DNA of 64,000 bases from an uncultured Candidatus Melainabacteria bacterium (lineage in GTDB: Bacteria > Cyanobacteriota > Vampirovibrionia > Gastranaerophilales > Gastranaerophilaceae). Shown here piece by piece: positions 1-64,000 of this stretch. The notes under the pieces were generated by a model, which saw nothing but the letters and a program-made list of their open reading frames with translations, did no database searches and was not told the DNA's origin. Numbering within the stretch: position 1 is the stretch's first letter; each line of letters begins with the position of its first letter. Where the stretch lies: contig CATNBA010000002.1 of NCBI GenBank assembly GCA_950096985.1, positions 1-64,000 of the forward strand, in the 5' to 3' direction. Made by a program: the position numbers and the translations under genes.

Positions 1-35
1 GATACAATAAATTTTTTAAATTGGAAAAGTGTTTA

Positions 36-305
36 TTATTTCTTTATTAATTTTTTCAAAAAGGGGAGTAGCGTAGCAAGCGATGCTATGCCTAAAAATA
101 CAAAAACTGATTTTGGTGTTTTCTTTTCGTTTAATTTTTTAGCTTTTTTCTTGCCTTCGTATATATCTTTATTCAATATCTGAAAATCTTTTGAAGCTTT
201 TGCGTCAGAGTATAAAACCGGTTTGTAAAACTTATCCGGCGGTACAATTGTACCGACATTAAAGCCTGTATTTTTCATATGTTGATTTACACTTACACTT
301 TCCAT
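36..305 (-). CDS. Hypothetical protein with C-terminal membrane anchor
   Basis: I do not recognise this family. The ORF track starts at a TTG (326), but an ATG at 305 gives a cleaner start, MESVSVNQ, and a protein of 89 residues. No clear Shine-Dalgarno sequence precedes either start. The middle is rich in Lys (GKKKAKKLNEKK). The C-terminus holds one hydrophobic segment (VFVFLGIASLATLLPFL) followed by lysines, which suggests a tail-anchored inner-membrane protein with a cytoplasmic N-terminus. It is transcribed divergently from perR. Reality as a gene is likely from its length and composition, but no function can be assigned. Confidence 0.55.
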   Translation of the reverse strand: MESVSVNQHMKNTGFNVGTIVPPDKFYKPVLYSDAKASKDFQILNKDIYEGKKKAKKLNEKKTPKSVFVFLGIASLATLLPFLKKLIKK

Positions 306-362
306 ATTTTTTTTAAAACAAAACAAGTTTTAAAATTGCTTTAATTTATAGATATATTAAGC

Positions 363-391
363 TTGACAAATCTTTTTTAATTTTATAAAAT
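363..391 (+). promoter_or_regulatory. Sigma70-type promoter of the perR operon
   Basis: TTGACA at 363-368 and TAAAAT at 386-391 are separated by 17 nt. The -10 element overlaps the ATG at 390 given by the ORF track. Transcription would therefore start downstream of it, so the real translation start must be the next ATG at 417. Confidence 0.7.
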
Positions 392-416
392 GAGAATTGT
401 TACTACTTTTGAAATT

Positions 417-800
417 ATGAACTATTCCAGACAAAGAGATATAATACTAGAAACCTTAAAAGAAAATGTTGTCCATCCGACAGCAGAATACTTATATGGA
501 ATTTTAAAAGAGAAAGAAACTGGTATAAGCCTTGCAACTTTATACAGAAATTTAAACCAGCTTGCAGGTAAAGGTATAATAAAAAAGATAGACGGACTTG
601 AAACTTCATCACATTTTGATCATAATACACATGAACATTATCATTTTATATGTGATAAATGTAAGAAAGTTTTTGATATTCCTGTCAGTGTTGCTCCAGA
701 TGTTGTGCAAAAAACAGAACAGGAAACCGGCTTTTTGGTAAAAGGTTATGATATTGCAATTCATGGGATTTGCAATTTATGTAAAGAAAAGGAGAATTAG
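417..800 (+). CDS. perR: PerR-type Fur-family peroxide-sensing repressor
   Basis: 127-residue Fur-superfamily metalloregulator. An N-terminal winged helix ([10 protein letters not shown]) is followed by a dimerisation domain with two CxxC pairs (CDKC, CNLC) for the structural zinc. Residues matching the PerR regulatory metal site are visible: His in HPTAEYLY, Asp in HFDHN, the HEHYHF histidines and the Asp in VFDIP. This favours PerR over Fur. In PerR, iron-catalysed oxidation of these histidines releases DNA. I start at 417 rather than 390 because the promoter -10 overlaps 390. The next genes encode two rubredoxins and a flavodiiron protein, so the repressor probably controls its own oxygen/peroxide-defence operon. 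No clear PerR box was identified. Confidence 0.85.
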
Positions 801-802
801 AA

Positions 803-940
803 ATGGAAAAATACATTTGTACAGTATGTCAGTATGTTTACGACCCTGAAGAAAATGATGGTGTAAAATTCGAGGATTTACCTGATGATTACACTTGTCC
901 GCTTTGCAATGTAGGCAAAGATATGTTTGAAAAGGAATAA
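803..940 (+). CDS. Rubredoxin
   Basis: 45-residue protein too short for the ORF track, starting MEKYICTVC and ending at TAA 938-940. It contains the two rubredoxin knuckles, CTVC and CPLC, that hold one iron, plus the [11 protein letters not shown] segment typical of the family. Rubredoxins carry single electrons in the cytoplasm, here most likely to the flavodiiron oxidoreductase two genes downstream. It begins 2 nt after perR with an AAGGAG site inside the end of perR, so translation is probably coupled. It is slightly shorter than the usual 52 to 55 residues because the loop between the knuckles is reduced. Confidence 0.92.
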
Positions 941-942
941 AT

Positions 943-1107
943 ATGACTGATTCCAAAGAAATGCACATGTGGGAATGTTCAGTATGCGAATGCCTGATAG
1001 AGGATTTTGAAGCTCCTGATTTTTGTCCTTTGTGCGCTAATGAAAATGTTTTTTTTATAAAACAACAGAAAGAGGAAAAAAATGAAATTCCAAGAAATAA
1101 AGAATAA
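943..1107 (+). CDS. Second rubredoxin-like small protein
   Basis: 54-residue ORF starting 2 nt after the rubredoxin stop and overlapping fprA by 26 nt. It has two cysteine knuckles, CSVC and CPLC, with a short linker (EDFEAPDF), resembling the rubredoxin-like C-terminal domain of rubrerythrin (WECSVC). An extra Cys (CSVCEC) lies two residues after the first knuckle. The C-terminal tail is charged. Its place between rubredoxin and fprA suggests an electron carrier or adaptor in the same O2/H2O2-reduction chain. The long overlap with fprA implies translational coupling. The alternative, that the reading frame is not translated, is unlikely given the intact four-cysteine pattern. Confidence 0.75.
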   Translation: MTDSKEMHMWECSVCECLIEDFEAPDFCPLCANENVFFIKQQKEEKNEIPRNKE

Positions 1108-2266
1108 TATTTTCTATTGCGGTTTGAACGATTGCGACAGAAGAATTTTTGATGAACTTATACCGCTTGAACATGGTACCAGTTATAATTCATATCTGGT
1201 TAAAGGTTCAGAAAAGACAGCTATAATTGATACTATGTATCCGCCAAAAACAAAAGAATACTTAAAAAGACTTTGTGAAAACAATATAGGAAAAGTTGAT
1301 TATATTGTAGCTAATCACGGAGAACAAGACCATTCAGGCTCAATTCCTGCACTTTTAGAAAAATATCCGAATGCAATTGTTTTGACTAATCCTAAAGTTG
1401 CAGAAAATATTAAATCAATGCTTCTTGTTCCTGAAGAAAAAATCAGAGTAATTGCTGATGGAGAAGAAGTTTCATTGGGAGACAAAACGCTGAAATTTAT
1501 CTTTGCTCCCGGTGTTCACTGGCCTGATACAATGTTCACATATATTAAAGAAGATAATGTACTTTGTACTTGTGACTTTTTAGGCGCACATTATACTTTC
1601 TCTGATGTATTGGCACAGGAAAGCAAAGAACTTGAAAATAGTGCTAAACGATATTATGCAGAGATTATGATGCCGTTTAGAATGATGAGCAAAAAATATA
1701 CTCAAATGATTAAAGATATGAATGTTGATATGATTTTACCAAGTCATGGACCGGTTCATACAAGACCTGATTATATTTTGGATTTGTACGCTGATTGGAC
1801 ATCTGATGCACCGAAAAATCTTGTCGTATTACCTTATGTTTCAATGTATGAGAGCACTAAGGAAATGATTGATTACTTGAGTGCTAAATTAGACGAAAAA
1901 GGTATAAAGACTTTCAAGTTTGATATAGTAGATGACGATTTGGGTGATTTGGCAATGTCATTAGTTGATGCTGCAACCATTGTTATGGGCACATCAATGG
2001 TTCTTGCAGGACCTCATCCAATGGCTGTTAATGTTGCATATCTTGCATCAGTTTTAAGACCAAAAGCTAAATTTGCATCATTGGTTGGTTCTTACGGCTG
2101 GGGCGGCAAGTTGTTTGATTTGATTGCACAGTTGCTCGCACCATTGAAACTTGATTTGGTTGAGCCTTTACAAGTTAAGGGTAAGCCAAAAGAAGAAGAT
2201 TTCAAAAAGCTTGACGAAATGGCTGAAAGCATTTACGAAAAACATAAATCAATCGGTCTTGTATAA
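1082..2266 (+). CDS. fprA: Flavodiiron protein (A-type flavoprotein, FprA)
   Basis: 394 residues, the usual length of a class A flavodiiron protein. The N-terminal metallo-beta-lactamase-like half (to about residue 245) holds the diiron ligands in HGEQDH, VHWPDTM, CDFLGAH and SHGPVH. The C-terminal half is a flavodoxin domain (PYVSMYESTKEM, GSYGWGG) that binds FMN. The enzyme reduces O2 to water (and in some species NO to N2O) in the cytoplasm with electrons from rubredoxin, encoded just upstream. It is the terminal enzyme of a perR-rubredoxin-rubredoxin-fprA operon and fits an obligate anaerobe protecting itself against oxygen. A terminator overlaps its stop codon. Confidence 0.93.
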   Translation: MKFQEIKNNIFYCGLNDCDRRIFDELIPLEHGTSYNSYLVKGSEKTAIIDTMYPPKTKEYLKRLCENNIGKVDYIVANHGEQDHSGSIPALLEKYPNAIVLTNPKVAENIKSMLLVPEEKIRVIADGEEVSLGDKTLKFIFAPGVHWPDTMFTYIKEDNVLCTCDFLGAHYTFSDVLAQESKELENSAKRYYAEIMMPFRMMSKKYTQMIKDMNVDMILPSHGPVHTRPDYILDLYADWTSDAPKNLVVLPYVSMYESTKEMIDYLSAKLDEKGIKTFKFDIVDDDLGDLAMSLVDAATIVMGTSMVLAGPHPMAVNVAYLASVLRPKAKFASLVGSYGWGGKLFDLIAQLLAPLKLDLVEPLQVKGKPKEEDFKKLDEMAESIYEKHKSIGLV

Positions 2267-2279
2267 GACCGATTTTTTT
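2251..2279 (+). terminator. Rho-independent terminator of the perR-fprA operon
   Basis: AATCGGTCTT and AAGACCGATT form a hairpin followed by a T run. The 5' arm lies inside the last codons of fprA, so the stop codon sits in the loop region. Confidence 0.8.
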
Positions 2280-2355
2280 ATTAATATTTGTAACATTAAC
2301 GGTTTGCTTTGGCAATTATTAAATTTGTCAGAGCTTAAATATTTGGCAGGGAATT

Positions 2356-3093
2356 ATGAAAATTAATTGTATCAATCAAAGTTTAATGAATTATAAATAT
2401 GAAAGTCAAAAGTCGTCTAATCCGGTTTTTGAAAATAATATTCAAACATCTATTTATAATCAAAAAGGAGTAAACTTGCCGTTTTGCGGATTATTTAAAG
2501 CCACAAATATGTTTGAACAAAATTGTGCAGTTTTACTGAGAAAACAAAAAGACGGCAGATGCCGAAAGTTTACAGAATTTGATATTAACGATATAATAAC
2601 ATCTCTGCGTAATGCAAATAACCCCAATAATATGGAAAAGTTTTTGAATGATATTTTGTATGCTTTGGAAGAAAGTCAATGTGATAAACAGTCTTTTAAG
2701 CGTATTATTAAACTTATTGCAGGGAAAAGTGATGATGAGCTTTATACAGTTTTAGCATTTGCAGACCACGAACTGAAAAATGCGGCTGAACCACTAAAGG
2801 CTTTTTTAGAACTTTCTACAGAAAAAAGAGAAAAACTCATGCCTTTGCTTGAAAGAATTTCTGCAGTTGATACCTCAGAAGAAACATCATCTGCTTTATA
2901 TGATACATTCAGAACGTTGGTATATGCTTATGATGATATGCCAAAACTTAATGGTAATTCATTAAATAAATATAAAATTGATACTTGTCATATGCTTAAA
3001 GATAATGTTGGGTACTTTGAAAGTAAATCTGATGAAAAATCGATAACAATAGCAAAAGATATTTATAGATATTTTACGGATAATATGATTTAA
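2356..3093 (+). CDS. Hypothetical protein, all-alpha, lineage-type
   Basis: 245 residues without a domain I recognise. The N-terminus (MKINCINQSLMNY, then NLPFCGLFKA) resembles the short polar leaders seen on many uncharacterised Gastranaerophilales proteins; it is not a classical signal peptide. The rest is predicted helical by composition, with charged repeated segments (DINDIITSLRNA, KFLNDILYALEES, AEPLKAFLELST) that could be an alpha-solenoid. It has its own weak GGGA site and a bidirectional terminator after the stop, so it is probably monocistronic. No function can be assigned. Confidence 0.6.
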   Translation: MKINCINQSLMNYKYESQKSSNPVFENNIQTSIYNQKGVNLPFCGLFKATNMFEQNCAVLLRKQKDGRCRKFTEFDINDIITSLRNANNPNNMEKFLNDILYALEESQCDKQSFKRIIKLIAGKSDDELYTVLAFADHELKNAAEPLKAFLELSTEKREKLMPLLERISAVDTSEETSSALYDTFRTLVYAYDDMPKLNGNSLNKYKIDTCHMLKDNVGYFESKSDEKSITIAKDIYRYFTDNMI

Positions 3094-3118
3094 AAAAGGC
3101 TCCAATCGGAGCCTTTTT
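3092..3118. terminator. Bidirectional terminator between the hypothetical gene and thrS
   Basis: GGCTCC AATC GGAGCC stem-loop flanked by an A run on the left and a T run on the right. It therefore serves the plus-strand gene ending at 3093 and thrS ending at 3120. Confidence 0.85.
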
Positions 3119-3119
3119 G

Positions 3120-4913
3120 CTATGCTTTAAATGAACTTTCAGAACTTCTTGATTTTATCTCTTGTTCAACTTTTGAAATAAATTCATCTATGTTCAGAGT
3201 TCCTACCTGCCCGATACCGCGTGCACGAACTGCTACAGAATTTGCCTCAATCTCTTTGTCGCCGATTACGCATACATAAGGAATTTTTTTATCTTGCAAG
3301 CTTTCGCGGATTTTGTAATTCATACTTTCGGAACGGTCATCAAGATTTACTCTTATTCCTGCATCGCGCATTTTTTTGTAAACCTGTTCGGCAAAATCAA
3401 TGTGTTTTTCGTTGCTGATAGGTACAATAGCAACCTGTGTAGGAGCAAGCCATGTCGGGAATGCGCCTGCATAGTGTTCGATTAAGATACCATGGAAACG
3501 TTCCATAGAACCGAATATTACGCGGTGCAACATAAGAGGAGTTTTCAACTGACCGTCTTTATCCTGGTATTTAATATCAAATCTTGCAGGCAAATTAAAG
3601 TCAAGCTGAATTGTTGCGCATTGCCATGTTCTGCCGATTGCATCTTTAATTTTAAAGTCAATTTTCGGACCGTAGAATGCGCCGTCGCCTTCATTTATAT
3701 CATATTTCATACCGCGGCGTTCCATAGCCTCTTTTAAACCGGCCTCAGCTTTATCCCAGTTTTCAATTTCGCCTACAAAGCTTTCCGGACGTGTTGAAAG
3801 CTCAACTTCAAATTCCATGTTAAAGATTTTCATTGTATCAGCTACAAAGTCGATAACAGCGTTGATTTCATCAACAAGTTGTTCAGGTGTACAGAAAATG
3901 TGCGCATCATCTTGAGTGAAGCCTTGAACACGTGTTAAGCCTGATAATGCTCCTGATTTTTCTTTTCTGTAAACAGTTCCGAGTTCAGCCATTCTTAAAG
4001 GCAGTGAACGGTAAGAATATCTGTTTGCCTGATAAATCAAAATATGGAATGGACAGTTCATCGGTTTTACCACGAATTGATCATCTGAATCTTCGTCTTT
4101 TTGAACAAAGAACATGTTTTCTTTGTAGTGATCCATGTGACCTGAAATTTCCCATAATTTAGATTTTGCGATTTGCGGAGTGTTAACTATTACATAACCG
4201 CGTTTTCTGTGTTCAGTTCTCCAGTAATTTTCAATTTCTTCTCTTACAACACCAAGATTTGGATGCCATAATACAAGTCCGCCGCCCATTTCTTCTCTTG
4301 TTGAGAACAAATCAAGTTTTGCGCCGATTTTTCTATGATCGCGTTTTTCCGCTTCTTCAATAAAGTGAAGATAATCTGCTAAATCTTCTTTTGTCCAAAA
4401 TGCTGTTGCATAAATTCTCTGTAGCATTTTATTTTTAGCATTACCGCGCCAGTATGCGCCTGCAACTTTCAGGAGTTTAAACGCGTTTGCTTTAATATAT
4501 GAAGTGTTAGGAAGATGAGGTCCTGCACAAAGGTCGTTAAATAGTGCATTACCGTCTTTGTCTTTAGTTATAAACAAAGTAGGATTGTCGTTTTTGTGTT
4601 CTTCCAATAATTCAGCTTTGTAAATTTCGCCCTGTTCTTTAAATTCAGCGATTTGTTTGTCTACATCAGGAATTACGTATTTTTCAAATGAAAGATTTTG
4701 TTTTACAATATTTTTCATTTCTTCTTCGATTTTAACAAGGTCTTCTTCAGTGAAGGCATGTCCGTCTGTTAAGTCAAAATCGTAATAAAAACCGTTTTCA
4801 ACAGCCGGTCCTATAGCTAACTTTGCTGATGGGAACAACTTTTGAACGGCTTGTGCCATAACGTGTGATGTTGAGTGTCTTAAGATACTCAAAGTTTCTT
4901 GATTTTTTTCCAT
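3120..4913 (-). CDS. thrS: Threonyl-tRNA synthetase, lacking the TGS domain
   Basis: 597 residues. Class II aminoacyl-tRNA synthetase that charges tRNA-Thr with threonine. It starts directly with the editing (SAD) domain: HSTSHVMAQAV carries the HxxxH pair and CAGPHLP the third zinc-site residues. The class II catalytic core follows, with MNCPFHI, the TVYRKEKSGALSGLTRVQGF motif 2 region and a C-terminal motif 3 (HRVIFGSMERF). An anticodon-binding domain lies from about residue 490. Bacterial enzymes of about 640 residues begin with a TGS domain of about 60 residues; that domain is absent here. I see no T-box specifier structure in the 90 nt upstream. Confidence 0.95.
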   Translation of the reverse strand: MEKNQETLSILRHSTSHVMAQAVQKLFPSAKLAIGPAVENGFYYDFDLTDGHAFTEEDLVKIEEEMKNIVKQNLSFEKYVIPDVDKQIAEFKEQGEIYKAELLEEHKNDNPTLFITKDKDGNALFNDLCAGPHLPNTSYIKANAFKLLKVAGAYWRGNAKNKMLQRIYATAFWTKEDLADYLHFIEEAEKRDHRKIGAKLDLFSTREEMGGGLVLWHPNLGVVREEIENYWRTEHRKRGYVIVNTPQIAKSKLWEISGHMDHYKENMFFVQKDEDSDDQFVVKPMNCPFHILIYQANRYSYRSLPLRMAELGTVYRKEKSGALSGLTRVQGFTQDDAHIFCTPEQLVDEINAVIDFVADTMKIFNMEFEVELSTRPESFVGEIENWDKAEAGLKEAMERRGMKYDINEGDGAFYGPKIDFKIKDAIGRTWQCATIQLDFNLPARFDIKYQDKDGQLKTPLMLHRVIFGSMERFHGILIEHYAGAFPTWLAPTQVAIVPISNEKHIDFAEQVYKKMRDAGIRVNLDDRSESMNYKIRESLQDKKIPYVCVIGDKEIEANSVAVRARGIGQVGTLNIDEFISKVEQEIKSRSSESSFKA

Positions 4914-5003
4914 ATCTATCCTTTCTTGGTCAACGATAACATTCGAAAGACCTCTTTTGGGGTGGATCCCCCATACTACAATACAGATTGTAGCACAAAG
5001 ATA

Positions 5004-5734
5004 TTATATTTTGAAAGGATAATTATCCGGAATTTCCCAGCTGTTTTCCATAATCAATTTTGTACATTTACTAATTGCATTATTATCTTCAGGAGTTAAG
5101 GTTCCGTTTTCTCTTTTGAATGGAAAAACATCGGAACAATACTTATTTGGTCCTTTTGTTCCGTTAATATCAATTAAAACCTGATTAGTGTACCATATTT
5201 CTCCTGTAGCACTATATGTATTTTTGGGGTAAAAAACAACGGTTCCATCTGCCAACTGAAACAATAATTCATCCTTTCCTGTATAAACATGCCATTGTGC
5301 ACCACTCCATTGTTGTCTGAAATTGCCGTTAGTAGTTGGATATCCGCAATCCAGCATATCTTTGCATACCCTAGAACCTCTAAAATAAGGATGTACATAA
5401 ACTTCCTAAAAAACATTCAAATCAAGTGCAGCATTATTAGGCCAATCCTTTTGAGGACCGTTATCAAGTTCAGATAATCGAAAACCATTGTTGATAGTTG
5501 AATAAGCTTTTTTTAATCTTACAACAAGTTCTTGCTTCTTATGATTTTGAATAAGCGTTGGTATAGTTAAAGCTGCAACGACACCAATAATTCCTAAAGT
5601 AATTAATACCTCTGCAAGAGTAAATCCCAAGTGTGCCGCGTGACCTGTAACACGGCTGTTGCGTGAAATGTCGAAATTAATTTTTACACGAGCATCCTGT
5701 CGGGGGGGGGGCACTCAATGATGAATCTTAACAT
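5004..5734 (-). pseudogene. Prepilin-like surface protein gene 1, broken by poly-C frame offset and an internal TAG
   Basis: The ATG at 5734 has an AGGAG eight bases upstream and a good promoter, but ten C follow the leader codons and the frame then ends at TAA after 16 codons (MLRFIIECPPPDRMLV). The prepilin frame (GFTLAEVLITLG, the PilD-type cleavage and methylation signal) is open from the tract to a TAG at 5406-5408. It then continues in the same frame without stops to 5004. The track shows the two halves as 5406..5714 and 5004..5357. Joined, they give a protein of about 240 residues ending in NGTKGPNK and DNYPFKI, like prepilin gene 2. Eleven C would restore the ATG frame at the tract, but the TAG would remain. 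The GTG at 5714 is too far from the ribosome site to be a good start. Probably a decaying phase-variable pilin-like gene. Confidence 0.8.
5702..5711 (-). repeat. Homopolymer tract, ten C on the coding strand, in prepilin gene 1
   Basis: Ten consecutive G on the plus strand, between the leader codons and the GFTLAEV signal of prepilin gene 1. At length 10 the ATG frame is lost. Lengths 8 or 11 would join the ATG frame to the prepilin frame. Confidence 0.95.
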
Positions 5735-5755
5735 AATTCAAACTCCTTTTTTATA

Positions 5756-5784
5756 ATTATAGCATGTATTAGTAAAAAATTCAA
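5756..5784 (-). promoter_or_regulatory. Promoter of prepilin gene 1
   Basis: On the minus strand TTGAAT (5784-5779) and TATAAT (5761-5756) are 17 nt apart, directly upstream of AAAAAGGAG and the ATG at 5734. Prepilin genes 2 and 3 have the same layout. Confidence 0.75.
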
Positions 5785-5821
5785 TGTTACAAAAAGTTAC
5801 AGAAATTTTGGTGAATAAAGA

Positions 5822-5849
5822 TTGTTTGTTGTAAAATGTTTTTTATAAT
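5822..5849 (+). promoter_or_regulatory. Probable ssb promoter
   Basis: TTGTTT at 5822-5827 and TATAAT at 5844-5849, 16 nt apart, about 100 nt upstream of the ssb start. This leaves a long 5' leader that holds the element described next. Confidence 0.55.
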
Positions 5850-5867
5850 TATAATAATCGTCAGAAA

Positions 5868-5934
5868 GGGTAAAAACGGGAGCGCGCCAAAGGCAAGCGA
5901 CTGACCATATTAAAAAAAGTCCGACCAATGTCGG
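5868..5934 (+). promoter_or_regulatory. Structured 5' leader of ssb sharing a motif with the secD leader
   Basis: The block 5868-5907 (GGGTAAAAACGGGAGCGC through ACTGACCA) closely matches the reverse complement of 10870-10907 upstream of secD. Both end 43 to 44 nt before their ATG. In the ssb copy GCC AAA GGC, flanked by CGC and GCG, can form a hairpin. A second small stem, CCGAC CAAT GTCGG, follows at 5920-5934, just before the GAGAGG ribosome site. I do not recognise a known riboswitch class. A cis-regulatory RNA is inference. Confidence 0.45.
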
Positions 5935-5950
5935 TAGAGAGGATATAAAA

Positions 5951-6286
5951 ATGAATACAGCTGTATTAGTGGGAAGAGTCGGCAGAGATGCTGAAATCAG
6001 ATATTTTGAATCAGGCAAGGTAAGAGCTAATTTTTCTATAGCGGTCAATCGTTGGGATAGTAAAACAAAATCTGAAGTTACTGATTGGTTTAATATTGAT
6101 GTTTGGGATAAACTTGCAGAATTTGCAGGCGAATATGTAAAAAAAGGTGTTCAAGTTGTTGTTGACGGCAGAATTGCCCAAAACAAATGGACAGATAAGG
6201 CTACTGGCAACGAAAGAGAAAATTTTCTTGTTGTTGCAACAAGCATAAGATTGCTTGGTTCAAAAAGAGATTTAGAGCAGATATGA
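5951..6286 (+). CDS. ssb: Single-stranded DNA-binding protein, short form without acidic tail
   Basis: 111-residue OB-fold protein beginning MNTAVLVGRVGRDAEIRYF, with the family motifs FSIAVNR, TDWFNIDVWDKLAEFA and GRIAQNKW. It coats single-stranded DNA in replication and repair. It ends SKRDLEQI, with no Gly/Pro-rich linker and no DDDIPF-type tip that normally recruits partner proteins. The length resembles the short SSBs of cyanobacteria. The stop overlaps the next ATG (ATGA), so it is co-transcribed with the sugar kinase gene, an unusual partner. A second, longer SSB may exist elsewhere in the genome. Confidence 0.9.
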   Translation: MNTAVLVGRVGRDAEIRYFESGKVRANFSIAVNRWDSKTKSEVTDWFNIDVWDKLAEFAGEYVKKGVQVVVDGRIAQNKWTDKATGNERENFLVVATSIRLLGSKRDLEQI

Positions 6287-7605
6287 TAATTAATTCAAAC
6301 ATAGTCGGCATTATTGCTGATGATTTAACAGGTGCTAATGACACTGCATTGCAGTTTCATCTCAAGGGGGCTAATACCCAAATTTTACTTTCAGATGAGA
6401 TTGAACTTTTAAATGTTAAAGGAACGCAAACTTGGGCGATTGCAACAGAAAGTAGAAATGTCGAACCTGAAATTGCTTATGAAAAAGTTACGAAAACTGC
6501 AAGGATGTTTGCTGATAAACTTAATCCCGACTTTGTTTATAAAAAAATTGATTCTACAATAAGGGGAAATATTGCGCTTGAAGTACTTGCTATAGTATCA
6601 GTGTTTGATTTCGATGCGTCTGTTATAGTACCTGCTTTTCCTGCTGAAATGAGGACAACAGTAGGCGGATATCATTTATTGCGAGGTGTACCTATTGAAA
6701 GAACTGAAATGGCGCGAGATCCTCACTCTCCTATTTCAGAATCTCATGTGCCGACTTTGTTAAAATCTCAATTGGCTCCGGAGTATCAAAATTTAGTAGG
6801 TCATATTGAGTTAAAGACCGTTATGAAAGGGGCAGGTCCTGTATTACAAAGAATTAACGAATTGGTTAATGAGGGAAAGAAACTTATTGTTGCGGATGCT
6901 GTTTCAACGGTTGATATTGAACAGATTGCACTTGCAATAAAGAAGTCTGAAAATAAAGTTTTACCCACAGGGACAGCTGCTTTTGCGCAAGCTTTAAGCG
7001 AATTTTGGTTTGCGGATTTGGAATGCGAACATATTATGAAAACTTTTCCGAGACTGCCAAAATTTATTGTATCCGGCAGTGCCACTCAGATTACGGCAAA
7101 TCAAATTGAAAAACTTGAAAACAGCGACGAGTTTGAAAATGTTCTAACTATAAGCTTTGATTTGAAAACTGTTTTAGCCGGTGTTACTGATGAGCTTGTT
7201 GATAGGATTGTTTCTAATCTGAATTTTGACAATACTGTTGTTGTTCACACTTCAAAGTTAATAAAAGATTTTGACGGATTTTCTGATGACAGTTTGAAAG
7301 CAGAATTGACTAAAGCTAATCTTGCATCAGTGATTACTGATTTTCTTGCTGAGTTAACAAGACGGGTTCTTGATAAAAAAGAGGCGATATTAATCACTCT
7401 TGGCGGTGAAACATCTTACAAATGTTGTAGTGCTGTCGGAGCTTTTCAATTGCAGCTGATTGATGAAGTTGCACCGGCTATTGCCTTATCGCTTGATCAT
7501 AATGCACAATGGATTGTTACTAAATCTGGCAACCTTGGCGGAGCAAATACTTTGATTGATATATTAAAATATTTTGAAACGCATGGCGGTTTGGTGAATG
7601 AATAA
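6283..7605 (+). CDS. Four-carbon acid sugar kinase family protein (DUF1537/OtnK type)
   Basis: 440 residues. The N-terminal ADDLTGANDTALQF motif and YKKIDSTIRGN are diagnostic of the D-threonate/D-erythronate kinase family, and the C-terminal LITLGGETSYKC carries the nucleotide-binding part. Characterised members phosphorylate D-threonate or D-erythronate with ATP. The product is then oxidised by a PdxA-family dehydrogenase and decarboxylates to dihydroxyacetone phosphate. The neighbour, overlapping by 8 nt, is exactly such a PdxA-like gene, which supports this pathway. Substrate identity cannot be read from the sequence, and no transporter or regulator for threonate is adjacent. Confidence 0.85.
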   Translation: MIINSNIVGIIADDLTGANDTALQFHLKGANTQILLSDEIELLNVKGTQTWAIATESRNVEPEIAYEKVTKTARMFADKLNPDFVYKKIDSTIRGNIALEVLAIVSVFDFDASVIVPAFPAEMRTTVGGYHLLRGVPIERTEMARDPHSPISESHVPTLLKSQLAPEYQNLVGHIELKTVMKGAGPVLQRINELVNEGKKLIVADAVSTVDIEQIALAIKKSENKVLPTGTAAFAQALSEFWFADLECEHIMKTFPRLPKFIVSGSATQITANQIEKLENSDEFENVLTISFDLKTVLAGVTDELVDRIVSNLNFDNTVVVHTSKLIKDFDGFSDDSLKAELTKANLASVITDFLAELTRRVLDKKEAILITLGGETSYKCCSAVGAFQLQLIDEVAPAIALSLDHNAQWIVTKSGNLGGANTLIDILKYFETHGGLVNE

Positions 7606-8479
7606 AATTGCTATTACGACAGGTGATCCGAACGGAATAGGAGCAGAAATTACAATAAAAGCTTTAAATAAGCTTAATCCGGATAATGTTGTTCTTATAT
7701 CTAATCGCAGGATTTTGGATTTTTACGGTAAATTATCGCAGGATTATGAGATAATTGAAATTCCTTATGATGCTGAAATTGAACCAGGAAAAATTACTGC
7801 TGAGGCAGGTGAGTTTTCATTTCAATCTGTAAAATTTGCTTGTGAAATCGGAGCAAAAGCTATTGTTACCGCGCCTGTTGCCAAGAATGCACTTTACCTT
7901 GCAGGTCATAAATATAACGGACAGACTGAAATTCTGCAAAAATATCTAGCACATGACAGACAACTCGCAGAAATGCTGTTTGTTGCAGGCGGATTTCGAG
8001 TGTTGCTTTTAACTCGACATGTTGCACTGAAAGAAATTTCTTTGACATGTGAAATGGTTGTTGAAAAAATTTCTAACCTAAAAGATTTTTTTGTATCGCA
8101 TCTCGGTATAAGAAATCCAAAATTTGCTCTTTGCGCGTTTAATCCGCATGCGGGAGAAGACGGGATTTTGGGCAGAGAAGAAATTGAGATTTTACAGCCT
8201 GCGGTTAACGAGTTGCGAGAAAAAGGGATAAATATTACAAATCCATTACCTGCAGATACTTTATTTGTAAAAGCTTTGGATTATGATTGTTGTATTGCAA
8301 ACTATCACGATCAGGGATTAATTCCGATTAAAACAGTCGCAGGCGATAAAACCGTTAATATGACTATCGGACTGGATATAATAAGAACTTCACCCGGGCA
8401 TGGTACCGCTTTTGATATTGCAGGCAAAAATATTGCTGATGAAACAGGAATGCTTGAAGCAATTAAAGCAGTTTTTTAA
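7598..8479 (+). CDS. PdxA-family dehydrogenase (4-phospho-D-threonate or 4-hydroxythreonine-phosphate dehydrogenase)
   Basis: 293 residues, somewhat shorter than E. coli PdxA (329). TTGDPNGIGAEI at the N-terminus, APVAKNAL, GHKYNGQTE, the metal-site NYHDQGLIPIK and SPGHGTAFDIAG are all present. PdxA oxidises 4-phosphohydroxy-L-threonine in vitamin B6 synthesis. The PdxA2 branch oxidises 4-phospho-D-threonate or erythronate. Overlap with a four-carbon acid kinase gene favours the PdxA2 role, so I do not assign the symbol pdxA. No other B6 gene is nearby. A convergent terminator with secF follows the stop. Confidence 0.85.
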   Translation: MNKIAITTGDPNGIGAEITIKALNKLNPDNVVLISNRRILDFYGKLSQDYEIIEIPYDAEIEPGKITAEAGEFSFQSVKFACEIGAKAIVTAPVAKNALYLAGHKYNGQTEILQKYLAHDRQLAEMLFVAGGFRVLLLTRHVALKEISLTCEMVVEKISNLKDFFVSHLGIRNPKFALCAFNPHAGEDGILGREEIEILQPAVNELREKGINITNPLPADTLFVKALDYDCCIANYHDQGLIPIKTVAGDKTVNMTIGLDIIRTSPGHGTAFDIAGKNIADETGMLEAIKAVF

Positions 8480-8481
8480 AT

Positions 8482-8513
8482 AAAAAAAGACCTCTTTATG
8501 AGGTCTTTTTTTT
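8482..8513. terminator. Bidirectional terminator between pdxA-like gene and secF
   Basis: AAAAAAAGACCTC TTTAT GAGGTCTTTTTTT: a perfect hairpin with A and T runs on its two sides, placed between converging genes. Confidence 0.88.
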
Positions 8514-8530
8514 GCTTGTTTTTACGAAAC

Positions 8531-9508
8531 CTAATGAGCTGGTGAAGCGTCACGCTTCTCGTTCCAGAAGTCTACTAACATACTGCAGAAGAATATACTT
8601 GAATAAGTTCCTATTGCAATACCTAGTATCATACAAAGTACAAAATCTCGTGTTGTTACACCGCCCCATAAATACAATGCAAGCAATGTAATCAAGGTTG
8701 TTAATGATGTATTAATACTTCTTGTTAAAGTTTGGTTTACTGATGCGTCAACAATTTCACCAAATGACATTTTTTTAGAATAATATCTTAAATTTTCTCT
8801 AATTCTGTCAAATACAACAATTGTATCGTGAACAGAGAAGCCGATTACCGTTAAAATTGCAGTAATGAATAAGCCGTCAATTTGTACGTTATAAACAAGT
8901 CCGAGAATTGAGAATACACCGACAACAAACACAACGTCGTGTAATACACCTAATATTGCCGCCAAAGCATAATCAAATCTAAATCTGAATGAAAGATATG
9001 CTACAATTCCCAAAAATGCAAGAGTAACAGCAATCAATGAATTTTTGAATAACTCTTTACCCATAGTAGGTCCTACAGAACTTACAGAAATCAATTCTGG
9101 GTTAGTGTAATTTTTTGTCAAACATTCGGTGATTTTATCTGCATCATCAGAACCTTCATCAATAAATTTTGTTCTGATAGAAATTATTGAATTAATGTTT
9201 GATTTTGTGTTTTCTTGTTGGGTATTGTTAACATTAAGGATTTGAATGTATGGATTTTCTACCCCTATACTTTCTAATGCCTCTCTCGTTTTTGTTACGT
9301 CATTGTTTTCAAGTTTTTGTTCTAAACCATATTGTAAAATAGTACCGCCGGTATAATCAATACCCACTTTTAATGGTGCATGGTTTGAGTATGTTACAGC
9401 AGAATAAATCATTGCAATGATACCCGGCACTAAAAGCAAGGTTGTTAAAAGCATCCACCACCATCTGTATTTTACGACTTTTACTTTATGTGTTGTTAAA
9501 TTTATCAT
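8531..9508 (-). CDS. secF: Protein translocase subunit SecF
   Basis: 325 residues, six predicted membrane segments. The N-terminal VGIDYTGGTILQ is the SecF form of the D1/D2 motif, the periplasmic domain covers roughly residues 50 to 145, and the membrane block carries GFSVHDTIVVFDRIREN. With SecD it forms the proton-driven RND-type partner of SecYEG that pulls exported proteins through the inner membrane. It follows secD by 9 nt and is the last gene of dapA-secD-secF on the minus strand. Confidence 0.95.
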   Translation of the reverse strand: MINLTTHKVKVVKYRWWWMLLTTLLLVPGIIAMIYSAVTYSNHAPLKVGIDYTGGTILQYGLEQKLENNDVTKTREALESIGVENPYIQILNVNNTQQENTKSNINSIISIRTKFIDEGSDDADKITECLTKNYTNPELISVSSVGPTMGKELFKNSLIAVTLAFLGIVAYLSFRFRFDYALAAILGVLHDVVFVVGVFSILGLVYNVQIDGLFITAILTVIGFSVHDTIVVFDRIRENLRYYSKKMSFGEIVDASVNQTLTRSINTSLTTLITLLALYLWGGVTTRDFVLCMILGIAIGTYSSIFFCSMLVDFWNEKRDASPAH

Positions 9509-9517
9509 TTTGGTCTC

Positions 9518-10825
9518 CTAATCTAGTATCCCGAAACGAGCTTTTTCTCGTTTGGTTTCTGTAGCCTCATAACTTTGTCCGATTTCGTCTTTTCTAAGTC
9601 CGAACAGTGCAGGATGTTTTAACTCTCCTGTACCGAAGATTAAGTGCATGAAGTTTTTAGTAACTGTAATTGCCGTAAACATTGACACCATAACCCCGAT
9701 TGCAAGCGTTAGTGCAAAACCTTTTACAACACTTGTTCCCAAAAGATAAAGTATTGTACAAGTAATGATTGTTGTCATGTTTGAATCGAAAATACTTGTG
9801 AAAGCTCTGTCAAAACCTGAATTAATAGCTGTAAATAGGTTTCTGCCGGCTCTTAATTCTTCTTTTGTTCTCTCGAAAATAAGGATATTAGCATCAACTG
9901 CCATACCGATTGAAAGAATAAAGCCTGCAATACCTGCTAATGTAAGTGTTACAGGAATAGTTTTGAACAATGCAAACAGGATTAAGCTGTAAATAACTAA
10001 TGCTATGTCTGCGATTACGCCCGGAACGTGATAGAACAAAATCATAAATATCATAACCGCAGATAGTCCGATTATACCTGCTTTTCTTGATTTTGCAATA
10101 CTGTCAGCACCCAGTGTAGGTCCTACTGTATTTTCTTCAACGATTTTAGCAGGTACAGGCAGTGCTCCTGCATTCAATAGGTTAACCATTCTTTCTGCCT
10201 CTTCGTAAGCAAAACCGCTTTCTCCGCCGGAAATTTGAGCTTTACCGCCATAAATTGCCTCATTAACACGCGGTGCAGATTGAAGTTCTCCGTCAAAAAA
10301 GATTGCCATTTGCTGTCCTACAAGTGCTTTTGTTAAATCCGCGAATTTTTTAGCACCTTCTGCGTTAAATTCTAATGATACAACCCATTGACCTGTTGCG
10401 TCAGTGCTCAAAATTGATTTAGAAAGGTCTTGACCTGTCAAACCTGTTGAAACCCAAATTGGGGAACCGTCTGTCGCTTTACCTTCTTTTTTGAATTCTA
10501 ATTGTGCAGTTTCACCGATAAAAGCTTTTGCCTCTTTTAAGTCGGTAACATTTGGGATTTCGACAAGCAGTCTTTTGTCACCAACCTGTTGTACAACAGT
10601 TTCCGCAACACCGAGTTTATTAACACGTTGTTCAATTGCAAATTGAAGTCTGTTCATAACTTCAGGTGTAATTTTTGCAATACTTTCTGTGGTTTCGGCT
10701 TCAAGAAGCAATCTTGAACCGCCGACCAAGTCAAGTCCCAATTTTGTCGGTTTAACGAAAATCAGTATTGACGATATAATCACTACTGCTACGATAAACC
10801 AAAACATTAAAATTTTGTTCTTCAT
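9518..10825 (-). CDS. secD: Protein translocase subunit SecD
   Basis: 435 residues, on the short side for SecD (E. coli 615) but usual where the periplasmic P1 domain is compact. GLDLVGGSRLLLEAE is the SecD signature after the first membrane segment. The middle holds the periplasmic P1 region, and the C-terminal membrane block has GMAVDANILIFERTKEE. Partner of SecF in protein export. It starts 147 nt after dapA ends. That gap contains A+T-rich possible promoter sequence (a TATAAT at 10961-10956 on this strand) and a leader element shared with ssb, so secDF may be expressed independently of dapA. Confidence 0.95.
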   Translation of the reverse strand: MKNKILMFWFIVAVVIISSILIFVKPTKLGLDLVGGSRLLLEAETTESIAKITPEVMNRLQFAIEQRVNKLGVAETVVQQVGDKRLLVEIPNVTDLKEAKAFIGETAQLEFKKEGKATDGSPIWVSTGLTGQDLSKSILSTDATGQWVVSLEFNAEGAKKFADLTKALVGQQMAIFFDGELQSAPRVNEAIYGGKAQISGGESGFAYEEAERMVNLLNAGALPVPAKIVEENTVGPTLGADSIAKSRKAGIIGLSAVMIFMILFYHVPGVIADIALVIYSLILFALFKTIPVTLTLAGIAGFILSIGMAVDANILIFERTKEELRAGRNLFTAINSGFDRAFTSIFDSNMTTIITCTILYLLGTSVVKGFALTLAIGVMVSMFTAITVTKNFMHLIFGTGELKHPALFGLRKDEIGQSYEATETKREKARFGILD

Positions 10826-10869
10826 TTTTTTGTCCTTTTTTATATATTCTCTTGTTATTTTGTCAATTT

Positions 10870-10907
10870 TGGTCAGTCTCTCACTTACGTGCGTTCCCGT
10901 TTTTGCC
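10870..10907 (-). promoter_or_regulatory. Leader element of secD matching the ssb leader
   Basis: Minus-strand GGCAAAAACGGGAACGCACG through GACTGACCA. It shares GGNAAAAACGGGANCGC at the 5' side and GACTGACCA at the 3' side with the ssb leader, while the centre differs but can again pair (CAC GTAA GTG). It ends 44 nt before the secD ATG, against 43 nt for ssb. Same sequence, same spacing and unrelated genes suggest a regulatory RNA element; this is inference. Confidence 0.45.
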
Positions 10908-10972
10908 TTTTTTATTCTCTTTTACTCTTATATTTTAATAAAAATTTGATATTTTATTATAGTCTGACTTGG

Positions 10973-11866
10973 CTAATCCTCGTTAATTTTGTCAAGAACA
11001 GCAAACAAGTCTTGTTTTTCAGTATCTGAAAGTTCTACAAGAGGTCGTCTTACGTAGTCTTCAATTATACCCAGATGTGCAAGCGCAGCTTTGACAGGTA
11101 CAGGATTTGGAGCCATAAATAATTTTCTGAAAGCAGGATATAATTTCTTGTGCATATTAACAGCAGGCAGATATTCTCCTGTTTTATAGTTTCGTATCAT
11201 TGATTTAATCTGTGCTCCAAAAATATGAGATGCAACAGAAACAACTCCTCTTGCTCCCAATGACATCATAGGCAAAGTCAAACTGTCATCGCCTGAAAGG
11301 ATTGAAAAATCTTCAGGACAGGCAAGTTTCATTTCGGTTACCATATCCATATCACCGAAGCTTTGTTTGATGGCAACAATATTATTGTATTTTTCGGCAA
11401 GTGCTGCAACTGTTTCAGGCTGCATATTTACACCGGTTCTTCCGGGGATGTTGTAAATAATAACAGGAAGATTTGTGCTTTCTGCTACTGCCGAGAAATG
11501 TTCAATCATTCCTTTTTGAGATGGTTTATTGTAGTAAGGAACTACTGATAAAATTGCATCAACTTCTTCTTTTTGAGCCCATTTAGCTGCCATAACCGCG
11601 GTATCAGTAGAGTTTGAACCTGCATTCATAATGACTTTTGCTTTATTTGCAACAGCTCTTTTGACTGTACTTAAAAGTTCAAATTCTTCTTCGTGTGTTA
11701 AAGTTGGACCTTCACCTGTTGTACCGGCAACAAGAACTGCATCCGTACCATGTGTTATTAAATATTTAGCAAGTTCTTCAGCTTTGTTATAATCAATTTC
11801 ACGTTTAGAATTAAACGGAGTAACCATTGCCGTAATAACTTCACCTGCATCGTATCTTAAAGCCAT
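10973..11866 (-). CDS. dapA: 4-hydroxy-tetrahydrodipicolinate synthase
   Basis: 297-residue TIM-barrel aldolase of the DapA/NAL family. It carries AMVTPFNSKREID, the GTTGEGPTLTHEEE motif, YYNKPSQKGM with the catalytic Tyr, IYNIPGRTGVN and the Schiff-base Lys in VAIKQSFGD. It condenses pyruvate with aspartate semialdehyde to start lysine and meso-diaminopimelate synthesis, so it feeds peptidoglycan. A TATAAT-like -10 element lies in the 56-nt gap to the divergent lptC gene. secDF follow on the same strand after a long gap. Confidence 0.94.
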   Translation of the reverse strand: MALRYDAGEVITAMVTPFNSKREIDYNKAEELAKYLITHGTDAVLVAGTTGEGPTLTHEEEFELLSTVKRAVANKAKVIMNAGSNSTDTAVMAAKWAQKEEVDAILSVVPYYNKPSQKGMIEHFSAVAESTNLPVIIYNIPGRTGVNMQPETVAALAEKYNNIVAIKQSFGDMDMVTEMKLACPEDFSILSGDDSLTLPMMSLGARGVVSVASHIFGAQIKSMIRNYKTGEYLPAVNMHKKLYPAFRKLFMAPNPVPVKAALAHLGIIEDYVRRPLVELSDTEKQDLFAVLDKINED

Positions 11867-11994
11867 ATTAAATACCTCATTTTACTCTATCCCTGCGTTA
11901 ATTATAAAACAAAATAATAAAAATGTGTAAAATATTAAGTTATTTATTGTTAATCTTTTTATTTCATGTTTTTTTCGTGTTAGTATTTATATAT

Positions 11995-12597
11995 ATGGAC
12001 TTGAAGAGCAGATTACAAAATTTGAGTAAGAAACAGAAGGCTTATATAGGTGCTTTCGCGGTCATAGTATCGCTTTTGATGTGGGCATTTATATCAGCAG
12101 GTATTATTACGCATAATTTTAACAGAAGTCAGCTTCAAACCGATCAAAACAGGCAGGAAGCTTTAATTCAGGGTATTATTCTTACAGAAACTAAAGATGA
12201 TAAGAAATACTGGGAGATTTACGGTGAAACCGGAAACTATGACAGTAAAAACGGGGTAGCCATGCTTAATAATCTCGTTGGAAATTTTTATAATGACAAT
12301 AATGAAGTTTCTATGAGTTTTGAATCTTCAAAAGGTACATATAATGAGGCAAAATCTCAGATTATATTATATGAAGATACTTTTATAGTATTAAAAGATT
12401 TGACTACTCTGCGAGCAAATAAACTTGTATGGTCGGGTAGTGATATGCCTATTATCGCAGAAGGAAATGTGAGAATTACAAGAAATACTGATTTTATTGC
12501 AACCGCATCAAAGGTTGAAATAAGTCCTGAATATGACAGGTTTAAAATTGTTGGAAATGCTGTTTCAAAAGTATACAGCGATAAGGAGATAAAGTGA
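11995..12597 (+). CDS. lptC: LptC-like LPS export protein
   Basis: About 200 residues from the ATG at 11995; the track begins at 11923, adding 24 mostly hydrophobic residues. I prefer 11995 because it gives a standard single-anchor N-terminus (MDLKSRLQ, then AYIGAFAVIVSLLMW), but neither start has a good ribosome site. After the anchor comes an LptC/OstA-type beta-jellyroll (GIILTETKDDKKYWEIYGETGNYD, NFYNDNNEVSMSFESSKGTY). LptC sits in the inner membrane on the LptBFG transporter and hands lipopolysaccharide to LptA. The next gene is lptA-like and overlaps, which supports the call. Confidence 0.75.
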   Translation: MDLKSRLQNLSKKQKAYIGAFAVIVSLLMWAFISAGIITHNFNRSQLQTDQNRQEALIQGIILTETKDDKKYWEIYGETGNYDSKNGVAMLNNLVGNFYNDNNEVSMSFESSKGTYNEAKSQIILYEDTFIVLKDLTTLRANKLVWSGSDMPIIAEGNVRITRNTDFIATASKVEISPEYDRFKIVGNAVSKVYSDKEIK

Positions 12598-13577
12598 GAA
12601 AGATATTTTTAGCGCTTATTATTACTTTGTTTGCTATGGGTTTGATTGTTCAGGCATCTGATTTGGTAATCGAATCTAAAACTCAAAGTTATGAAGAAAA
12701 AGAAAATAAAATAAAATTTGACGGTGATGTAAAAGTTACGATTGATGATTTAAAAGTTGTGGGTGATTATGCGGATGTAAGTATAGATGAAAACCAAAAA
12801 CCTGACACCGCGACTTTTTATGACAAACCGTATGCTTACGAAATTAAGAAAAACAAAAAGCGTGAAGTTAAAGCAAATATATTGAAACTTTCTTTAATAA
12901 CAAAAGTCGTAAAAGCTCAGGGCGATACGCAATCAATTGTTTTTGAAGGGAAAACTCCTATAGTAGTTATTAATGCCGATGAACAGGAATATGATACCAA
13001 AACAGGGATTATGACTGCAAACGGTGCTGTTACAATATTATATAAAGAACTTGAAACTTTTTCAGATAAAGCAAAAGTTAAAACGGATAAAAACGGTGAT
13101 TTGAAAGATATTGAACTTATCGGCAATGCAAGAATTAAGCAGCAGGGCGGAAATGAATCTTTTGCAGATAAATTTTTATATAATGCCGGCACAAAAGTTT
13201 TGACTGCAGTAGGAAATACAACGTCTAATGCGTTGATGGATGATGGAACTAAACTTATTTTGAAATCTTCACGTCAGGAGCTTATTCAAGATAAAAATAT
13301 TTTTAATGCGTCGGGAAATGTAAGAGTTTGGTATCAGGATTATTATGCAGTAGGACCTAAAATTACTGTTTATCCGAATAAAGAAGGTAAGCCGAACGAA
13401 ATTTATTTTTCAGGTCGTTCAAGTATTACTCAGGGAGTAAGAACTATCTATGCTGATAAAATAAGAATGACTATGAAACCGAAAGATTTCCATGCAGATG
13501 GTAATACCAGAACTGTTATTAAAAATATTGGTTCGGGCGATAACAGTGGTGACAGCGGGATAGGATTGGGATTATAA
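12594..13577 (+). CDS. LptA/OstA-like periplasmic LPS transport protein
   Basis: 327 residues from a GTG at 12594, preceded by AAGGAG and overlapping the lptC stop (GTGA). A signal peptide (MRKIFLALIITLFAMGLIVQA) is followed by repeated OstA beta-strand units: IESKTQSYEEKENKIKFDGDV, then VVINADEQEYDTKTGIMTAN, then ALMDDGTKLILKSSRQEL. LptA polymerises as a bridge carrying lipopolysaccharide from LptC to LptD. It is longer than E. coli LptA (185) and holds about two OstA domains. Last residues are Gly-rich. With lptC it shows the cell has an outer membrane with LPS or a similar glycolipid. Confidence 0.8.
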   Translation: MRKIFLALIITLFAMGLIVQASDLVIESKTQSYEEKENKIKFDGDVKVTIDDLKVVGDYADVSIDENQKPDTATFYDKPYAYEIKKNKKREVKANILKLSLITKVVKAQGDTQSIVFEGKTPIVVINADEQEYDTKTGIMTANGAVTILYKELETFSDKAKVKTDKNGDLKDIELIGNARIKQQGGNESFADKFLYNAGTKVLTAVGNTTSNALMDDGTKLILKSSRQELIQDKNIFNASGNVRVWYQDYYAVGPKITVYPNKEGKPNEIYFSGRSSITQGVRTIYADKIRMTMKPKDFHADGNTRTVIKNIGSGDNSGDSGIGLGL

Positions 13578-14347
13578 TGAGCAGTGTAGATAAAGCGATA
13601 GAATATTATAACAAGGGTGAATTTCAAAGTGCTATAGATGCATTCAGTGTTGTTTTGGAAGAATGTCCGGAGAATGCAGAACTTTATAACAATATAGCTT
13701 TATGTTATGCAAATTTAGGCGATTATGAAAAAGCTGAAAAAAATTATTTGAAGGCACAGGAATTAAATCCTAAGCTGCCTCAGGTATATATAAATCTTGC
13801 AGATATTTATTACCGTAATAAAGATATGGCAAACGGTATAGGACTTATTACAACGGGAATTTGCGAAATACCAGATAATATGGTTTTGCGTCACTATCTT
13901 GCCAGATTTTATATGGAAGATGCCAAACTTGATTTGGCTATCGACGAACTTGAAACTATATTAGAAGTTCAGCCTGATAATTATGATGTTTATTATGATT
14001 TAGCGAAAGTTCATTTTGAATTAGGCAATTATGCTTGTGCCATTGAAAATTTTGAAAACGTGCTTGAGTACAAAAGTGAAAATCCGTGGATATATTATTA
14101 TTTAGGTGAAGCATACGAAGCAAATGATGAGATTGATAAGGCTCTATCAAACTTCTTAAAAGCTATTGCACGTAACGATGCATTTGCTCCCGCATACAAA
14201 AAAGCTGCTATATTATTTCTTGCGCGTGGAGATTATGAAGATGCAATGGAATATTTTGAGGATTATACAAAATTAGATATTCCTGAAGAAGAAGCGGGTA
14301 AAATCAGAGAGTTGATGGAAAGAATTAAGAAAAAGCAAAATGGATAA
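13577..14347 (+). CDS. Tetratricopeptide-repeat protein
   Basis: 256 residues composed of at least six TPR units, starting at AIEYYNKGEFQSAIDAFSVVLE, with canonical A/G/Y positions (ALCYANLGDYEKAEKNYLKA, DLAKVHFELGNYACAIENFENVLE). No signal peptide or membrane segment is visible, so it is probably cytoplasmic. The start overlaps the lptA stop by one base (TAATG) and the end overlaps dprA by 8 nt, so it is translated as part of the lpt-dprA-topA-aroE run. TPR proteins are scaffolds; the partner is not known. It could assist envelope assembly given the lpt neighbours, but this is a guess. Confidence 0.85.
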   Translation: MSSVDKAIEYYNKGEFQSAIDAFSVVLEECPENAELYNNIALCYANLGDYEKAEKNYLKAQELNPKLPQVYINLADIYYRNKDMANGIGLITTGICEIPDNMVLRHYLARFYMEDAKLDLAIDELETILEVQPDNYDVYYDLAKVHFELGNYACAIENFENVLEYKSENPWIYYYLGEAYEANDEIDKALSNFLKAIARNDAFAPAYKKAAILFLARGDYEDAMEYFEDYTKLDIPEEEAGKIRELMERIKKKQNG

Positions 14348-15416
14348 ATACTGGATAGCTTTATCATCAATAGAGGAGTTGAGCAGTTCTTTTATTCAAA
14401 GACTGTATAATTATTTTGGTAATATTGAAAAAGCATACAATGCAAATGATTTATCATGTATTGACGGATTAAGTATTAAAAAATCCGAAAAATTTTTGCG
14501 CCTGCGTGATAAAACAGACCCTGATAAAACCATACAGGAACTTTTAAAGCGCGGAGTAAAATATTTGACATTTGAGGATGAAAACTATCCCTATATGTTG
14601 AAAAATATTAATAATCCGCCTTCTGTCCTTTATTATAAAGGAGATTTATTTGATTGTAATTTAGACCGAACTCTTGCGGTTGTCGGGTCACGGCGTGCCA
14701 CAAGTTATGCAAAAGATGCTTTGGCAAAGATTATTTCTGAGTTAAACGGAACTGATATTTGTATAGTTTCAGGACTTGCGTCAGGTATTGATACTACAGC
14801 ACACGTCACCGCGCTTGATAATAATTTAAAAACAATCGGTGTTATTGCAAGCGGTTTTGATTATACTTATCCTGCTTCAAACAAAGAGTTGTATAAAAGA
14901 ATTGAGGATGGAAACGGGGCAGTTGTGAGCGAATATTACCCGACATTTGAACCTTTAAAATTCCGTTTTCCTCAAAGAAACAGAATAGTATCAGGTTTAA
15001 GTTACGGTACGCTAGTTGCTGAGGCATCATTAAAAAGCGGAGCTCTTATAACTGCAAACCTAACTCTTGAACAGGGCAGAGAATTAATGTGTATACCAGG
15101 ATTGATTACAAATCCTAATACTGAGGGAATATATAAATTGCTGAAAAATGGCGCTGCACTTGTTACTTGTGCTGATGACGTTTTGGAAACTCTTGACTGG
15201 GAAGTCAAATTAGAACAGCAAAATTTGTTTAATCTTCCTGAATTGAGTGAAAATGAGCAAAGAATATATGAGGCTCTTAAAATTGAAGATAAATGCGTTG
15301 ATGAATTACAGGCATTTACAAGGTTGAGTATAGATGATTTATTGACCTACTTGACAACAATGGAGCTTAAAGGCATAATTAAACAGGTTGACGGGGATAG
15401 ATACAGGAAAATATAA
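14340..15416 (+). CDS. dprA: DNA-processing protein DprA
   Basis: 358 residues. An N-terminal SAM-like helical region, then the extended Rossmann fold with AVVGSRRATSYA, IVSGLASGIDTTAH, GVIASGFDYTYPASN, RNRIVSGLSYGTLVAEA and GALITA. A C-terminal winged helix follows (SENEQRIYEALK to ELKGIIKQVDGDRY). DprA binds incoming single-stranded DNA and loads RecA during natural transformation. Its presence with type IV pilin-like proteins in the same window fits a DNA-uptake capacity, though no comEC or pil machinery is seen here. The TAATG overlap with topA indicates translational coupling. Confidence 0.93.
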   Translation: MDKYWIALSSIEELSSSFIQRLYNYFGNIEKAYNANDLSCIDGLSIKKSEKFLRLRDKTDPDKTIQELLKRGVKYLTFEDENYPYMLKNINNPPSVLYYKGDLFDCNLDRTLAVVGSRRATSYAKDALAKIISELNGTDICIVSGLASGIDTTAHVTALDNNLKTIGVIASGFDYTYPASNKELYKRIEDGNGAVVSEYYPTFEPLKFRFPQRNRIVSGLSYGTLVAEASLKSGALITANLTLEQGRELMCIPGLITNPNTEGIYKLLKNGAALVTCADDVLETLDWEVKLEQQNLFNLPELSENEQRIYEALKIEDKCVDELQAFTRLSIDDLLTYLTTMELKGIIKQVDGDRYRKI

Positions 15417-17710
15417 TGGCAGAGAAAAAAGAGAAATCATTGGTTATAGTTGAGTCTCCTGCAAAATCTAAAACTATCAGAAAGATTTTGGGTGACAGCT
15501 TTCAAATTGAGGCAAGTTTCGGGCATGTCAGAAACTTGCTGACAAAAGACCCTTCTACACAAAATTTGGGATTTGAAATAGAAAACCATTTTATGCCCAA
15601 GTTTGAGGTTATCCCGGGAAAACAGCAGGTAGTTAAAAAACTTAATGATATGGCAAAAAAAGTTGATAAAATTTACCTTGCATCCGACCCTGACCGTGAG
15701 GGAGAGGCTATTGCCTGGCATGTTCGCCAGATTTTGAAAGTGCCTGATGAAAAGATTTTACGAATTGTGTTTAACGAAATTACGCCTAAAGCTGTAAAAA
15801 CATCCGTTGCAAATCCTCGTTTGATTGATATGGATATGGTTCAGGCACAGCAGACAAGACAAATTTTGGATAAACTTGTAGGTTACAAATTATCACCGGT
15901 TCTGTGGAAACAAATAGGAAACAGAAATCTTTCGGCAGGACGTGTTCAATCCGTTGCACTCCGCATGATTTGCGAGAGAGAAGAAGAAATTGAAGCATTC
16001 ATACCTCAGGAATACTGGTCAATTCACACCAGTTTGGAAAAAGAAGGAAAGGTATTTGAGGCTGAGCTTTCTAAAATTAAAGATAAACCTGTTGAAAAAA
16101 CACTTAAAAATCAAGAAGAAGCTCAAAAAATTGTAGATTATCTGCAAGAGCCGTCACGTGAGTTTGAAGTCGCAAAAGTTACTAAAAAGACAATGAAACG
16201 TAAGCCGACTGCTCCTTTTATTACCTCTACTCTTCAAAGGGCTGCATCTTCAAAACTCGGTTTTGGCGTTCAAAAAACAATGCAGGTTGCGCAAAAACTA
16301 TATGAAGGTATGGAAATTGACGGTACTCCGGTCGGTTTGATTACCTATATGAGAACAGACAGTGTCCGTGTATCTGATGATGCGCAAGCCATGGCAAAAG
16401 ATTTTATTCTGGGAAATTTTGGAGAAAAATATTATCCCGAAACTCCTAATATTTACACAAAAGGCAAGCAAAACGTTCAAGATGCGCACGAGGCAATTCG
16501 TCCGTCTTATCCTGAAAGAACCCCGGAAAGTATTAAACAGTACCTTGATAATGACCAATATCGTCTGTATAAACTTATCTGGGATAAATTTATGTCATCA
16601 CAGATGTCAAATGCTGAAGTTGCAAACAAATCCCTGGAAATTAAAGCAGGTGATTGCACTTTAAAAGCTGGTACAAGCAAAGTTATTTTTGACGGTTTCT
16701 TAAAACTATATAACGATGCCGATGAACAAGAAAAAGATGCTGATGCAAAAATTCCTGATTTGGAAAAAGGTGATAAGGTTAACTGCAAAAAAGTTACGCC
16801 AAAACAGCACTTCACTCAGCCACCGCCAAGATACAATGAAGCTTCACTTGTTAAAGCTCTGGAAGAACACGGTATCGGACGACCTTCTACTTATGCAACA
16901 ATTATTACGGTTATTCAGACCCGTAAATACGTAGAAAAGAAAGAAAAGGCTCTGCATCCGACACTTTTGGGCAGAACTGTTTCAAAACAGCTTGTAGCGC
17001 AGTTTGCGGATATTATGGACTATAAATTTACGGCAGGTATGGAAACAAAACTCGACCAGATTGCTGAAAAAAAACTAATCTGGAATGATGTTTTGCAGGA
17101 ATTTTACGATCCGTTTATTGTTGAGGTTAATAAGGCTTTGCAAAACGGTGAACGCGTTAAAATTGAAAGTAAAATAAAGTGTCCTAATTGTGGAAAACCA
17201 ATGGTTTTGAGAACAAGTAAATTTGGAACACAATTCTTGGGTTGTTCTGGTTATCCCGAATGTAAAACAATGATGTCTTTAAACGCTTTATCAGAAGAAA
17301 CAGATGAGGAAAACAAAGAATCAGAAGTTTGTGAGGAAAAGTGCGAAAAATGTGGGTCTGATATGGTGTTTAAAACAGGACCTTACGGCAAATATATGGA
17401 ATGCACAAATGAAGATTGCAAACACAGAAAACCGTTTAGAAAATCAACAGGTGTTAAATGCCCGAAATGCGGTCAGGGAATGATTGTGGAAAGAAAATCA
17501 AAACGCGGTACTGTTTTTTACGGTTGTGACAAATATCCTGATTGTGACTTTACATTATGGAATGAACCGACAGGTGAGGAATGTCCCGAATGCAAATCAT
17601 TACTCGTTAAAAAAGTTTTGAAAAAAGGTACTGTAATTGCCTGCTCAAATATGAAATGCGGTTATAAAAAAGAGGTTGAGGAAAGCGCTGAAACCTCTAT
17701 GGAGGGCTAA
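15416..17710 (+). CDS. topA: DNA topoisomerase I with four C-terminal zinc ribbons
   Basis: 764 residues. Type IA topoisomerase that relaxes negative supercoils. The TOPRIM domain (LVIVESPAKSKTIRKIL, DPDREGEAIAWH) is followed by the active-site region (GLITYMRTDSVRVSDDA, catalytic Tyr) and NLSAGRVQSVALR. From about residue 585 come four Cys4 ribbons: CPNCGKP...CSGYPEC, CEKCGSD...CTNEDC, CPKCGQG...CDKYPDC and CPECKSL...CSNMKC. Ends in an acidic tail. The gene is joined to dprA and aroE (stop TAA immediately followed by the aroE ATG). Confidence 0.96.
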   Translation: MAEKKEKSLVIVESPAKSKTIRKILGDSFQIEASFGHVRNLLTKDPSTQNLGFEIENHFMPKFEVIPGKQQVVKKLNDMAKKVDKIYLASDPDREGEAIAWHVRQILKVPDEKILRIVFNEITPKAVKTSVANPRLIDMDMVQAQQTRQILDKLVGYKLSPVLWKQIGNRNLSAGRVQSVALRMICEREEEIEAFIPQEYWSIHTSLEKEGKVFEAELSKIKDKPVEKTLKNQEEAQKIVDYLQEPSREFEVAKVTKKTMKRKPTAPFITSTLQRAASSKLGFGVQKTMQVAQKLYEGMEIDGTPVGLITYMRTDSVRVSDDAQAMAKDFILGNFGEKYYPETPNIYTKGKQNVQDAHEAIRPSYPERTPESIKQYLDNDQYRLYKLIWDKFMSSQMSNAEVANKSLEIKAGDCTLKAGTSKVIFDGFLKLYNDADEQEKDADAKIPDLEKGDKVNCKKVTPKQHFTQPPPRYNEASLVKALEEHGIGRPSTYATIITVIQTRKYVEKKEKALHPTLLGRTVSKQLVAQFADIMDYKFTAGMETKLDQIAEKKLIWNDVLQEFYDPFIVEVNKALQNGERVKIESKIKCPNCGKPMVLRTSKFGTQFLGCSGYPECKTMMSLNALSEETDEENKESEVCEEKCEKCGSDMVFKTGPYGKYMECTNEDCKHRKPFRKSTGVKCPKCGQGMIVERKSKRGTVFYGCDKYPDCDFTLWNEPTGEECPECKSLLVKKVLKKGTVIACSNMKCGYKKEVEESAETSMEG

Positions 17711-18823
17711 ATGAACCCTGAATTGATGGAACGCTTTCTTGCAAAGAAAGCTAAAAAATTAGGAATAACAGTTGAAGAATTAAAGGCGCAAAATAACACT
17801 TCACCTGTTGCAGAACCAGAACCCCAGTATTTTCAGCAGACAATTCAACAGCAGATTGAGCAGACTTATGAACCGTTGCCGGCACAGCCTGAAAGGGTTG
17901 AAGTTCCATCGTATGTCTTCGGACCTGCAAAATCTGAGGAAGTTAAACCTGTTGAAACTCCCGTTGAAATTAAAGACACACGCGAAAATAAATTTGCACT
18001 TATCGGTTATCCTCTGGGACATTCTCTGTCAAAAGTTATTCATGAAGCAGGATTTAAGAGTCTTGGTATCGAAGCATCTTATGATATCTTGGAAACTCCG
18101 CCCGATGAACTTGTCGATAGAATTAAATTTTTAAAAACAAACGGATACAAGGGGTTTAATGTTACTATTCCGCTGAAACTTCCTATTTCACTTTTTGTTA
18201 ATGAAGTTGATAGTTATGCAGACTTGGCGCGTGCGGTTAATACGGTTTATATTGAGGCTGATAAGTCATTGAAAGCTTATAATACTGATGTTATAGGGTT
18301 TAAACGTGCAATCCCTTCTGATATTGATTTAAGAGGTAAAAAGGTGGCAATTTTAGGTACAGGCGGTGCTGCGCATGCAGCGTGTGTTGCATTGACTGAA
18401 TGCGGTGTAAAAGAGATTGCATTTTTTACTCGGAATATACCTAATTCAATAGACCTAATGAACTATGTAAGACGTAAATTCCCGTCAATTGATTTCAACG
18501 TTTATCAGATAGAAAATATCAAAAGTTTGGATGAGTTTTCACTACTTGTCAATACAACTCCTATAGGTATGCTTGGAAAAGCAGGTGATATGTCTCCGAT
18601 TGATATGCGGACATTGGAAACATTGAAATCTGATGCTGTTGTTTATGATGTTATTTACAACCCTAAAAAAACTGTTTTGATAAAAGATGCACAAAAGTTG
18701 GGTTTGAAAACAATAACAGGACTTGATATGTTAATTTTTCAAGCAGTTGCTGCTCAGGAAAAATGGACGGGACACATACCAGATTGGAAAGATATGAAAA
18801 TCGCAGCTCTTGAAGAATTATAA
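17711..18823 (+). CDS. aroE: Shikimate dehydrogenase with an N-terminal extension
   Basis: 370 residues, about 95 more than usual. The first 95 residues are low-complexity and rich in Q, P and E (QQTIQQQIEQTYEPLP) after a charged helix (ERFLAKKAKKLGITVEEL). The AroE core starts at FALIGYPLGHSLSK and contains NVTIPLK, ARAVNTVY, NTDVIGF, the NADP loop GTGGAAHAA, NTTPIGM and GLDMLIFQAVAAQ. It reduces 3-dehydroshikimate to shikimate with NADPH in aromatic amino acid synthesis. The ATG at 17711 directly follows the topA stop. No internal start with a good ribosome site was seen at the core boundary, so the extension seems real. Confidence 0.92.
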   Translation: MNPELMERFLAKKAKKLGITVEELKAQNNTSPVAEPEPQYFQQTIQQQIEQTYEPLPAQPERVEVPSYVFGPAKSEEVKPVETPVEIKDTRENKFALIGYPLGHSLSKVIHEAGFKSLGIEASYDILETPPDELVDRIKFLKTNGYKGFNVTIPLKLPISLFVNEVDSYADLARAVNTVYIEADKSLKAYNTDVIGFKRAIPSDIDLRGKKVAILGTGGAAHAACVALTECGVKEIAFFTRNIPNSIDLMNYVRRKFPSIDFNVYQIENIKSLDEFSLLVNTTPIGMLGKAGDMSPIDMRTLETLKSDAVVYDVIYNPKKTVLIKDAQKLGLKTITGLDMLIFQAVAAQEKWTGHIPDWKDMKIAALEEL

Positions 18824-18826
18824 TGC

Positions 18827-18855
18827 TTGAAATATTCATGAAAATGTTTTATAAT
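18827..18855 (+). promoter_or_regulatory. Promoter of prepilin gene 2
   Basis: TTGAAA at 18827-18832 and TATAAT at 18850-18855 with a 17-nt spacer, starting just after the aroE stop. AAAAAGGAG follows at 18861-18868, seven bases before the ATG. Confidence 0.85.
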
Positions 18856-18875
18856 AATTAAAAAGGAGTTGTATT

Positions 18876-19582
18876 ATGAATTTACAAGAAAAACTAAATA
18901 CCTTCGGGGGGGGGGCGCTTATCCGCTTGTAGGATTTACTCTTGCAGAAGTTTTGATTACTTTAGGAATTATAGGTGTAGTTGCGGCATTAACTTTGCCA
19001 AGTTTGATCCAAAATTATAGAAAACAACAGACTATTACAGGATTAAAAAAGGCTTATTCTGTTATAAATCAGGCAATGAAACTTTCTGAAATTGAAAATG
19101 GTCCGTATGAAACGTGGGAATCAGGTGCAAATATTACACCAAGGGCGTACATTCAAAAATATTTTTTACCTTATTTTAAAGGTGCACATTTATGCGATAC
19201 TTATCAAACCTGCGGATTCAAAAGTAATGCCCCTTATAAAACTGTTATAGGAACGCAGTCAACTGCGACCTTAACATATGAACATTATAGAATTCCATTT
19301 ATTACAGAAGACGGAATAATGTATAGTATTTCTGTTAAGGCAGATAATCGTAATGATGAAGGTATTATGATTGATGTAAACGGCTCTAAAGGTCCGAATA
19401 AAGTAGGAGTAGATTTCTTTAATTTTTATAGAACTAACAATGGAATTGTTCCTTATGGTGTTGGTTTAAGTATTGACGAGATTGATGCAAGTGTAGCCAA
19501 TGATATAAATTGCTATGCATGTGCGGCTAAAATAATTAAGGATGGCTGGCAAATAAAAGATAATTATCCGGTAAGGTTTTAA
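18876..19582 (+). CDS. Prepilin-like surface protein 2, out of frame at a poly-G tract (phase-OFF)
   Basis: The ATG at 18876 has an ideal AGGAG and promoter, but with ten G the frame reads MNLQEKLNTFGGGALIRL and stops at TAG. The prepilin frame, open back to a TTG at 18869 (the track's start), carries GFTLAEVLITLGIIG, a hydrophobic helix of about 20 residues, and a C-terminal domain with NGSKGPNK, DGIMYSISV and DNYPVRF. The TTG overlaps the ribosome site and is a poor start. With eleven G the ATG would give a leader of 20 residues ending AYPLVG before FTLAE, a normal prepilin. Family role: prepilin peptidase substrate assembled into type IV pilus or type II-like filaments. The strong signals point to a translational on/off switch rather than decay, because the remaining 200 codons are intact. 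Confidence 0.8.
18906..18915 (+). repeat. Homopolymer tract, ten G, in prepilin gene 2
   Basis: Ten consecutive G between the leader codons and the prepilin signal. The ATG frame needs 8 or 11 G to enter the prepilin frame; 10 gives early termination. Confidence 0.95.
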
Positions 19583-19583
19583 A

Positions 19584-20813
19584 TTATTCGTATCTGAGAG
19601 CATCAATCGGGTTTAATAGTGATGCTTTGTAAGCGGGATAGTAGCCAAAAAGCACCCCTATTGCGCCCGAAAATCCCAGTGACAGGAATATTGAAAAACT
19701 TGATATTGATATATTCATTCCGCCCAGAATTTCCATAAGTTTTGCACCGACAACACCTATTAATACACCGATTAGTCCACCGATGATTGATAAAAGGAAT
19801 GATTCTATCAAAAATTGGATACGGATATCTGACGCTTTTGCGCCTATTGCCATACGGATGCCTATTTCTTTTGTGCGTTCGGTGACGGATACAAGCATTA
19901 TGTTCATAATCCCGATACCGCCGACAAGTAAAGATACAGACGCAATTGCTCCAAGTAATAGCGACATAGTTTTTGCTGAAGATTTTATTGTTTCCTGCAT
20001 TTCTGCTAAATTTCGTATTTGAAAATCATCTTCTTGATTTTTACCGATATGATGGCGTTTTCTAAGAATTTCATTTATATCGTTTTCAAGCTGTGTCATT
20101 ACTTCTGCATTCTGCGCTTGGACGTTAATCATACTGACAGTTCCGGGGAATGCTGTTCCGAAAACTTTTTTCTGCGCGGTTGTGATAGGGATAAATACCA
20201 AATCATCCTGATCCATTCCCATACCGCTTTGACCTTTAACCTTTAGTGTTCCTATAACTTTGAATGGGATATTTCCAATTCGGATAGTTTTTCCTAAAGG
20301 ATCCATATCACCAAACAGCTCCGAAGCTACGGTGTTTCCGATAATCGTTACTTTTGTAGTGTTCTTAATGTCTTCGGGGATAAAGTTTCTGCCGTCAGCA
20401 ATTTCGTAATTTCTTATTCCTAAATATGATGCGGTTGTGCCTGCGACTGATGTTGCCCAGTTCTGGTTGCCGAAAGTAAGCTGTTTGGCCTCTGATGAAT
20501 ATGGAGCGACAGCCAGAACTCCCTGTGCATAAGTGTCAATTGCTTCCGCATCTTTGATTGTTAAGGTCGGGCGTGTTCCCTGTCCCATTCTGACACCACC
20601 CGAGGTTACCGACCCCGAACGTATCATAAGCAGGTTACTGCCCATGGATTCCATATCTTTGGCAATTTTTTGGCTTGCTCCCGTTCCGACTGCAAGCATT
20701 ATTATAACTGCGCTTACACCGATTATTATGCCAAGGCTTGTAAGCATTGAGCGCATTTTGTTTATTTTAAGCGATACTACCGCCATTTTTAGTGTTGATT
20801 TGAAGTCTATCAT
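19584..20813 (-). CDS. MacB-type ABC transporter permease
   Basis: 409 residues from the ATG at 20813, which overlaps the ATPase stop (ATGA); the track begins two codons earlier. One N-terminal membrane segment (LTSLGIIIGVSAVIIML) follows a short cytoplasmic helix. A large periplasmic MacB core domain (about residues 45 to 270) comes next, then three C-terminal FtsX segments (LLGAIASVSLLVGGIGIMNIML, with SVTERTKEIGIRMAIGA between). Together with the ATPase, MacA-like adaptor and TolC-like channel encoded upstream it forms a tripartite efflux pump for macrolides, peptides or other envelope compounds. The substrate is unknown. Confidence 0.9.
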   Translation of the reverse strand: MIDFKSTLKMAVVSLKINKMRSMLTSLGIIIGVSAVIIMLAVGTGASQKIAKDMESMGSNLLMIRSGSVTSGGVRMGQGTRPTLTIKDAEAIDTYAQGVLAVAPYSSEAKQLTFGNQNWATSVAGTTASYLGIRNYEIADGRNFIPEDIKNTTKVTIIGNTVASELFGDMDPLGKTIRIGNIPFKVIGTLKVKGQSGMGMDQDDLVFIPITTAQKKVFGTAFPGTVSMINVQAQNAEVMTQLENDINEILRKRHHIGKNQEDDFQIRNLAEMQETIKSSAKTMSLLLGAIASVSLLVGGIGIMNIMLVSVTERTKEIGIRMAIGAKASDIRIQFLIESFLLSIIGGLIGVLIGVVGAKLMEILGGMNISISSFSIFLSLGFSGAIGVLFGYYPAYKASLLNPIDALRYE

Positions 20814-21502
20814 GAGCAAATTTTTACCTCGTCTGATATAATGTTGCCATCCTTAAATCTTACAACGCGTTTGCAGTATTCTGCAATGTCGGGTTCGTGG
20901 GTTACTAGAACTATTGTTTTGCCTGTTTCTTTGTTAAGGTTTACAAAAAATTCCATAACCTCAATACTTGTTTTTGTATCAAGATTTCCGGTGGGCTCAT
21001 CGGCAAGGATTAGAGGCGGATCATTTACGATTGCGCGTGCGATTGCAACCCTTTGCTGCTGACCGCCTGACATCTGGTTTGGCATATGGTCTTCACGTTT
21101 TGAAAGTCCAACAATCTCAAGTGCTTTTTTGGCGCGAATAATTCGTTCTTCTTGCGGAATTCCTTTATAAATCATAGGTAGTTCGACATTTTCAAGTGCT
21201 GTTGTTCTTGAGATTAGGTTAAAACCCTGAAAAACAAACCCCATTTTTTCGTTTCGAACTTGCGCTAAACTGTTTGCATCAAGTGAAAGCATATCAATAC
21301 CGTCAAGAAAGTATGACCCTGAATTAGGCTTATCAAGAGTTCCGAGCATATTCATAAAAGTTGATTTTCCTGAGCCTGATGCGCCCATAATCGCAACAAA
21401 TTCACCCTTTTCGATAGAAAGAGAAACGCAGTTTAAAGCGTTGAAACAATCTTCGCCAGTTTGATATGTTTTTATCGCATCTTTTACCTCAATTAGTGCC
21501 AT
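20810..21502 (-). CDS. MacB-type ABC transporter ATPase
   Basis: 230 residues. Walker A GASGSGKST, Q-loop VFQGFNLI, signature MSGGQQQRVAIARA, Walker B LILADEPTGNLD and switch His in VTHEPD. It belongs to the LolD/MacB class, which energises a mechanotransmission pump from the cytoplasm. In E. coli MacB ATPase and permease are one polypeptide; here they are separate, as in many bacteria. It overlaps the permease gene and follows the macA-like gene by 52 nt. Confidence 0.93.
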   Translation of the reverse strand: MALIEVKDAIKTYQTGEDCFNALNCVSLSIEKGEFVAIMGASGSGKSTFMNMLGTLDKPNSGSYFLDGIDMLSLDANSLAQVRNEKMGFVFQGFNLISRTTALENVELPMIYKGIPQEERIIRAKKALEIVGLSKREDHMPNQMSGGQQQRVAIARAIVNDPPLILADEPTGNLDTKTSIEVMEFFVNLNKETGKTIVLVTHEPDIAEYCKRVVRFKDGNIISDEVKICS

Positions 21503-21554
21503 TTTTCACCCTCTGCGCAAATTTTAGTTGTTTTTTTCTGCTTTGGTTGTGCAT

Positions 21555-22715
21555 CTAGAACATCCTCGGTCCGCGGCGCATATTGTTTTTGCCTTTTGCG
21601 TTTTTACCTAAAAATCCTGTTATTACTTTGTCGCCTTCGGCGATTTCGTTTGTCTTAATTTCTGTTGAGCTGTCATCGCTCGCGCCTGTTTTTATATCAA
21701 TACGTTTAGGTTTATTCTTGTCTAAAATCCATATGCCTTGATTTTTATATTTTTGTCCGTCTGTGTTTGGAGTGAATTTCAATGCAATATTAGGAACGCA
21801 GATTACATCTACGCTTTCATTTGTGATTATTGAAACATTTGCGGTCATTCCCGGTTTAAGTTTTAAATCCTCGTTTGCAACATCGACAATTACCGTATAG
21901 GTTACAACGTTTGAAACTGTTGTAGGTGAAAGTCTTACCTGTGTGACTTTTCCAAAGAAATCCGTGTCGGGATAGCCGTCAAGGGTGTATTTTACTTCCT
22001 GACCCTCTTTAACTTTGCCGATATCAGCCTCTGAGACACTTACTTCGATTTGCATTTTGGTTAAGTCCTGGGCGATTGTGAAAAGTTCGGGAGCCTGAAA
22101 GCTTGCAGCAACCGGCTGTCCAAGGTCAATCTCTCTTGAGATAACCGTACCATCAACAGGTGCAATAATTTTTGTATAGCTTAAATTTGTCATTGCAGTT
22201 TTTAGCGATGCTTGATATTGATTAATCTGTGCTCTTGCAGCATTTATTTGAGCCAAATCAGATTTATATGTACTGTATTTTTCATCAAGCTCACTTTTTG
22301 CAACAAAGTTTTTTGCATAAAGATTTTTATATCTTTCATATTGTTTTTTATCAAAGTCTGCAATTGCTTGTAGTTTAGTAAGATTTGCCGACGCGTTGTT
22401 GATTTGAGCCTGATTTTGTTGAACTTGCGCTTCAAAGTTTGCGGGGTCAATTTGCGCTAATAATTGACCTTTTTTAACTTCTGAATTGAAATCTACATAA
22501 ATTTCTTTTATCAGACCTGATACTGTAGAACCGACAGACACAGTGTTTACGGGATTAATAGTTCCTGATGCCTCAACAAATTCAGTTATTGTACAACGGT
22601 CAATTTTTTCGGTTTTATAATGAACTTTTTTGTTTTGTGCAACAGCGATTGCACCTGCAACTAAAATTACGATAATTATTAACGCTATAAAAATATATCT
22701 TTTTTTTATTTTCAT
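21555..22715 (-). CDS. MacA/HlyD-type periplasmic adaptor
   Basis: 386 residues. N-terminal membrane anchor (YIFIALIIIVILVAGAIAVA), lipoyl half-motifs (GLIKEIYVDFNSEVKKGQLLAQIDP and IIAPVDGTVISREIDLGQPV), a coiled-coil hairpin between them (about residues 100 to 180, rich in Q/N/A), then beta-barrel and membrane-proximal domains. Adaptor that joins MacB to a TolC channel. It begins 2 nt after the tolC-like gene. The C-terminus is basic and Gly-rich (KNAKGKNNMRRGPRMF). Confidence 0.92.
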   Translation of the reverse strand: MKIKKRYIFIALIIIVILVAGAIAVAQNKKVHYKTEKIDRCTITEFVEASGTINPVNTVSVGSTVSGLIKEIYVDFNSEVKKGQLLAQIDPANFEAQVQQNQAQINNASANLTKLQAIADFDKKQYERYKNLYAKNFVAKSELDEKYSTYKSDLAQINAARAQINQYQASLKTAMTNLSYTKIIAPVDGTVISREIDLGQPVAASFQAPELFTIAQDLTKMQIEVSVSEADIGKVKEGQEVKYTLDGYPDTDFFGKVTQVRLSPTTVSNVVTYTVIVDVANEDLKLKPGMTANVSIITNESVDVICVPNIALKFTPNTDGQKYKNQGIWILDKNKPKRIDIKTGASDDSSTEIKTNEIAEGDKVITGFLGKNAKGKNNMRRGPRMF

Positions 22716-22717
22716 TA

Positions 22718-24148
22718 TTAATCCTCAATTGTTATTGTTGTACTTTGCGGCAGTGCAATTGCTTTTTCAAGGTTTGCGCGTGCCACATTGTAGTTATAAA
22801 CTGTTTGTACATAATTTACCTGTGCATTATTATAATTTACTTTTGCATCTTGCAGTTCAATATAGTCACCTAAGCCGACAGCATAACGTCCGTCTGCAAG
22901 TTCAAAGTTTTCCAATGTCTGTTTAACTTTTACGGCAAGAAGCGGAATTTGTTTTTCAAGCTGAACCATATTTATATATAGGTCCTGAACTTCAAAATAA
23001 ATATCCTGTTTTGCAAGTTCAATATCGTTTTCAGCCATTTGTACCTGAATTTTTGCATTGTCGATTTTATGTTTTTGTCCTTTTATGTTAAATGAACTTG
23101 AAAAATTTAAACCTACATTATAAGAATTTGCGTTATATTTATCACGGTAACCGTAGCCTGCTGATGCGGAAAGTTCCGGTAAATATTCGCGTTTTGTGTA
23201 TTTCAAAGCCTCTTTAACAGCATTTAACGATGCATCTAATGACATTAAGTCAGGTCTGTTTTTATATGCCAGATTTACAGCTTCTTCAAAAGTATAGGGA
23301 AATGGTTCAAATTTGTAATTTTCCAGTACATTAATTTTTTCGACTTGTGAAGTTAAAAATGCATCTCCGACACTTTCCGGTGGAATGCTTAAATCCGGTT
23401 TGTCGTTAATTTTTTCTAAATTAACAGGTGCATTATTATTTGTAAAATTGAATGTTTCAGTATTTTCGATTTCATATTCGGGTGCAAATGCGACGTACAT
23501 TGAATTATTGAGTTTGACGAGTGCATTTTGGTAAAGTTTTTCGGAATTTACAAGAGTAACTTTAGAATCGCTCAAATACACTTCTGCGTTAACAAGGTCG
23601 ATTTTAGATTTAATCCCTTCATCAAAGTAAGCTTTGGTGCGCTGATAGTTTCGTTCGTTAATCTGTACATTTGCACGGTTTACATCCATTGTAGCTTTTG
23701 CCGCTAAGACACCGTAGTAATTAGTTTTTACCGTGAAAATCGTATCAAGAACAATGTCGTTAAAATTATATAATGCAGAAATTCTGTCAAAATTGTACAT
23801 TCTGATATTTGCATTAGTTTTGCCAAAGTTCCAGATAAGCTGTTTAATGTTTGCTTCTGCAGAATAAATATTAGAGTTTGTATTCATTCTGTCAGTGCGG
23901 CTTTCGTTAATATTATAACCGGTTCCTATACCTAAAGTTGGGAAATAACCTGATTTTGCTATTCCTAAGTTTCCTTTTGAAAGTCCGTAATTATATCTGG
24001 CTTTTTTTATCTGCGGGCTATTTTGGAGTGCAAGAGATATACAATCTTTAATCCCTAGTACTGTATTTTTTTCTACAGTCATCTTCTCAACAGCAAAACA
24101 GGTGTTGAGTGTAAGACACATTCCAATTATCAGTGCTAAGTTTTTCAT
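22718..24148 (-). CDS. TolC-like outer membrane efflux protein
   Basis: 476 residues with signal peptide (MKNLALIIGMCLTLNTCFA). It carries the two pseudo-repeats of the OEP family: first LGIKDCISLALQNSPQIKKARYNYGLSKG, second FEEAVNLAYKNRPDLMSLDASLNA. Each continues into long helices with alternating A/L/Q and short beta strands. Trimers form the outer-membrane channel and periplasmic tunnel of tripartite pumps. It heads the tolC-macA-macB set and follows trkH by 54 nt. Confidence 0.92.
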   Translation of the reverse strand: MKNLALIIGMCLTLNTCFAVEKMTVEKNTVLGIKDCISLALQNSPQIKKARYNYGLSKGNLGIAKSGYFPTLGIGTGYNINESRTDRMNTNSNIYSAEANIKQLIWNFGKTNANIRMYNFDRISALYNFNDIVLDTIFTVKTNYYGVLAAKATMDVNRANVQINERNYQRTKAYFDEGIKSKIDLVNAEVYLSDSKVTLVNSEKLYQNALVKLNNSMYVAFAPEYEIENTETFNFTNNNAPVNLEKINDKPDLSIPPESVGDAFLTSQVEKINVLENYKFEPFPYTFEEAVNLAYKNRPDLMSLDASLNAVKEALKYTKREYLPELSASAGYGYRDKYNANSYNVGLNFSSSFNIKGQKHKIDNAKIQVQMAENDIELAKQDIYFEVQDLYINMVQLEKQIPLLAVKVKQTLENFELADGRYAVGLGDYIELQDAKVNYNNAQVNYVQTVYNYNVARANLEKAIALPQSTTITIED

Positions 24149-24202
24149 CTTATATTACTATAACGATTATATGCTGATTTTTGTTCATTTCAATAGATGA
24201 AA

Positions 24203-25642
24203 TTAATCTTTAACAGTCCAAAAGTCTTTTTGAAGTAATACTAAAAATGGGATTAATTCAAGACGACCTACAAGCATATTTACTATAAAAATCAGTTTTG
24301 ATATAGTATGCATACTATCAAAATTACCCATCGGACCTGTGGAAACCGCAACACCCGGACCAATATTACCGAGTGATGAAATTGCACCCGTTAAACCGAC
24401 TGCCGTATTTTGTTCAAGGATTGACATCAAAACTGCTGAAACTCCGAAAATTAAGAAGTAAAAGAATACAAATACAATTATCTGTCTTGCAACTTCGGGA
24501 ACTATTGTTTTATTGTCAATTTTAATATTTACAACTGCATTGGGGTGTAATATTCTGACAATTTCACTTTTCATTGATTTAAATACAACAAGCCATCTTG
24601 CAATTTTAATACCGCCGCCCGCTGAACTCGCACAAGAGCCCATAAACATTACTATAAAAAGGATTAATTTTGATGTGTAATCCCATTTTTCAAAATCAAC
24701 ACTGGCAAAACCTGATGATGTTGTTATACTTATTACTTGAAACAGTGCATCTCTGAAATTATGTGAGTGTAATGATGCGGTAATCAATAATGCCATAAAG
24801 ATTACAAGCAGAAAATATGTTCTGAATTCTTCATTTTTAAATAAAACTAACGGATTTTTCTGCATAACAACTTTATATTGCAAATTGAAACTCGCTCCGG
24901 CTAGAAACATAAAGATAAGAACAATCCAGGTGATATGATTGGAATTATAGCCCATAATACTGTATTCATGGGGTGAAAATCCTCCGGCAGAAAGCGTTGA
25001 AAGTGAGTTGCATACTGCATCAAATGCTGGCATTCCTGCCCAAACAAGTAATAGGATTTCAAATATTGTTAATATAGCATAAATTTTCCATAAAGCAGAT
25101 GCAGTATTTCTTATTCGTGGTGTAAATTTATCTTCAGTAGGGCCCGGGGCTTCCGCAAAAAACATTTGTCGTCCCGCAACCGCAAATTGAGGCAAAATTG
25201 CAATAAATAAGACGATAATTCCCAAACCGCCCAGCCACTGGGTAAATGAACGCCAAAAGAAAAATGCATGCGGATATTCATAATGTGTTAATATTGTAGC
25301 ACCTGTTGTTGTTATACCTGAAATTGCCTCAAATAAAGAGTTAATCGGAGTTATGCCATAAAAAAGATACGGAATTGATGACACTAAACCGAATATAACC
25401 CATGATACCGCCACAATAAATAATCCTTCGCCTTTTTTAATATCATTTAAGTTATCTAGAGAAGGCGGTACACTTTTTCTTAAAATTGCTCCAATTATCA
25501 TAGAAATAATTGATGCTGTTAGAAATGGTAAAATTGAATTGTATTCGCCGTAAATAACTGCTACAATTACAGGGATAAGGATTACCAATCCGATATAAAC
25601 TAATGTTAAACCTATTGCATAAGCCAGATAATTTAAGCGCAT
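24203..25642 (-). CDS. trkH: Trk-type potassium uptake membrane protein
   Basis: 479 residues, ten or so membrane segments. Four pore-loop repeats are visible, for example EAISGITTTGATIL, NSLSTLSAGGFSPH, ISITTSSGFASVDF and SSLGNIGPGVA, whose glycines line the K+ filter. The channel-like TrkH dimer imports K+ and is gated by the TrkA ring encoded immediately upstream (1-nt gap). Potassium uptake supports turgor and pH balance; a mechanosensitive channel and a membrane pyrophosphatase are encoded elsewhere in the window. Confidence 0.94.
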   Translation of the reverse strand: MRLNYLAYAIGLTLVYIGLVILIPVIVAVIYGEYNSILPFLTASIISMIIGAILRKSVPPSLDNLNDIKKGEGLFIVAVSWVIFGLVSSIPYLFYGITPINSLFEAISGITTTGATILTHYEYPHAFFFWRSFTQWLGGLGIIVLFIAILPQFAVAGRQMFFAEAPGPTEDKFTPRIRNTASALWKIYAILTIFEILLLVWAGMPAFDAVCNSLSTLSAGGFSPHEYSIMGYNSNHITWIVLIFMFLAGASFNLQYKVVMQKNPLVLFKNEEFRTYFLLVIFMALLITASLHSHNFRDALFQVISITTSSGFASVDFEKWDYTSKLILFIVMFMGSCASSAGGGIKIARWLVVFKSMKSEIVRILHPNAVVNIKIDNKTIVPEVARQIIVFVFFYFLIFGVSAVLMSILEQNTAVGLTGAISSLGNIGPGVAVSTGPMGNFDSMHTISKLIFIVNMLVGRLELIPFLVLLQKDFWTVKD

Positions 25643-25643
25643 A

Positions 25644-26984
25644 CTAATTTACCTTAAAAAATTCCTTAATTGCGGCAGCACTTTGAGCAGTTGTGAAGAT
25701 AATTAAAATATCGCCCGTTGTTATTAATGTGTCGCCTTTTGGAATTATGATTTTATTTCTTCTTTGGATTACTCCGATAATTGCGCGAGCCGGAAATTTT
25801 AAATCCATAACTTTTTTGCCGTTAAACTCAGGCAGTACGTTGATTTCCAAAACTTCGCCCTGTCCCTGTTCTACAGTTGCAAGTATATCAACATCGTTTT
25901 CCTGTAAATCATTTCTAACTTCATTTATCGCAGAATTTTTCGGTGAAATTGCAATATCTATACCTACTTTTTCGAATAGCGGTATATTTAAAACTTTAGA
26001 AACTCGTGCAATAACACGTTTTACACCTAACTGTTTTGCAAGAAGAGAACATAAGAGATTTCTCTCATCATTGTTTGTAACACTTATAACAACATCAGCC
26101 GAACCTATTTCTTCTTCATCAAGAAGTTTTAGATTTGTTCCGTCACCGTTTATTACCAGAGTATTGCTAAGTTCTTCCGCCAAATATTGACATCTGTCAT
26201 AATCTTTTTCAATGATTTTTGTTTTAATTTTCATTGTTTCAAGGGTTTTTGCAAGCATTAAACCAACATTGCCGCCGCCAATAATTGCAGTTGACTTTAC
26301 TATTTCTTTTTCATGGAAAAAAGTTCCTGCTAAAATATCAAGCGAATGAGATGTTCCCATAAAAATAAGTTTGTCGCCTTCTTGAATTTCGGTTTCGCCG
26401 TTCGGTATAAATAAACAGCATTCACGTGTTAAACCTACCATTAAAGTGTCTTTTGTAAATCCGCAATCTTTGACTTTTTTGCCAATAATAGGAAGATTTG
26501 GTTGAACTTTATATTCTAAAAGTCTTGCTCTGCCGTCCGCAAAATTTTCAACGTCCAGCGCATGTGCAACTGTAACTATTCTGAAAATTTCCTGTGTCAA
26601 AAGTTCTTCCGGCCAAATTATATAATCAATAAAGAAGTCGCAGAAATGTTCATTATTTTTTTCAAAGCTTAAAGTTTTTTTATATTCTTCTTTGCTGACA
26701 AAACATATCGTTCTCACACCGCCGAATTTTTTAGCAGAAAGGCAAGCTACGATATTTGCTTCATCAATGTTTGTGCAGGCGATAAAAATGTCTGCATTTT
26801 TGATATCTGCACTTTTTAAAACTTCAATATTAGATGCATTACCTTGAACAAAACTTATATCAAGTTTATTGAATTCATCAGTTCGATTTTCTTCTTTATC
26901 AATAATTGTTATATCGTGGTCTTCAAAAAATTCTGTTGCAAGCAGGCAGCCGATTTCTGTAGCACCGTAAATTACTATTTTCAT
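25644..26984 (-). CDS. trkA: Trk potassium uptake regulatory protein TrkA
   Basis: 446 residues in two tandem RCK_N-RCK_C units. The first Rossmann motif is at the N-terminus (IVIYGATEIGCLLA) and the second at about residue 230 (AIIGGGNVGLMLAKTL), each followed by an RCK_C domain (LPIIGKKVKDCGF, NGKKVMDLKFPARAIIG). The protein binds NAD(H) or ATP on the cytoplasmic face and gates TrkH. It is encoded just before trkH, 25 nt after yggT. Confidence 0.94.
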   Translation of the reverse strand: MKIVIYGATEIGCLLATEFFEDHDITIIDKEENRTDEFNKLDISFVQGNASNIEVLKSADIKNADIFIACTNIDEANIVACLSAKKFGGVRTICFVSKEEYKKTLSFEKNNEHFCDFFIDYIIWPEELLTQEIFRIVTVAHALDVENFADGRARLLEYKVQPNLPIIGKKVKDCGFTKDTLMVGLTRECCLFIPNGETEIQEGDKLIFMGTSHSLDILAGTFFHEKEIVKSTAIIGGGNVGLMLAKTLETMKIKTKIIEKDYDRCQYLAEELSNTLVINGDGTNLKLLDEEEIGSADVVISVTNNDERNLLCSLLAKQLGVKRVIARVSKVLNIPLFEKVGIDIAISPKNSAINEVRNDLQENDVDILATVEQGQGEVLEINVLPEFNGKKVMDLKFPARAIIGVIQRRNKIIIPKGDTLITTGDILIIFTTAQSAAAIKEFFKVN

Positions 26985-27009
26985 AAAACAGATTATATAA
27001 TAAGTTAAT

Positions 27010-27276
27010 TTATTTTACAAGTAACAGCCCGTAAATAACGAGATATTGTATTACTTGCAATACAATAATTGCTATGATAGGTGAAAAATCAAGCCCGTTA
27101 ATTGGAGGTACAATCTTTCTGAATAAATTCAAATATACATCCGTAACGTCTTTAATAAAAGCAAAAGGTTGTTTGTACCAATCAATTGAGGGTACAAAAC
27201 TTAAAAGACATCTTACAAGAATTATCCAAAAATATATCTCAAAAAGATTATTAATACCGTATATTAATTTTTCCAT
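27010..27276 (-). CDS. YggT family membrane protein
   Basis: 88 residues with two membrane segments (LFEIYFWIILVRCLLSFVP and IIAIIVLQVIQYLVIYGLLLV) around the conserved connecting loop KDVTDVYLNLFRKIVPPINGLDFSPI. YggT/Ycf19 proteins are small inner-membrane proteins common in cyanobacteria and other bacteria. Roles in osmotic protection and cell division have been reported, without a defined mechanism. Located between mtnP and trkA on the same strand. Confidence 0.88.
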   Translation of the reverse strand: MEKLIYGINNLFEIYFWIILVRCLLSFVPSIDWYKQPFAFIKDVTDVYLNLFRKIVPPINGLDFSPIIAIIVLQVIQYLVIYGLLLVK

Positions 27277-27288
27277 AAGTGATACACC

Positions 27289-28086
27289 CTATAATTGAGA
27301 ATTTTTCTTAGTGTTTGCACATTCACAATTATTTCTTGAAACAGGAATGCTTTCAATCATCTTAAAGAGTAAGTTTTTAAGATTAGCAACATTCGAATTG
27401 AATACCTGAATTACTTCGTGGTGTGAAACAGGTGGTACATCGCCAACTAAGCCTGCATCATAATCTGTAATTAATGAAATGTTTAACGGACACATATCCA
27501 TTTCTTTCACAAGGTACGCTTCAGGAAATGCTGTCATATTGATAACTTCCCAACCTTGATTTGTAAAGAATTTAGACTCTGATTTTGTTGAAAAACGAGG
27601 ACCGTTGATAACTACAACAGTTCCGGTTTCGTGAACGGTAATTCCTAAATCTTTACCGGTTTTTATTGCTAATTCACGAAGTTCGGGACAGTAAGTTTCA
27701 GCAGCAGACGGGTGAGTAACAATTGGTCCTTCAAAGAAAGTTGTTTTTCTGCCGTCTGTCCAGTCAACAAATTGGTCACATATTACAAAATCGCCCGGTT
27801 TAACGTGTTTTTGCAAACTGCCTGCTGCGCAAGGTGAGATAACTCTTTCGCAACCGATATGTTTCATCGCCCAAACGTTCGCTCTAAAATTTATTAAGTG
27901 AGGTAAAATAGTATGGTTTCTGCCATGTCTTGGCATAAATGCAACTTTATGTTCTCCGACTTTTCCGACAAATAAGCTGTCGCTTGGCATCCCATATGGA
28001 GTTTCTACTCTTACTTCTTCAATATCTTCCAAAAATTTGTAAAAACCTGAACCGCCAAATACGCCAATGTCTGCTATTTTTTCCAT
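27289..28086 (-). CDS. mtnP: S-methyl-5'-thioadenosine phosphorylase
   Basis: 265-residue purine nucleoside phosphorylase family member. GVFGGSGFY binds phosphate. MPRHGRNHTILPH, SPCAAGSLQKHVKPGDFV, NGPRFSTKSES and NMTAFPEAYLVKEMDMC match MTA phosphorylase. Asp in TDYDAGL, which contacts the base amino group, supports an adenine substrate. It splits methylthioadenosine, a by-product of polyamine synthesis, to adenine and methylthioribose-1-phosphate. A strong AGAGGA site precedes the ATG. First gene of the long minus-strand run mtnP-yggT-trkA-trkH-tolC-macAB. Confidence 0.9.
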   Translation of the reverse strand: MEKIADIGVFGGSGFYKFLEDIEEVRVETPYGMPSDSLFVGKVGEHKVAFMPRHGRNHTILPHLINFRANVWAMKHIGCERVISPCAAGSLQKHVKPGDFVICDQFVDWTDGRKTTFFEGPIVTHPSAAETYCPELRELAIKTGKDLGITVHETGTVVVINGPRFSTKSESKFFTNQGWEVINMTAFPEAYLVKEMDMCPLNISLITDYDAGLVGDVPPVSHHEVIQVFNSNVANLKNLLFKMIESIPVSRNNCECANTKKNSQL

Positions 28087-28288
28087 AAAATTTTTCCTCT
28101 CATATTTATTAATTTATCTGTTTAAATCTTAGCATAAAAATAACAAAAAAGTGTTGCGACTTGAAATTTATTTTTTTTGTAATAATATGTAAGTATAAAT
28201 CATTCTTAAAAGTTTTTGACCGTAGTTGAAGAAACGGGTCGTTAGGGAATTTTTAAGGATTTCAATTTACAACATAGAGGATTACATT

Positions 28289-28918
28289 TTGAAAAAATTA
28301 TTACTGTTAACTTTTACACTTATGTGTATATTGTTTACACATGCATCTGCACAAGCAGCTGATGTTAACTCTGTAAAAGCAACAATAGTAAAACATGCTA
28401 TTGAAATGGGAGTAGATCCTGCAATTGCGCTTAGTATTGCGCGTACAGAATCAGGATTCAGACATGAGGCAAGAAGTTCTCATGGTGCTGTAGGGGTATT
28501 CCAATTGATGCCTTCAACAGCAAGAAGAATGGGCTTAAATCCGTATTCTTTAAATGACAACATTAAGGGCGGAATTATGTATTACAAGAAAATGTATAAT
28601 ATGTTCGGTTCTGTGGAATTAGCATTAGCGGCATACAATGCAGGTCCAGGTAATGTAAAAAAATACAATGCTATACCACCCTTTGGAGAAACAAGACGTT
28701 TTGTCAGTAAAATTATGACTGATGTGAACAGACAAAGAGTTACACCAGATCCGATTGTTGCAAAGGTTAAGCAGGGAACATATTCTGCACAAAAACCCGC
28801 CGGAGTGATAAAACCAGCTTCCGCTCCAAAGCTGATAGATGCAAAAGACCTTCAAGTTGAGGTTTTAGAAGAAAAGCCAATTGAATTAAAACTTGAAACA
28901 TTAACAATTTCTATTTAA
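28289..28918 (+). CDS. Secreted lytic transglycosylase (SLT domain)
   Basis: 209 residues from the TTG at 28289, chosen because AGAGG lies eight bases upstream and it yields a signal peptide (MKKLLLLTFTLMCILFTHASA). The track start at 28226 would place 21 polar residues in front. The SLT core shows ALSIARTESGFRHEARSS with the catalytic Glu, AVGVFQLMPSTARRMG, and LALAAYNAGPGNVKKY. Such enzymes cleave the MurNAc-GlcNAc bond to 1,6-anhydro ends in the periplasm. The C-terminal 50 residues are linker-like. A leader of about 90 nt precedes the gene and a terminator follows. Confidence 0.9.
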   Translation: MKKLLLLTFTLMCILFTHASAQAADVNSVKATIVKHAIEMGVDPAIALSIARTESGFRHEARSSHGAVGVFQLMPSTARRMGLNPYSLNDNIKGGIMYYKKMYNMFGSVELALAAYNAGPGNVKKYNAIPPFGETRRFVSKIMTDVNRQRVTPDPIVAKVKQGTYSAQKPAGVIKPASAPKLIDAKDLQVEVLEEKPIELKLETLTISI

Positions 28919-28942
28919 TAAAAGACCCTTTTGGGTCTTTTA
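28919..28942 (+). terminator. Terminator of the lytic transglycosylase gene
   Basis: AAAGACCC TTTT GGGTCTTT hairpin with flanking A and T runs directly after the TAA. Confidence 0.85.
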
Positions 28943-29034
28943 TTATTTTGTAACTTTTTGTTACATTGTTGCGTATTTGTTAAAGTATTTATGCATATTT
29001 TCCGTATAGAGATGTAGAAAGGAATTATGCATTT

Positions 29035-30681
29035 ATGGGAATGTCAGCATCACAAGCGAGATTATTGAGCATTACCAGTCGTTTGACTAATAATGAATTT
29101 CGTTCGCAGACAATTACTAATTCAAAATTGAGACTTGCAGAAAAATCAGAAGAAGCAAGTGCTGAATATATGGATGCATTAAATTCCCAGCAATTAGTTT
29201 TTGGTGTATATGGAGATGATGGGGGATATTCTACAGAGAAATTAACGCCTGCATTAATTTATGATTATGCGCCTTTGAAAAACCAATACGCGCTTGTAAA
29301 CCCTGCTGGTAAACTGCTTGTTTCAGCAGTTGATGCTAAAAACTTTGAAGCTACAATTGATAAACCTAACCCTCTGGCGGAATTTTTAAAGTGTTACGGT
29401 CTTATTAAAGATATTGGTTATATGCAAAAAGTCGAAAAGCCAAATCCCGCCTGGACAGACTGGTATAATAAACAACAAGAAAATAAAACGGATTTATATG
29501 CACTATTTAGTGGAATTGTTGGAACTAGTGATATTGCTCAAACAGATGGCTCAGGCGCAAAGTATTGTTATAATAGTGCGTTAAACGGGGGGGCTACTTG
29601 CTATTTGCATTTGCTAAATTATTTACTTGATTATAACGGTACATCTCCTGAAGGTCACAATTATTCAACAACAAATGGAAAAGCCTTAACAACAAATGGT
29701 AATACGGGTGGTATGACATCTCATTTGACACCTGAAAATCATCAAACATTTAAAGAGATATCTGAGTTGCTTGATAAACGTTATTGTGATGGAGATGATG
29801 ATTTTAAAACTGAAGGAGAACAAAACATTTTACAAGCGGCAAGAACTGCAGGACGAGTGCCAAATGAACTTGAAATCTTAAGAAGTGATTTTAAAGAAGT
29901 TGTCAATGATGACGGAACTTATTCTTATGAAAAGAAAACTCTAAAACAAAAAGCTATTGATATGTATTATATTATACAAAACAGTTCTGCATTTAGTATT
30001 GATCGTTCTATCATGAACGAAATGCTTATGAATTTTACTGACGGTGATATGAAAAAAATTGACCAGGAGCCAGAACCGCCGACAACTATAATTGAATTTG
30101 AACAACAAAATGAAACAACTGTCAATGATAAGGATAAAGCACAATGGTATACAAACCTTTGGTATATGATGAACGGTTCTGATACTGTTAATAAAATTAA
30201 ACAAGAAGAAATATTTGATGATGAAAAAAATGAATCATACAGCGTATTCATTGTAGATTCTGCTCAAAAATCCGGTAAAGGCGGAACTTATGAAGTCTTT
30301 GAAGATTTAAATCTGTTTAAAAGTTCTGATTGGCTTCAATTTGCACTTGAGCATGGTATGGTTACAATGGTACAGGCACAATATGATAACCCTGCCGCAG
30401 ATAGCGGAAAAGTCCCTCAACTTACCTCAGAAGGTATTACTTGGAAGTCTATAATTTATACTAATGCTTCTGATATTCGTTCACAGGAAGATGAGGTGAA
30501 AATCGCTATTGCAGAAGTTAAGTATAAAAATGCAATTCGAGATATTGAAAATAAAGACAAAAAGTTTGATCAGGATTTGAAGAAACTTGATACAGAGCAC
30601 ACTGCACTTCAAACCGAATATGATTCTATAAAAGAAGTAATCAGCAAGAACGTAGAACGGTCATTCAAAGCATTTTCATAA
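29035..30681 (+). CDS. Large hypothetical protein, MGMSASQARLL family
   Basis: 548 residues, no enzyme domain recognised. The N-terminus MGMSASQARLLSITSRLTNN resembles a conserved start I associate with uncharacterised Gastranaerophilales proteins; this is from memory, not a search. It has no signal peptide or membrane segment. The first 70 and last 70 residues are helical and charged (VKIAIAEVKYKNAIRDIENKD), while the centre is polar with many G, N and T. Helical ends with a variable middle recall filament-type proteins such as flagellins or hook-associated proteins, but no flagellar gene is nearby. A run of seven G (29587-29593) encodes NGGA and keeps the frame open. Ribosome site AAAGGA is 12 nt upstream of ATG 29035; ATG 29041 is an alternative. 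Monocistronic. Confidence 0.7.
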   Translation: MGMSASQARLLSITSRLTNNEFRSQTITNSKLRLAEKSEEASAEYMDALNSQQLVFGVYGDDGGYSTEKLTPALIYDYAPLKNQYALVNPAGKLLVSAVDAKNFEATIDKPNPLAEFLKCYGLIKDIGYMQKVEKPNPAWTDWYNKQQENKTDLYALFSGIVGTSDIAQTDGSGAKYCYNSALNGGATCYLHLLNYLLDYNGTSPEGHNYSTTNGKALTTNGNTGGMTSHLTPENHQTFKEISELLDKRYCDGDDDFKTEGEQNILQAARTAGRVPNELEILRSDFKEVVNDDGTYSYEKKTLKQKAIDMYYIIQNSSAFSIDRSIMNEMLMNFTDGDMKKIDQEPEPPTTIIEFEQQNETTVNDKDKAQWYTNLWYMMNGSDTVNKIKQEEIFDDEKNESYSVFIVDSAQKSGKGGTYEVFEDLNLFKSSDWLQFALEHGMVTMVQAQYDNPAADSGKVPQLTSEGITWKSIIYTNASDIRSQEDEVKIAIAEVKYKNAIRDIENKDKKFDQDLKKLDTEHTALQTEYDSIKEVISKNVERSFKAFS

Positions 30682-30687
30682 GCGTAA

Positions 30688-30715
30688 TAAAAAAGCCCCT
30701 TTATGGGGCTTTTTT
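30688..30715. terminator. Bidirectional terminator, 548-residue gene and pepT-like gene
   Basis: AAAAAAGCCCC TTTAT GGGGCTTTTTT, between converging genes; the T run overlaps the last codons of the pepT-like gene. Confidence 0.87.
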
Positions 30716-31877
30716 ATGCGTTATATGCTTTGAAGATTTCTGTTAAAAGTTCGTGACCTTTCAGAATTGATTTGTAGTCCAAATATTCATCTTTGGTATG
30801 CATATTGCATACTGTTGCAAGTCCAACAAGATACGGGATAAATTTTTCACCTTTTGCGTTTGTTTCATTTGCATAAATATGAGTTTCAGCTCCTGCATGG
30901 AAGGTCGTAATATCAGGTTCTACACCGACTTTTTTCGCACAGGTTTCGAAAAGTAATGGTATATATTGATCATCAACTTTTTCAAATGGCGGAAGGTGTT
31001 CTTCAAATTCGATTGAAACTGCTGCCAAATCAGAATGAGTTTTTCCGAATTCTTCAACAGTTGATGTAAATTGAGCTTTTAACTCATCTTCTTTTTGACG
31101 GCTTGAACTTCTTATTGAATAGCTTACAGCGGCTTCAGGGTTAATAATATTTGTTACATTAATATTTCCCGCATCAATGCCGCCGAGATTGCAAGAGGTT
31201 ACTACCTTGCCATCTTCTTCATAGTATGCGCCCTGAGGAAGTTTTGCAATCAGGTCTGCTATAAGTTTTGCAGCGTTTGCACGGTTTTTGTCGCCGATAT
31301 CAATGCCGGAATGACCTGCTTTGTGGCTTTTTACGTTAATTTTAACTAAGGTATAGCTTGCGCCTGCTGTTTCAAGTTGTCCTAATGTATCGCTGTCGCA
31401 GACAAGAATATATTTTGATTTAATATCTTTAAAGTTTGTGTGGCGAATACCTGACATTCCTGATTCTTCGTCACGTGTGAAGTTACATTCAAGTCCGCCG
31501 TGTTTTATATCGGAATTTGCAATTTCTTTTGCTAAAAGAAGTGCGTTTGCAACGCCCGCTTTATCATCAGCTCCTAAGGTTCTGCCTTCTGCGTGAATAT
31601 TACCGTTGTCATCAAGGTAAGTTTTTACAGGGCTATTGTCACCTATAACGTCCATGTGAGCGGATAACAATAAAGGCTCTTTGGTGCTGTCGGTTGCGGG
31701 AATATCAATCCTTACGTTTCCGTAATCGTCAAATTTGCAGTTCATATTATTTTGTTCGCAATATGCTTTAATCCATTTTGCTACATTTTCTTCGTGAAGT
31801 GATGGTGACGGTATTTCTGCCAGATTGCAGAAAAGGTCAATAAGCTCGTGTTCTTTTCGTAAATTCTCTATTGTCAT
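30714..31877 (-). CDS. M20 family metallopeptidase, PepT-like
   Basis: 387 residues. Zinc-site motifs: LSAHMDVIG (His, Asp), LGADDKAGVANAL (bridging Asp), TRDEESG (catalytic Glu and ligand), VCDSDTLG, and a late His in TFHAGAETHIY. A lid/dimerisation domain interrupts at about residues 185 to 285 (NVKSHKAGHSG). PepT-type enzymes remove the N-terminal residue of tripeptides in the cytoplasm; related M20 members act on other amides, so the substrate is not certain. It is 59 nt downstream of mutS2 on the same strand. Confidence 0.85.
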   Translation of the reverse strand: MTIENLRKEHELIDLFCNLAEIPSPSLHEENVAKWIKAYCEQNNMNCKFDDYGNVRIDIPATDSTKEPLLLSAHMDVIGDNSPVKTYLDDNGNIHAEGRTLGADDKAGVANALLLAKEIANSDIKHGGLECNFTRDEESGMSGIRHTNFKDIKSKYILVCDSDTLGQLETAGASYTLVKINVKSHKAGHSGIDIGDKNRANAAKLIADLIAKLPQGAYYEEDGKVVTSCNLGGIDAGNINVTNIINPEAAVSYSIRSSSRQKEDELKAQFTSTVEEFGKTHSDLAAVSIEFEEHLPPFEKVDDQYIPLLFETCAKKVGVEPDITTFHAGAETHIYANETNAKGEKFIPYLVGLATVCNMHTKDEYLDYKSILKGHELLTEIFKAYNA

Positions 31878-31936
31878 GTTGTATCCTTTCTAAAATTATA
31901 CCAATATTTTTCGGCAGGGCTACGTGCGTAGCACTC

Positions 31937-34279
31937 CTAATTAATGTCGATTACACTTACGCCGTCGCCGCCTTCGGCATCTTCTCCGGGACGGAATTTT
32001 GCAACGTAAGGTGATGTGGATAAAAATTCTCTTACCGCCGATTTCAATGCACCTGTGCCGTGACCGTGTATTACCGTGACACAGGCGAGATTTGCAAGAC
32101 TTGCTTTATCAAGATAGTTTTCCAAATCATCAAGCGCATCCTCAACTTTTAGCCCGCGCAAATCAAGTGTATTTGAAATGTTTACGCGTCGAAGTTCAAA
32201 ACTGTCGAATGAACTTGGTTTGTAAACATTTTGTTTTTTCTCATAAGATGCATCGTACGGAGCGAGTTTATTGCATTTGATTTTTGTTTTAATATTGCCC
32301 ATTTGAACCGTTACATATTTGTTTTTGTCAGGAAGGCTCAAAAGTGTTACGGGCTGGTTAAGTTCTTTCAAAATAAGCTTGTCATTTTCTTTGACAGATG
32401 TCCAATCGATTTCGTCATAATGCTGTTTCTCATCAAACTCTGAGAGTTTTCCGCGGAATTTTTGTTCCATTTGAGCAAGACGGGCGTATGAACGGCGTGC
32501 AATCTTTTCGGATTTTTCACGGCGCAGTTCATCCAGAATATCCTTAATTTCGGCTTTTACAGATAATAGTTCGCGATCAAATTTATCTTTAATGTTTTTT
32601 ACTGTCTTTTTCTTATCTTTTTTGACTGCTTGAAGCGAGGTTTCGTATTCCTGTTTAAGATTTTCGGAAGTTTCTTTTAAACTCTCTGCCTCTTCAAGGT
32701 TTTGGGTAAGCTTTGCCTGTGTTTCCTGTAACTTTTCAACAACTGCAATTGAAGGGTCTTTTGATGAAAGAACAATATCTTTTGCTTTCTGTGCTAATTG
32801 AGCGTCAAGTCCGAGGTTTTGTGCGATAGAAATTGCGTTGCTTAAACCCGGTATACCGATTAAAAGCTTATAAGTCGGTTTTAAGGTTTCTGTATTAAAT
32901 TCAACAGATGCGTTTTTGAAATACGGGTTTGTATATTCAAGGGTTTTTAATTCTCCGTAATGAGTTGTGGTAGTTGATGTAACTTCTTTTTGCGCCAGTT
33001 TTTCCAAAATTACCTGTGCAAGAACTGCCCCCTCTACAGGGTCTGTTCCCGCGCAAATTTCATCCAGGATAACAAAAGTTTTATCATTGCTTTGTTTAAG
33101 AATTTCTATAATGTTTGTCATGTGAGATGAAAAAGTTGACAAGTTTTGTTGAATGCTCTGGTCATCGCCGATATCTGCAAAAACTTTTTCAAACGGGTAA
33201 ACTTTTGCATTTGTACAGGGTAAAAACATTCCTGATTTTGCCATCAAAATAAAAAGCCCTATAGTTTTTATAGTAACCGTTTTTCCGCCTGTGTTTGAAC
33301 CTGTAATTAAAACGGATTTGTAATCTTTTCCGATTTCAAAATTGTTTGTCACAATGTTTTCAACATTGAGGAGCGGATGTTTCATATTCTCAAACTCAAT
33401 TATTTTCTGAGTTAACATTTCGGGTTCGACTGCCTGTAATTTTACCGCATAACGTGCTTTTGCAAAATGAAAATCAATTTCTGCCAGAATTTTTTCACTT
33501 AATGCAAGAGGTTTAAAATTAGCTTTTACAAGGTTTGTAAGTCCTGTCAGAATTTTAATCATCTCAGAGTGAATTTGGGATTTTATCTCGCGAATTTTGT
33601 TATTTAAAGGAACAATTTGGGCAGGTTCAATATAAAAGGTTTTGTTTGTAGCAGAAACGTCGTGAACAATCCCCGGGACTTTGCTTTTTGAAGATGCCAT
33701 TACCTGAAAAACAATCCTGTCATCACGGGTTGTATAAATATTTTCCTGTAAATGTTTTGAAAAATCAGGCGAATTTAAAAGTGCTGAAACAGTAGTTCGC
33801 AGATTTTTTTCGTTGTCGCGTAATGCGCTATATAACCCTTTTAATTCCGGAGTTGCATCAGGTCTTATATTTAAGTTTTCGTCAAACGTATTAAAAATTT
33901 TTTCTTCAAGTTCTCTGTCTGTGATTAAATTTTGCGCCATATCTTTTAAAATAGCGTTTTCAAGATTGTCTGACAGGAATTTTTTAACCAGACGTGATGT
34001 TCTCAGTGTTTTTGCCGTGTCGATTAATTCTTCTTCAGAATAATATGACTCGGGCGGATTAATTTTAGCCACAAATTCAATCGGAATATCGTTCGGCATA
34101 TCAAGAATAAATTTTGCTTCGCGGGTGCATTGCAGTTCGTGTTTTATTTTATTAATGTCATTGAATGGTTCTAAATTTAGACATAATTCGCGGCTTTGCT
34201 GTATTTTGGCAAAGTTTGAAAGTTTGTTGAGAATTTTATCAAATTCAAGTGCGTTTCTGCTTTTGAGTGCGATTTCCAT
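31937..34279 (-). CDS. mutS2: Endonuclease MutS2
   Basis: 780 residues. MutS-type core without the mismatch-recognition domain: helical clamp region up to about 320, then ATPase with Walker A ITGSNTGGKTVTIKT, LSTFSSHM and Walker B VILDEICAGTDPVEG. A coiled-coil insert follows (residues about 510 to 600, Lys/Glu rich). The C-terminal Smr nuclease domain has LDLRGLKVEDA and VIHGHGTGALK. MutS2 suppresses recombination, and in some species it rescues collided ribosomes. It is the only recombination-limiting gene in the window. The divergent gltD-like start lies 81 nt away. Confidence 0.94.
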   Translation of the reverse strand: MEIALKSRNALEFDKILNKLSNFAKIQQSRELCLNLEPFNDINKIKHELQCTREAKFILDMPNDIPIEFVAKINPPESYYSEEELIDTAKTLRTSRLVKKFLSDNLENAILKDMAQNLITDRELEEKIFNTFDENLNIRPDATPELKGLYSALRDNEKNLRTTVSALLNSPDFSKHLQENIYTTRDDRIVFQVMASSKSKVPGIVHDVSATNKTFYIEPAQIVPLNNKIREIKSQIHSEMIKILTGLTNLVKANFKPLALSEKILAEIDFHFAKARYAVKLQAVEPEMLTQKIIEFENMKHPLLNVENIVTNNFEIGKDYKSVLITGSNTGGKTVTIKTIGLFILMAKSGMFLPCTNAKVYPFEKVFADIGDDQSIQQNLSTFSSHMTNIIEILKQSNDKTFVILDEICAGTDPVEGAVLAQVILEKLAQKEVTSTTTTHYGELKTLEYTNPYFKNASVEFNTETLKPTYKLLIGIPGLSNAISIAQNLGLDAQLAQKAKDIVLSSKDPSIAVVEKLQETQAKLTQNLEEAESLKETSENLKQEYETSLQAVKKDKKKTVKNIKDKFDRELLSVKAEIKDILDELRREKSEKIARRSYARLAQMEQKFRGKLSEFDEKQHYDEIDWTSVKENDKLILKELNQPVTLLSLPDKNKYVTVQMGNIKTKIKCNKLAPYDASYEKKQNVYKPSSFDSFELRRVNISNTLDLRGLKVEDALDDLENYLDKASLANLACVTVIHGHGTGALKSAVREFLSTSPYVAKFRPGEDAEGGDGVSVIDIN

Positions 34280-34360
34280 AACTTTATTTTACATGCACAA
34301 AATACATTTGCAATTTGTGATTATTTCTACTAAAATATGTTTTAAGGGAGAGGTTAAAAA

Positions 34361-35725
34361 ATGGAAAGACAACGTGTAAAAGAACAAGATAAAATTCAGC
34401 GCCGTTCAAATTTTGAACCTGTTGAAAGTAATTTGACGGAAGAACAGGTAAAGCTTGAGGCATCAAGATGTTTGAATTGTAAAAACCCGAGATGTGTTCA
34501 GGGGTGTCCGGTTAATATTCAAATCCCACAGTTTATTCAAGCAATAAAAGAAGGAGATTTGAATAAGGCAGGAGAAATTATCCGCCAAACAAGCATGTTG
34601 CCTTCTGTATGCGGCCGCGTTTGCCCTCAGGAAAGGCAGTGCGAAGGCAACTGTGTTTTAGGTATTAAAGGTGAAGCAGTTGCAATCGGAGCATTGGAAA
34701 GATATGTCGGCGACAATACAAAAGCCGAAATGCCTGAAATTAAACCTTCAGGTAAAAAGGTTGCGGTTGTTGGTTCAGGTTGTGCCGGCATGACAGCGGC
34801 TTGCGATTTGAGAAAAGAAGGTCACGAAGTTGAGGTTTTTGAAGCATTGCACGAACTTGGAGGTGTTTTGAGATACGGTATTCCGCCGTTCAGATTGCCG
34901 CGTGTTGTTTTAGACCGCGAAATCGAAAATCTTAAAGCGATGGGTGTGAAATTCCACACAAATGTTATTGTCGGAAAATCAATTACTCTTAAACAACTGA
35001 AAGAAGACGGATTTGATGCAGTATTCATCTGCTCGGGTGCCGGATTGCCCAAGATGTTGAATATTAAAGGTGAAAACCTTAACGGAGTATTCTCTGCAAA
35101 CGAATTTTTAACCCGTGTAAATCTTATGCACGCAGGGCAACCTGACAGTCCTACCCCTTTGAGGGTTGGTAAAAAAGCCGCAATATTTGGCGGCGGAAAT
35201 GTTGCTATGGATGCTGCAAGAACAGCAGTTCGCGTCGGGTTTGAAGAAGTTTATATTATTTACAGACGTACGGAAAAAGAACTTCCCGCTCGATTAGAAG
35301 AAATTCGTCATGCAAAAGAAGAAGGCATTATATTCAAGTTCCTTTATGCGCCGAAAGAAATTCTTGGAGAGGATGGATATGTAAAAGCTGTTGAACTTGA
35401 AGTTATGGAACTTGGTGAACCTGATGAAAGCGGTCGCCAAAGACCTGTTTCGACCGGTAAAATCGAAACAATGGAACTTGATACCGTAATTGTAGCATTA
35501 GGAACAGGACCGAACCCGATTATTCAGCGTTCTGCAGTTGAAGAAGGTTTGGAAATTATTGCCGACAAACGCGGATATATTACGGTTGATGCTGATACAA
35601 GATGTACAAATCTTGATTGTGTATATGCAGGCGGCGATGTTGCTCCCGTTGGTGAATCAAACGCGATTAATGCAATGGGTGCAGGTAAAAAAGCCGCTAA
35701 AGCGATTAACGAAAAATTGTTATGA
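34361..35725 (+). CDS. gltD: Glutamate synthase small-subunit-like NAD(P)H oxidoreductase
   Basis: 454 residues. N-terminal 4Fe-4S region CLNCKNPRCVQGCPV and CGRVCPQERQCEGNC, FAD site VVGSGCAGMTAACDLRKEGHEV, NAD(P) site IFGGGNVAMDAARTA, and the closing YAGGDVAPVGESNAINAMGAGKKAA. In GltBD it passes electrons from NADPH to the large subunit that makes glutamate. Related stand-alone proteins, including NfnB, move electrons between NAD(P)H and ferredoxin. No gltB or nfnA is adjacent, so the partner is unknown. GGGAGAGG precedes the ATG. Confidence 0.85.
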   Translation: MERQRVKEQDKIQRRSNFEPVESNLTEEQVKLEASRCLNCKNPRCVQGCPVNIQIPQFIQAIKEGDLNKAGEIIRQTSMLPSVCGRVCPQERQCEGNCVLGIKGEAVAIGALERYVGDNTKAEMPEIKPSGKKVAVVGSGCAGMTAACDLRKEGHEVEVFEALHELGGVLRYGIPPFRLPRVVLDREIENLKAMGVKFHTNVIVGKSITLKQLKEDGFDAVFICSGAGLPKMLNIKGENLNGVFSANEFLTRVNLMHAGQPDSPTPLRVGKKAAIFGGGNVAMDAARTAVRVGFEEVYIIYRRTEKELPARLEEIRHAKEEGIIFKFLYAPKEILGEDGYVKAVELEVMELGEPDESGRQRPVSTGKIETMELDTVIVALGTGPNPIIQRSAVEEGLEIIADKRGYITVDADTRCTNLDCVYAGGDVAPVGESNAINAMGAGKKAAKAINEKLL

Positions 35726-36570
35726 AAAAGATAATTTTTTTAATTACATTTATGATGTTTTGCAATTGTACGGCATTTGAGCTTGATACATCTGTTGACG
35801 ATGAAATTCGGAGAAACTACAACCCGTCAGCTATAGAGCAATCTTTGCCTTCATTACCAAAAGTTTCGCCATCACAACCGCCTGCCAAGACGACAACTCA
35901 AGCTCCGCCCAAAACCCAGCCTGTTGCACAACCTTCAAAACCGCAAATCGGAGTTAAAAAACTTCCGACATCACAGATTGATAAATCAACAGCTATCAGA
36001 ATTCCAAAAGGTACAAAATTTAAAGTTCGTTCAAATGCTTTTTTATCTGATACAACAAGAACTGGTGCAAGGTTTAGTTTTACTACATTGCAGCCGGTGA
36101 CTAAACGTTATGTCACAATTCCTGCAGGTACTGTTTTTAATGCTGTTGTTATAAATTCCCATCCACCGCAGGCAGCAGGAAACGGCGGACTTTTGCAAAT
36201 TGCAATTGATGGTATGAACTATAACGGAAGAAATTTTTATTCTCAGGGAAAAGTTACAAAAGCTAATCACAAAAAAGTTTTTATTAATAATATAAAAGGC
36301 AAACGTCAATATTGGAAAGGTGTTGGAAATCAAATCAGTAAAGGACAGCAATTTTACAAAAAAACACGACGAATTTCTAATAATTTGACTGATAATCCTA
36401 TTACTTTAATAGTTGCGCCTGTGCCTACTATTGTCGGATTAGGGGTTTATGCGGTAAATTTTGTCGGCTCACCTTTATTTTCAATAGGTACAAAGGGTGG
36501 CAAACTTTCTATTCCTGCCGGTTCAGAATTTGAAATCAAACTTCTTGAAGATATTTATCTGGAATACTAG
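35722..36570 (+). CDS. Secreted proline-rich hypothetical protein
   Basis: 282 residues, overlapping the gltD-like stop (ATGA). The signal peptide ends near FCNCTAFE; a Cys in MMFCNC could make it a lipoprotein, but a clear lipobox is not visible. A Pro/Gln/Lys-rich linker (residues 45 to 90, for example SQPPAKTTTQAPPKTQPVA) is followed by a beta-rich domain that repeats the pattern IPKGTKFKVR, IPAGTVFNAV and IPAGSEFEIKL. Such I-P-x-G-T/S blocks recall VirB10/TrbI-type or bacterial SAF-like folds. Function unknown; probably periplasmic or outer-membrane associated. Confidence 0.65.
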   Translation: MKKIIFLITFMMFCNCTAFELDTSVDDEIRRNYNPSAIEQSLPSLPKVSPSQPPAKTTTQAPPKTQPVAQPSKPQIGVKKLPTSQIDKSTAIRIPKGTKFKVRSNAFLSDTTRTGARFSFTTLQPVTKRYVTIPAGTVFNAVVINSHPPQAAGNGGLLQIAIDGMNYNGRNFYSQGKVTKANHKKVFINNIKGKRQYWKGVGNQISKGQQFYKKTRRISNNLTDNPITLIVAPVPTIVGLGVYAVNFVGSPLFSIGTKGGKLSIPAGSEFEIKLLEDIYLEY

Positions 36571-36598
36571 TATACCTGTATGATTTATTGTAAAAATA

Positions 36599-36627
36599 TT
36601 GTTTAAAATCCGAATTCAGGTTATAAT
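36599..36627 (+). promoter_or_regulatory. Promoter of the membrane pyrophosphatase gene
   Basis: TTGTTT at 36599-36604, 17-nt spacer, TATAAT at 36622-36627; AAGGGAG precedes the ATG at 36663 by five bases. Confidence 0.7.
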
Positions 36628-36662
36628 ATTTGCCGTAGAATTTTTAGTGAAAGGGAGAAACT

Positions 36663-39059
36663 ATGATTAGAAAAATTTATGCTTCTCTGCTTGCTGCTCT
36701 AGGGCTTGTTGCTCCTGCATTTGCAAGTGAGGCAGATTTAGTTGTTCCGAGTATCAAGGATGCTAATCCTGATTTCTATACTTATTTGCTTATAGGTATT
36801 GGAATTTCGGTTATTGGTCTGGTGTTCGGATTTGTTGAATTTTTTAGAATTAAAAAATTAGATGTCCACAGCAAAATGGCTGAGGTAGGTAATACAATTT
36901 TTGAAACCTGCAAAACTTATCTTGTTCAACAGGGTAAATTCTTATTTGTATTGGAAGTTTTAATCGGACTTTGTATCGCATTTTACTTCGGATACTTACA
37001 GCATATGCCGCTTAATCACGTTTTAATAATTTTAGCGTGGTCAGTAATCGGTATTTTAGGATCTTATGCGGTTGCTTGGTTTGGTATTAGAATGAACACT
37101 CTTGCAAACGCAAGAACTGCCTTTGTATCATTAAAAGGTAACCCTTTAAATATTTTAAACATTCCTTTAAAAGCAGGTATGTCAATCGGTGTTTGTCTTG
37201 TATCTGTTGAATTAATACTTATGTTGACAATTTTATTGTTTGTACCTGGTGAAATTGCAGGTGCTTGCTTTATCGGATTTGCAATCGGTGAATCTTTAGG
37301 GGCATCAGCACTTCGTGTAGCAGGCGGTATCTTTACAAAAATCGCGGATATCGGATCTGACTTGATGAAAATTCAATTCGGGATTAAAGAAGACGACCCG
37401 AGAAACCCCGGTGTTATTGCTGACTGTACCGGTGATAATGCAGGTGACTCTGTAGGACCTACTGCCGACGGGTTTGAAACTTACGGTGTAACGGGTGTTG
37501 CGCTTGTTTCATTTATCTTGCTTGCTGTTGCAGGTGAAGGTAATCAGGTTCAATTATTAACCTGGATTTTTGTAATGAGATTTTTAATGATTGTAACATC
37601 TGTTGTTGCATACTGGATTAACGGTGTTGCAGATAGAATTTATGCAGCAAAAACTTCAAAATTTGATTTTGAAAAACCGTTGACTAACCTTGTTTGGTTA
37701 ACATCAATTTTATCAATTGTAATGACATTTGGCGTAAGCAAATGGTTATTGTCAGATATGGGCGGAAACTTGTGGTTAATCCTTTCTGCAATTATTTCTT
37801 GCGGAACTTTGGGTGCTGCATTAATCCCCGAATTTACAAAAATATTTACATCACCAAAAGCAAAACATACAGAAGAAGTTGTTACAGCATCTCGCGAAGG
37901 CGGTTCTTCTTTAACAATTCTTTCAGGTATTGTTGCAGGTAACTTCTCTGCTTTCTGGATTGGTATGGTAATCGTTCTTTTAATGGGACTTGCTTACTAT
38001 GCATCAACATTTATTCCTGAAAACGTTATGATTTACAGTTCAGTATTTGCGTTTGGTCTTGTAGCTTTCGGTTTCCTTGGAATGGGACCTGTTACAATCG
38101 CCGTTGACAGCTACGGTCCTGTAACCGATAACGCTCAATCAGTTTATGAATTGTCTTTAATTGAAGATGTTTCTGCTGATGAAATCGAAAAAGAATACGG
38201 TTTCAAACCTGATTTTGAAAATGCTAAAAAATACTTGGAAGAAAATGATGGTGCAGGAAATACTTTTAAGGCAACTTCAAAACCTGTATTGATTGGTACG
38301 GCTGTTGTTGGTGCTACAACAATGATTTTCTCACTTATTTTAGTTATCAAATCAACTTTAGGTATTGAACCTGAAATGATTTTGAATATGTTAAATCCGT
38401 ATACATTGCTTGGTTTATTATCAGGCGGTGCGGTAATTTACTGGTTCTCTGGCGCATCTATGCAGGCCGTTACAACAGGTGCTTACCGTGCAACAGAATA
38501 TATTAAAGATAATATTAAACTTGATGATGAAGGTTGTAAATCAGCTAATGTTGCAAATTCAAAAGAAGTTGTAAAAATCTGTACTCAATATGCTCAAAAA
38601 GGTATGGTAAATATCTTTATTGCATTATTTGCATTTGCACTTGCTTTTGCGTGTTTGTCTGCACCTGTAGGTTCAAGCTCGCCTGTTGCTTTCTTTGTCA
38701 GTTATCTTGTTGCAATTGCAGTATTTGGCTTGTTCCAAGCTGTATTTATGGCAAATGCCGGCGGATGCTGGGATAACGCTAAGAAAATCGTAGAAGTTGA
38801 TTTGGCTGAAAAAGGAACTCCTCTTCACGAAGCTACAGTTGTAGGCGACACAGTCGGTGATCCTTTCAAAGACACATCATCAGTTGCGATGAATCCGATT
38901 ATCAAATTTACAACATTATTCGGACTTCTTGCAATGGAAATCGCTATTTCTGAAAACTTCAGAAACATTGCTCCTATTGCAGGCTGGGTGTTCCTTGTCA
39001 TATCGTTGATATTTGTAATCCGCTCATTCTATGCGATGAGAATACCTAACAAAAAATAG
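36663..39059 (+). CDS. hppA: Membrane-bound ion-translocating pyrophosphatase
   Basis: 798 residues with about 16 membrane segments. The pyrophosphate-binding motif DDPRNPGVIADCTGDNAGD is followed by SVGPTADGFETYGVT. A second acidic cluster lies near the C-terminus (NAGGCWDNAKKIVE, GDTVGDPFKDTSSVAMN). The enzyme couples PPi hydrolysis to pumping of H+ or Na+ across the inner membrane; the ion and K+ dependence cannot be safely assigned by eye. The first 25 residues look like a signal sequence or first helix (LLAALGLVAPAFA). It has its own promoter and terminator. The motif after the catalytic aspartates differs from the common [12 protein letters not shown] form. Confidence 0.93.
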   Translation: MIRKIYASLLAALGLVAPAFASEADLVVPSIKDANPDFYTYLLIGIGISVIGLVFGFVEFFRIKKLDVHSKMAEVGNTIFETCKTYLVQQGKFLFVLEVLIGLCIAFYFGYLQHMPLNHVLIILAWSVIGILGSYAVAWFGIRMNTLANARTAFVSLKGNPLNILNIPLKAGMSIGVCLVSVELILMLTILLFVPGEIAGACFIGFAIGESLGASALRVAGGIFTKIADIGSDLMKIQFGIKEDDPRNPGVIADCTGDNAGDSVGPTADGFETYGVTGVALVSFILLAVAGEGNQVQLLTWIFVMRFLMIVTSVVAYWINGVADRIYAAKTSKFDFEKPLTNLVWLTSILSIVMTFGVSKWLLSDMGGNLWLILSAIISCGTLGAALIPEFTKIFTSPKAKHTEEVVTASREGGSSLTILSGIVAGNFSAFWIGMVIVLLMGLAYYASTFIPENVMIYSSVFAFGLVAFGFLGMGPVTIAVDSYGPVTDNAQSVYELSLIEDVSADEIEKEYGFKPDFENAKKYLEENDGAGNTFKATSKPVLIGTAVVGATTMIFSLILVIKSTLGIEPEMILNMLNPYTLLGLLSGGAVIYWFSGASMQAVTTGAYRATEYIKDNIKLDDEGCKSANVANSKEVVKICTQYAQKGMVNIFIALFAFALAFACLSAPVGSSSPVAFFVSYLVAIAVFGLFQAVFMANAGGCWDNAKKIVEVDLAEKGTPLHEATVVGDTVGDPFKDTSSVAMNPIIKFTTLFGLLAMEIAISENFRNIAPIAGWVFLVISLIFVIRSFYAMRIPNKK

Positions 39060-39075
39060 TGTTATGCACATAAAC

Positions 39076-39104
39076 AAAAAAGCACCTCGAAAGAGGTGCT
39101 TTTT
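39076..39104 (+). terminator. Terminator of the pyrophosphatase gene
   Basis: AAAAAAGCACCTC GAAA GAGGTGCTTTTT; strong stem with a GAAA tetraloop and T run. Confidence 0.88.
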
Positions 39105-39146
39105 ATTTTGTTTGTGATACCATGTCTTTAGAATTGAGGAAATGAT

Positions 39147-40151
39147 ATGGGATTAACAGTATACTTAGGAATAGATGTCGGCTCGGTTACGACAAAATTA
39201 GCTTTAGTTGATGAAAACGGTAAATATATTGACAGTTATATGCTCAAAACTGCCGGAAAACCTGTAATGGCTGTTCAAAACGGCTTAACTGAGTTGTTTA
39301 AAAAAAGAATTACCGACTACGATGTAAAAGGTGTAGGAACGACAGGTTCAGGTAGAAACCTTGCAGGCGCATTGGTTGGGGCGGATGTTGTTAAAAACGA
39401 GATTACAGCTCACGCGGTTGCAGCAAGCATCAATGTGCCCGGGGTGCAGACAATTCTTGAAATCGGCGGTCAGGACAGTAAAATTATTATTCTTCGTGAC
39501 GGTATTGTGACGGATTTTGCTATGAATACTGTTTGTGCAGCAGGTACAGGCTCATTTCTGGACCATCAGGCGCAAAGACTGAATGTTCCTATTGAACTTT
39601 TTGGTGAAACTGCGTTGAAGTCACAAAACCCTGCGCGTATTGCAGGTCGCTGCGGTGTATTTGCAGAAAGTGATTTAATTCACAAACAACAATTGGGTTA
39701 TCCTGTAGAAGATTTGCTGTACGGACTTTGTCAGGCTCTGGTAAGAAACTATCTTGCAAACCTTGCATTGGGTAAAGAATTACTCCCCGTATTTTCGTTC
39801 CAAGGCGGTGTTGCTACAAATACAGGTATGGTAAAAGCTTTCGAAGAGGCTTTGGGGCATAAGGTTATAGTTCCCGAAAACCACCAGACAATGGGTGCTA
39901 TAGGCGCGGCATTGTTAGCAATGGAAAATCACCAGTACACAGAGGCTGAAACTAAATTTAAAGGCTGGGAAGTGGCTGATATGTCTTTCCATTCAATTAC
40001 ATGCGATTGTACAGGCTGTTCAAATAATTGTGAAGTTATTACAATTGTTGAGGGCGGAGATGATATAAACCATGTTGATAATATCAAAGATATAAAAGGC
40101 AATATTATCGCTCGTTGGGGCGGAACTTGCGGAAGATGGGATATAGGGTAG
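39147..40151 (+). CDS. Stand-alone 2-hydroxyacyl-CoA dehydratase-type activase (BadF/HgdC ATPase family)
   Basis: 334 residues. ASKHA ATPase fold: GIDVGSVTTKLALVD (phosphate 1), GTTGSGRNLAG, ILEIGGQDSKII, the 4Fe-4S-binding region NTVCAAGTGSFLD and GRCGVFAESDL, and FQGGVATNTGM. In HgdC the homodimer holds one 4Fe-4S cluster and uses ATP to push an electron into a dehydratase. Past the normal end (about residue 265) is a tail with CDCTGCSNNCEV and GGTCGRWD, resembling the junction seen in very large activase-DUF2229 proteins, here cut short. No dehydratase gene is adjacent. It is followed by ykgJ-like, rlmN and dtd with overlapping stops and starts. Its target is unknown. Confidence 0.85.
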   Translation: MGLTVYLGIDVGSVTTKLALVDENGKYIDSYMLKTAGKPVMAVQNGLTELFKKRITDYDVKGVGTTGSGRNLAGALVGADVVKNEITAHAVAASINVPGVQTILEIGGQDSKIIILRDGIVTDFAMNTVCAAGTGSFLDHQAQRLNVPIELFGETALKSQNPARIAGRCGVFAESDLIHKQQLGYPVEDLLYGLCQALVRNYLANLALGKELLPVFSFQGGVATNTGMVKAFEEALGHKVIVPENHQTMGAIGAALLAMENHQYTEAETKFKGWEVADMSFHSITCDCTGCSNNCEVITIVEGGDDINHVDNIKDIKGNIIARWGGTCGRWDIG

Positions 40152-40822
40152 TGGCGGATTTAAATTCCAAAATAAATTCCATGAAGCAAAAGTACCGCGA
40201 GATTTTTTTAACCTCTGTGGATGCTATTAAAGCACGTATAGATGAAATTAAACCCGCGGGCTTTGAGGGTGATATTTTTGACATATATGAAAGGGACAGT
40301 GTCGGTGCGCAATGGCAAGATGCTGTTCTTGAAATGTTTGAAAAAGATATTTCGCATGAAATATACCGCAAATGGAGAGAAATTCTTGATTATAGAGAGA
40401 ATTTTCACTGCAAAGGGTGTGCAACCTGTTGTAATTTAGCTTGCTCTGAATTTTCTCCTGAACAGTTAAAAGAAAAAGCTCAAAATGGTGATAAATTTGC
40501 AACGCAGTTTACAAGTATTTTTGTGCCTTACGAAACCCGTGAAGATGCAGAAAAAGTCTATCCCGAATATTTAAAATTATTGAGTGATACCATTGATGAA
40601 GATGTTTATTTCTACCATTGTCCGAAACTTACTACCTGTAAGCGTTGTTCGGATTATGAAAACAGGCCGGAAATATGCAGAGTTTTTCCTGACAATCCTT
40701 TAAGTATTTTACCTGAAAGCTGCGGTTTTTATCAATGGCGTCAAGAGGTTGAACCTGTAGCTTTAATGCTTCATTCAATGGTGGGAATTATTGATTACTA
40801 TAAAGAGAGTATCAAACGATGA
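40151..40822 (+). CDS. YkgJ-family cysteine-cluster protein
   Basis: About 223 residues from a GTG at 40151 that overlaps the activase TAG by one base. The track's TTG at 40115 lies inside the activase gene, and an ATG at 40181 is another option. The family's cysteine-cluster pattern is clear: CKGCATCCNLACSEFSPEQL, then HCPKLTTCKRCSDYENRPEICRVFP and ESCGFYQW, all likely binding zinc or Fe-S. The biochemical role of YkgJ proteins is not established. The gene lies between an Fe-S activase and the radical-SAM rlmN, and a paralogue is at 45981-46562. The stop overlaps rlmN (ATGA). Confidence 0.8.
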   Translation: MADLNSKINSMKQKYREIFLTSVDAIKARIDEIKPAGFEGDIFDIYERDSVGAQWQDAVLEMFEKDISHEIYRKWREILDYRENFHCKGCATCCNLACSEFSPEQLKEKAQNGDKFATQFTSIFVPYETREDAEKVYPEYLKLLSDTIDEDVYFYHCPKLTTCKRCSDYENRPEICRVFPDNPLSILPESCGFYQWRQEVEPVALMLHSMVGIIDYYKESIKR

Positions 40823-41838
40823 AAATACTATCAGGATTAAATTTACAAGAAATAGAACAAATAACGAATGAACTTGGAGCATCAAAGTTTAGAGCACGTC
40901 AAATTCATAATTGGATTTATTTAAAATCGGTTAACACAATTGATGAAATGACTGATTTGTCGGTTAAATTTAGAGATGAATTGAAAAAAGTTGCGACTGT
41001 CTCTGATACAAAGATTAAGGTGAAACAAGAAAGTTCGGACGGTACTTTGAAATATTTATTGGAATTCCCTGACGGGGAGTGCGTTGAAACTGTTTTAATG
41101 CGTTTTGACAACCGTGCTAATTTGACAGCCTGCGTAAGCTCTCAGGTTGGCTGTGCCGTAAATTGTTCTTTTTGTGCAACAGGCAAGCGTGGTTTTATAC
41201 GTAATCTATCATATAAAGAAATTATAGAACAGGTTTTGACAATCCAACGCGACACAGGACTAAAGGTTACAAATATTGTCTTTATGGGACAGGGTGAACC
41301 GCTTTTAAATTTAGATAACGTATTGAAAGCAATGGAAATTTTTAACGAAAACTTCCAAATTGGGGCACGTCGTATAACAGTTTCCACATCAGGTATAGTT
41401 CCAGGGATTAAAAGACTTGCAGATAATGATATGCAGTCAACTTTGGCAATTTCTCTTCACGCGCCAAATCATGATATAAGAGCGCAATTGATGCAGATAG
41501 AGAATAAATACCCTATGCCCGAATTAAAAAAAGCATTGAAAAATTATATCGAAAAAACTGGCAGAAGAATTACAATTGAATATCTTTTGATAAAGGACTT
41601 AAATGATACTTTGGAAAGCGCAAAACAGCTTGTGAATTATTTGCATGATTTAAAGTGCAATATAAATTTAATTCCTTATAATCCTACAGAAAAGAATGAT
41701 TATCAGAAGCCGTCCGGTAATTCAATTATGCGCTTTAAATCTTTGCTGGAACAATCGGGTAAAAAAGTTACGGTTCGTTTGGAACGCGGTGCTGATATTG
41801 ATGCGGCGTGCGGTCAACTTCGGGGTAAAGTTAAATGA
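40819..41838 (+). CDS. rlmN: 23S rRNA/tRNA adenine-C2 methyltransferase RlmN
   Basis: 339 residues. Radical SAM enzyme with CAVNCSFCATG (CxxxCxxC cluster), MGQGEPLLN, STSGIVPGI, SLHAPN and the C-terminal Cys in GADIDAACGQL that forms the methylated-cysteine intermediate. It methylates C2 of A2503 in 23S rRNA and A37 in some tRNAs. Flanked by overlaps with the ykgJ-like gene and dtd, suggesting one mRNA. Confidence 0.96.
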   Translation: MKILSGLNLQEIEQITNELGASKFRARQIHNWIYLKSVNTIDEMTDLSVKFRDELKKVATVSDTKIKVKQESSDGTLKYLLEFPDGECVETVLMRFDNRANLTACVSSQVGCAVNCSFCATGKRGFIRNLSYKEIIEQVLTIQRDTGLKVTNIVFMGQGEPLLNLDNVLKAMEIFNENFQIGARRITVSTSGIVPGIKRLADNDMQSTLAISLHAPNHDIRAQLMQIENKYPMPELKKALKNYIEKTGRRITIEYLLIKDLNDTLESAKQLVNYLHDLKCNINLIPYNPTEKNDYQKPSGNSIMRFKSLLEQSGKKVTVRLERGADIDAACGQLRGKVK

Positions 41839-42272
41839 AAGCTTTAATTCAAAGAGTTAAACAAGCATCGGTAACAATTAACAGTGAATTGTATTCATCA
41901 ATCGGAAAAGGATTACTTGTGTTTGTTGGTGTTGAAAAAGCTGACGAAAAAATTAATGCGGAAAAACTTGCTGAAAAAATTCTGAAATTGCGTGTTTTTG
42001 AAGATGAAAATGAAAAGATGAATTTATCAGTTAGCGATGTTCAGGGAGAAATTCTTGTTGTTTCACAATTTACTTTATGCGGTGATTGTAAAAAGGGTAC
42101 TCGTCCATCATTTGATAATTCAGCCCCGTTGGATAAGGCTATTGAATTATATGAGTATTTTGTACATTGCATAACAAACAGCGGATTGAATGTTAAAACG
42201 GGTCAATTCAGAGCAATGATGGATGTCGGGTTAATAAATGACGGTCCTGTAACGTTTTGGCTTGAGAAATAA
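41835..42272 (+). CDS. dtd: D-aminoacyl-tRNA deacylase
   Basis: 145 residues. MKALIQRVKQASVTI, LLVFVGVEK, VVSQFTLCGDCKKGTRPSF and the cross-subunit motif NDGPVTFWLE (Gly-cisPro type) are all present. The dimer hydrolyses D-aminoacyl- and Gly-tRNA-Ala mischarged products. Overlaps the rlmN stop by 4 nt; last gene of the activase-ykgJ-rlmN-dtd run. Confidence 0.95.
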   Translation: MKALIQRVKQASVTINSELYSSIGKGLLVFVGVEKADEKINAEKLAEKILKLRVFEDENEKMNLSVSDVQGEILVVSQFTLCGDCKKGTRPSFDNSAPLDKAIELYEYFVHCITNSGLNVKTGQFRAMMDVGLINDGPVTFWLEK

Positions 42273-42280
42273 GCATGGTA

Positions 42281-42309
42281 TTGCAAAAATTTTAAAAGCA
42301 TGCTATAAT
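42281..42309 (+). promoter_or_regulatory. Promoter of the RGG-protein/rimM/trmD operon
   Basis: TTGCAA at 42281-42286 and TATAAT at 42304-42309, 17 nt apart. It leaves a leader of about 80 nt before the ATG at 42399. Confidence 0.75.
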
Positions 42310-42398
42310 AAAGTTGCTCTATAGAGAAATCGATTTTTATTTTTTGAGGAGAAATTTTTTTAACCCGGAATTACGTTATTAATTAAGAGGCTTTCATT

Positions 42399-43427
42399 AT
42401 GTATGTAAACAAGTGTATCAAGTGTGGTCGTGAGTTTGAAACAAAAAACCCCAAAAGAGTTATTTGTCCGGATTGTTTGTATCCTGATAAAAATATGATG
42501 GTGTCATCAACTTCGACAGATGCTCCTAAATCTGAAACACCTGCTCAAGAACCTTTGAAAGGATACAGTGCCGGCGGAAATGATGAAGCTCCCCGCTATT
42601 ACAGCGCAGGTGGTGATAACGAACCGCAACAAAGATATAACAGACCTCAAAGACCTTATAACAATAATTATAATAATCGCGGCGGATATAATAACAATCG
42701 TCAGGGCGGTTATCAACAAAATCGTCCTCAACAAGGCGGATACAATAGAGGCGGTTATAATAATCGTTCAAATGGCGGGTATAATAACAACCGTCAAGGC
42801 GGTTATCAGCAGAATCGTCCTCAACAAGGCGGTTTTAATCGTAACAACAACTTTAATAACAGACGTCCTCAAGGCGGTGGTTTTAATCGTGGCGGGTTTA
42901 ATAATAACAGACGCCCAATGATGAAAAAAGCGCCTAAACAATTGCTGGTAAGCAAGGAACAGTTAGAACAAATTGAACTGTTATATAAATTGATGCTTCC
43001 TCTTCCAAACCCGGATTGCCATGAAGTTATTGGCGAAAAAATCGGGTTGGAGCCAAGAAAAGTATTCTTTGGTATCAATCTTGTAAGACAAAAAATGATG
43101 CTTCCGAAATTGCCATTCCCTAAACGAAAACTTGCAATTTCTCCGGATCAGCTTTTCGCTATTAAAAATTTATATGAACCATTGCTGCCATTACCGCCAA
43201 TCGGATGCCATAAGATAATTGCAGCACAATTAAAAATGGACGAATGGAGAGTTCACGTTGGTATTGGTTTAATTCGTTCTCAAATGGGATTGGATCGTTG
43301 GAATGAAGACAGACCGGACAAACCTGCGGATTTCCAAAAAAAGGAAGAACCAAAAGTTGAAACTCCACAAGAAGAAGTTAAACCTAAAAGAGGCAGAAAA
43401 AAGAAAACGGAAGAACCTGCTGAGTAG
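42399..43427 (+). CDS. Zinc-ribbon protein with RGG/N/Q-rich low-complexity region and duplicated C-terminal domain
   Basis: 342 residues in three parts. Residues 1 to 30 form a zinc ribbon (CIKCGREF and CPDC). Residues about 50 to 180 are disordered, built of Y, N, R, G and Q (YNNNRQGGYQQNRPQQGG repeated, FNRGGFNNNRR). Residues about 185 to 310 hold two copies of a helical unit of about 55 residues, each with Q-L-x2-I-x2-L-Y, LPLP, C-H and GI-x-L-[VI]-R. A Lys/Arg/Glu tail closes it. The low-complexity part resembles RNA-binding or condensate-forming RGG proteins. Position upstream of rimM and trmD hints at a ribosome or RNA role. I know no characterised homologue, so function is inference. 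Confidence 0.8.
   Translation: MYVNKCIKCGREFETKNPKRVICPDCLYPDKNMMVSSTSTDAPKSETPAQEPLKGYSAGGNDEAPRYYSAGGDNEPQQRYNRPQRPYNNNYNNRGGYNNNRQGGYQQNRPQQGGYNRGGYNNRSNGGYNNNRQGGYQQNRPQQGGFNRNNNFNNRRPQGGGFNRGGFNNNRRPMMKKAPKQLLVSKEQLEQIELLYKLMLPLPNPDCHEVIGEKIGLEPRKVFFGINLVRQKMMLPKLPFPKRKLAISPDQLFAIKNLYEPLLPLPPIGCHKIIAAQLKMDEWRVHVGIGLIRSQMGLDRWNEDRPDKPADFQKKEEPKVETPQEEVKPKRGRKKKTEEPAE
42681..42832 (+). repeat. Two 59-nt direct repeats inside the low-complexity region
   Basis: Copies at 42681-42739 and 42774-42832, offset by 93 nt (31 codons). They differ at five positions, and all five are third-codon changes that keep the amino acid (GGA/GGG, AAT/AAC, CAG/CAA, CAA/CAG twice). Confidence 0.9.
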
Positions 43428-43429
43428 TT

Positions 43430-43942
43430 ATGACAAAATATATTTCTGTCGGCAAGATTTTGAATTTTCATGGAATTAAAGGTGAGGCAAAAGTCGGTTT
43501 TACCAAAAATCAGGAAGAATTTTTTTGCTCACTGGAAGAAGTTTTTATTAAAAAAGAACTTGAATATATACCTTTGAAAATTGATAGTTCAAGACTTCAT
43601 AAGAACTTTGCTCTTGTTAAATTCAATGGAATAAACTCTATTGATGAACTTTTACCTTATAAAGGTGCGTTTTTATATGTGCAGGAAAATACAATAAGAG
43701 AAAATCTTGAAGAAGATGAATTTTTGATTGACGAGCTTGTCGGATTGGAAATTTTTGACCAAACAGATAAAAAACAAGGGTTTGTTATAGGGGTATCAAA
43801 TAACGGAGCACATGATATGTTATCTGTCAAAACAAATTCTAAAAAAATAGTTTTAATCCCGTTTGTAAAGGCTATTGTGACAGGTGTCAGCATAAAAGAC
43901 AAAAAAATATTTATTCATAATATTGAGGGTTTGCTTGAATGA
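43430..43942 (+). CDS. rimM: Ribosome maturation factor RimM
   Basis: 170 residues. N-terminal barrel with ISVGKILNFHGIKGEAKVGF, then the PRC-barrel domain with DELVGLEIFD, GFVIGVSNNGAHDMLSVK, VLIPFVKAIV. It binds S19 and helps assemble the 30S head. It starts 2 nt after the RGG-protein stop and overlaps trmD by 4 nt, the classic rimM-trmD arrangement (rpsP and rplS are not adjacent here). Confidence 0.94.
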   Translation: MTKYISVGKILNFHGIKGEAKVGFTKNQEEFFCSLEEVFIKKELEYIPLKIDSSRLHKNFALVKFNGINSIDELLPYKGAFLYVQENTIRENLEEDEFLIDELVGLEIFDQTDKKQGFVIGVSNNGAHDMLSVKTNSKKIVLIPFVKAIVTGVSIKDKKIFIHNIEGLLE

Positions 43943-44628
43943 TTTTTGATGTATTAACCCTTTTCCCTGAAATGATTGAAGAACATTGCAGGTACAGTAT
44001 TTTGAAACGAGCTATTGAAAAAGAAGTTTTTTCTGTTAATACGATTAATCCACGTGATTTTACTTTGGATAAGCATAAAAAAGTTGATGATACACCCTAT
44101 GGCGGTGGAGCGGGAATGGTTTTGATGGCACAGCCTTATGTTGATGCTTATGAAAGTGTTGAACGATGCGAAAATTCGATTACTATTATGCTTTCTCCAC
44201 AGGGTGAACCGCTGAATGATAAAATTGTTAATGAGCTTGCTCAATTTGACCAAATAGTAATGCTTTGCGGACATTATGAAGGATTTGATGAGCGTATAAG
44301 AGAAATAATTAAACCACGAGAAATTTCAATTGGAGATTTTGTTTTAACAGGCGGAGAATTGCCTGCATTGTGCCTTATAGATGCAGTAAGCCGTAAAATT
44401 GAAGGGACTTTAGGCAAAATGGAATCTGCTGATGAGGACAGTTTTTCAAACGGATTAATTGAATATCCGCATTATACAAAGCCGCGCGAATATAGAGGCT
44501 TAAAGGTTCCTGAAGTGTTATTGAATGGTAATCATAAAGAAATTAACGAGTTCAGATTGCAACAAAGCATAGAAAGAACTAAGAGAAAACGACCAGATTT
44601 ATATAAAAAATTTAATACTTACGATTAA
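43939..44628 (+). CDS. trmD: tRNA (guanine-N1-)-methyltransferase TrmD
   Basis: 229 residues. SPOUT methyltransferase with IFDVLTLFPEMIEEHC, DDTPYGGGAGMVL, LSPQGEPLND, the knot LCGHYEGFDERI and GDFVLTGGELPAL, and the C-terminal tRNA-binding domain. It methylates G37 of tRNAs to prevent frameshifting. The last 17 nt overlap the convergent hypothetical gene 44612-45079. Confidence 0.96.
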   Translation: MIFDVLTLFPEMIEEHCRYSILKRAIEKEVFSVNTINPRDFTLDKHKKVDDTPYGGGAGMVLMAQPYVDAYESVERCENSITIMLSPQGEPLNDKIVNELAQFDQIVMLCGHYEGFDERIREIIKPREISIGDFVLTGGELPALCLIDAVSRKIEGTLGKMESADEDSFSNGLIEYPHYTKPREYRGLKVPEVLLNGNHKEINEFRLQQSIERTKRKRPDLYKKFNTYD

Positions 44629-45079
44629 GATCGTTGTAATGTCCAAATCCCATTACGTCTTTGAAGAATTTGAAACCTGCATAAATTCCCAGCCCTATAG
44701 TTGATGCTTTTGCTATTGATCCTTTACCTAACAGTGCACCCATACCTAACCCTAAAGGTACAACGCTGTCTATGAGCATTGAGCCAAAACCTTTAAAATA
44801 TCCTATAGCAGAATTTACAAAGTGACGTGCATTGCTTTCCATTTCAAATCTGTGAATACCATCTTTAAGTTTTGATGTTGTCATACTCGGACTTGAAAGA
44901 TATTGAGTATTGCTGAAGGTTTCAGCGCAGGCATCTGCATCTTTTGATTTTGAATAAACATCAGATTGGAGTTTTCCAACTATATGAGAATCGTATGCAA
45001 CAACTCCAAGTGCTCCTAAACCTATAGCTTTAGGAAGATATTTTACAAAATTAGTTTTTGCTGTTCTGATAATACTCAT
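44612..45079 (-). CDS. Hypothetical membrane protein, lineage-type
   Basis: 155 residues of unknown family. Two or three hydrophobic stretches (LPKAIGLGALGVVAYDS, FKGFGSMLIDSVVPLGLGMGALLG, ASTIGLGIYAGFKFF) suggest membrane association. The charged middle has DADACAETFSNTQYL. Start overlaps the stop of the Q/N-rich gene upstream by one base, so the two are probably co-translated and may act together. The 3' end overlaps trmD by 17 nt on the other strand. Confidence 0.6.
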   Translation of the reverse strand: MSIIRTAKTNFVKYLPKAIGLGALGVVAYDSHIVGKLQSDVYSKSKDADACAETFSNTQYLSSPSMTTSKLKDGIHRFEMESNARHFVNSAIGYFKGFGSMLIDSVVPLGLGMGALLGKGSIAKASTIGLGIYAGFKFFKDVMGFGHYNDLNRKY

Positions 45080-45861
45080 TATTTACCTGACTTTGTTTCT
45101 GTTTTTTTAGTATCGTTTTTTACTTCAAATTCTTTTTCTACTGTTTGACCAGACATCTTTAATAAGACATTGCTTGCTTGAAGTGCATCTTGACCGTATC
45201 CTGATTGAGAGTTTTGCATTTGTTGTAAAACTCCAACAGTAAAGTCATCGCCTGTTACAATTCTTGAATCAAGAGCGCTTAGAGCAAGTACTCTTACCGC
45301 TGTTGAAGGGTCTTGGAGCATTTTGTTAATCAAAGCATTTAATGCTTTGTCATCTTTTCTTGAATGGTCTTCTTCAAGTCTTGCTACGACTTCTTTTGCG
45401 CCCATTAACCTTACTTCTTTGTCTTGACTGTTTAAATAATTTTCAAGATTTCTGATATAATCATCGGTTAATTGAACAATTTCACGTTTTTCTGTTTTTT
45501 TATCTGTTGTTTTATTTTCGGTTGTGTTTGTTGTCGTATTTGTTGTATTATTCTGTCCGTTTTGACCGAATTGTTTTGTGTAATAATCAGGCGGATAACA
45601 TCCTGATGCGGATGTAGAACCGTAATTTGGGGCATTAACATTGTAAACGGGAGCTGTTGCACCGGGTGGAGTTACAGACGGGTTAAATATTTGAATATTT
45701 ACACCTGAATAGTTTGGTACTTGAACATTTTGGTTTTGAGACTGAGAGTATTGCTGTTGAGCCGGCGGTGTCTGATATTGTTGTGTATTATTTTGTACAC
45801 CTTGAGGCGGACAATTGCACTGTGATATCGGTATATTTTGCTGACCTACTGAATTTTGCAT
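45079..45861 (-). CDS. Q/N/T-rich protein with C-terminal HEAT-like helices
   Basis: 260 residues. The first 125 are low-complexity, rich in Q, N, P, T and Y (NNTQQYQTPPAQQQYSQSQN, NTTNTTTNTTENKTTDKK). Residues about 130 to 240 look like HEAT-type helical pairs: YLNSQDKEVRLMGAKEVVARLE, MLQDPSTAVRVLALSAL. No signal peptide or membrane segment. Coupled with a small membrane protein downstream. Possible scaffold or surface-associated adaptor; function unknown. Confidence 0.65.
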   Translation of the reverse strand: MQNSVGQQNIPISQCNCPPQGVQNNTQQYQTPPAQQQYSQSQNQNVQVPNYSGVNIQIFNPSVTPPGATAPVYNVNAPNYGSTSASGCYPPDYYTKQFGQNGQNNTTNTTTNTTENKTTDKKTEKREIVQLTDDYIRNLENYLNSQDKEVRLMGAKEVVARLEEDHSRKDDKALNALINKMLQDPSTAVRVLALSALDSRIVTGDDFTVGVLQQMQNSQSGYGQDALQASNVLLKMSGQTVEKEFEVKNDTKKTETKSGK

Positions 45862-45980
45862 GAAAACTACCCTTTACTACTACTTGTATATATAAAGTAT
45901 TTTTTTTGTAATTTATTGCGTTTTCTTTAAGAAATATTACAGAATTTTTGAAATTTTTGCATGACACATATAATTTATTT

Positions 45981-46562
45981 ATGGGCAGTTATGAAGAAAA
46001 TTATTTAGATAAGCGGCCGCAGTCTCTTTGTAAAATGTGCGGTAAATGTTGTCGTGTGGTTACTACATCAATTCCATACAGTAAATTAAGACTTATGGCA
46101 CGTGAGGGTGATGAAGGAGCTGTTGATTTTTTGTCATTGTTTGTGCCTTATAAATCGATTGATGCTGCAAGACAAATAGATGATGAAATCGTAGAAAATA
46201 TTATTAACAGATTGTCTGAGGACGGAAATTATAATGAAAAGGATACAACCTTTTATTACTGTAAATATTTACAGGATAATAATCTGTGTTCAAATTACGA
46301 TAATCGTCCTGCGCTATGCCGTCATTGTCCATCTACTCCCTGGGCAATTGTGCCTCCCGGATGTGGTTTTGAAGGTTGGCTTTTTTGGAAACGGGAGGAA
46401 GATAAACAAAAAGTACGTAAGGCAAAAGAAGAACTTATGGAACTTCAATTACTACGCAAACGCACAACAAATGAAGAAACTTTAAAGAAAATTTCCATAG
46501 TTGAGCAAAAGATTCAAAGAAATATTGATATGTACAAAAAATATGGCGCAGATAACTGGTAA
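45981..46562 (+). CDS. YkgJ-family cysteine-cluster protein, second copy
   Basis: 193 residues from ATG 45981. The track's TTG (45948) overlaps likely promoter sequence: a TATAAT at 45968-45973 lies eight bases before this ATG, so the mRNA may be nearly leaderless. Cysteine pattern CKMCGKCCRVVTTSIPYSKL, then YCKYLQDNNLCSNYDNRPALCRHCPSTPW and PPGCGFEGW, parallel to the copy at 40151. The C-terminal 50 residues form a charged helix. Role in the cell unknown. Confidence 0.8.
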   Translation: MGSYEENYLDKRPQSLCKMCGKCCRVVTTSIPYSKLRLMAREGDEGAVDFLSLFVPYKSIDAARQIDDEIVENIINRLSEDGNYNEKDTTFYYCKYLQDNNLCSNYDNRPALCRHCPSTPWAIVPPGCGFEGWLFWKREEDKQKVRKAKEELMELQLLRKRTTNEETLKKISIVEQKIQRNIDMYKKYGADNW

Positions 46563-46565
46563 CTT

Positions 46566-49052
46566 TTATTTTTGCAATATAAGTTTATCAAGTTTTCTTC
46601 TGTAAAATTCTGTATTAATATTCAATTTATCGCCTATATCAAGAAGCATTTCAATAAATTTTCTATCTGTATTTCTTTTAACTCCATTTTCTAAAATGTC
46701 GTTTATCCTATGATAAATTTTAGTAAAGTAAATATTTTGTGCTTCAGCTATGTCGACTTCAAGCTCCAATTTTTCTACAGTATGGAATATGTCAAGAATT
46801 GCATCTGCCTGTTGGATTTCAAAACTATGTACCAGCCTGCTGATATTTTGCTGAATTTTTCTGCCAAATATTGTGTTTGACTGAGTTTTATCAAGTTTAA
46901 TGTCAATTTTTTTAGCTTCATAATTAACATCAACAGCTTGTTGAATTAAATCATCTTCAATAAATCCGCCTGAATGTACTACAATATCATTAAATTTTCT
47001 GCTTAAAGCATAACCTGCTGAAAGTTTAAATTCATCCGGTATTTTAAGCCCCAGACCCTGTAAGTGATATATTGAGCCTTTACCTTCGTCATACATTCCC
47101 TGATAAATTTGAGAGAACTTTTCAAGTTTGCTTTTTAGCAAAATTTGAAGAATTTTTCTTCTTTCTTCAATGAATATGTCCTTGAGTGTGAAATATTCTT
47201 TGCCGAAATTTTCATCCATAGAACGTATAATTTCTGTTAACGGGTTCATAAGGAATGATTTTATCAGATTAGTTTTAAGTTTGCTGTATTCATCCGAATA
47301 TTCTTTTATTGCACAGTGGAAATCTCCCCCGGAATACTGCATCAATGCAAACATAAGGCTGGATTTTTGCAGTGTTATTTTTGATTGAATTTCAATATGA
47401 CCGACAACAAAAGTTGAAGAACCTTTTTGAACTTTTTTGTAGTCGTGTTTTTTTATTGTGTAGCAATACACACTTTCTTCATCTTCAAAATCCTGGTAAA
47501 GAGATGATAATGCCCAAAGGCTAGCAATTTGTTTAGGGGTTACAACAGAAGGTCTGACAAATCGTTCAAAGATTTCCTTGCCTGTTCCGTGATCAGGAAT
47601 ATTACTTTTTGCATTTGAAAGAATATTCAAGAAGTTTGTTTCCATATCTTTATTAGTAAATTTTACGGCTAATTGCATGGCTCTTGCTGCATATTTCATA
47701 ATCTGAACAGTTTCTATCCCTGAAATTTCAGAGAAAAACCAACCGCAGCTGGTATACATCAATAAAGCCTGACGTTGAATTTCCAATAATTCCATTGCTC
47801 GAACTTTATCTTCATCCGACAAATCGGCTTTAAAGTTTGCTTGTTGGAATTTTTTTACATTCATTTCATTTCTGTCAAGAATAACTTCAATATAATTATT
47901 TCTTACGTTCCAAATATTATCTGTAAAATATTTTGGACCTTCTTTTTCAAAAATTTTAACTAATTCATCTCTTAAATAATCAAGAGCATCTCTTAACGGT
48001 TTTCTCCATTTTTGATTCCAGCCGGGGTGACCTCCGGTAGAGCATCCGCAATCTTCTTTCCATCTTCCGACACCATGAAAACAACTCCAGCTTGATGCCT
48101 GTTTAATCTCAACTTCACAGTCACTTCTGTATTTTTCAAGATATTCAGCATAATTTGTTATTGTAAAGCCTTCATCTTTAGCTTTTATTTTTAATACATA
48201 AGCTAATGCCATGTCACCAAATTTTGTGTGGTGACCGTAGCTTTCGCCATCAGTTGCGATGTTGATTAATTGAGGGAAGTTTCTGCATTCTGAGACACCT
48301 TCTTTTAATCTTCTTATGAATTTATTTCCATCTTTTAAAAGTTCATCAAAAGCAACTGAGCGGGAAATTGCTCCGTCATAGAAGAATAAATCAATAGATT
48401 TTCCGGGAGCGGATTTTATATTATATTTGTATGAGCGTGCAGGATCAATATTTCCCCAGCTTACATCAGTCCATTCTTTGTCGCCTTTTTGTTTAAATTT
48501 ATCAGCCTGATACGGTGAAAGTACCGTGAATTTAATCCCGTTTTCTTCAAGTATTCTCAAAGTATCGTCATCAACAGCAGTTTCTGCAAGCCACATACCT
48601 TCCGGTTTTCTGCCGAAACGATATTCAAAATCTCTTATCCCCCATTTTATTTGAGTTCTTTTATCATTTTCGTTCGCAAGAGGCATAATAATATGGTTAT
48701 AAACCTGTGCCATAGCGTTACCGTGCCCGTTATGCTCTGCAATACTTTCAATATCCGCCTTAATAATTCTTTCATAAGTTAAAGGCGCAAAATGCTCCAT
48801 CCAGGATAAAAGAGTAGGACCAAAGTTGTAGCTCATATACTCATAGTTATTCACGACATCAAGAATTCGATTTCTGCTGTCAACAATTTTTGATACTGAG
48901 TTTGGATTATAACATTCTTTATTAATTCTTTCATTCCAATCGTGGAAAGGTAATGCACTGTCTTGCAGTTCAATAGCTTCCAGCCATGGGTTTTCACGCG
49001 GGGGTTGATAAAAGTGCCCGTGAATTGTCAAAAATACTTCGTTTTTGCTCAT
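46566..49052 (-). CDS. Glycoside hydrolase family 57 protein with DUF3536
   Basis: About 828 residues; of three clustered ATGs I take 49052 (MSKNEVFLTIHGHFYQPPRE), while the track starts at 49064. GH57 N-terminal barrel with HGHFYQPPRENPW, YNFGPTLL, GMWLAETAVDDDTL, FYDGAISRSVAFDELL and IATDGESYGHHTKFGD. The DUF3536 C-terminal region from about residue 330 includes WSCFHGVGRWKEDCGC. GH57 enzymes act on alpha-glucans (amylase, branching or 4-alpha-glucanotransferase activity); members with DUF3536 are found in many bacteria and are poorly characterised. No signal peptide, so glycogen turnover in the cytoplasm is plausible. Confidence 0.88.
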   Translation of the reverse strand: MSKNEVFLTIHGHFYQPPRENPWLEAIELQDSALPFHDWNERINKECYNPNSVSKIVDSRNRILDVVNNYEYMSYNFGPTLLSWMEHFAPLTYERIIKADIESIAEHNGHGNAMAQVYNHIIMPLANENDKRTQIKWGIRDFEYRFGRKPEGMWLAETAVDDDTLRILEENGIKFTVLSPYQADKFKQKGDKEWTDVSWGNIDPARSYKYNIKSAPGKSIDLFFYDGAISRSVAFDELLKDGNKFIRRLKEGVSECRNFPQLINIATDGESYGHHTKFGDMALAYVLKIKAKDEGFTITNYAEYLEKYRSDCEVEIKQASSWSCFHGVGRWKEDCGCSTGGHPGWNQKWRKPLRDALDYLRDELVKIFEKEGPKYFTDNIWNVRNNYIEVILDRNEMNVKKFQQANFKADLSDEDKVRAMELLEIQRQALLMYTSCGWFFSEISGIETVQIMKYAARAMQLAVKFTNKDMETNFLNILSNAKSNIPDHGTGKEIFERFVRPSVVTPKQIASLWALSSLYQDFEDEESVYCYTIKKHDYKKVQKGSSTFVVGHIEIQSKITLQKSSLMFALMQYSGGDFHCAIKEYSDEYSKLKTNLIKSFLMNPLTEIIRSMDENFGKEYFTLKDIFIEERRKILQILLKSKLEKFSQIYQGMYDEGKGSIYHLQGLGLKIPDEFKLSAGYALSRKFNDIVVHSGGFIEDDLIQQAVDVNYEAKKIDIKLDKTQSNTIFGRKIQQNISRLVHSFEIQQADAILDIFHTVEKLELEVDIAEAQNIYFTKIYHRINDILENGVKRNTDRKFIEMLLDIGDKLNINTEFYRRKLDKLILQK

Positions 49053-49073
49053 CATTAACTCCAAAATTTATAT

Positions 49074-49568
49074 TTATTTTGTTTCAGTTTTTGGTTTTGT
49101 ACTTATTACATTGAAATTTGTAACTTCCATCCAGGGGTCACCAAGTGCAGTTGAAAATACTTTTCCTGAAAATTCAACAACATCGCCCGAATTAAGTTCG
49201 ATATATTTTTCAGCCTCTGTTCTGTCTAAAAACAGTTTTAATTCTGAAAGAGGAATATTGTGATCGGTTACATCAGGTCTTTGGATTAGAAATGAAATAT
49301 ATTTTTCAGAACTTTTCATTGCCGGTTTGTAATCCAAGCCGAGTGTAGAAAACTTATCAAATTTAGCTTTAATTTTTACGTTTTTGTTTAAGTAGAAATT
49401 TGGTCTTGCAACTAAATCAAGCGGATTTACAAGTGCACAGTTTTGCTGTACCGGAATTTGTTGAACTCCTGCTGCACTAACTATTGTGCGTGAAGGTATT
49501 TGTTGTGCATATACACTTAACCCTGTAATAACTGCTAACATTAATATTAAACTTTTTATTTTATTCAT
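49074..49568 (-). CDS. Secreted small protein, OB-fold-like
   Basis: 164 residues with signal peptide (MNKIKSLILMLAVITGLSVYA). The mature part has a beta-rich pattern (YLNKNVKIKAKFDKFSTLG, SGDVVEFSGKVFSTALGDPWMEVTNF) like periplasmic OB-fold proteins. I do not recognise a named family. Expected location is periplasmic. The gene follows no clear operon; it ends 10 nt before the GH57 track start at 49064 on the same strand, so the two may be co-transcribed. Confidence 0.65.
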   Translation of the reverse strand: MNKIKSLILMLAVITGLSVYAQQIPSRTIVSAAGVQQIPVQQNCALVNPLDLVARPNFYLNKNVKIKAKFDKFSTLGLDYKPAMKSSEKYISFLIQRPDVTDHNIPLSELKLFLDRTEAEKYIELNSGDVVEFSGKVFSTALGDPWMEVTNFNVISTKPKTETK

Positions 49569-49680
49569 TTATTATCCCCTTTTCTACAATAATATTCTAT
49601 CACAACTTTTATATTTTGTAACTACCCGAATAATTAAACATTTAGATTTTTATGATATAATTTTTTCGAAAGAGGTTTAT

Positions 49681-50052
49681 ATGAATAAAAAATCTGCAAT
49701 GTCAGCTATGGGTTATGCGATTATTTCGATTATTATTCTTGGTGTTGGGATGATAATCAGTGCGCCTATGCTTGTAAATAACGTTAAAGAAGATAAATCT
49801 CAATCTGATTCTAAATCTTTTGAAAGAGAAGAAATTTCAAACGACAATGCTGAAGTAAGAGAACTTGAGAACAGATTGACAGCGAGAATTGATGATTTGG
49901 AACGGCGTCAGGCTAATGCCCAACGTGATAATCTTAGAGATAAATATGTATGTACAATTGAAGGCAATTTAGATGAAAACGGAAATATAGTACCGATTGA
50001 CAGTCCGTATAAAACCGAAAAATTTGTTTTTGTATGCGAATACAGACGATAA
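49681..50052 (+). CDS. Small membrane-anchored coiled-coil protein
   Basis: 123 residues from the ATG at 49681, preceded by AGAGG (the track start 49486 has no support). One N-terminal membrane segment (MGYAIISIIILGVGMIISAPM) is followed by a polar linker and a predicted coiled coil (AEVRELENRLTARIDDLERRQANAQ). A short C-terminal beta part has two Cys (YVCTIEGN, FVCEYR) that could form a disulfide outside the cytoplasm. Family unknown. It has its own -10 element (TATAAT 49656-49661) and terminator. Confidence 0.7.
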   Translation: MNKKSAMSAMGYAIISIIILGVGMIISAPMLVNNVKEDKSQSDSKSFEREEISNDNAEVRELENRLTARIDDLERRQANAQRDNLRDKYVCTIEGNLDENGNIVPIDSPYKTEKFVFVCEYRR

Positions 50053-50083
50053 AAAAAGACCCTTTAAAAGGGCCTTTTTTTTG
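50050..50083 (+). terminator. Terminator after the coiled-coil membrane protein
   Basis: AAAAAAAG and CTTTTTTTT pair around an inner CCCTT/AAGGG stem with one A-C mismatch. It may act in both directions with the convergent ferredoxin gene. Confidence 0.75.
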
Positions 50084-50099
50084 AATATTTAATAAAAAA

Positions 50100-50276
50100 C
50101 TATTCAACTTCGATTGCTGATACAGGGCAAGCATCTGCTGCTTCTTTAACGCAATCCATATTATCTGCTACAGCTGATTCATCAACTTGAGCAATACCAT
50201 CTACTGAAAATACTGCGTCGCAAATTGATTCGCAAGCGCCGCATCCGATACAAGAATCGTTTACTTTTACTGTCAT
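50100..50276 (-). CDS. Single-cluster 4Fe-4S ferredoxin
   Basis: 58-residue protein missed by the ORF track. ATG at 50276 with AAGGAG nine bases upstream; stop TAG at 50102-50100. The sequence CIGCGACESIC followed by ACPVSAIEVE gives the four cysteines of one 4Fe-4S cluster, and the rest is acidic (VDESAVADNMD). It would carry electrons in the cytoplasm of this anaerobe, possibly to partners such as pyruvate:ferredoxin oxidoreductase, which are not in the window. Located 71 nt downstream of deoB on the same strand. Confidence 0.92.
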   Translation of the reverse strand: MTVKVNDSCIGCGACESICDAVFSVDGIAQVDESAVADNMDCVKEAADACPVSAIEVE

Positions 50277-50347
50277 TTCTACATTCTCCTTATATTTATA
50301 TACATTGCGGAACGCATCCGCAAATATATTTTACTATAGAAAAATTT

Positions 50348-51472
50348 TTATTGCAAATAATCTTTTACAAGTTTTGCAACATAATCAAAACCGATGATTG
50401 TACCGAGATTTCCGCCTTGATTTGTTTTTGAATACATAAGGACAGGTACTTTTTCTCTGGTGTGGTCTGTACCTTCTACAGTGGGGTCGCAGCCATGGTC
50501 AGCGGTGATGATAAGCAAATCTTCTTCCTGCATTGCATTAATTATGTCATTAATGTATGTGTCTATTTCTTCAATTGCTTTGCCATAACCTTTTGCATCA
50601 TTTCTATGACCGTAAAGCATGTCTGTATCTACAAGATTTGTAAAGATAAATGATTTATCCAGTTCTTGTTTTATAGCATCAAGCGTTAGCTCAAGTCCCT
50701 CTTTGTTTGAACCAGTATGAACTGCATGGGTAATTCCTGACTTTGAGAAAATATCTTCAATTTTACCTATTCCAAGAATTTTTAAACCGGCTTTTTCCAA
50801 ATCATTTAATACTGTATGTGACGGTATCATTGAATAATCACGTCTGTCTTTAGAAATTCTTGTCGGTTTGCCGTCAATAATTTTGTAAGGTCTTGCAATC
50901 ACGCGTGAAACATTATATTCATCAAGGATTTTTCTTGCTGTTTCGCACCATTTATAAAGAGTTTCGAGCGGGATAAAATCCGTATCAACAGCAATTTGAA
51001 ATACGCTGTCGGCACTTGTATAAACAATAGGAAATCCGGTTTTATGGTGTTCTTCGTGAAGTTCTTCAATAATTGCCGTACCGCTTGCAGGACGGTTTGC
51101 AAGAATACCTTTGCAGTTTGTTTCATTAATAAATTTATCAACAATTTCTGCATGGAAACCGTTTGGGAAAGTTGCAAAAGGTTTTTCTGACACAAGTCCC
51201 ATCATTTCCCAGTGACCAGTTGTTGTATCTTTACCTTTTGATTTTTCAAGCATAGTTCCGTATTGTGCAATAGGGTTTTCGCATTTTGCAATGCCTTTAA
51301 AATCTTGAATATTGCCAAGTCCCATTTTCTCAAAGTTTGGAACGTGCAAGCCGCCGTTAAATTCGCAAACATTTTTTAAAGTATTGCATTCGGGAACATC
51401 CTTAAATTCTGTGCAATCATCCATTGCGCCAATTCCCATTGAATCTATAACAATTACTATCGCTCTTTTCAT
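50348..51472 (-). CDS. deoB: Phosphopentomutase
   Basis: 374 residues of the alkaline-phosphatase-like metalloenzyme family. MKRAIVIVIDSMGIGAMDD, GKDTTTGHWEMMG with the active-site Thr, LVDTDMLYGHRND, ITADHGCDPTVEGTDHTREKVP. It interconverts ribose-1- and ribose-5-phosphate (and deoxy forms) in nucleoside salvage, cytoplasmic. The upstream hypothetical gene ends 9 nt before its ATG, so co-transcription is likely. Confidence 0.95.
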   Translation of the reverse strand: MKRAIVIVIDSMGIGAMDDCTEFKDVPECNTLKNVCEFNGGLHVPNFEKMGLGNIQDFKGIAKCENPIAQYGTMLEKSKGKDTTTGHWEMMGLVSEKPFATFPNGFHAEIVDKFINETNCKGILANRPASGTAIIEELHEEHHKTGFPIVYTSADSVFQIAVDTDFIPLETLYKWCETARKILDEYNVSRVIARPYKIIDGKPTRISKDRRDYSMIPSHTVLNDLEKAGLKILGIGKIEDIFSKSGITHAVHTGSNKEGLELTLDAIKQELDKSFIFTNLVDTDMLYGHRNDAKGYGKAIEEIDTYINDIINAMQEEDLLIITADHGCDPTVEGTDHTREKVPVLMYSKTNQGGNLGTIIGFDYVAKLVKDYLQ

Positions 51473-51481
51473 TTTTTTATC

Positions 51482-51991
51482 CTATTCTATATCTACAATT
51501 GAATACGCGTTAAAATCAACTCCGCCATATATAATTTCAACATGATAATCTCCGTGCGGCAACAATTTCACAAAATTTATTGTTTCTGAGCCGAAATCAT
51601 CATCTGTTTCTTCGGCGGGAAGTTTTGCGATTACATCATGCGCCTGATAAAGTTTTATAAAAACTTCCCCGTTTTCCTTAATCCCTTCAACTTGATAGTG
51701 ACCGATTGGTATTGATTTTAAATTTAAAGGAACAAGCAGAACAGGAAGCTCTTTTGAGTTTTTAAGCATTTCTGTTTCATTGCTCTGTGAAAAATTTTCT
51801 CCTTTTGGAATATTTTTATCGCGTTTTTTCTTTTTTTGCTTACTTTGCAGAGCTTTGTCAAATTCCTGATCGCTTACAGCTTGCTGTCCGTATGTATTAG
51901 TGTCGCCGTAATTGTCCCATAAGTCGCCTTCAGCGTACACTTTACTGCAAGAAATAAAAATTATGCTTAAAATTGTTATAATCTTTTTCAT
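51482..51991 (-). CDS. Secreted hypothetical protein
   Basis: 169 residues. Signal peptide MKKIITILSIIFISCSKVYA, possibly with a lipobox-like ISCS but not a clear one. A polar linker with a basic run (KQKKKKRDKN) is followed by a beta-rich domain (LPVLLVPLNLKSIPIGHYQVEG, KLLPHGDYHVEIIYGG). Family not recognised. It lies between rlmH and deoB on the same strand, with gaps of 50 and 9 nt. Confidence 0.65.
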   Translation of the reverse strand: MKKIITILSIIFISCSKVYAEGDLWDNYGDTNTYGQQAVSDQEFDKALQSKQKKKKRDKNIPKGENFSQSNETEMLKNSKELPVLLVPLNLKSIPIGHYQVEGIKENGEVFIKLYQAHDVIAKLPAEETDDDFGSETINFVKLLPHGDYHVEIIYGGVDFNAYSIVDIE

Positions 51992-52041
51992 ACTTTTATA
52001 ATAATAATGTTTTGTAAAAAATCATACATCTGTTTATATGA

Positions 52042-52512
52042 TTACTTGTGATAAGTTTCGCCTTTAATTATTTTAAAGGCGCGGTAAACCTGTTCTACAA
52101 GTAAAAGTCGTGCAAATTGATGCAGAAATGTCATTTTTGACATACTTAACTTGAAGTTTGCACGTGAGGATACTATAGGGGAAATCCCGCAGGAAGAACC
52201 GATTACAAAAATGATTTCTGTAGTACCGTCATTTGTAAGTTCTTCAATCTTTTGTGCAAGTTCTTCAGAAGAAAGCATTTTGCCTTTTATTTCCATGGTG
52301 ATTACATAGGATTGTGGCTTGATGTGTGAAAGAATTTTTTCGCCTTCCTGTTCTAAAATTTTTTGTGTAAGATTTTCATCTTTTATTTCCAACGCGGGAA
52401 GTTCAATAATTTCAACGGATGCGTAAGGTGTAAGACGTTTTAGAAATTCATCAATACCGTCTTTCAAGAATTTTTCTTTAATTTTTCCAAGTGCAATTAT
52501 TTTTATGTTCAC
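52042..52512 (-). CDS. rlmH: 23S rRNA (pseudouridine1915-N3)-methyltransferase RlmH
   Basis: 156 residues from a GTG at 52512 (MNIKIIALGKIKEKFLKDG); an ATG eight codons upstream (52536) is an alternative. SPOUT fold with the C-terminal signature MTFLHQFARLLLVEQVYRAFKI, ending GETYHK. It methylates pseudouridine 1915 in helix 69 of 23S rRNA. The SAM-binding loop reads FVIGSSCGI, where the usual family form is close to FVIGGAxGL, a mild deviation. Downstream of mscS by 42 nt. Confidence 0.9.
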   Translation of the reverse strand: MNIKIIALGKIKEKFLKDGIDEFLKRLTPYASVEIIELPALEIKDENLTQKILEQEGEKILSHIKPQSYVITMEIKGKMLSSEELAQKIEELTNDGTTEIIFVIGSSCGISPIVSSRANFKLSMSKMTFLHQFARLLLVEQVYRAFKIIKGETYHK

Positions 52513-52554
52513 TGTTGTGCAGATAGTCCTTTCCATCGATTTTTTATAAATTAT

Positions 52555-53415
52555 CTATATGTTTTTGTTCTCTGCCATATAAATCGTAGTTGACGGGAAT
52601 GCAAACTCAATATCCTCTGTGCGGAAACGTTTTACTGCCTCAAGATAAATTCCGCTCCTTATTTGAGCAAATACATCAAAAGATTTTGTTTTTGCATATC
52701 CTAAAAGTCTTATATTAATTGAGCTGCTGTCCAGGGCTTCTATAAATACCGTATAATCTTTATGGATATCTTGTCGTTCTGATGCGATTTGCTTAATTAT
52801 TTCAATTGCTCTGTTTAATTTTTCATCAGAAGTGTCATATGTAACTCCAAAAATTAAATCAATTCTTCGTTTGTTTGCCATGGTAACGTTTGTGACAACA
52901 CTATTTGCCATTTTGTCATTAGGTATTGTTACTAAATGGTTGTCCAATGTTCTTATTTTTGTCGAACGAAGGTTTATATTTTCGACAGTTCCTTCTGTAT
53001 TATCGATTTTTATATAGTCGCCTGTTTTGTAGACTTTATCTGTTAGTATTCCTAATGTACCGAACATTGAGGCAATTGTCTGTTGTGCCGCAAATCCGAC
53101 TGCCAAACCTGTAATTCCAAAACCTGCAATAAGAGATGTCAGAGAATAGCCGTGGCTTTGTAAAAATGATGCTGCTATTACAAAAATAATAATAGTTTTT
53201 ATGATTTTTTCAAGTATAGGAATGATTTGACTTATCGGAAGTGCATTTTCATTATGGCTGAATTTATTTTTAAGCTTGCCTGTGAAAATATCAGTTAACT
53301 TAAATAAAATTACAATGATTATAAAGTTTACAATAACCCCTAAAATAATACTTATTTTGAATGTATCAAAAAGTTTATCTATTTTGTCCCCGTAAGCTAA
53401 AATCTGGTCTAACAT
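52555..53415 (-). CDS. MscS-type mechanosensitive channel
   Basis: 286 residues. Three N-terminal membrane segments; the pore helix TM3 reads SLTSLIAGFGITGLAVGFAAQ with the Gly/Ala packing of MscS. A beta domain follows (GDYIKIDNTEGTVENINLRSTKIRT) and an alpha/beta C-terminal domain. The heptamer opens under membrane tension to release solutes on osmotic downshock. It has its own promoter and strong AAGGAG. Confidence 0.92.
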   Translation of the reverse strand: MLDQILAYGDKIDKLFDTFKISIILGVIVNFIIIVILFKLTDIFTGKLKNKFSHNENALPISQIIPILEKIIKTIIIFVIAASFLQSHGYSLTSLIAGFGITGLAVGFAAQQTIASMFGTLGILTDKVYKTGDYIKIDNTEGTVENINLRSTKIRTLDNHLVTIPNDKMANSVVTNVTMANKRRIDLIFGVTYDTSDEKLNRAIEIIKQIASERQDIHKDYTVFIEALDSSSINIRLLGYAKTKSFDVFAQIRSGIYLEAVKRFRTEDIEFAFPSTTIYMAENKNI

Positions 53416-53435
53416 ATTTCTCCTTTTTTGTTTGA

Positions 53436-53464
53436 ATTATACAATGATAAAATTACCTGTGCAA
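53436..53464 (-). promoter_or_regulatory. Promoter of mscS
   Basis: Minus-strand TTGCAC (53464-53459), 17-nt spacer, TATAAT (53441-53436), about 20 nt before the ATG at 53415. Confidence 0.75.
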
Positions 53465-53501
53465 TAGTGTTAAAAACTTATTTTTATTTTACAATAGTTA
53501 T

Positions 53502-54194
53502 ATGTCAAATCAATTTATAAGGACTGAAATGTTAATAGGCAAAGATGCTTTGGAAAAGCTTGCAAATTCTCGTGTTGCGGTATTCGGGATAGGCGGTGTC
53601 GGCGGTTATGTGGCAGAAGCTCTTGTTCGGAGCGGGTTAGGCACTATTGATGTTATCGATAATGATACGGTTGCGGAGAGTAATCTTAATCGTCAAATAT
53701 ATGCTCTGCATAGTACAATAGGTAAATATAAAGTTGATGTTGCAAAAGAAAGAATGCTTGATATTAATCCGAATATTACTGTTAATATTTATAAGGTTTT
53801 TTATACTCCCGAAACATCTGCTGAATTTGATTTTAGTCAATATGATTATATAGTTGATGCTATTGATACAGTTTCAGGCAAGCTTGAACTTGTTATGCAA
53901 GCTCAAAAAGCGAATGTGCCTGTTATTTCATCAATGGGAGCTGGAAATAAAATGAATCCTGCGTTATTTGAGGTTTCTGATATTTATAAAACTTCTGTTT
54001 GTCCGCTTGCAAAAGTAATGCGGCATGAGCTTAAAAAGCGCGGGGTAAAAAATTTGAAGGTTGTTTTTTCTAAAGAAATTCCAATAAAAACGGGTGAAAA
54101 ACGAGTTCCGGCGAGCAATGCTTTTGTGCCTTCAGTTGTTGGCTTAATCATTGTATCGGAAGTTATAAAAAAGTTAATAAATTATTGCGAATAA
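53502..54194 (+). CDS. ThiF/MoeB/HesA-family adenylyltransferase, TcdA-like
   Basis: 230 residues. Nucleotide-binding VFGIGGVGGYVAEALVRSG, DNDTVAESNLNRQI, DAIDTVSGKLELV and SSMGAGNKMNP, then PLAKVMRHELKKRGV and VPSVVGLI. This pattern fits TcdA, which uses ATP to dehydrate t6A37 of tRNA to its cyclic form. MoeB/ThiF-type activity on a ubiquitin-like sulfur carrier is less likely because no CxxC zinc site is seen. Divergent from mscS. Its end overlaps the promoter of the autotransporter gene. Confidence 0.85.
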   Translation: MSNQFIRTEMLIGKDALEKLANSRVAVFGIGGVGGYVAEALVRSGLGTIDVIDNDTVAESNLNRQIYALHSTIGKYKVDVAKERMLDINPNITVNIYKVFYTPETSAEFDFSQYDYIVDAIDTVSGKLELVMQAQKANVPVISSMGAGNKMNPALFEVSDIYKTSVCPLAKVMRHELKKRGVKNLKVVFSKEIPIKTGEKRVPASNAFVPSVVGLIIVSEVIKKLINYCE

Positions 54195-54213
54195 TTCTTG
54201 TTTATGCTAGAAT
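54185..54213 (+). promoter_or_regulatory. Promoter of the autotransporter gene
   Basis: TTGCGA at 54185-54190, 17-nt spacer, TAGAAT at 54208-54213. It overlaps the last codons of the ThiF-like gene, which rules out the track start at 54185 for the autotransporter. Confidence 0.7.
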
Positions 54214-54253
54214 TCATCATAGGAATAAGAACTTAATAATTTGGAGTATTGGA

Positions 54254-57200
54254 ATGTTTAAGAAAACCCTTATAGTTGCCGGGCTGCTTTCTGTAATATC
54301 CGTTACTGCGCAGGCTGCAAATACAATAATAACTAATGATACAATAATATCTAATGCAATAAATGGTGTTGTTACGTCTAATAGTGGCAGCGGCGGTGCT
54401 ATTGTAAATAACGGTCATAATCTTACCATAAATGCAAATATTACTGATAATACGCTCGAAAATGGTATAGGGCAAGCGGTATTTGGCGGTGCTATTTATC
54501 AATCGGGCGGTACTTTGACTATAAATAACGGAGTTAAATTTGACGGCAATACTGTATCAAGTAAAAGTCAATCTTATCCTAACTGGGATGGTGTAGATGG
54601 TGCATCGGGCGGTGCTATATATATAACAGGTGACTTTGATTTAACTGCAAACGGAAATGTTATTTTTTCAAATAATAAAGCACTTGCTGTAGCTGCTAAT
54701 GATGAATCAAACGGCGGGGCTATATTTGCTCAGGGTGCTTCAGGTAGTACTATGAGTTTTAATAATGTAAAATTCGAAAACAATTCCTCTAAAAACAGAG
54801 GCGGTGCTATATATAATGGAGATACTGCAATTGTTGTTAACGGAAAAGGCGAGTTTATCGGCAATACTTCTATGACAGGCGGTGCTATATATAATTTGGA
54901 TGTCACTTCCAATACTTCATTTGCTACAGGTACAAATTCTACATTTATCAACAATAAAGCTACAGGAAACGGTGGAGCGATTGCAAACTTTGACGGTGTT
55001 GTAAATGTTGGTCAAGGAAACAGCTTCTCCGGTAATAATGCGGCAAGTAATGGTGGTGCGATTTATAATGCCAACTGGCAAAAAACTTCTGTAACAAATA
55101 TTTCAGGCGGTACTTCATTTACAAATAACTCAGCAGGTGATAAAGGCGGTGCTATCTATAATACCGGCAATGTTAAGCTTGATACAACGGCAGGTAATAT
55201 TACATTCTCAGGCAATACTGCAGCTAAAGGCGCGGATGTGTATCTTGATGGTGCAAAATCTTCTCTTGTGGTTTCAGGAACAAATGCATCTAATAAAGTT
55301 TCGTTCGGTTCAACCGGCTCTATTGCAGGAAATGGAAGCATAAAACATGAAAGCGCAGGTACTTTTGAACTTGTTAATAATCAGGATACAAGTGCATTTA
55401 CAGGAAAGTACACGCAAACAAGCGGAAAAACATCTTTAAATAATTCTGCAATGTTTGATAAGTTTGAAATTAATTCAGGTGAACTTGAGTTATTAAATGG
55501 TTCAACGGCAGTAATTAATAAAACAGATAAAATTTTTAAAGGGTCTGTTCTTACTGTTGATGACAGTACTTTAAATCTTAAGGCTGCTATTGGCAAAGAC
55601 GTTGCAGTTAATCTGCAATCAGACGGTAATATTAATTTATCAGAAGGAGCATCTCTTGTATTAAATAACGGTGATAAGTGGCAAGGAGCTATTAACACTA
55701 CAACAGGTACAAGTCTTACTCTTGATAACTTTACAGGTTCTGAAGGTATTTATACGCAAAGCGGCGGAAGTTTATCATTAACAAACGGTTCAAATTTGAC
55801 ATTATCGAATTCAGGTACTTTAATTTCTGGCGGTACTGTATCAATTGCCAATGGGAATACTTTAAGTATTGGAAACGGTGCTGTTATAGGTGGTAATACA
55901 AATACTACAGTTGCGGGAACTTTGAATGTTGATAAAGGCGGTTCAATTGGCGGCGGAGTTTCTGCTATTAATAAAGACGGTTCGGCAGGTCCTGATACTA
56001 CAGTTGAAAGTGGTGGTAACCTTAATGTAAGCGGTAGTATTGAAGGTAATGCAAATACTACAATTCAATCCGGCGGAACTGTTAATGTAAACGGCGGTAC
56101 AATTGATACTGCCGGTAAAACAGATATTCAAGATGGTGCAAATCTTAATATAAATGATGGCGGTAATGTTACTCTGCATGAGGGTGATAGCTGGGAAGGT
56201 ACAATTACTAATAATAACAGTACTCTTACTCTTGATAATATTACACATACAGCAGATAATTCCAACGGAAATTATATTCAGACAGAAGGAACTTTAAATC
56301 TTAATAATGGTTCAAATCTTACAATTGGAGAAGGAAGTTCAATATCAAACGGTAATATTAACATTGATAATTCTCAGTTGAATGTTGATAATAAAGGACA
56401 GGTTTCTGGCGGGAACATAAATGTCGATAATAATTCGCAGTTTAATGTTAATGATGGCGGTATTGTTTCTGATGGCACAATAAATATTGGAAACGGGTCA
56501 TCATTTAATATTGCAGAAGGCGGACAGGTAACAGGCGGTCATTTAAACTTTGAGGGTAACAATTCAATTGGCGTTGAAGGTACTATACTTGGAGATGCAA
56601 TATTTGATGTAACTAACGGTAATACAGTAAATATTACAAATAATGGTAATGTTACAATAAATTCGAATGACATATGGGCTGACGGTACTATTCATCTTAA
56701 CGGTGGAACATTAAACTATGAAGGTGTAAAAAACGGCTCTAATGGTGCTTTTCATGGCGATAAAGGTAACCTGAATATATCTGATAATTTCATTGTAGAT
56801 GCGGACAGTTATATTAAGGATGCGGTTAATACCACAATCAATGAAGGTTCAACATTGCAAGTTGCAGGCGGAGAAGTTACTCTTGGCGGTGCAAACGACA
56901 AAATAAGCGGAAATATTTCTATTTCTGATGGAAAACTTAACCTTGATAATGCAGTTAAAGAGCAAACAGGTCAATTTACTCAAACAGGCGGAACTACAAC
57001 AGTTTCAGGAAGTTTTGACTTAAATAATGCTAATGATAATATATCCGGCGGACAATTTGATATAAATGGTACTGTAAATCAAACACAGGGTACTATATCA
57101 GATGCAGCTAATGTAAATCTTAAAGGTACTTTGAATATTAAGGGCGGCGAAACTTCATTGAATGATAATGACAATTGGGAAGGAAATATTCAATTGTCCG

Positions 57201-59599
57201 AAAACGGTACGCTTAACCTTAAAGACATTACTTCTAATGGAGCATTAGTTGCAAACGGCGGTAATCTTAATCTTAAAAACAGCATAATAAATCTTGTAAA
57301 AGGCGACAGCATTAGTAAAGATACAAATGTAAGTTTTGATGATACAAATTCTATTAATATTGATGGCGGAAGTGCAGCATTTGACGGAAACGAATGGGGT
57401 GGAACAATTACACTAAAAGATGGTAATCTTGACTTCAGCGGAACTTCAAATGGTGCATTGAAAGCTGATGGCGGCAATCTTAATGTAGCTGATGGCAGCA
57501 ATCTTGTAATAAACAGCGGCAGTTATATAGAAGATGCAGTTAATGCTGATATTCAAGGCAGTCTTTCAATTTCCGGTGCTGATGCTTATGTAACATTAGG
57601 AAATGGTGACACCATTATGGGTGACATTGCAATAGATGCACAGGGTACATTAAATATGGGCGACCATGTGACTATGGCTGAAAGCGGACAGACAATTGCA
57701 ATTAATAATGCTGTACTTAACCTTATCGGTAATGACAATTTAGATTTAAAAGCTGATTTAGTAGGTACTAACGGCGATATCAATAAAAATGGTTCGGGTA
57801 ACGTTATTTTTAACGGAGAAACCAATAATTATAAAGGCGACTTAACTATTAACAATTCAGGTAATCTTACATTTACTGATGCTGATGGTTTTGGCGGCAA
57901 TCTAATTTTTGGAGATATTGACGGTAAAAGTATTGGTATTATTGCTGACACAATTATCGGATCAACTACATTAGATCGAGATGCTACTATTACATATTCT
58001 ACATACAGAGATGTTGATTTGAGATTTGGTAATACTGTTTCTGTGTCAAAAGGTACTATTAACGCTGAGGCTAAACCTGGACAAAATGTTTCTTTTGATA
58101 ATCAGGTAATAGTTAATGATAAAGGAACTTTAACTGCTTCAGGTAATAACGTTAATTTTGAAAATGGTATTACCGCAGAGAACGGAACTATTATAACTTC
58201 TGCAATATCAACTGATTTGAAAAATCTAGACCTTACTAATTCAAATATATTTATTAATCAAAACGGCTTTACTGCAAAAGATGTAATAATGAATGGTTCA
58301 AGTTCTTTGAATGTTATGAACGGTACAATTACAGATAACAGTATAGGTAATCTTGAGATAAGTGAAGGTAGTACAGGCAATTTCAGTATTGATATTTCTG
58401 CAAGAGACTGGGAATCCGATTCATTTATAACTTCAAGTATTTCCAATACAGGTACAGTAAATATTAGTGATTTTCAATTTGTAAATAAATGTCCGATTGA
58501 TAGATATATCTCATTAAAAGTGTTTGACAGCTTTGGTTCTCTTGATGATGTTGACTTTACCGCAACTGATAAAGAGGTATTTACACCAATAGGATATTAC
58601 AAATTATTATCCCAAGGCGGCGGTGAATATAAAGCTGCACTTACAAGATATAATCCTCAGGTATTTAGAGGTCAGGTTGCTACTGTTGCAAATTATCAAA
58701 ACCAACTTGTAGTTAATAACTTGTTATTTGATCATACACAAGAAGTTAATATGCAGTATCTTGCTGAAAAAAATTCAAACAAATACGCAGCAGCATATCC
58801 GTTATTTGCTCCTTATCAGTATGATAAAAAAGATGGCAGTTTATGGTTTAAGACATTTGGTACATTCGAACGTCTTAGTATGACACATGATTTGAATGTA
58901 AATAATAATTTCTACGGTACATTAATCGGTGCAGATTTCCCTGCTATTGAATTGAAAAAAGGTTGGACATTATTACCGACTGCTTATATCGGTTATTTAG
59001 GCGCACATCAGACATTCTCTCATGTTGGAATGTATCAAAACGGCGGTCAAGGCGGTGCAATGGCAACCTTTATGAAAGATGACTTTATAGGTTCAATTCT
59101 TGCTTACGGCGGTGGTTATGGTAATGAAATGAATGTTGCCGGATATACTGATAAAACTGGAAACTGGTATGCGGGAACTGCTGCAAAAGCTGCATATAAC
59201 TTCCATCCGTCAAAACATTTTATAATTCAGCCAACATTACTTGCATCATATAACTTGTTTGGTGAACAGAAATGGCACACTGATTTTGGCGATATGCACA
59301 TGTATTCAAAAATGCTTAACGGTGTAAATGCAGCTCCGGGTATTAACTTCATATATGGCAGAGAAAGCTGGAGTATTTACGCAACGGTTCAGTACTTCTA
59401 TAATATCTTAGGATATTCTGACGGCAGAGCCGGACATGTTAATCTTTCAGGTATTCGTATGCGACACGGTTTCCTTGAATATGGCTTTGGCTTTACAAAA
59501 TCTTGGAAAGACAGATTTAGCGGTTATCTTCAATTTGTAATCAGAAACGGCGGCAGAACCGGTGTAGGTTTCCAAGGCGGCTTGATGTATAAATTATAA
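54254..59599 (+). CDS. Giant autotransporter with Pmp-like GGAI repeats
   Basis: 1781 residues from the ATG at 54254, with GGAG upstream and a signal peptide (MFKKTLIVAGLLSVISVTAQA). The first 330 residues of the passenger carry repeated GGAI(Y/F) blocks with FxxN partners (SGGAIYITGD, NRGGAIYNGD, NGGAIANFDG, KGGAIYNTGN), like chlamydial polymorphic membrane proteins. The next 1000 or so are a beta-helix of N/G/T/S-rich repeats (LNVDNKGQVSGGNINVDN). The last 250 residues form a beta-barrel domain (SLWFKTFGTFERL to GVGFQGGLMYKL). Type Va secretion through the outer membrane, with exposure of an adhesin-like stalk, is expected. A voltage-gated channel gene starts 8 nt after the stop. Confidence 0.9.
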   Translation: MFKKTLIVAGLLSVISVTAQAANTIITNDTIISNAINGVVTSNSGSGGAIVNNGHNLTINANITDNTLENGIGQAVFGGAIYQSGGTLTINNGVKFDGNTVSSKSQSYPNWDGVDGASGGAIYITGDFDLTANGNVIFSNNKALAVAANDESNGGAIFAQGASGSTMSFNNVKFENNSSKNRGGAIYNGDTAIVVNGKGEFIGNTSMTGGAIYNLDVTSNTSFATGTNSTFINNKATGNGGAIANFDGVVNVGQGNSFSGNNAASNGGAIYNANWQKTSVTNISGGTSFTNNSAGDKGGAIYNTGNVKLDTTAGNITFSGNTAAKGADVYLDGAKSSLVVSGTNASNKVSFGSTGSIAGNGSIKHESAGTFELVNNQDTSAFTGKYTQTSGKTSLNNSAMFDKFEINSGELELLNGSTAVINKTDKIFKGSVLTVDDSTLNLKAAIGKDVAVNLQSDGNINLSEGASLVLNNGDKWQGAINTTTGTSLTLDNFTGSEGIYTQSGGSLSLTNGSNLTLSNSGTLISGGTVSIANGNTLSIGNGAVIGGNTNTTVAGTLNVDKGGSIGGGVSAINKDGSAGPDTTVESGGNLNVSGSIEGNANTTIQSGGTVNVNGGTIDTAGKTDIQDGANLNINDGGNVTLHEGDSWEGTITNNNSTLTLDNITHTADNSNGNYIQTEGTLNLNNGSNLTIGEGSSISNGNINIDNSQLNVDNKGQVSGGNINVDNNSQFNVNDGGIVSDGTINIGNGSSFNIAEGGQVTGGHLNFEGNNSIGVEGTILGDAIFDVTNGNTVNITNNGNVTINSNDIWADGTIHLNGGTLNYEGVKNGSNGAFHGDKGNLNISDNFIVDADSYIKDAVNTTINEGSTLQVAGGEVTLGGANDKISGNISISDGKLNLDNAVKEQTGQFTQTGGTTTVSGSFDLNNANDNISGGQFDINGTVNQTQGTISDAANVNLKGTLNIKGGETSLNDNDNWEGNIQLSENGTLNLKDITSNGALVANGGNLNLKNSIINLVKGDSISKDTNVSFDDTNSINIDGGSAAFDGNEWGGTITLKDGNLDFSGTSNGALKADGGNLNVADGSNLVINSGSYIEDAVNADIQGSLSISGADAYVTLGNGDTIMGDIAIDAQGTLNMGDHVTMAESGQTIAINNAVLNLIGNDNLDLKADLVGTNGDINKNGSGNVIFNGETNNYKGDLTINNSGNLTFTDADGFGGNLIFGDIDGKSIGIIADTIIGSTTLDRDATITYSTYRDVDLRFGNTVSVSKGTINAEAKPGQNVSFDNQVIVNDKGTLTASGNNVNFENGITAENGTIITSAISTDLKNLDLTNSNIFINQNGFTAKDVIMNGSSSLNVMNGTITDNSIGNLEISEGSTGNFSIDISARDWESDSFITSSISNTGTVNISDFQFVNKCPIDRYISLKVFDSFGSLDDVDFTATDKEVFTPIGYYKLLSQGGGEYKAALTRYNPQVFRGQVATVANYQNQLVVNNLLFDHTQEVNMQYLAEKNSNKYAAAYPLFAPYQYDKKDGSLWFKTFGTFERLSMTHDLNVNNNFYGTLIGADFPAIELKKGWTLLPTAYIGYLGAHQTFSHVGMYQNGGQGGAMATFMKDDFIGSILAYGGGYGNEMNVAGYTDKTGNWYAGTAAKAAYNFHPSKHFIIQPTLLASYNLFGEQKWHTDFGDMHMYSKMLNGVNAAPGINFIYGRESWSIYATVQYFYNILGYSDGRAGHVNLSGIRMRHGFLEYGFGFTKSWKDRFSGYLQFVIRNGGRTGVGFQGGLMYKL

Positions 59600-59607
59600 G
59601 GTAATAT

Positions 59608-60420
59608 ATGAGAAAACAGTTAACAAAATTCATTGAAAATAAATATACACAAAAGTTTATACTTTTTGTTATTATATTCAATTCGATACTTCTCGGAATG
59701 ATGACTAACAATGCGTTAATGAGCAGATATTCAAATATATTAAATCTTCTCTGTAATGTATGTGTCTGGATATTCACGGTTGAAATTGCAATAAAATTGT
59801 ATGCTTATAAAAAGCAGTTTTTTAAAGATGGATGGAATATATTTGATTTTATAATTGTACTTATTTCATGGGTTCCTACAGGCGGTGTGTTCTCATCATT
59901 CAGGGTATTTAGAATTTTAAGAACATTGCGAGCATTAAGACTAATTACACAACTGGAAAAGTTGCGTGTTATTGTTCAGGCAATTATTGATTCTATACCG
60001 AATGTTGGGTGGGCATCTGTTTTATTGCTTGTTATATTTTATATTTTTGCAATAATGGGTACAACTTTATACGGTCAGGATTATTCAGTTGAATTTGGCT
60101 CACTTGGCAAAAGCATGTTTACATTATTTCAGATAATGACACTTGAGGCGTGGGCAGATATTGCACGTGATATTATGGCTAAATATCCGCTTTCGTGGAT
60201 ATATTTTATATCTTTTATACTTGTTTCTTCATTTATTGTAATGAATGTTATTGTTGGTGTTGTTGTTAACGCAATAAGTGAAATAAGTGAGGATGTAAAA
60301 CGCGAAAAAGAAAAGAAAATACTTAAAGATCAAAAAACAGAACTTGAAGTGGAACTTTATAATTTAAAACAACAGATTAAAAAAGTTGAACAAATGATAG
60401 AACTTAAACAAAATGATTAA
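59608..60420 (+). CDS. Bacterial voltage-gated sodium-channel homologue (BacNav type)
   Basis: 270 residues, the usual length of NaChBac-like channels. Six membrane segments; S4 carries regularly spaced arginines (FRVFRILRTLRALRLITQ). The pore loop reads MTLEAWADI, matching the TLESWSM-type selectivity filter of bacterial sodium channels (Leu-Glu-x-Trp). S6 is followed by a long charged coiled coil (residues about 225 to 268) as in tetrameric BacNav proteins. It would pass Na+ on depolarisation in the inner membrane. It starts 8 nt downstream of the autotransporter, probably on the same mRNA, and ends at a terminator. Confidence 0.88.
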   Translation: MRKQLTKFIENKYTQKFILFVIIFNSILLGMMTNNALMSRYSNILNLLCNVCVWIFTVEIAIKLYAYKKQFFKDGWNIFDFIIVLISWVPTGGVFSSFRVFRILRTLRALRLITQLEKLRVIVQAIIDSIPNVGWASVLLLVIFYIFAIMGTTLYGQDYSVEFGSLGKSMFTLFQIMTLEAWADIARDIMAKYPLSWIYFISFILVSSFIVMNVIVGVVVNAISEISEDVKREKEKKILKDQKTELEVELYNLKQQIKKVEQMIELKQND

Positions 60421-60430
60421 TAAAAAGAAT

Positions 60431-60458
60431 AAAAAGGGGAAATAATCCCCTTTTTTTA
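60431..60458. terminator. Bidirectional terminator after the channel gene
   Basis: AAAAAGGGGA AATAA TCCCCTTTTTTT between the channel gene and the convergent hydrolase gene; the T run overlaps the hydrolase stop. Confidence 0.85.
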
Positions 60459-61460
60459 TTTTAAATATTCCTTAAAGAAACTTTCTATTTTTTCAAAAGG
60501 TATTTTATCAAGGTTATCGTATAAATCAACATGGTTTGCATTTTTGATGATTAAAAGTTCTTTATTATTGCCTTTAAGTTTTTTGAAAGCATCCTCAGAA
60601 AAATATCTGCTGTGAGCTTTTTCACCATGTATCATTAAAACGGCATTTTGAATTTCTGAACTATAAGAAAGTATGGGCATTGTCATAAATGAAAGTGGTG
60701 TCGTCATGTTCCAATTACCGTTAGAATTTATTGCACGTTGATGAAATCCGCGCGGAGTTTTGTAATATTTCCAGTATTCTTTCACAAACAGTGGTTCATC
60801 TCCGGTTAATTTAATGGGGAGACCTGTGCCTTTTGCGTATGTGCCGTTTTTAAAATCTTCGGTCCTTTGTTTATTTAGTGTTTGTCTAAGTTCATAACGA
60901 GCTTTTTCATCTGTTGCATCAAAATATCCGTTAGCATTAACTCTTGACATATCGTACATTGTTGAAGTTACAGTTGCTTTAATTCTTGTATCCATTGATG
61001 CTGCATTTAAACCCATTCCGCCAAATCCGCATATACCTAAAATGCCGATTTTTTCTGCATCTGCATCATCTCGATTACTTAAAAAATCCACAGCCGCGCT
61101 AAAGTCTTCGGTATTAATATCAGGTGATGCAACATCACGAGGTTGCCCTTCGCTTTCGCCCGTAAATGAGGGATCGAAGGCAAGTGTTATAAATCCTCTT
61201 TCTGCAAGAGTTTGAGCATATAAACCCGAAGCCTGTTCTTTAACTGCCCCGAACGGTCCGGAAATAGCTATTGCAGGTAGTTTTTCTTTTGCATTTTTCG
61301 GTTTGTATAAGTCGCCTGCAAGCTTTATACCATACCTGTTTTTGAAATATACTTTTTCTACATTGACTTTGTCACTTTTGGGAAAAGTCTTGTCCCATTC
61401 ATTAGCCATTGTTGTTCCTCCTATCATTAAAACAATTGCAAGAATTAATAAGTGTTTCAT
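60456..61460 (-). CDS. Exported alpha/beta hydrolase with GxCxG nucleophile motif
   Basis: 334 residues. Signal peptide MKHLLILAIVLMIGGTTMA. Alpha/beta fold with AISGPFGAVKEQ, LAFDPSFTGESEGQPR and the elbow GILGICGFGGMGL, where Cys stands in the nucleophile place as in dienelactone hydrolase-like and YcjY-type proteins. Late catalytic residues are in MIHGEKAHSRYFSED and NANHVDLYD. Substrate unknown. The ATG, with a strong AAGGAGG, lies inside the 3' end of the upstream hydrolase gene (59-nt overlap), so the two are co-expressed and divergent from a LysR gene. Confidence 0.85.
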   Translation of the reverse strand: MKHLLILAIVLMIGGTTMANEWDKTFPKSDKVNVEKVYFKNRYGIKLAGDLYKPKNAKEKLPAIAISGPFGAVKEQASGLYAQTLAERGFITLAFDPSFTGESEGQPRDVASPDINTEDFSAAVDFLSNRDDADAEKIGILGICGFGGMGLNAASMDTRIKATVTSTMYDMSRVNANGYFDATDEKARYELRQTLNKQRTEDFKNGTYAKGTGLPIKLTGDEPLFVKEYWKYYKTPRGFHQRAINSNGNWNMTTPLSFMTMPILSYSSEIQNAVLMIHGEKAHSRYFSEDAFKKLKGNNKELLIIKNANHVDLYDNLDKIPFEKIESFFKEYLK

Positions 61461-62316
61461 TGTACCTCCTTACTATGCTTAAAAGAGTTTGAGCATATTC
61501 TTCATGTTTGCCGTAAAAAATATGTGATGCGTCATCTATTACTGTTATTTGATTATCTTGCGGTTTCTGACAGTATGAATTGATTTTGTGTATAAATCCT
61601 TCTGAATCTCCGTTAGTAAGGCTGTCATTACTTCCAATTACAAAAGCTCCCTTAATTTTAATATTTGAAAGTGAATTTGTTTCACCGTCATTTGTGATAA
61701 CAGGGCAATTTTTTAGGTTAAATGCATTGTTAAATTTAAGAGCTGTATTGGCTGTCATTGGGGAAAATCCGCCGAAAAGGTACGGTAAAATCTCATCACC
61801 TCTGCCATCTGCAACAAATTCTTTTGCCAATTCAATACATTTTTTAATGTTTGGCATAACATTAAACCAGTGAGCCAAATCCACAGGTGCAGTCACGATA
61901 AAATAATCAATAAAATTATCATATGTATTTCCAAGATAATTGATTATTTTATTTGAGCCGAGTGAATGTCCTGCAAGGATTATATTTTTAAACCCCATTT
62001 GAAGTGCATATTTTACGTAGCTTTCAACATCTTCGTAAACTACGCTGAAATCATCATTAAATACACCTGTTGTTTTTTGTTTGCCGGTTTTTAAATCAGA
62101 ATATGAAAAGCATGAAAAAGCATCCATTGAATGCCCTATAATGCAGGCAATATTATTTTTGCTCAACAGGTTTCCAGTTGTATGCAAGAGCTCATTTTGA
62201 AATAAATTTGAGCATATACCGCTCATAATTATGACGACAGTTTCCATTTTATTATCGCCAAATATTGCGCCTTTTAATTCTAAGCCGCGTTCTGTATTAA
62301 CTTTTATAATTTCCAT
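61402..62316 (-). CDS. Cytoplasmic alpha/beta hydrolase
   Basis: 304 residues, no signal peptide. IIMSGICSNLFQ near the oxyanion region, nucleophile elbow ILAGHSLGSNKI (GHSLG), acid in FVIGSNDSLT and His in DDASHIFYGKHEE. Likely a carboxylesterase or lipase-like enzyme; substrate not known. The last 20 codons overlap the start of the exported hydrolase and read Cys/Asn-rich (CNCFNDRRNNNG), so the C-terminal tail may not be functionally needed. AAGGAG precedes the ATG. Divergent from the lysR gene. Confidence 0.85.
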   Translation of the reverse strand: MEIIKVNTERGLELKGAIFGDNKMETVVIIMSGICSNLFQNELLHTTGNLLSKNNIACIIGHSMDAFSCFSYSDLKTGKQKTTGVFNDDFSVVYEDVESYVKYALQMGFKNIILAGHSLGSNKIINYLGNTYDNFIDYFIVTAPVDLAHWFNVMPNIKKCIELAKEFVADGRGDEILPYLFGGFSPMTANTALKFNNAFNLKNCPVITNDGETNSLSNIKIKGAFVIGSNDSLTNGDSEGFIHKINSYCQKPQDNQITVIDDASHIFYGKHEEYAQTLLSIVRRYNETLINSCNCFNDRRNNNG

Positions 62317-62392
62317 AATATTCTCCTTTATAGTTTATTATTTATGATTTCTGTATAAATAGCAAATACTTATATTACATTTTTAAAAATGC

Positions 62393-62420
62393 TTGACAGG
62401 CATAGATAAAAATATATAAT
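62393..62420 (+). promoter_or_regulatory. Promoter of the lysR gene
   Basis: TTGACA at 62393-62398, 16-nt spacer, TATAAT at 62415-62420. The lysR ATG is at 62427, about where transcription should begin, so the mRNA is probably leaderless. Confidence 0.75.
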
Positions 62421-62426
62421 TATAAT

Positions 62427-63317
62427 ATGGAAATTAGAGTTTTAAAGTATTTTCTTGCAGTTGTGCGTGAAGGTTCTATTACAGGAGCGGCAAATTCTCT
62501 GCATTTAACACAACCTACTTTGACCAGACAATTACAGGATTTGGAACGTGAACTGAAACAAAAACTTTTTATCAGGGGTAAGCATAAGGTATCACTCACG
62601 CCAGAGGGTTTGATTTTAAGAAAACGTGCGGAAGAAATTTTAGAAATGGTAGAAAAAACTCAAGCAGAGTTTCAATCAATTTCTGATACAATTTGCGGAG
62701 ATATTTATATCGGATGTGGTGAAACCGAGTCTATGACATATATTGCACAGATTTTTAAAGAAATACAACAAAATTATCCTGAAGTAAAATTTCATATTCA
62801 ATCAGGTGATGCTGATGATGTAACAGAAAAACTTGATAAAGGACTGCTTGATTTTTGTCTTTTAATTCAGCCTATTAATATCGATAAGTATGATCATATT
62901 ACACTTTCCGCAAAAGACGTATGGGGTGTTATTATGAGAAAAGACAGTGATTTGGCAAAAAAGGAGTTTATCCAACTTGAAGATTTAAAAAGATTACCTT
63001 TGATTAATTCTAGGCAGGTTATAAAAAAAATATCCTCAAAAAATCAGTTTATGGATTGGTTTCAAGGTGAGTTTGAAAATTTACATACGGTTGGGACATC
63101 AAATCTTGTTTATAATGCTGCAATAATGGTCAAAAGCGGATTGGGATATGCAATAACTCTCGACAAATTAGTTAATACGTCCGTTGAAAGTGAACTTTGT
63201 TTCAGACCCTTAAAACCTAAACTAGAATCAGCACTGGATATTGTATGGAAAAAAAATCAGATATTTTCGCCGGCTGCAAAATTATTTTTAGAGAAATTAC
63301 ATGAAAATTTAGATTAA
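62427..63317 (+). CDS. LysR-family transcriptional regulator
   Basis: 296 residues. N-terminal winged helix MEIRVLKYFLAVVREGSITGAA followed by LHLTQPTLTRQLQDLE. Substrate-binding domain from about residue 90 (GDIYIGCGETESM, GLGYAITLDKL). LysR regulators usually control the divergent neighbour, here the two alpha/beta hydrolase genes, in response to a small molecule. The 110-nt divergent gap holds a good promoter for lysR. No Shine-Dalgarno is visible because the ATG almost coincides with the predicted transcription start. Confidence 0.93.
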   Translation: MEIRVLKYFLAVVREGSITGAANSLHLTQPTLTRQLQDLERELKQKLFIRGKHKVSLTPEGLILRKRAEEILEMVEKTQAEFQSISDTICGDIYIGCGETESMTYIAQIFKEIQQNYPEVKFHIQSGDADDVTEKLDKGLLDFCLLIQPINIDKYDHITLSAKDVWGVIMRKDSDLAKKEFIQLEDLKRLPLINSRQVIKKISSKNQFMDWFQGEFENLHTVGTSNLVYNAAIMVKSGLGYAITLDKLVNTSVESELCFRPLKPKLESALDIVWKKNQIFSPAAKLFLEKLHENLD

Positions 63318-63344
63318 TAATGTATAATAATTTCAGCTAGATAA

Positions 63345-63373
63345 TTGAAATTGTGGGGTAAATGTGTTATACT
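63345..63373 (+). promoter_or_regulatory. Promoter of prepilin gene 3
   Basis: TTGAAA at 63345-63350, 17-nt spacer, TATACT at 63368-63373, then AGAAAGGAG seven bases before the ATG at 63399. Confidence 0.8.
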
Positions 63374-63398
63374 CTAAATATCAGAAAGGAGTTAAGAG

Positions 63399-64000
63399 AT
63401 GATTAAGTATTACAAAAACAAACTCCTCTCAAACCTTCGGGGGGGGGGCACTTATCCGCTTATGGGATTTACTCTTTCAGAAGTGTTAATTACACTTGGC
63501 ATAATTGGTGTTGTTGCAGCTTTAACTATGCCAACTCTTATTGCTAAGCAGAAAGAGAAAGAAACTGTAGCAAAATTAAAAAAAGTTTATTCTACATTAA
63601 GTCAAGCATTATTATCTGCAATTGCGGATTATGGAACAGTTGATGAATGGGGTTTAGTGTCATCAAATACTGGTGAAATTAATGATGATGGGCTGAAAGT
63701 ATTGGAACACGCAGGTATGAATGCGCTTGCCGATAGATTGCATAAATATATAAAAAGTGATATTCTTACAACCGGCTGGGATAAAGATGTTGTTCTTGTA
63801 AATATGCATGGAACACCTCTTGATCAGTGGTATGACAAGGGAGAACCAAATGCTCTCAGGTTACCTGATGGGACCATATTTATAATGGGACAAATTACTA
63901 CAAATTCATTATGCTCTAATCCTGATTTAAAGTCAGGCGGATATTGCTCTACTATTGTAGTGTGGTTTCCTCCCAAAAACAAGCAAAGGGTTGAAGGGAA
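63399..64000 (+). CDS. Prepilin-like surface protein 3, in frame through a ten-G tract (phase-ON), cut by window end
   Basis: Not in the ORF track because it runs off the window. ATG 63399 with AGGAG seven bases upstream. The leader MIKYYKNKLLSNLRGGG TYPLMG (23 residues) crosses ten G in frame into FTLSEVLITLGIIG, the prepilin peptidase site and hydrophobic helix. About 200 residues are visible with no stop, including the family-like DGTIFIMG and a Cys pair (LCSNPDLKSGGYC). It would be processed by a PilD-type peptidase and displayed in a pilus or pseudopilus-like fibre. Promoter, ribosome site and tract position match prepilin genes 1 and 2, which are out of frame. The C-terminus lies beyond 64000. 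Confidence 0.88.
   Translation, partial: MIKYYKNKLLSNLRGGGTYPLMGFTLSEVLITLGIIGVVAALTMPTLIAKQKEKETVAKLKKVYSTLSQALLSAIADYGTVDEWGLVSSNTGEINDDGLKVLEHAGMNALADRLHKYIKSDILTTGWDKDVVLVNMHGTPLDQWYDKGEPNALRLPDGTIFIMGQITTNSLCSNPDLKSGGYCSTIVVWFPPKNKQRVEG
63439..63448 (+). repeat. Homopolymer tract, ten G, in prepilin gene 3
   Basis: Ten consecutive G encoding part of RGGG in the leader of prepilin 3. The same length as in genes 1 and 2, but here it keeps the ATG frame open. Confidence 0.95.

Follow-up and report, generated by a model that had tools for sequence, protein, structure and literature searches.

A poly-G tract in a prepilin leader as a probable phase-variation switch, one of about 40 in a Gastranaerophilales genome

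In gene 2, the second of three prepilin genes in the window (the whole 64,000 nt stretch of DNA analysed here), a tract of ten guanines stands between a well-placed start codon and an intact prepilin frame that this start does not reach. With a probability of roughly 0.8, the tract is a contingency (phase-variation) switch operated by slippage during replication, the consensus sequence displaying its common OFF state. This reading draws on the anatomy of the locus, its repetition across the genome, a fixed open phase, purifying selection on OFF genes and differences in tract length between orthologues.

Anatomy of gene 2 and of its counterparts in the window

The neighbours of gene 2 are a shikimate-dehydrogenase gene and, on the opposite strand, genes for MacB-like ABC transporters. 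Its elements are as follows.

18827–18855, + strand: sigma-70-like promoter, TTGAAA-17-TATAAT, 11 of 12 consensus matches (suggestive only)
18863–18868, + strand: ribosome-binding site AAGGAG, read in the sequence, 7 bases from the ATG at 18876
18869–18871, + strand: TTG in the prepilin frame, touching the ribosome site without a spacer; not a plausible start
18876–18932, + strand: dead-end ORF at tract length 10, translated as MNLQEKLNTFGGGALIRL and a stop
18906–18915, + strand: G10 tract, the proposed slippage switch, with an open frame at 11 or 8
18917–19582, + strand: intact prepilin frame, beginning AYPLVGFTLAEVLITLGIIGVVAALTLP..., with a DUF6613 match and an N-methylation motif below cut-off

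An earlier note on this DNA had described ideal expression signals driving an 18-codon dead end, and each of its components can be read here: from the ATG at 18876, the ORF runs through the G10 tract and ends at the TAG at 18930–18932. Promoter-like sites are equally common in shuffled sequence, and the promoter assignment is graded accordingly in the list. Frame analysis also bears out the statement that the prepilin frame is free of stops to 19582 and is served only by a TTG overlapping the ribosome site. That codon (18869) was rejected as a start, as it abuts the Shine–Dalgarno (SD) sequence, and no in-frame start with a ribosome site occurs between the G10 tract and the prepilin motif. When nothing but the assumed tract length is changed, the start opens 47 codons at 9, 18 at 10 and 235 at 11. 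Over the same 667 bases the two wrong frames contain 27 and 23 stops, and the prepilin frame is uninterrupted up to its end, with 216 codons open counted from the motif.

Slipped-strand replication would thus add or remove a G, with a tract of 11 (or 8) joining the SD-ATG in frame to the prepilin, and a tract of 10 or 9 ending translation early. The predicted prepilin-peptidase cleavage site lies after the Gly at 18932–18934, downstream of the tract, and extra Gly or Pro codons should therefore not reach the mature subunit.

With regard to the product, the mature part carries the processing motif GFTLAEVLITLGIIGVVAALT, the key positions of which are invariant in 12 homologues; the G/A-F-T-L-x-E processing and methylation motif is accompanied by a hydrophobic helix. 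Pfam places DUF6613 above its cut-off and PF07963 (N_methyl) below (16.5 bits against 21.2), and a profile search of the PDB matched GspG, PilA and geopilin chains over the N-terminal helix. The predicted model consists of a long N-terminal helix (residues 9–61) and a beta-rich head (mean pLDDT 81). A fold search of the PDB with this model returned no match at E < 0.001, such that the label 'pilin' rests on the N-terminus. A prepilin peptidase (Peptidase_A24) is encoded on the same contig beyond the window (G000:C2:77156-77509), and T2SSE matches indicate that the genome encodes T2SSE-type ATPases; the leader would presumably be cleaved and the subunit assembled into a fibre. Of the homologous contigs found, most are labelled Candidatus Gastranaerophilales, suggesting membership of this lineage for the organism.

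G-runs of at least 8 form three tracts in the window (9 overlapping matches, versus 0.15 expected from shuffles), all of which sit just upstream of prepilin motifs. Those outside gene 2, with their genes, are listed below.

63399–64000, + strand: prepilin gene 3, in frame (ON) at G10 and extending past the window end
63439–63448, + strand: G10 tract of gene 3, read in the sequence
5702–5711, − strand: C10 tract of prepilin gene 1, with the ATG at 5734–5732 and the dead-end peptide MLRFIIECPPPDRMLV followed by a stop
5406–5627, − strand: prepilin gene 1, with its motif at 5627 and an in-frame TAG at 5408–5406, 73 codons after the motif

Gene 1 is OFF in the same phase as gene 2 and is additionally truncated by its TAG; from its sequence, it may be decaying.

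Tract-bearing prepilins in the genome and the genus

The genome (1.65 Mb) yields 45 N-methyl motif matches, and a tailored profile recovers about 55 prepilin-motif genes; the gene set was taken from this profile, a regular expression having proved too strict (24 hits). There are 49 G/C tracts of at least 8 (38 of 10, 6 of 11, 2 of 9, 2 of 12 and 1 of 8), 40 of them located between an SD-ATG and a prepilin motif and the other nine in or near other genes. Among the 40 genes the tract is G in 27 and C in 13, encoding GGG or PPP, and is found in all three codon registers. Their leaders span 13–37 aa, with 29 genes OFF and eight ON, and the dead-end peptides are uniform at 12–29 aa. In tract-less prepilins, by comparison, the leader is short (median 5 aa), and 11 of 12 have their SD-ATG in frame, a difference in in-frame starts from the tract genes with a Fisher p of 2.5e-5; one tract-less paralogue (L055) is without a start. 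If the switch operates as proposed, about 40 scattered prepilin genes would mostly be OFF at the commonest length (10) and turn ON with one extra base, leaving each cell to make a few pilus-like subunits drawn at random from many.

A homologue of gene 2 at L095:1469-1501 has an interrupted tract (CCCCTCCCCC), is out of frame and is apparently locked OFF. G/C tracts also occur in long frames other than prepilins (L046:5788, L050:2561, L068:2533, L031:2559, L181:6436, L214:5721 and L137), of which, by eye, one is glycogen synthase-like and one MotB/OmpA-like; these frames may be phase variable too. In two related genomes used for comparison, G011 and G001, several genes scored as having neither tract nor start possess tracts with longer leaders, and tract counts there are thus a minimum. 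Leaders in both (e.g. L183, L187, L205 and L247) often have a palindrome-like CTACGCACGTAG segment directly before the tract, and some are 50–80 residues long or longer, the sequence that separates their tract from the motif resembling dispersed repeats.

Across 33 genomes of the genus there are 2080 tracts of at least 8, with a median of 67 and a maximum of 179 per genome; 1621 (78 %) have a length of 10, 150 of 11 and 148 of 9. The pattern is present in 29 of the 33, among them some assembled into 5 to 20 contigs. Four genomes, G003, G023, G025 and G004, are almost without G/C tracts, G004 having 66 matches to the gene 2 protein but four tracts; these four make a natural counterpart for comparison with tract-rich genomes. 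A further genome, G026, has an odd spectrum, its 82 tracts of at least 8 including 12 of 10, 15 of 11 and 5 of 9, and most being of 8 or at least 12. Within the family, most other genera have few tracts and some have many; at two loci read in another genus, a prepilin likewise follows the tract. Tracts are almost absent from the remaining families of the order.

The sharpness of the length distribution at 10 counts against phase variation, as does the near-total lack of frames that open at 9, a length that drift alone would permit. Mutation rates from Campylobacter jejuni (PMC8224891, Table 2) give a computed resting distribution with its peak at 9 (43 %), followed by 24 % at 10 and 3 % at 11; for the present tracts we assume a mutational resting peak at 10. 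Assemblies of mixed populations would report the commonest length, sharpening a broader distribution at the cell level. Why so few genes are open at 9 does not follow from consensus lengths, 9 being as rare as 11; selection to keep the ON state rare and common descent of the leaders are our guesses. Every one of the 33 genomes has mutL; mismatch repair is therefore not obviously lost, which likewise counts against the switch, and its loss was rejected as a cause.

Open phase, selection and competing explanations

The tract length that opens the frame is 11 (or 8) in 30 of 40 genes in the genome itself, in 62 of 63 in G011 and in 28 of 30 in G001, departing from a one-third expectation with binomial p-values of 8e-8 to 1e-28 that are nominal, the genes being related. 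A minority phase, open at 10, accounts for nine of the 40, gene 3 among them. The earlier note had allowed for an indel in the leader of gene 2 rather than in its tract, on the grounds that at ten G it reads LRGGG exactly as gene 3 does; this now appears less likely, as the minority phase belongs to gene 3, and gene 2 shares the one found in most genes. When loci were sampled from the whole genus according to tract length, the frame was open at 8 or 11 in 11 of 14 with a tract of 9, in 19 of 22 with a tract of 10 and in 13 of 21 with a tract of 11. The frame relation is therefore constant whilst the tract changes without compensation, as predicted for a length switch and not for a fixed programmed slip.

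G001 and G011, two species about 9 % apart, align over 174 kb at about 91 % identity. Among their 15 syntenic G/C tracts, 4 show a length difference, of exactly one base, and none carries a substitution. A/T runs of at least 8 in the same alignments have a substitution in 30 of 56 and an indel in 5 of 56. The dN/dS values are 0.05–0.21 for seven orthologous pairs with both copies out of frame, and 0.03 for one pair with tracts of 10 and 11, i.e. OFF and ON. Out-of-frame genes are thus maintained and, judged by these substitution ratios, are under purifying selection. In the 10-base frame a stop comes early in every gene (0–8 codons past the tract in the genome itself, 2–11 in G011 and 2–14 in G001), and in the 9-base frame it falls at random, up to 50 codons away. 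These early stops suggest that 10 is a long-standing OFF state, although the relatedness of the genes would weaken any p-value.

Of the 17 N-gaps in the G001 assembly, 6 are no more than 60 bases from a tract, where 2 % would be expected (p 7.5e-7). At some joins the tract is repeated within 14–18 bases at differing lengths, in some cases with N between.

L207:10055: tracts of 11 and 10
L212:5738: tracts of 10 and 9
L205:14635: tracts of 13 and 11
L213:2770: tracts of 10 and 9

Such gaps and doubled tracts hint at mixed lengths in the reads, with poor coverage or repeats being other possible causes.

The chief competitor is a fixed slip site, in which RNA polymerase adds a G at G10/C10, or the ribosome shifts by −1, and every cell produces small amounts of each prepilin from an out-of-frame gene. 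The dominance of exactly 10, the same +1 need in most genes and the contrast between the early stop of the 10-base frame and the random one of the 9-base frame all speak for it. Programmed frameshifting or transcriptional slippage goes with a constant tract and a constant shift, however, and here the shift differs at 9, 10 and 11: at 9, 11 of 14 loci would need −1 or +2, and at 11, 13 of 21 would need nothing. Moreover, six genes of the genome are in frame at 10, the one-base differences between orthologues alter the tract itself, and the use of three codon registers and of either G or C is unsuited to a single ribosomal slip mechanism. We consider such a site unlikely. It is less probable still that the tracts are truly 11 and ON, having been shortened to 10 by short-read assembly. 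Most genes are indeed in frame at 11 and all the genomes are assemblies of unknown method, but tracts of 11, 12 and 13 are present in the same assemblies, some genes that open at 10 have a tract of 11 and so are OFF in the opposite direction (three in the genome itself and five in the genus sample), and the pattern recurs in the assemblies of few contigs.

Decay of gene 2 to a pseudogene after a chance frameshifting indel would have a parallel in the second lesion of gene 1 and in the lost start of L055. The length of its open frame against the stops of the other two, the dN/dS values of pairs with neither copy in frame, and a promoter and SD that look intact render this very improbable. The earlier note had favoured a reversible OFF state over old decay, a view strengthened by recurrence in about 40 genes of the genome and hundreds across the genus, by an open phase that stays at 11 at tract lengths of 9, 10 and 11, and by the dN/dS values and the in-frame starts of tract-less paralogues. 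It had also proposed that orthologues all carrying the same out-of-frame ATG would tell against that state; at the consensus level this is nearly what is seen, but there are orthologues and paralogues that a tract of 11 puts in frame. Least credible of all is that the short ORF is a regulatory leader peptide, stalling at GGG or PPP, with the prepilin started separately. The uniformity of the dead-end peptides would suit it, but an in-frame SD-start after the tract occurs in 0 of 40 genes in the genome itself, 4 of 67 in G011 and 2 of 34 in G001, and the prepilin frame has no stop between the tract and the motif. A restart after the short ORF was rejected on the same count in the genome itself.

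Known systems and implications for the lineage

The tract genes share several features with contingency loci: a homopolymer inside the frame with its length setting ON or OFF, a tract that is pure and far above chance expectation, and a length that varies among relatives in which the gene itself is undamaged. Among the closest likenesses is that to Neisseria opa (PMC3745409), in which many scattered surface-protein paralogues each have their own repeat in the leader-coding region and are independently ON or OFF by frame. The opa repeat is the pentamer CTCTT, however, in about 11 genes for an outer-membrane adhesin, whereas the present set has mononucleotide G/C tracts in about 40 or more type IV prepilin-like genes; it works alike, but with neither pentamer nor Opa protein is not a member of that family. 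Poly-G/C tracts inside the frames of pilus-related genes are also known from the Neisseria phasome, where pilC encodes a pilus-associated protein in two copies and not the pilin (PMC5953494). In pilE/pilS the pilus surface is likewise varied, but by recombination with silent copies (PMC5953494), whilst here whole genes with their own starts would switch by frame. Campylobacter jejuni loci resemble the present ones in having G/C tracts of about 8–12, frame switching and a bias to 9–10 (PMC4965091, PMC8224891); they differ in that here one gene family dominates, the open phase is shared and lengths lie much more sharply at 10. Well-studied Neisseria have 15–19 poly-G tracts per genome (PMC5953494) and C. 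jejuni 29 poly-G/C loci (PMC4965091), against the median of 67 here, the length cut-offs being somewhat different.

No paper linking Gastranaerophilales or Vampirovibrionia with phase variation was found in the open-access literature searched, which is weak evidence of novelty; pilin is mentioned in few Melainabacteria papers there, one of which reports pilA/B/C/T/D genes. Contingency loci are a known kind of element, and it is their placement in prepilin leaders, their very large copy number and the shared phase, one step from open, that appear unreported for this lineage. We would give even odds that this is one of the largest phase-variable repertoires known, composed mostly of prepilins, in which dozens to perhaps more than 100 scattered genes per cell rest OFF at 10 behind a clean early stop, one slip from ON (11), each cell displaying a private, sparse combination of subunits.

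Gastranaerophilales are non-photosynthetic relatives of cyanobacteria, and those of the gut are widespread and mostly uncultured. The switches would plausibly benefit the cell by diversifying its surface in the face of phages, immunity or changing surroundings to which it attaches. Standard annotation would call such pilin genes broken, as it is the OFF state that the consensus displays. If the proposed switch is real, the main surface variability of gut Gastranaerophilales would be a stochastic pilin repertoire, and the lineage would offer a natural case for studying the part of selection in fixing a resting phase for so many switches in parallel.
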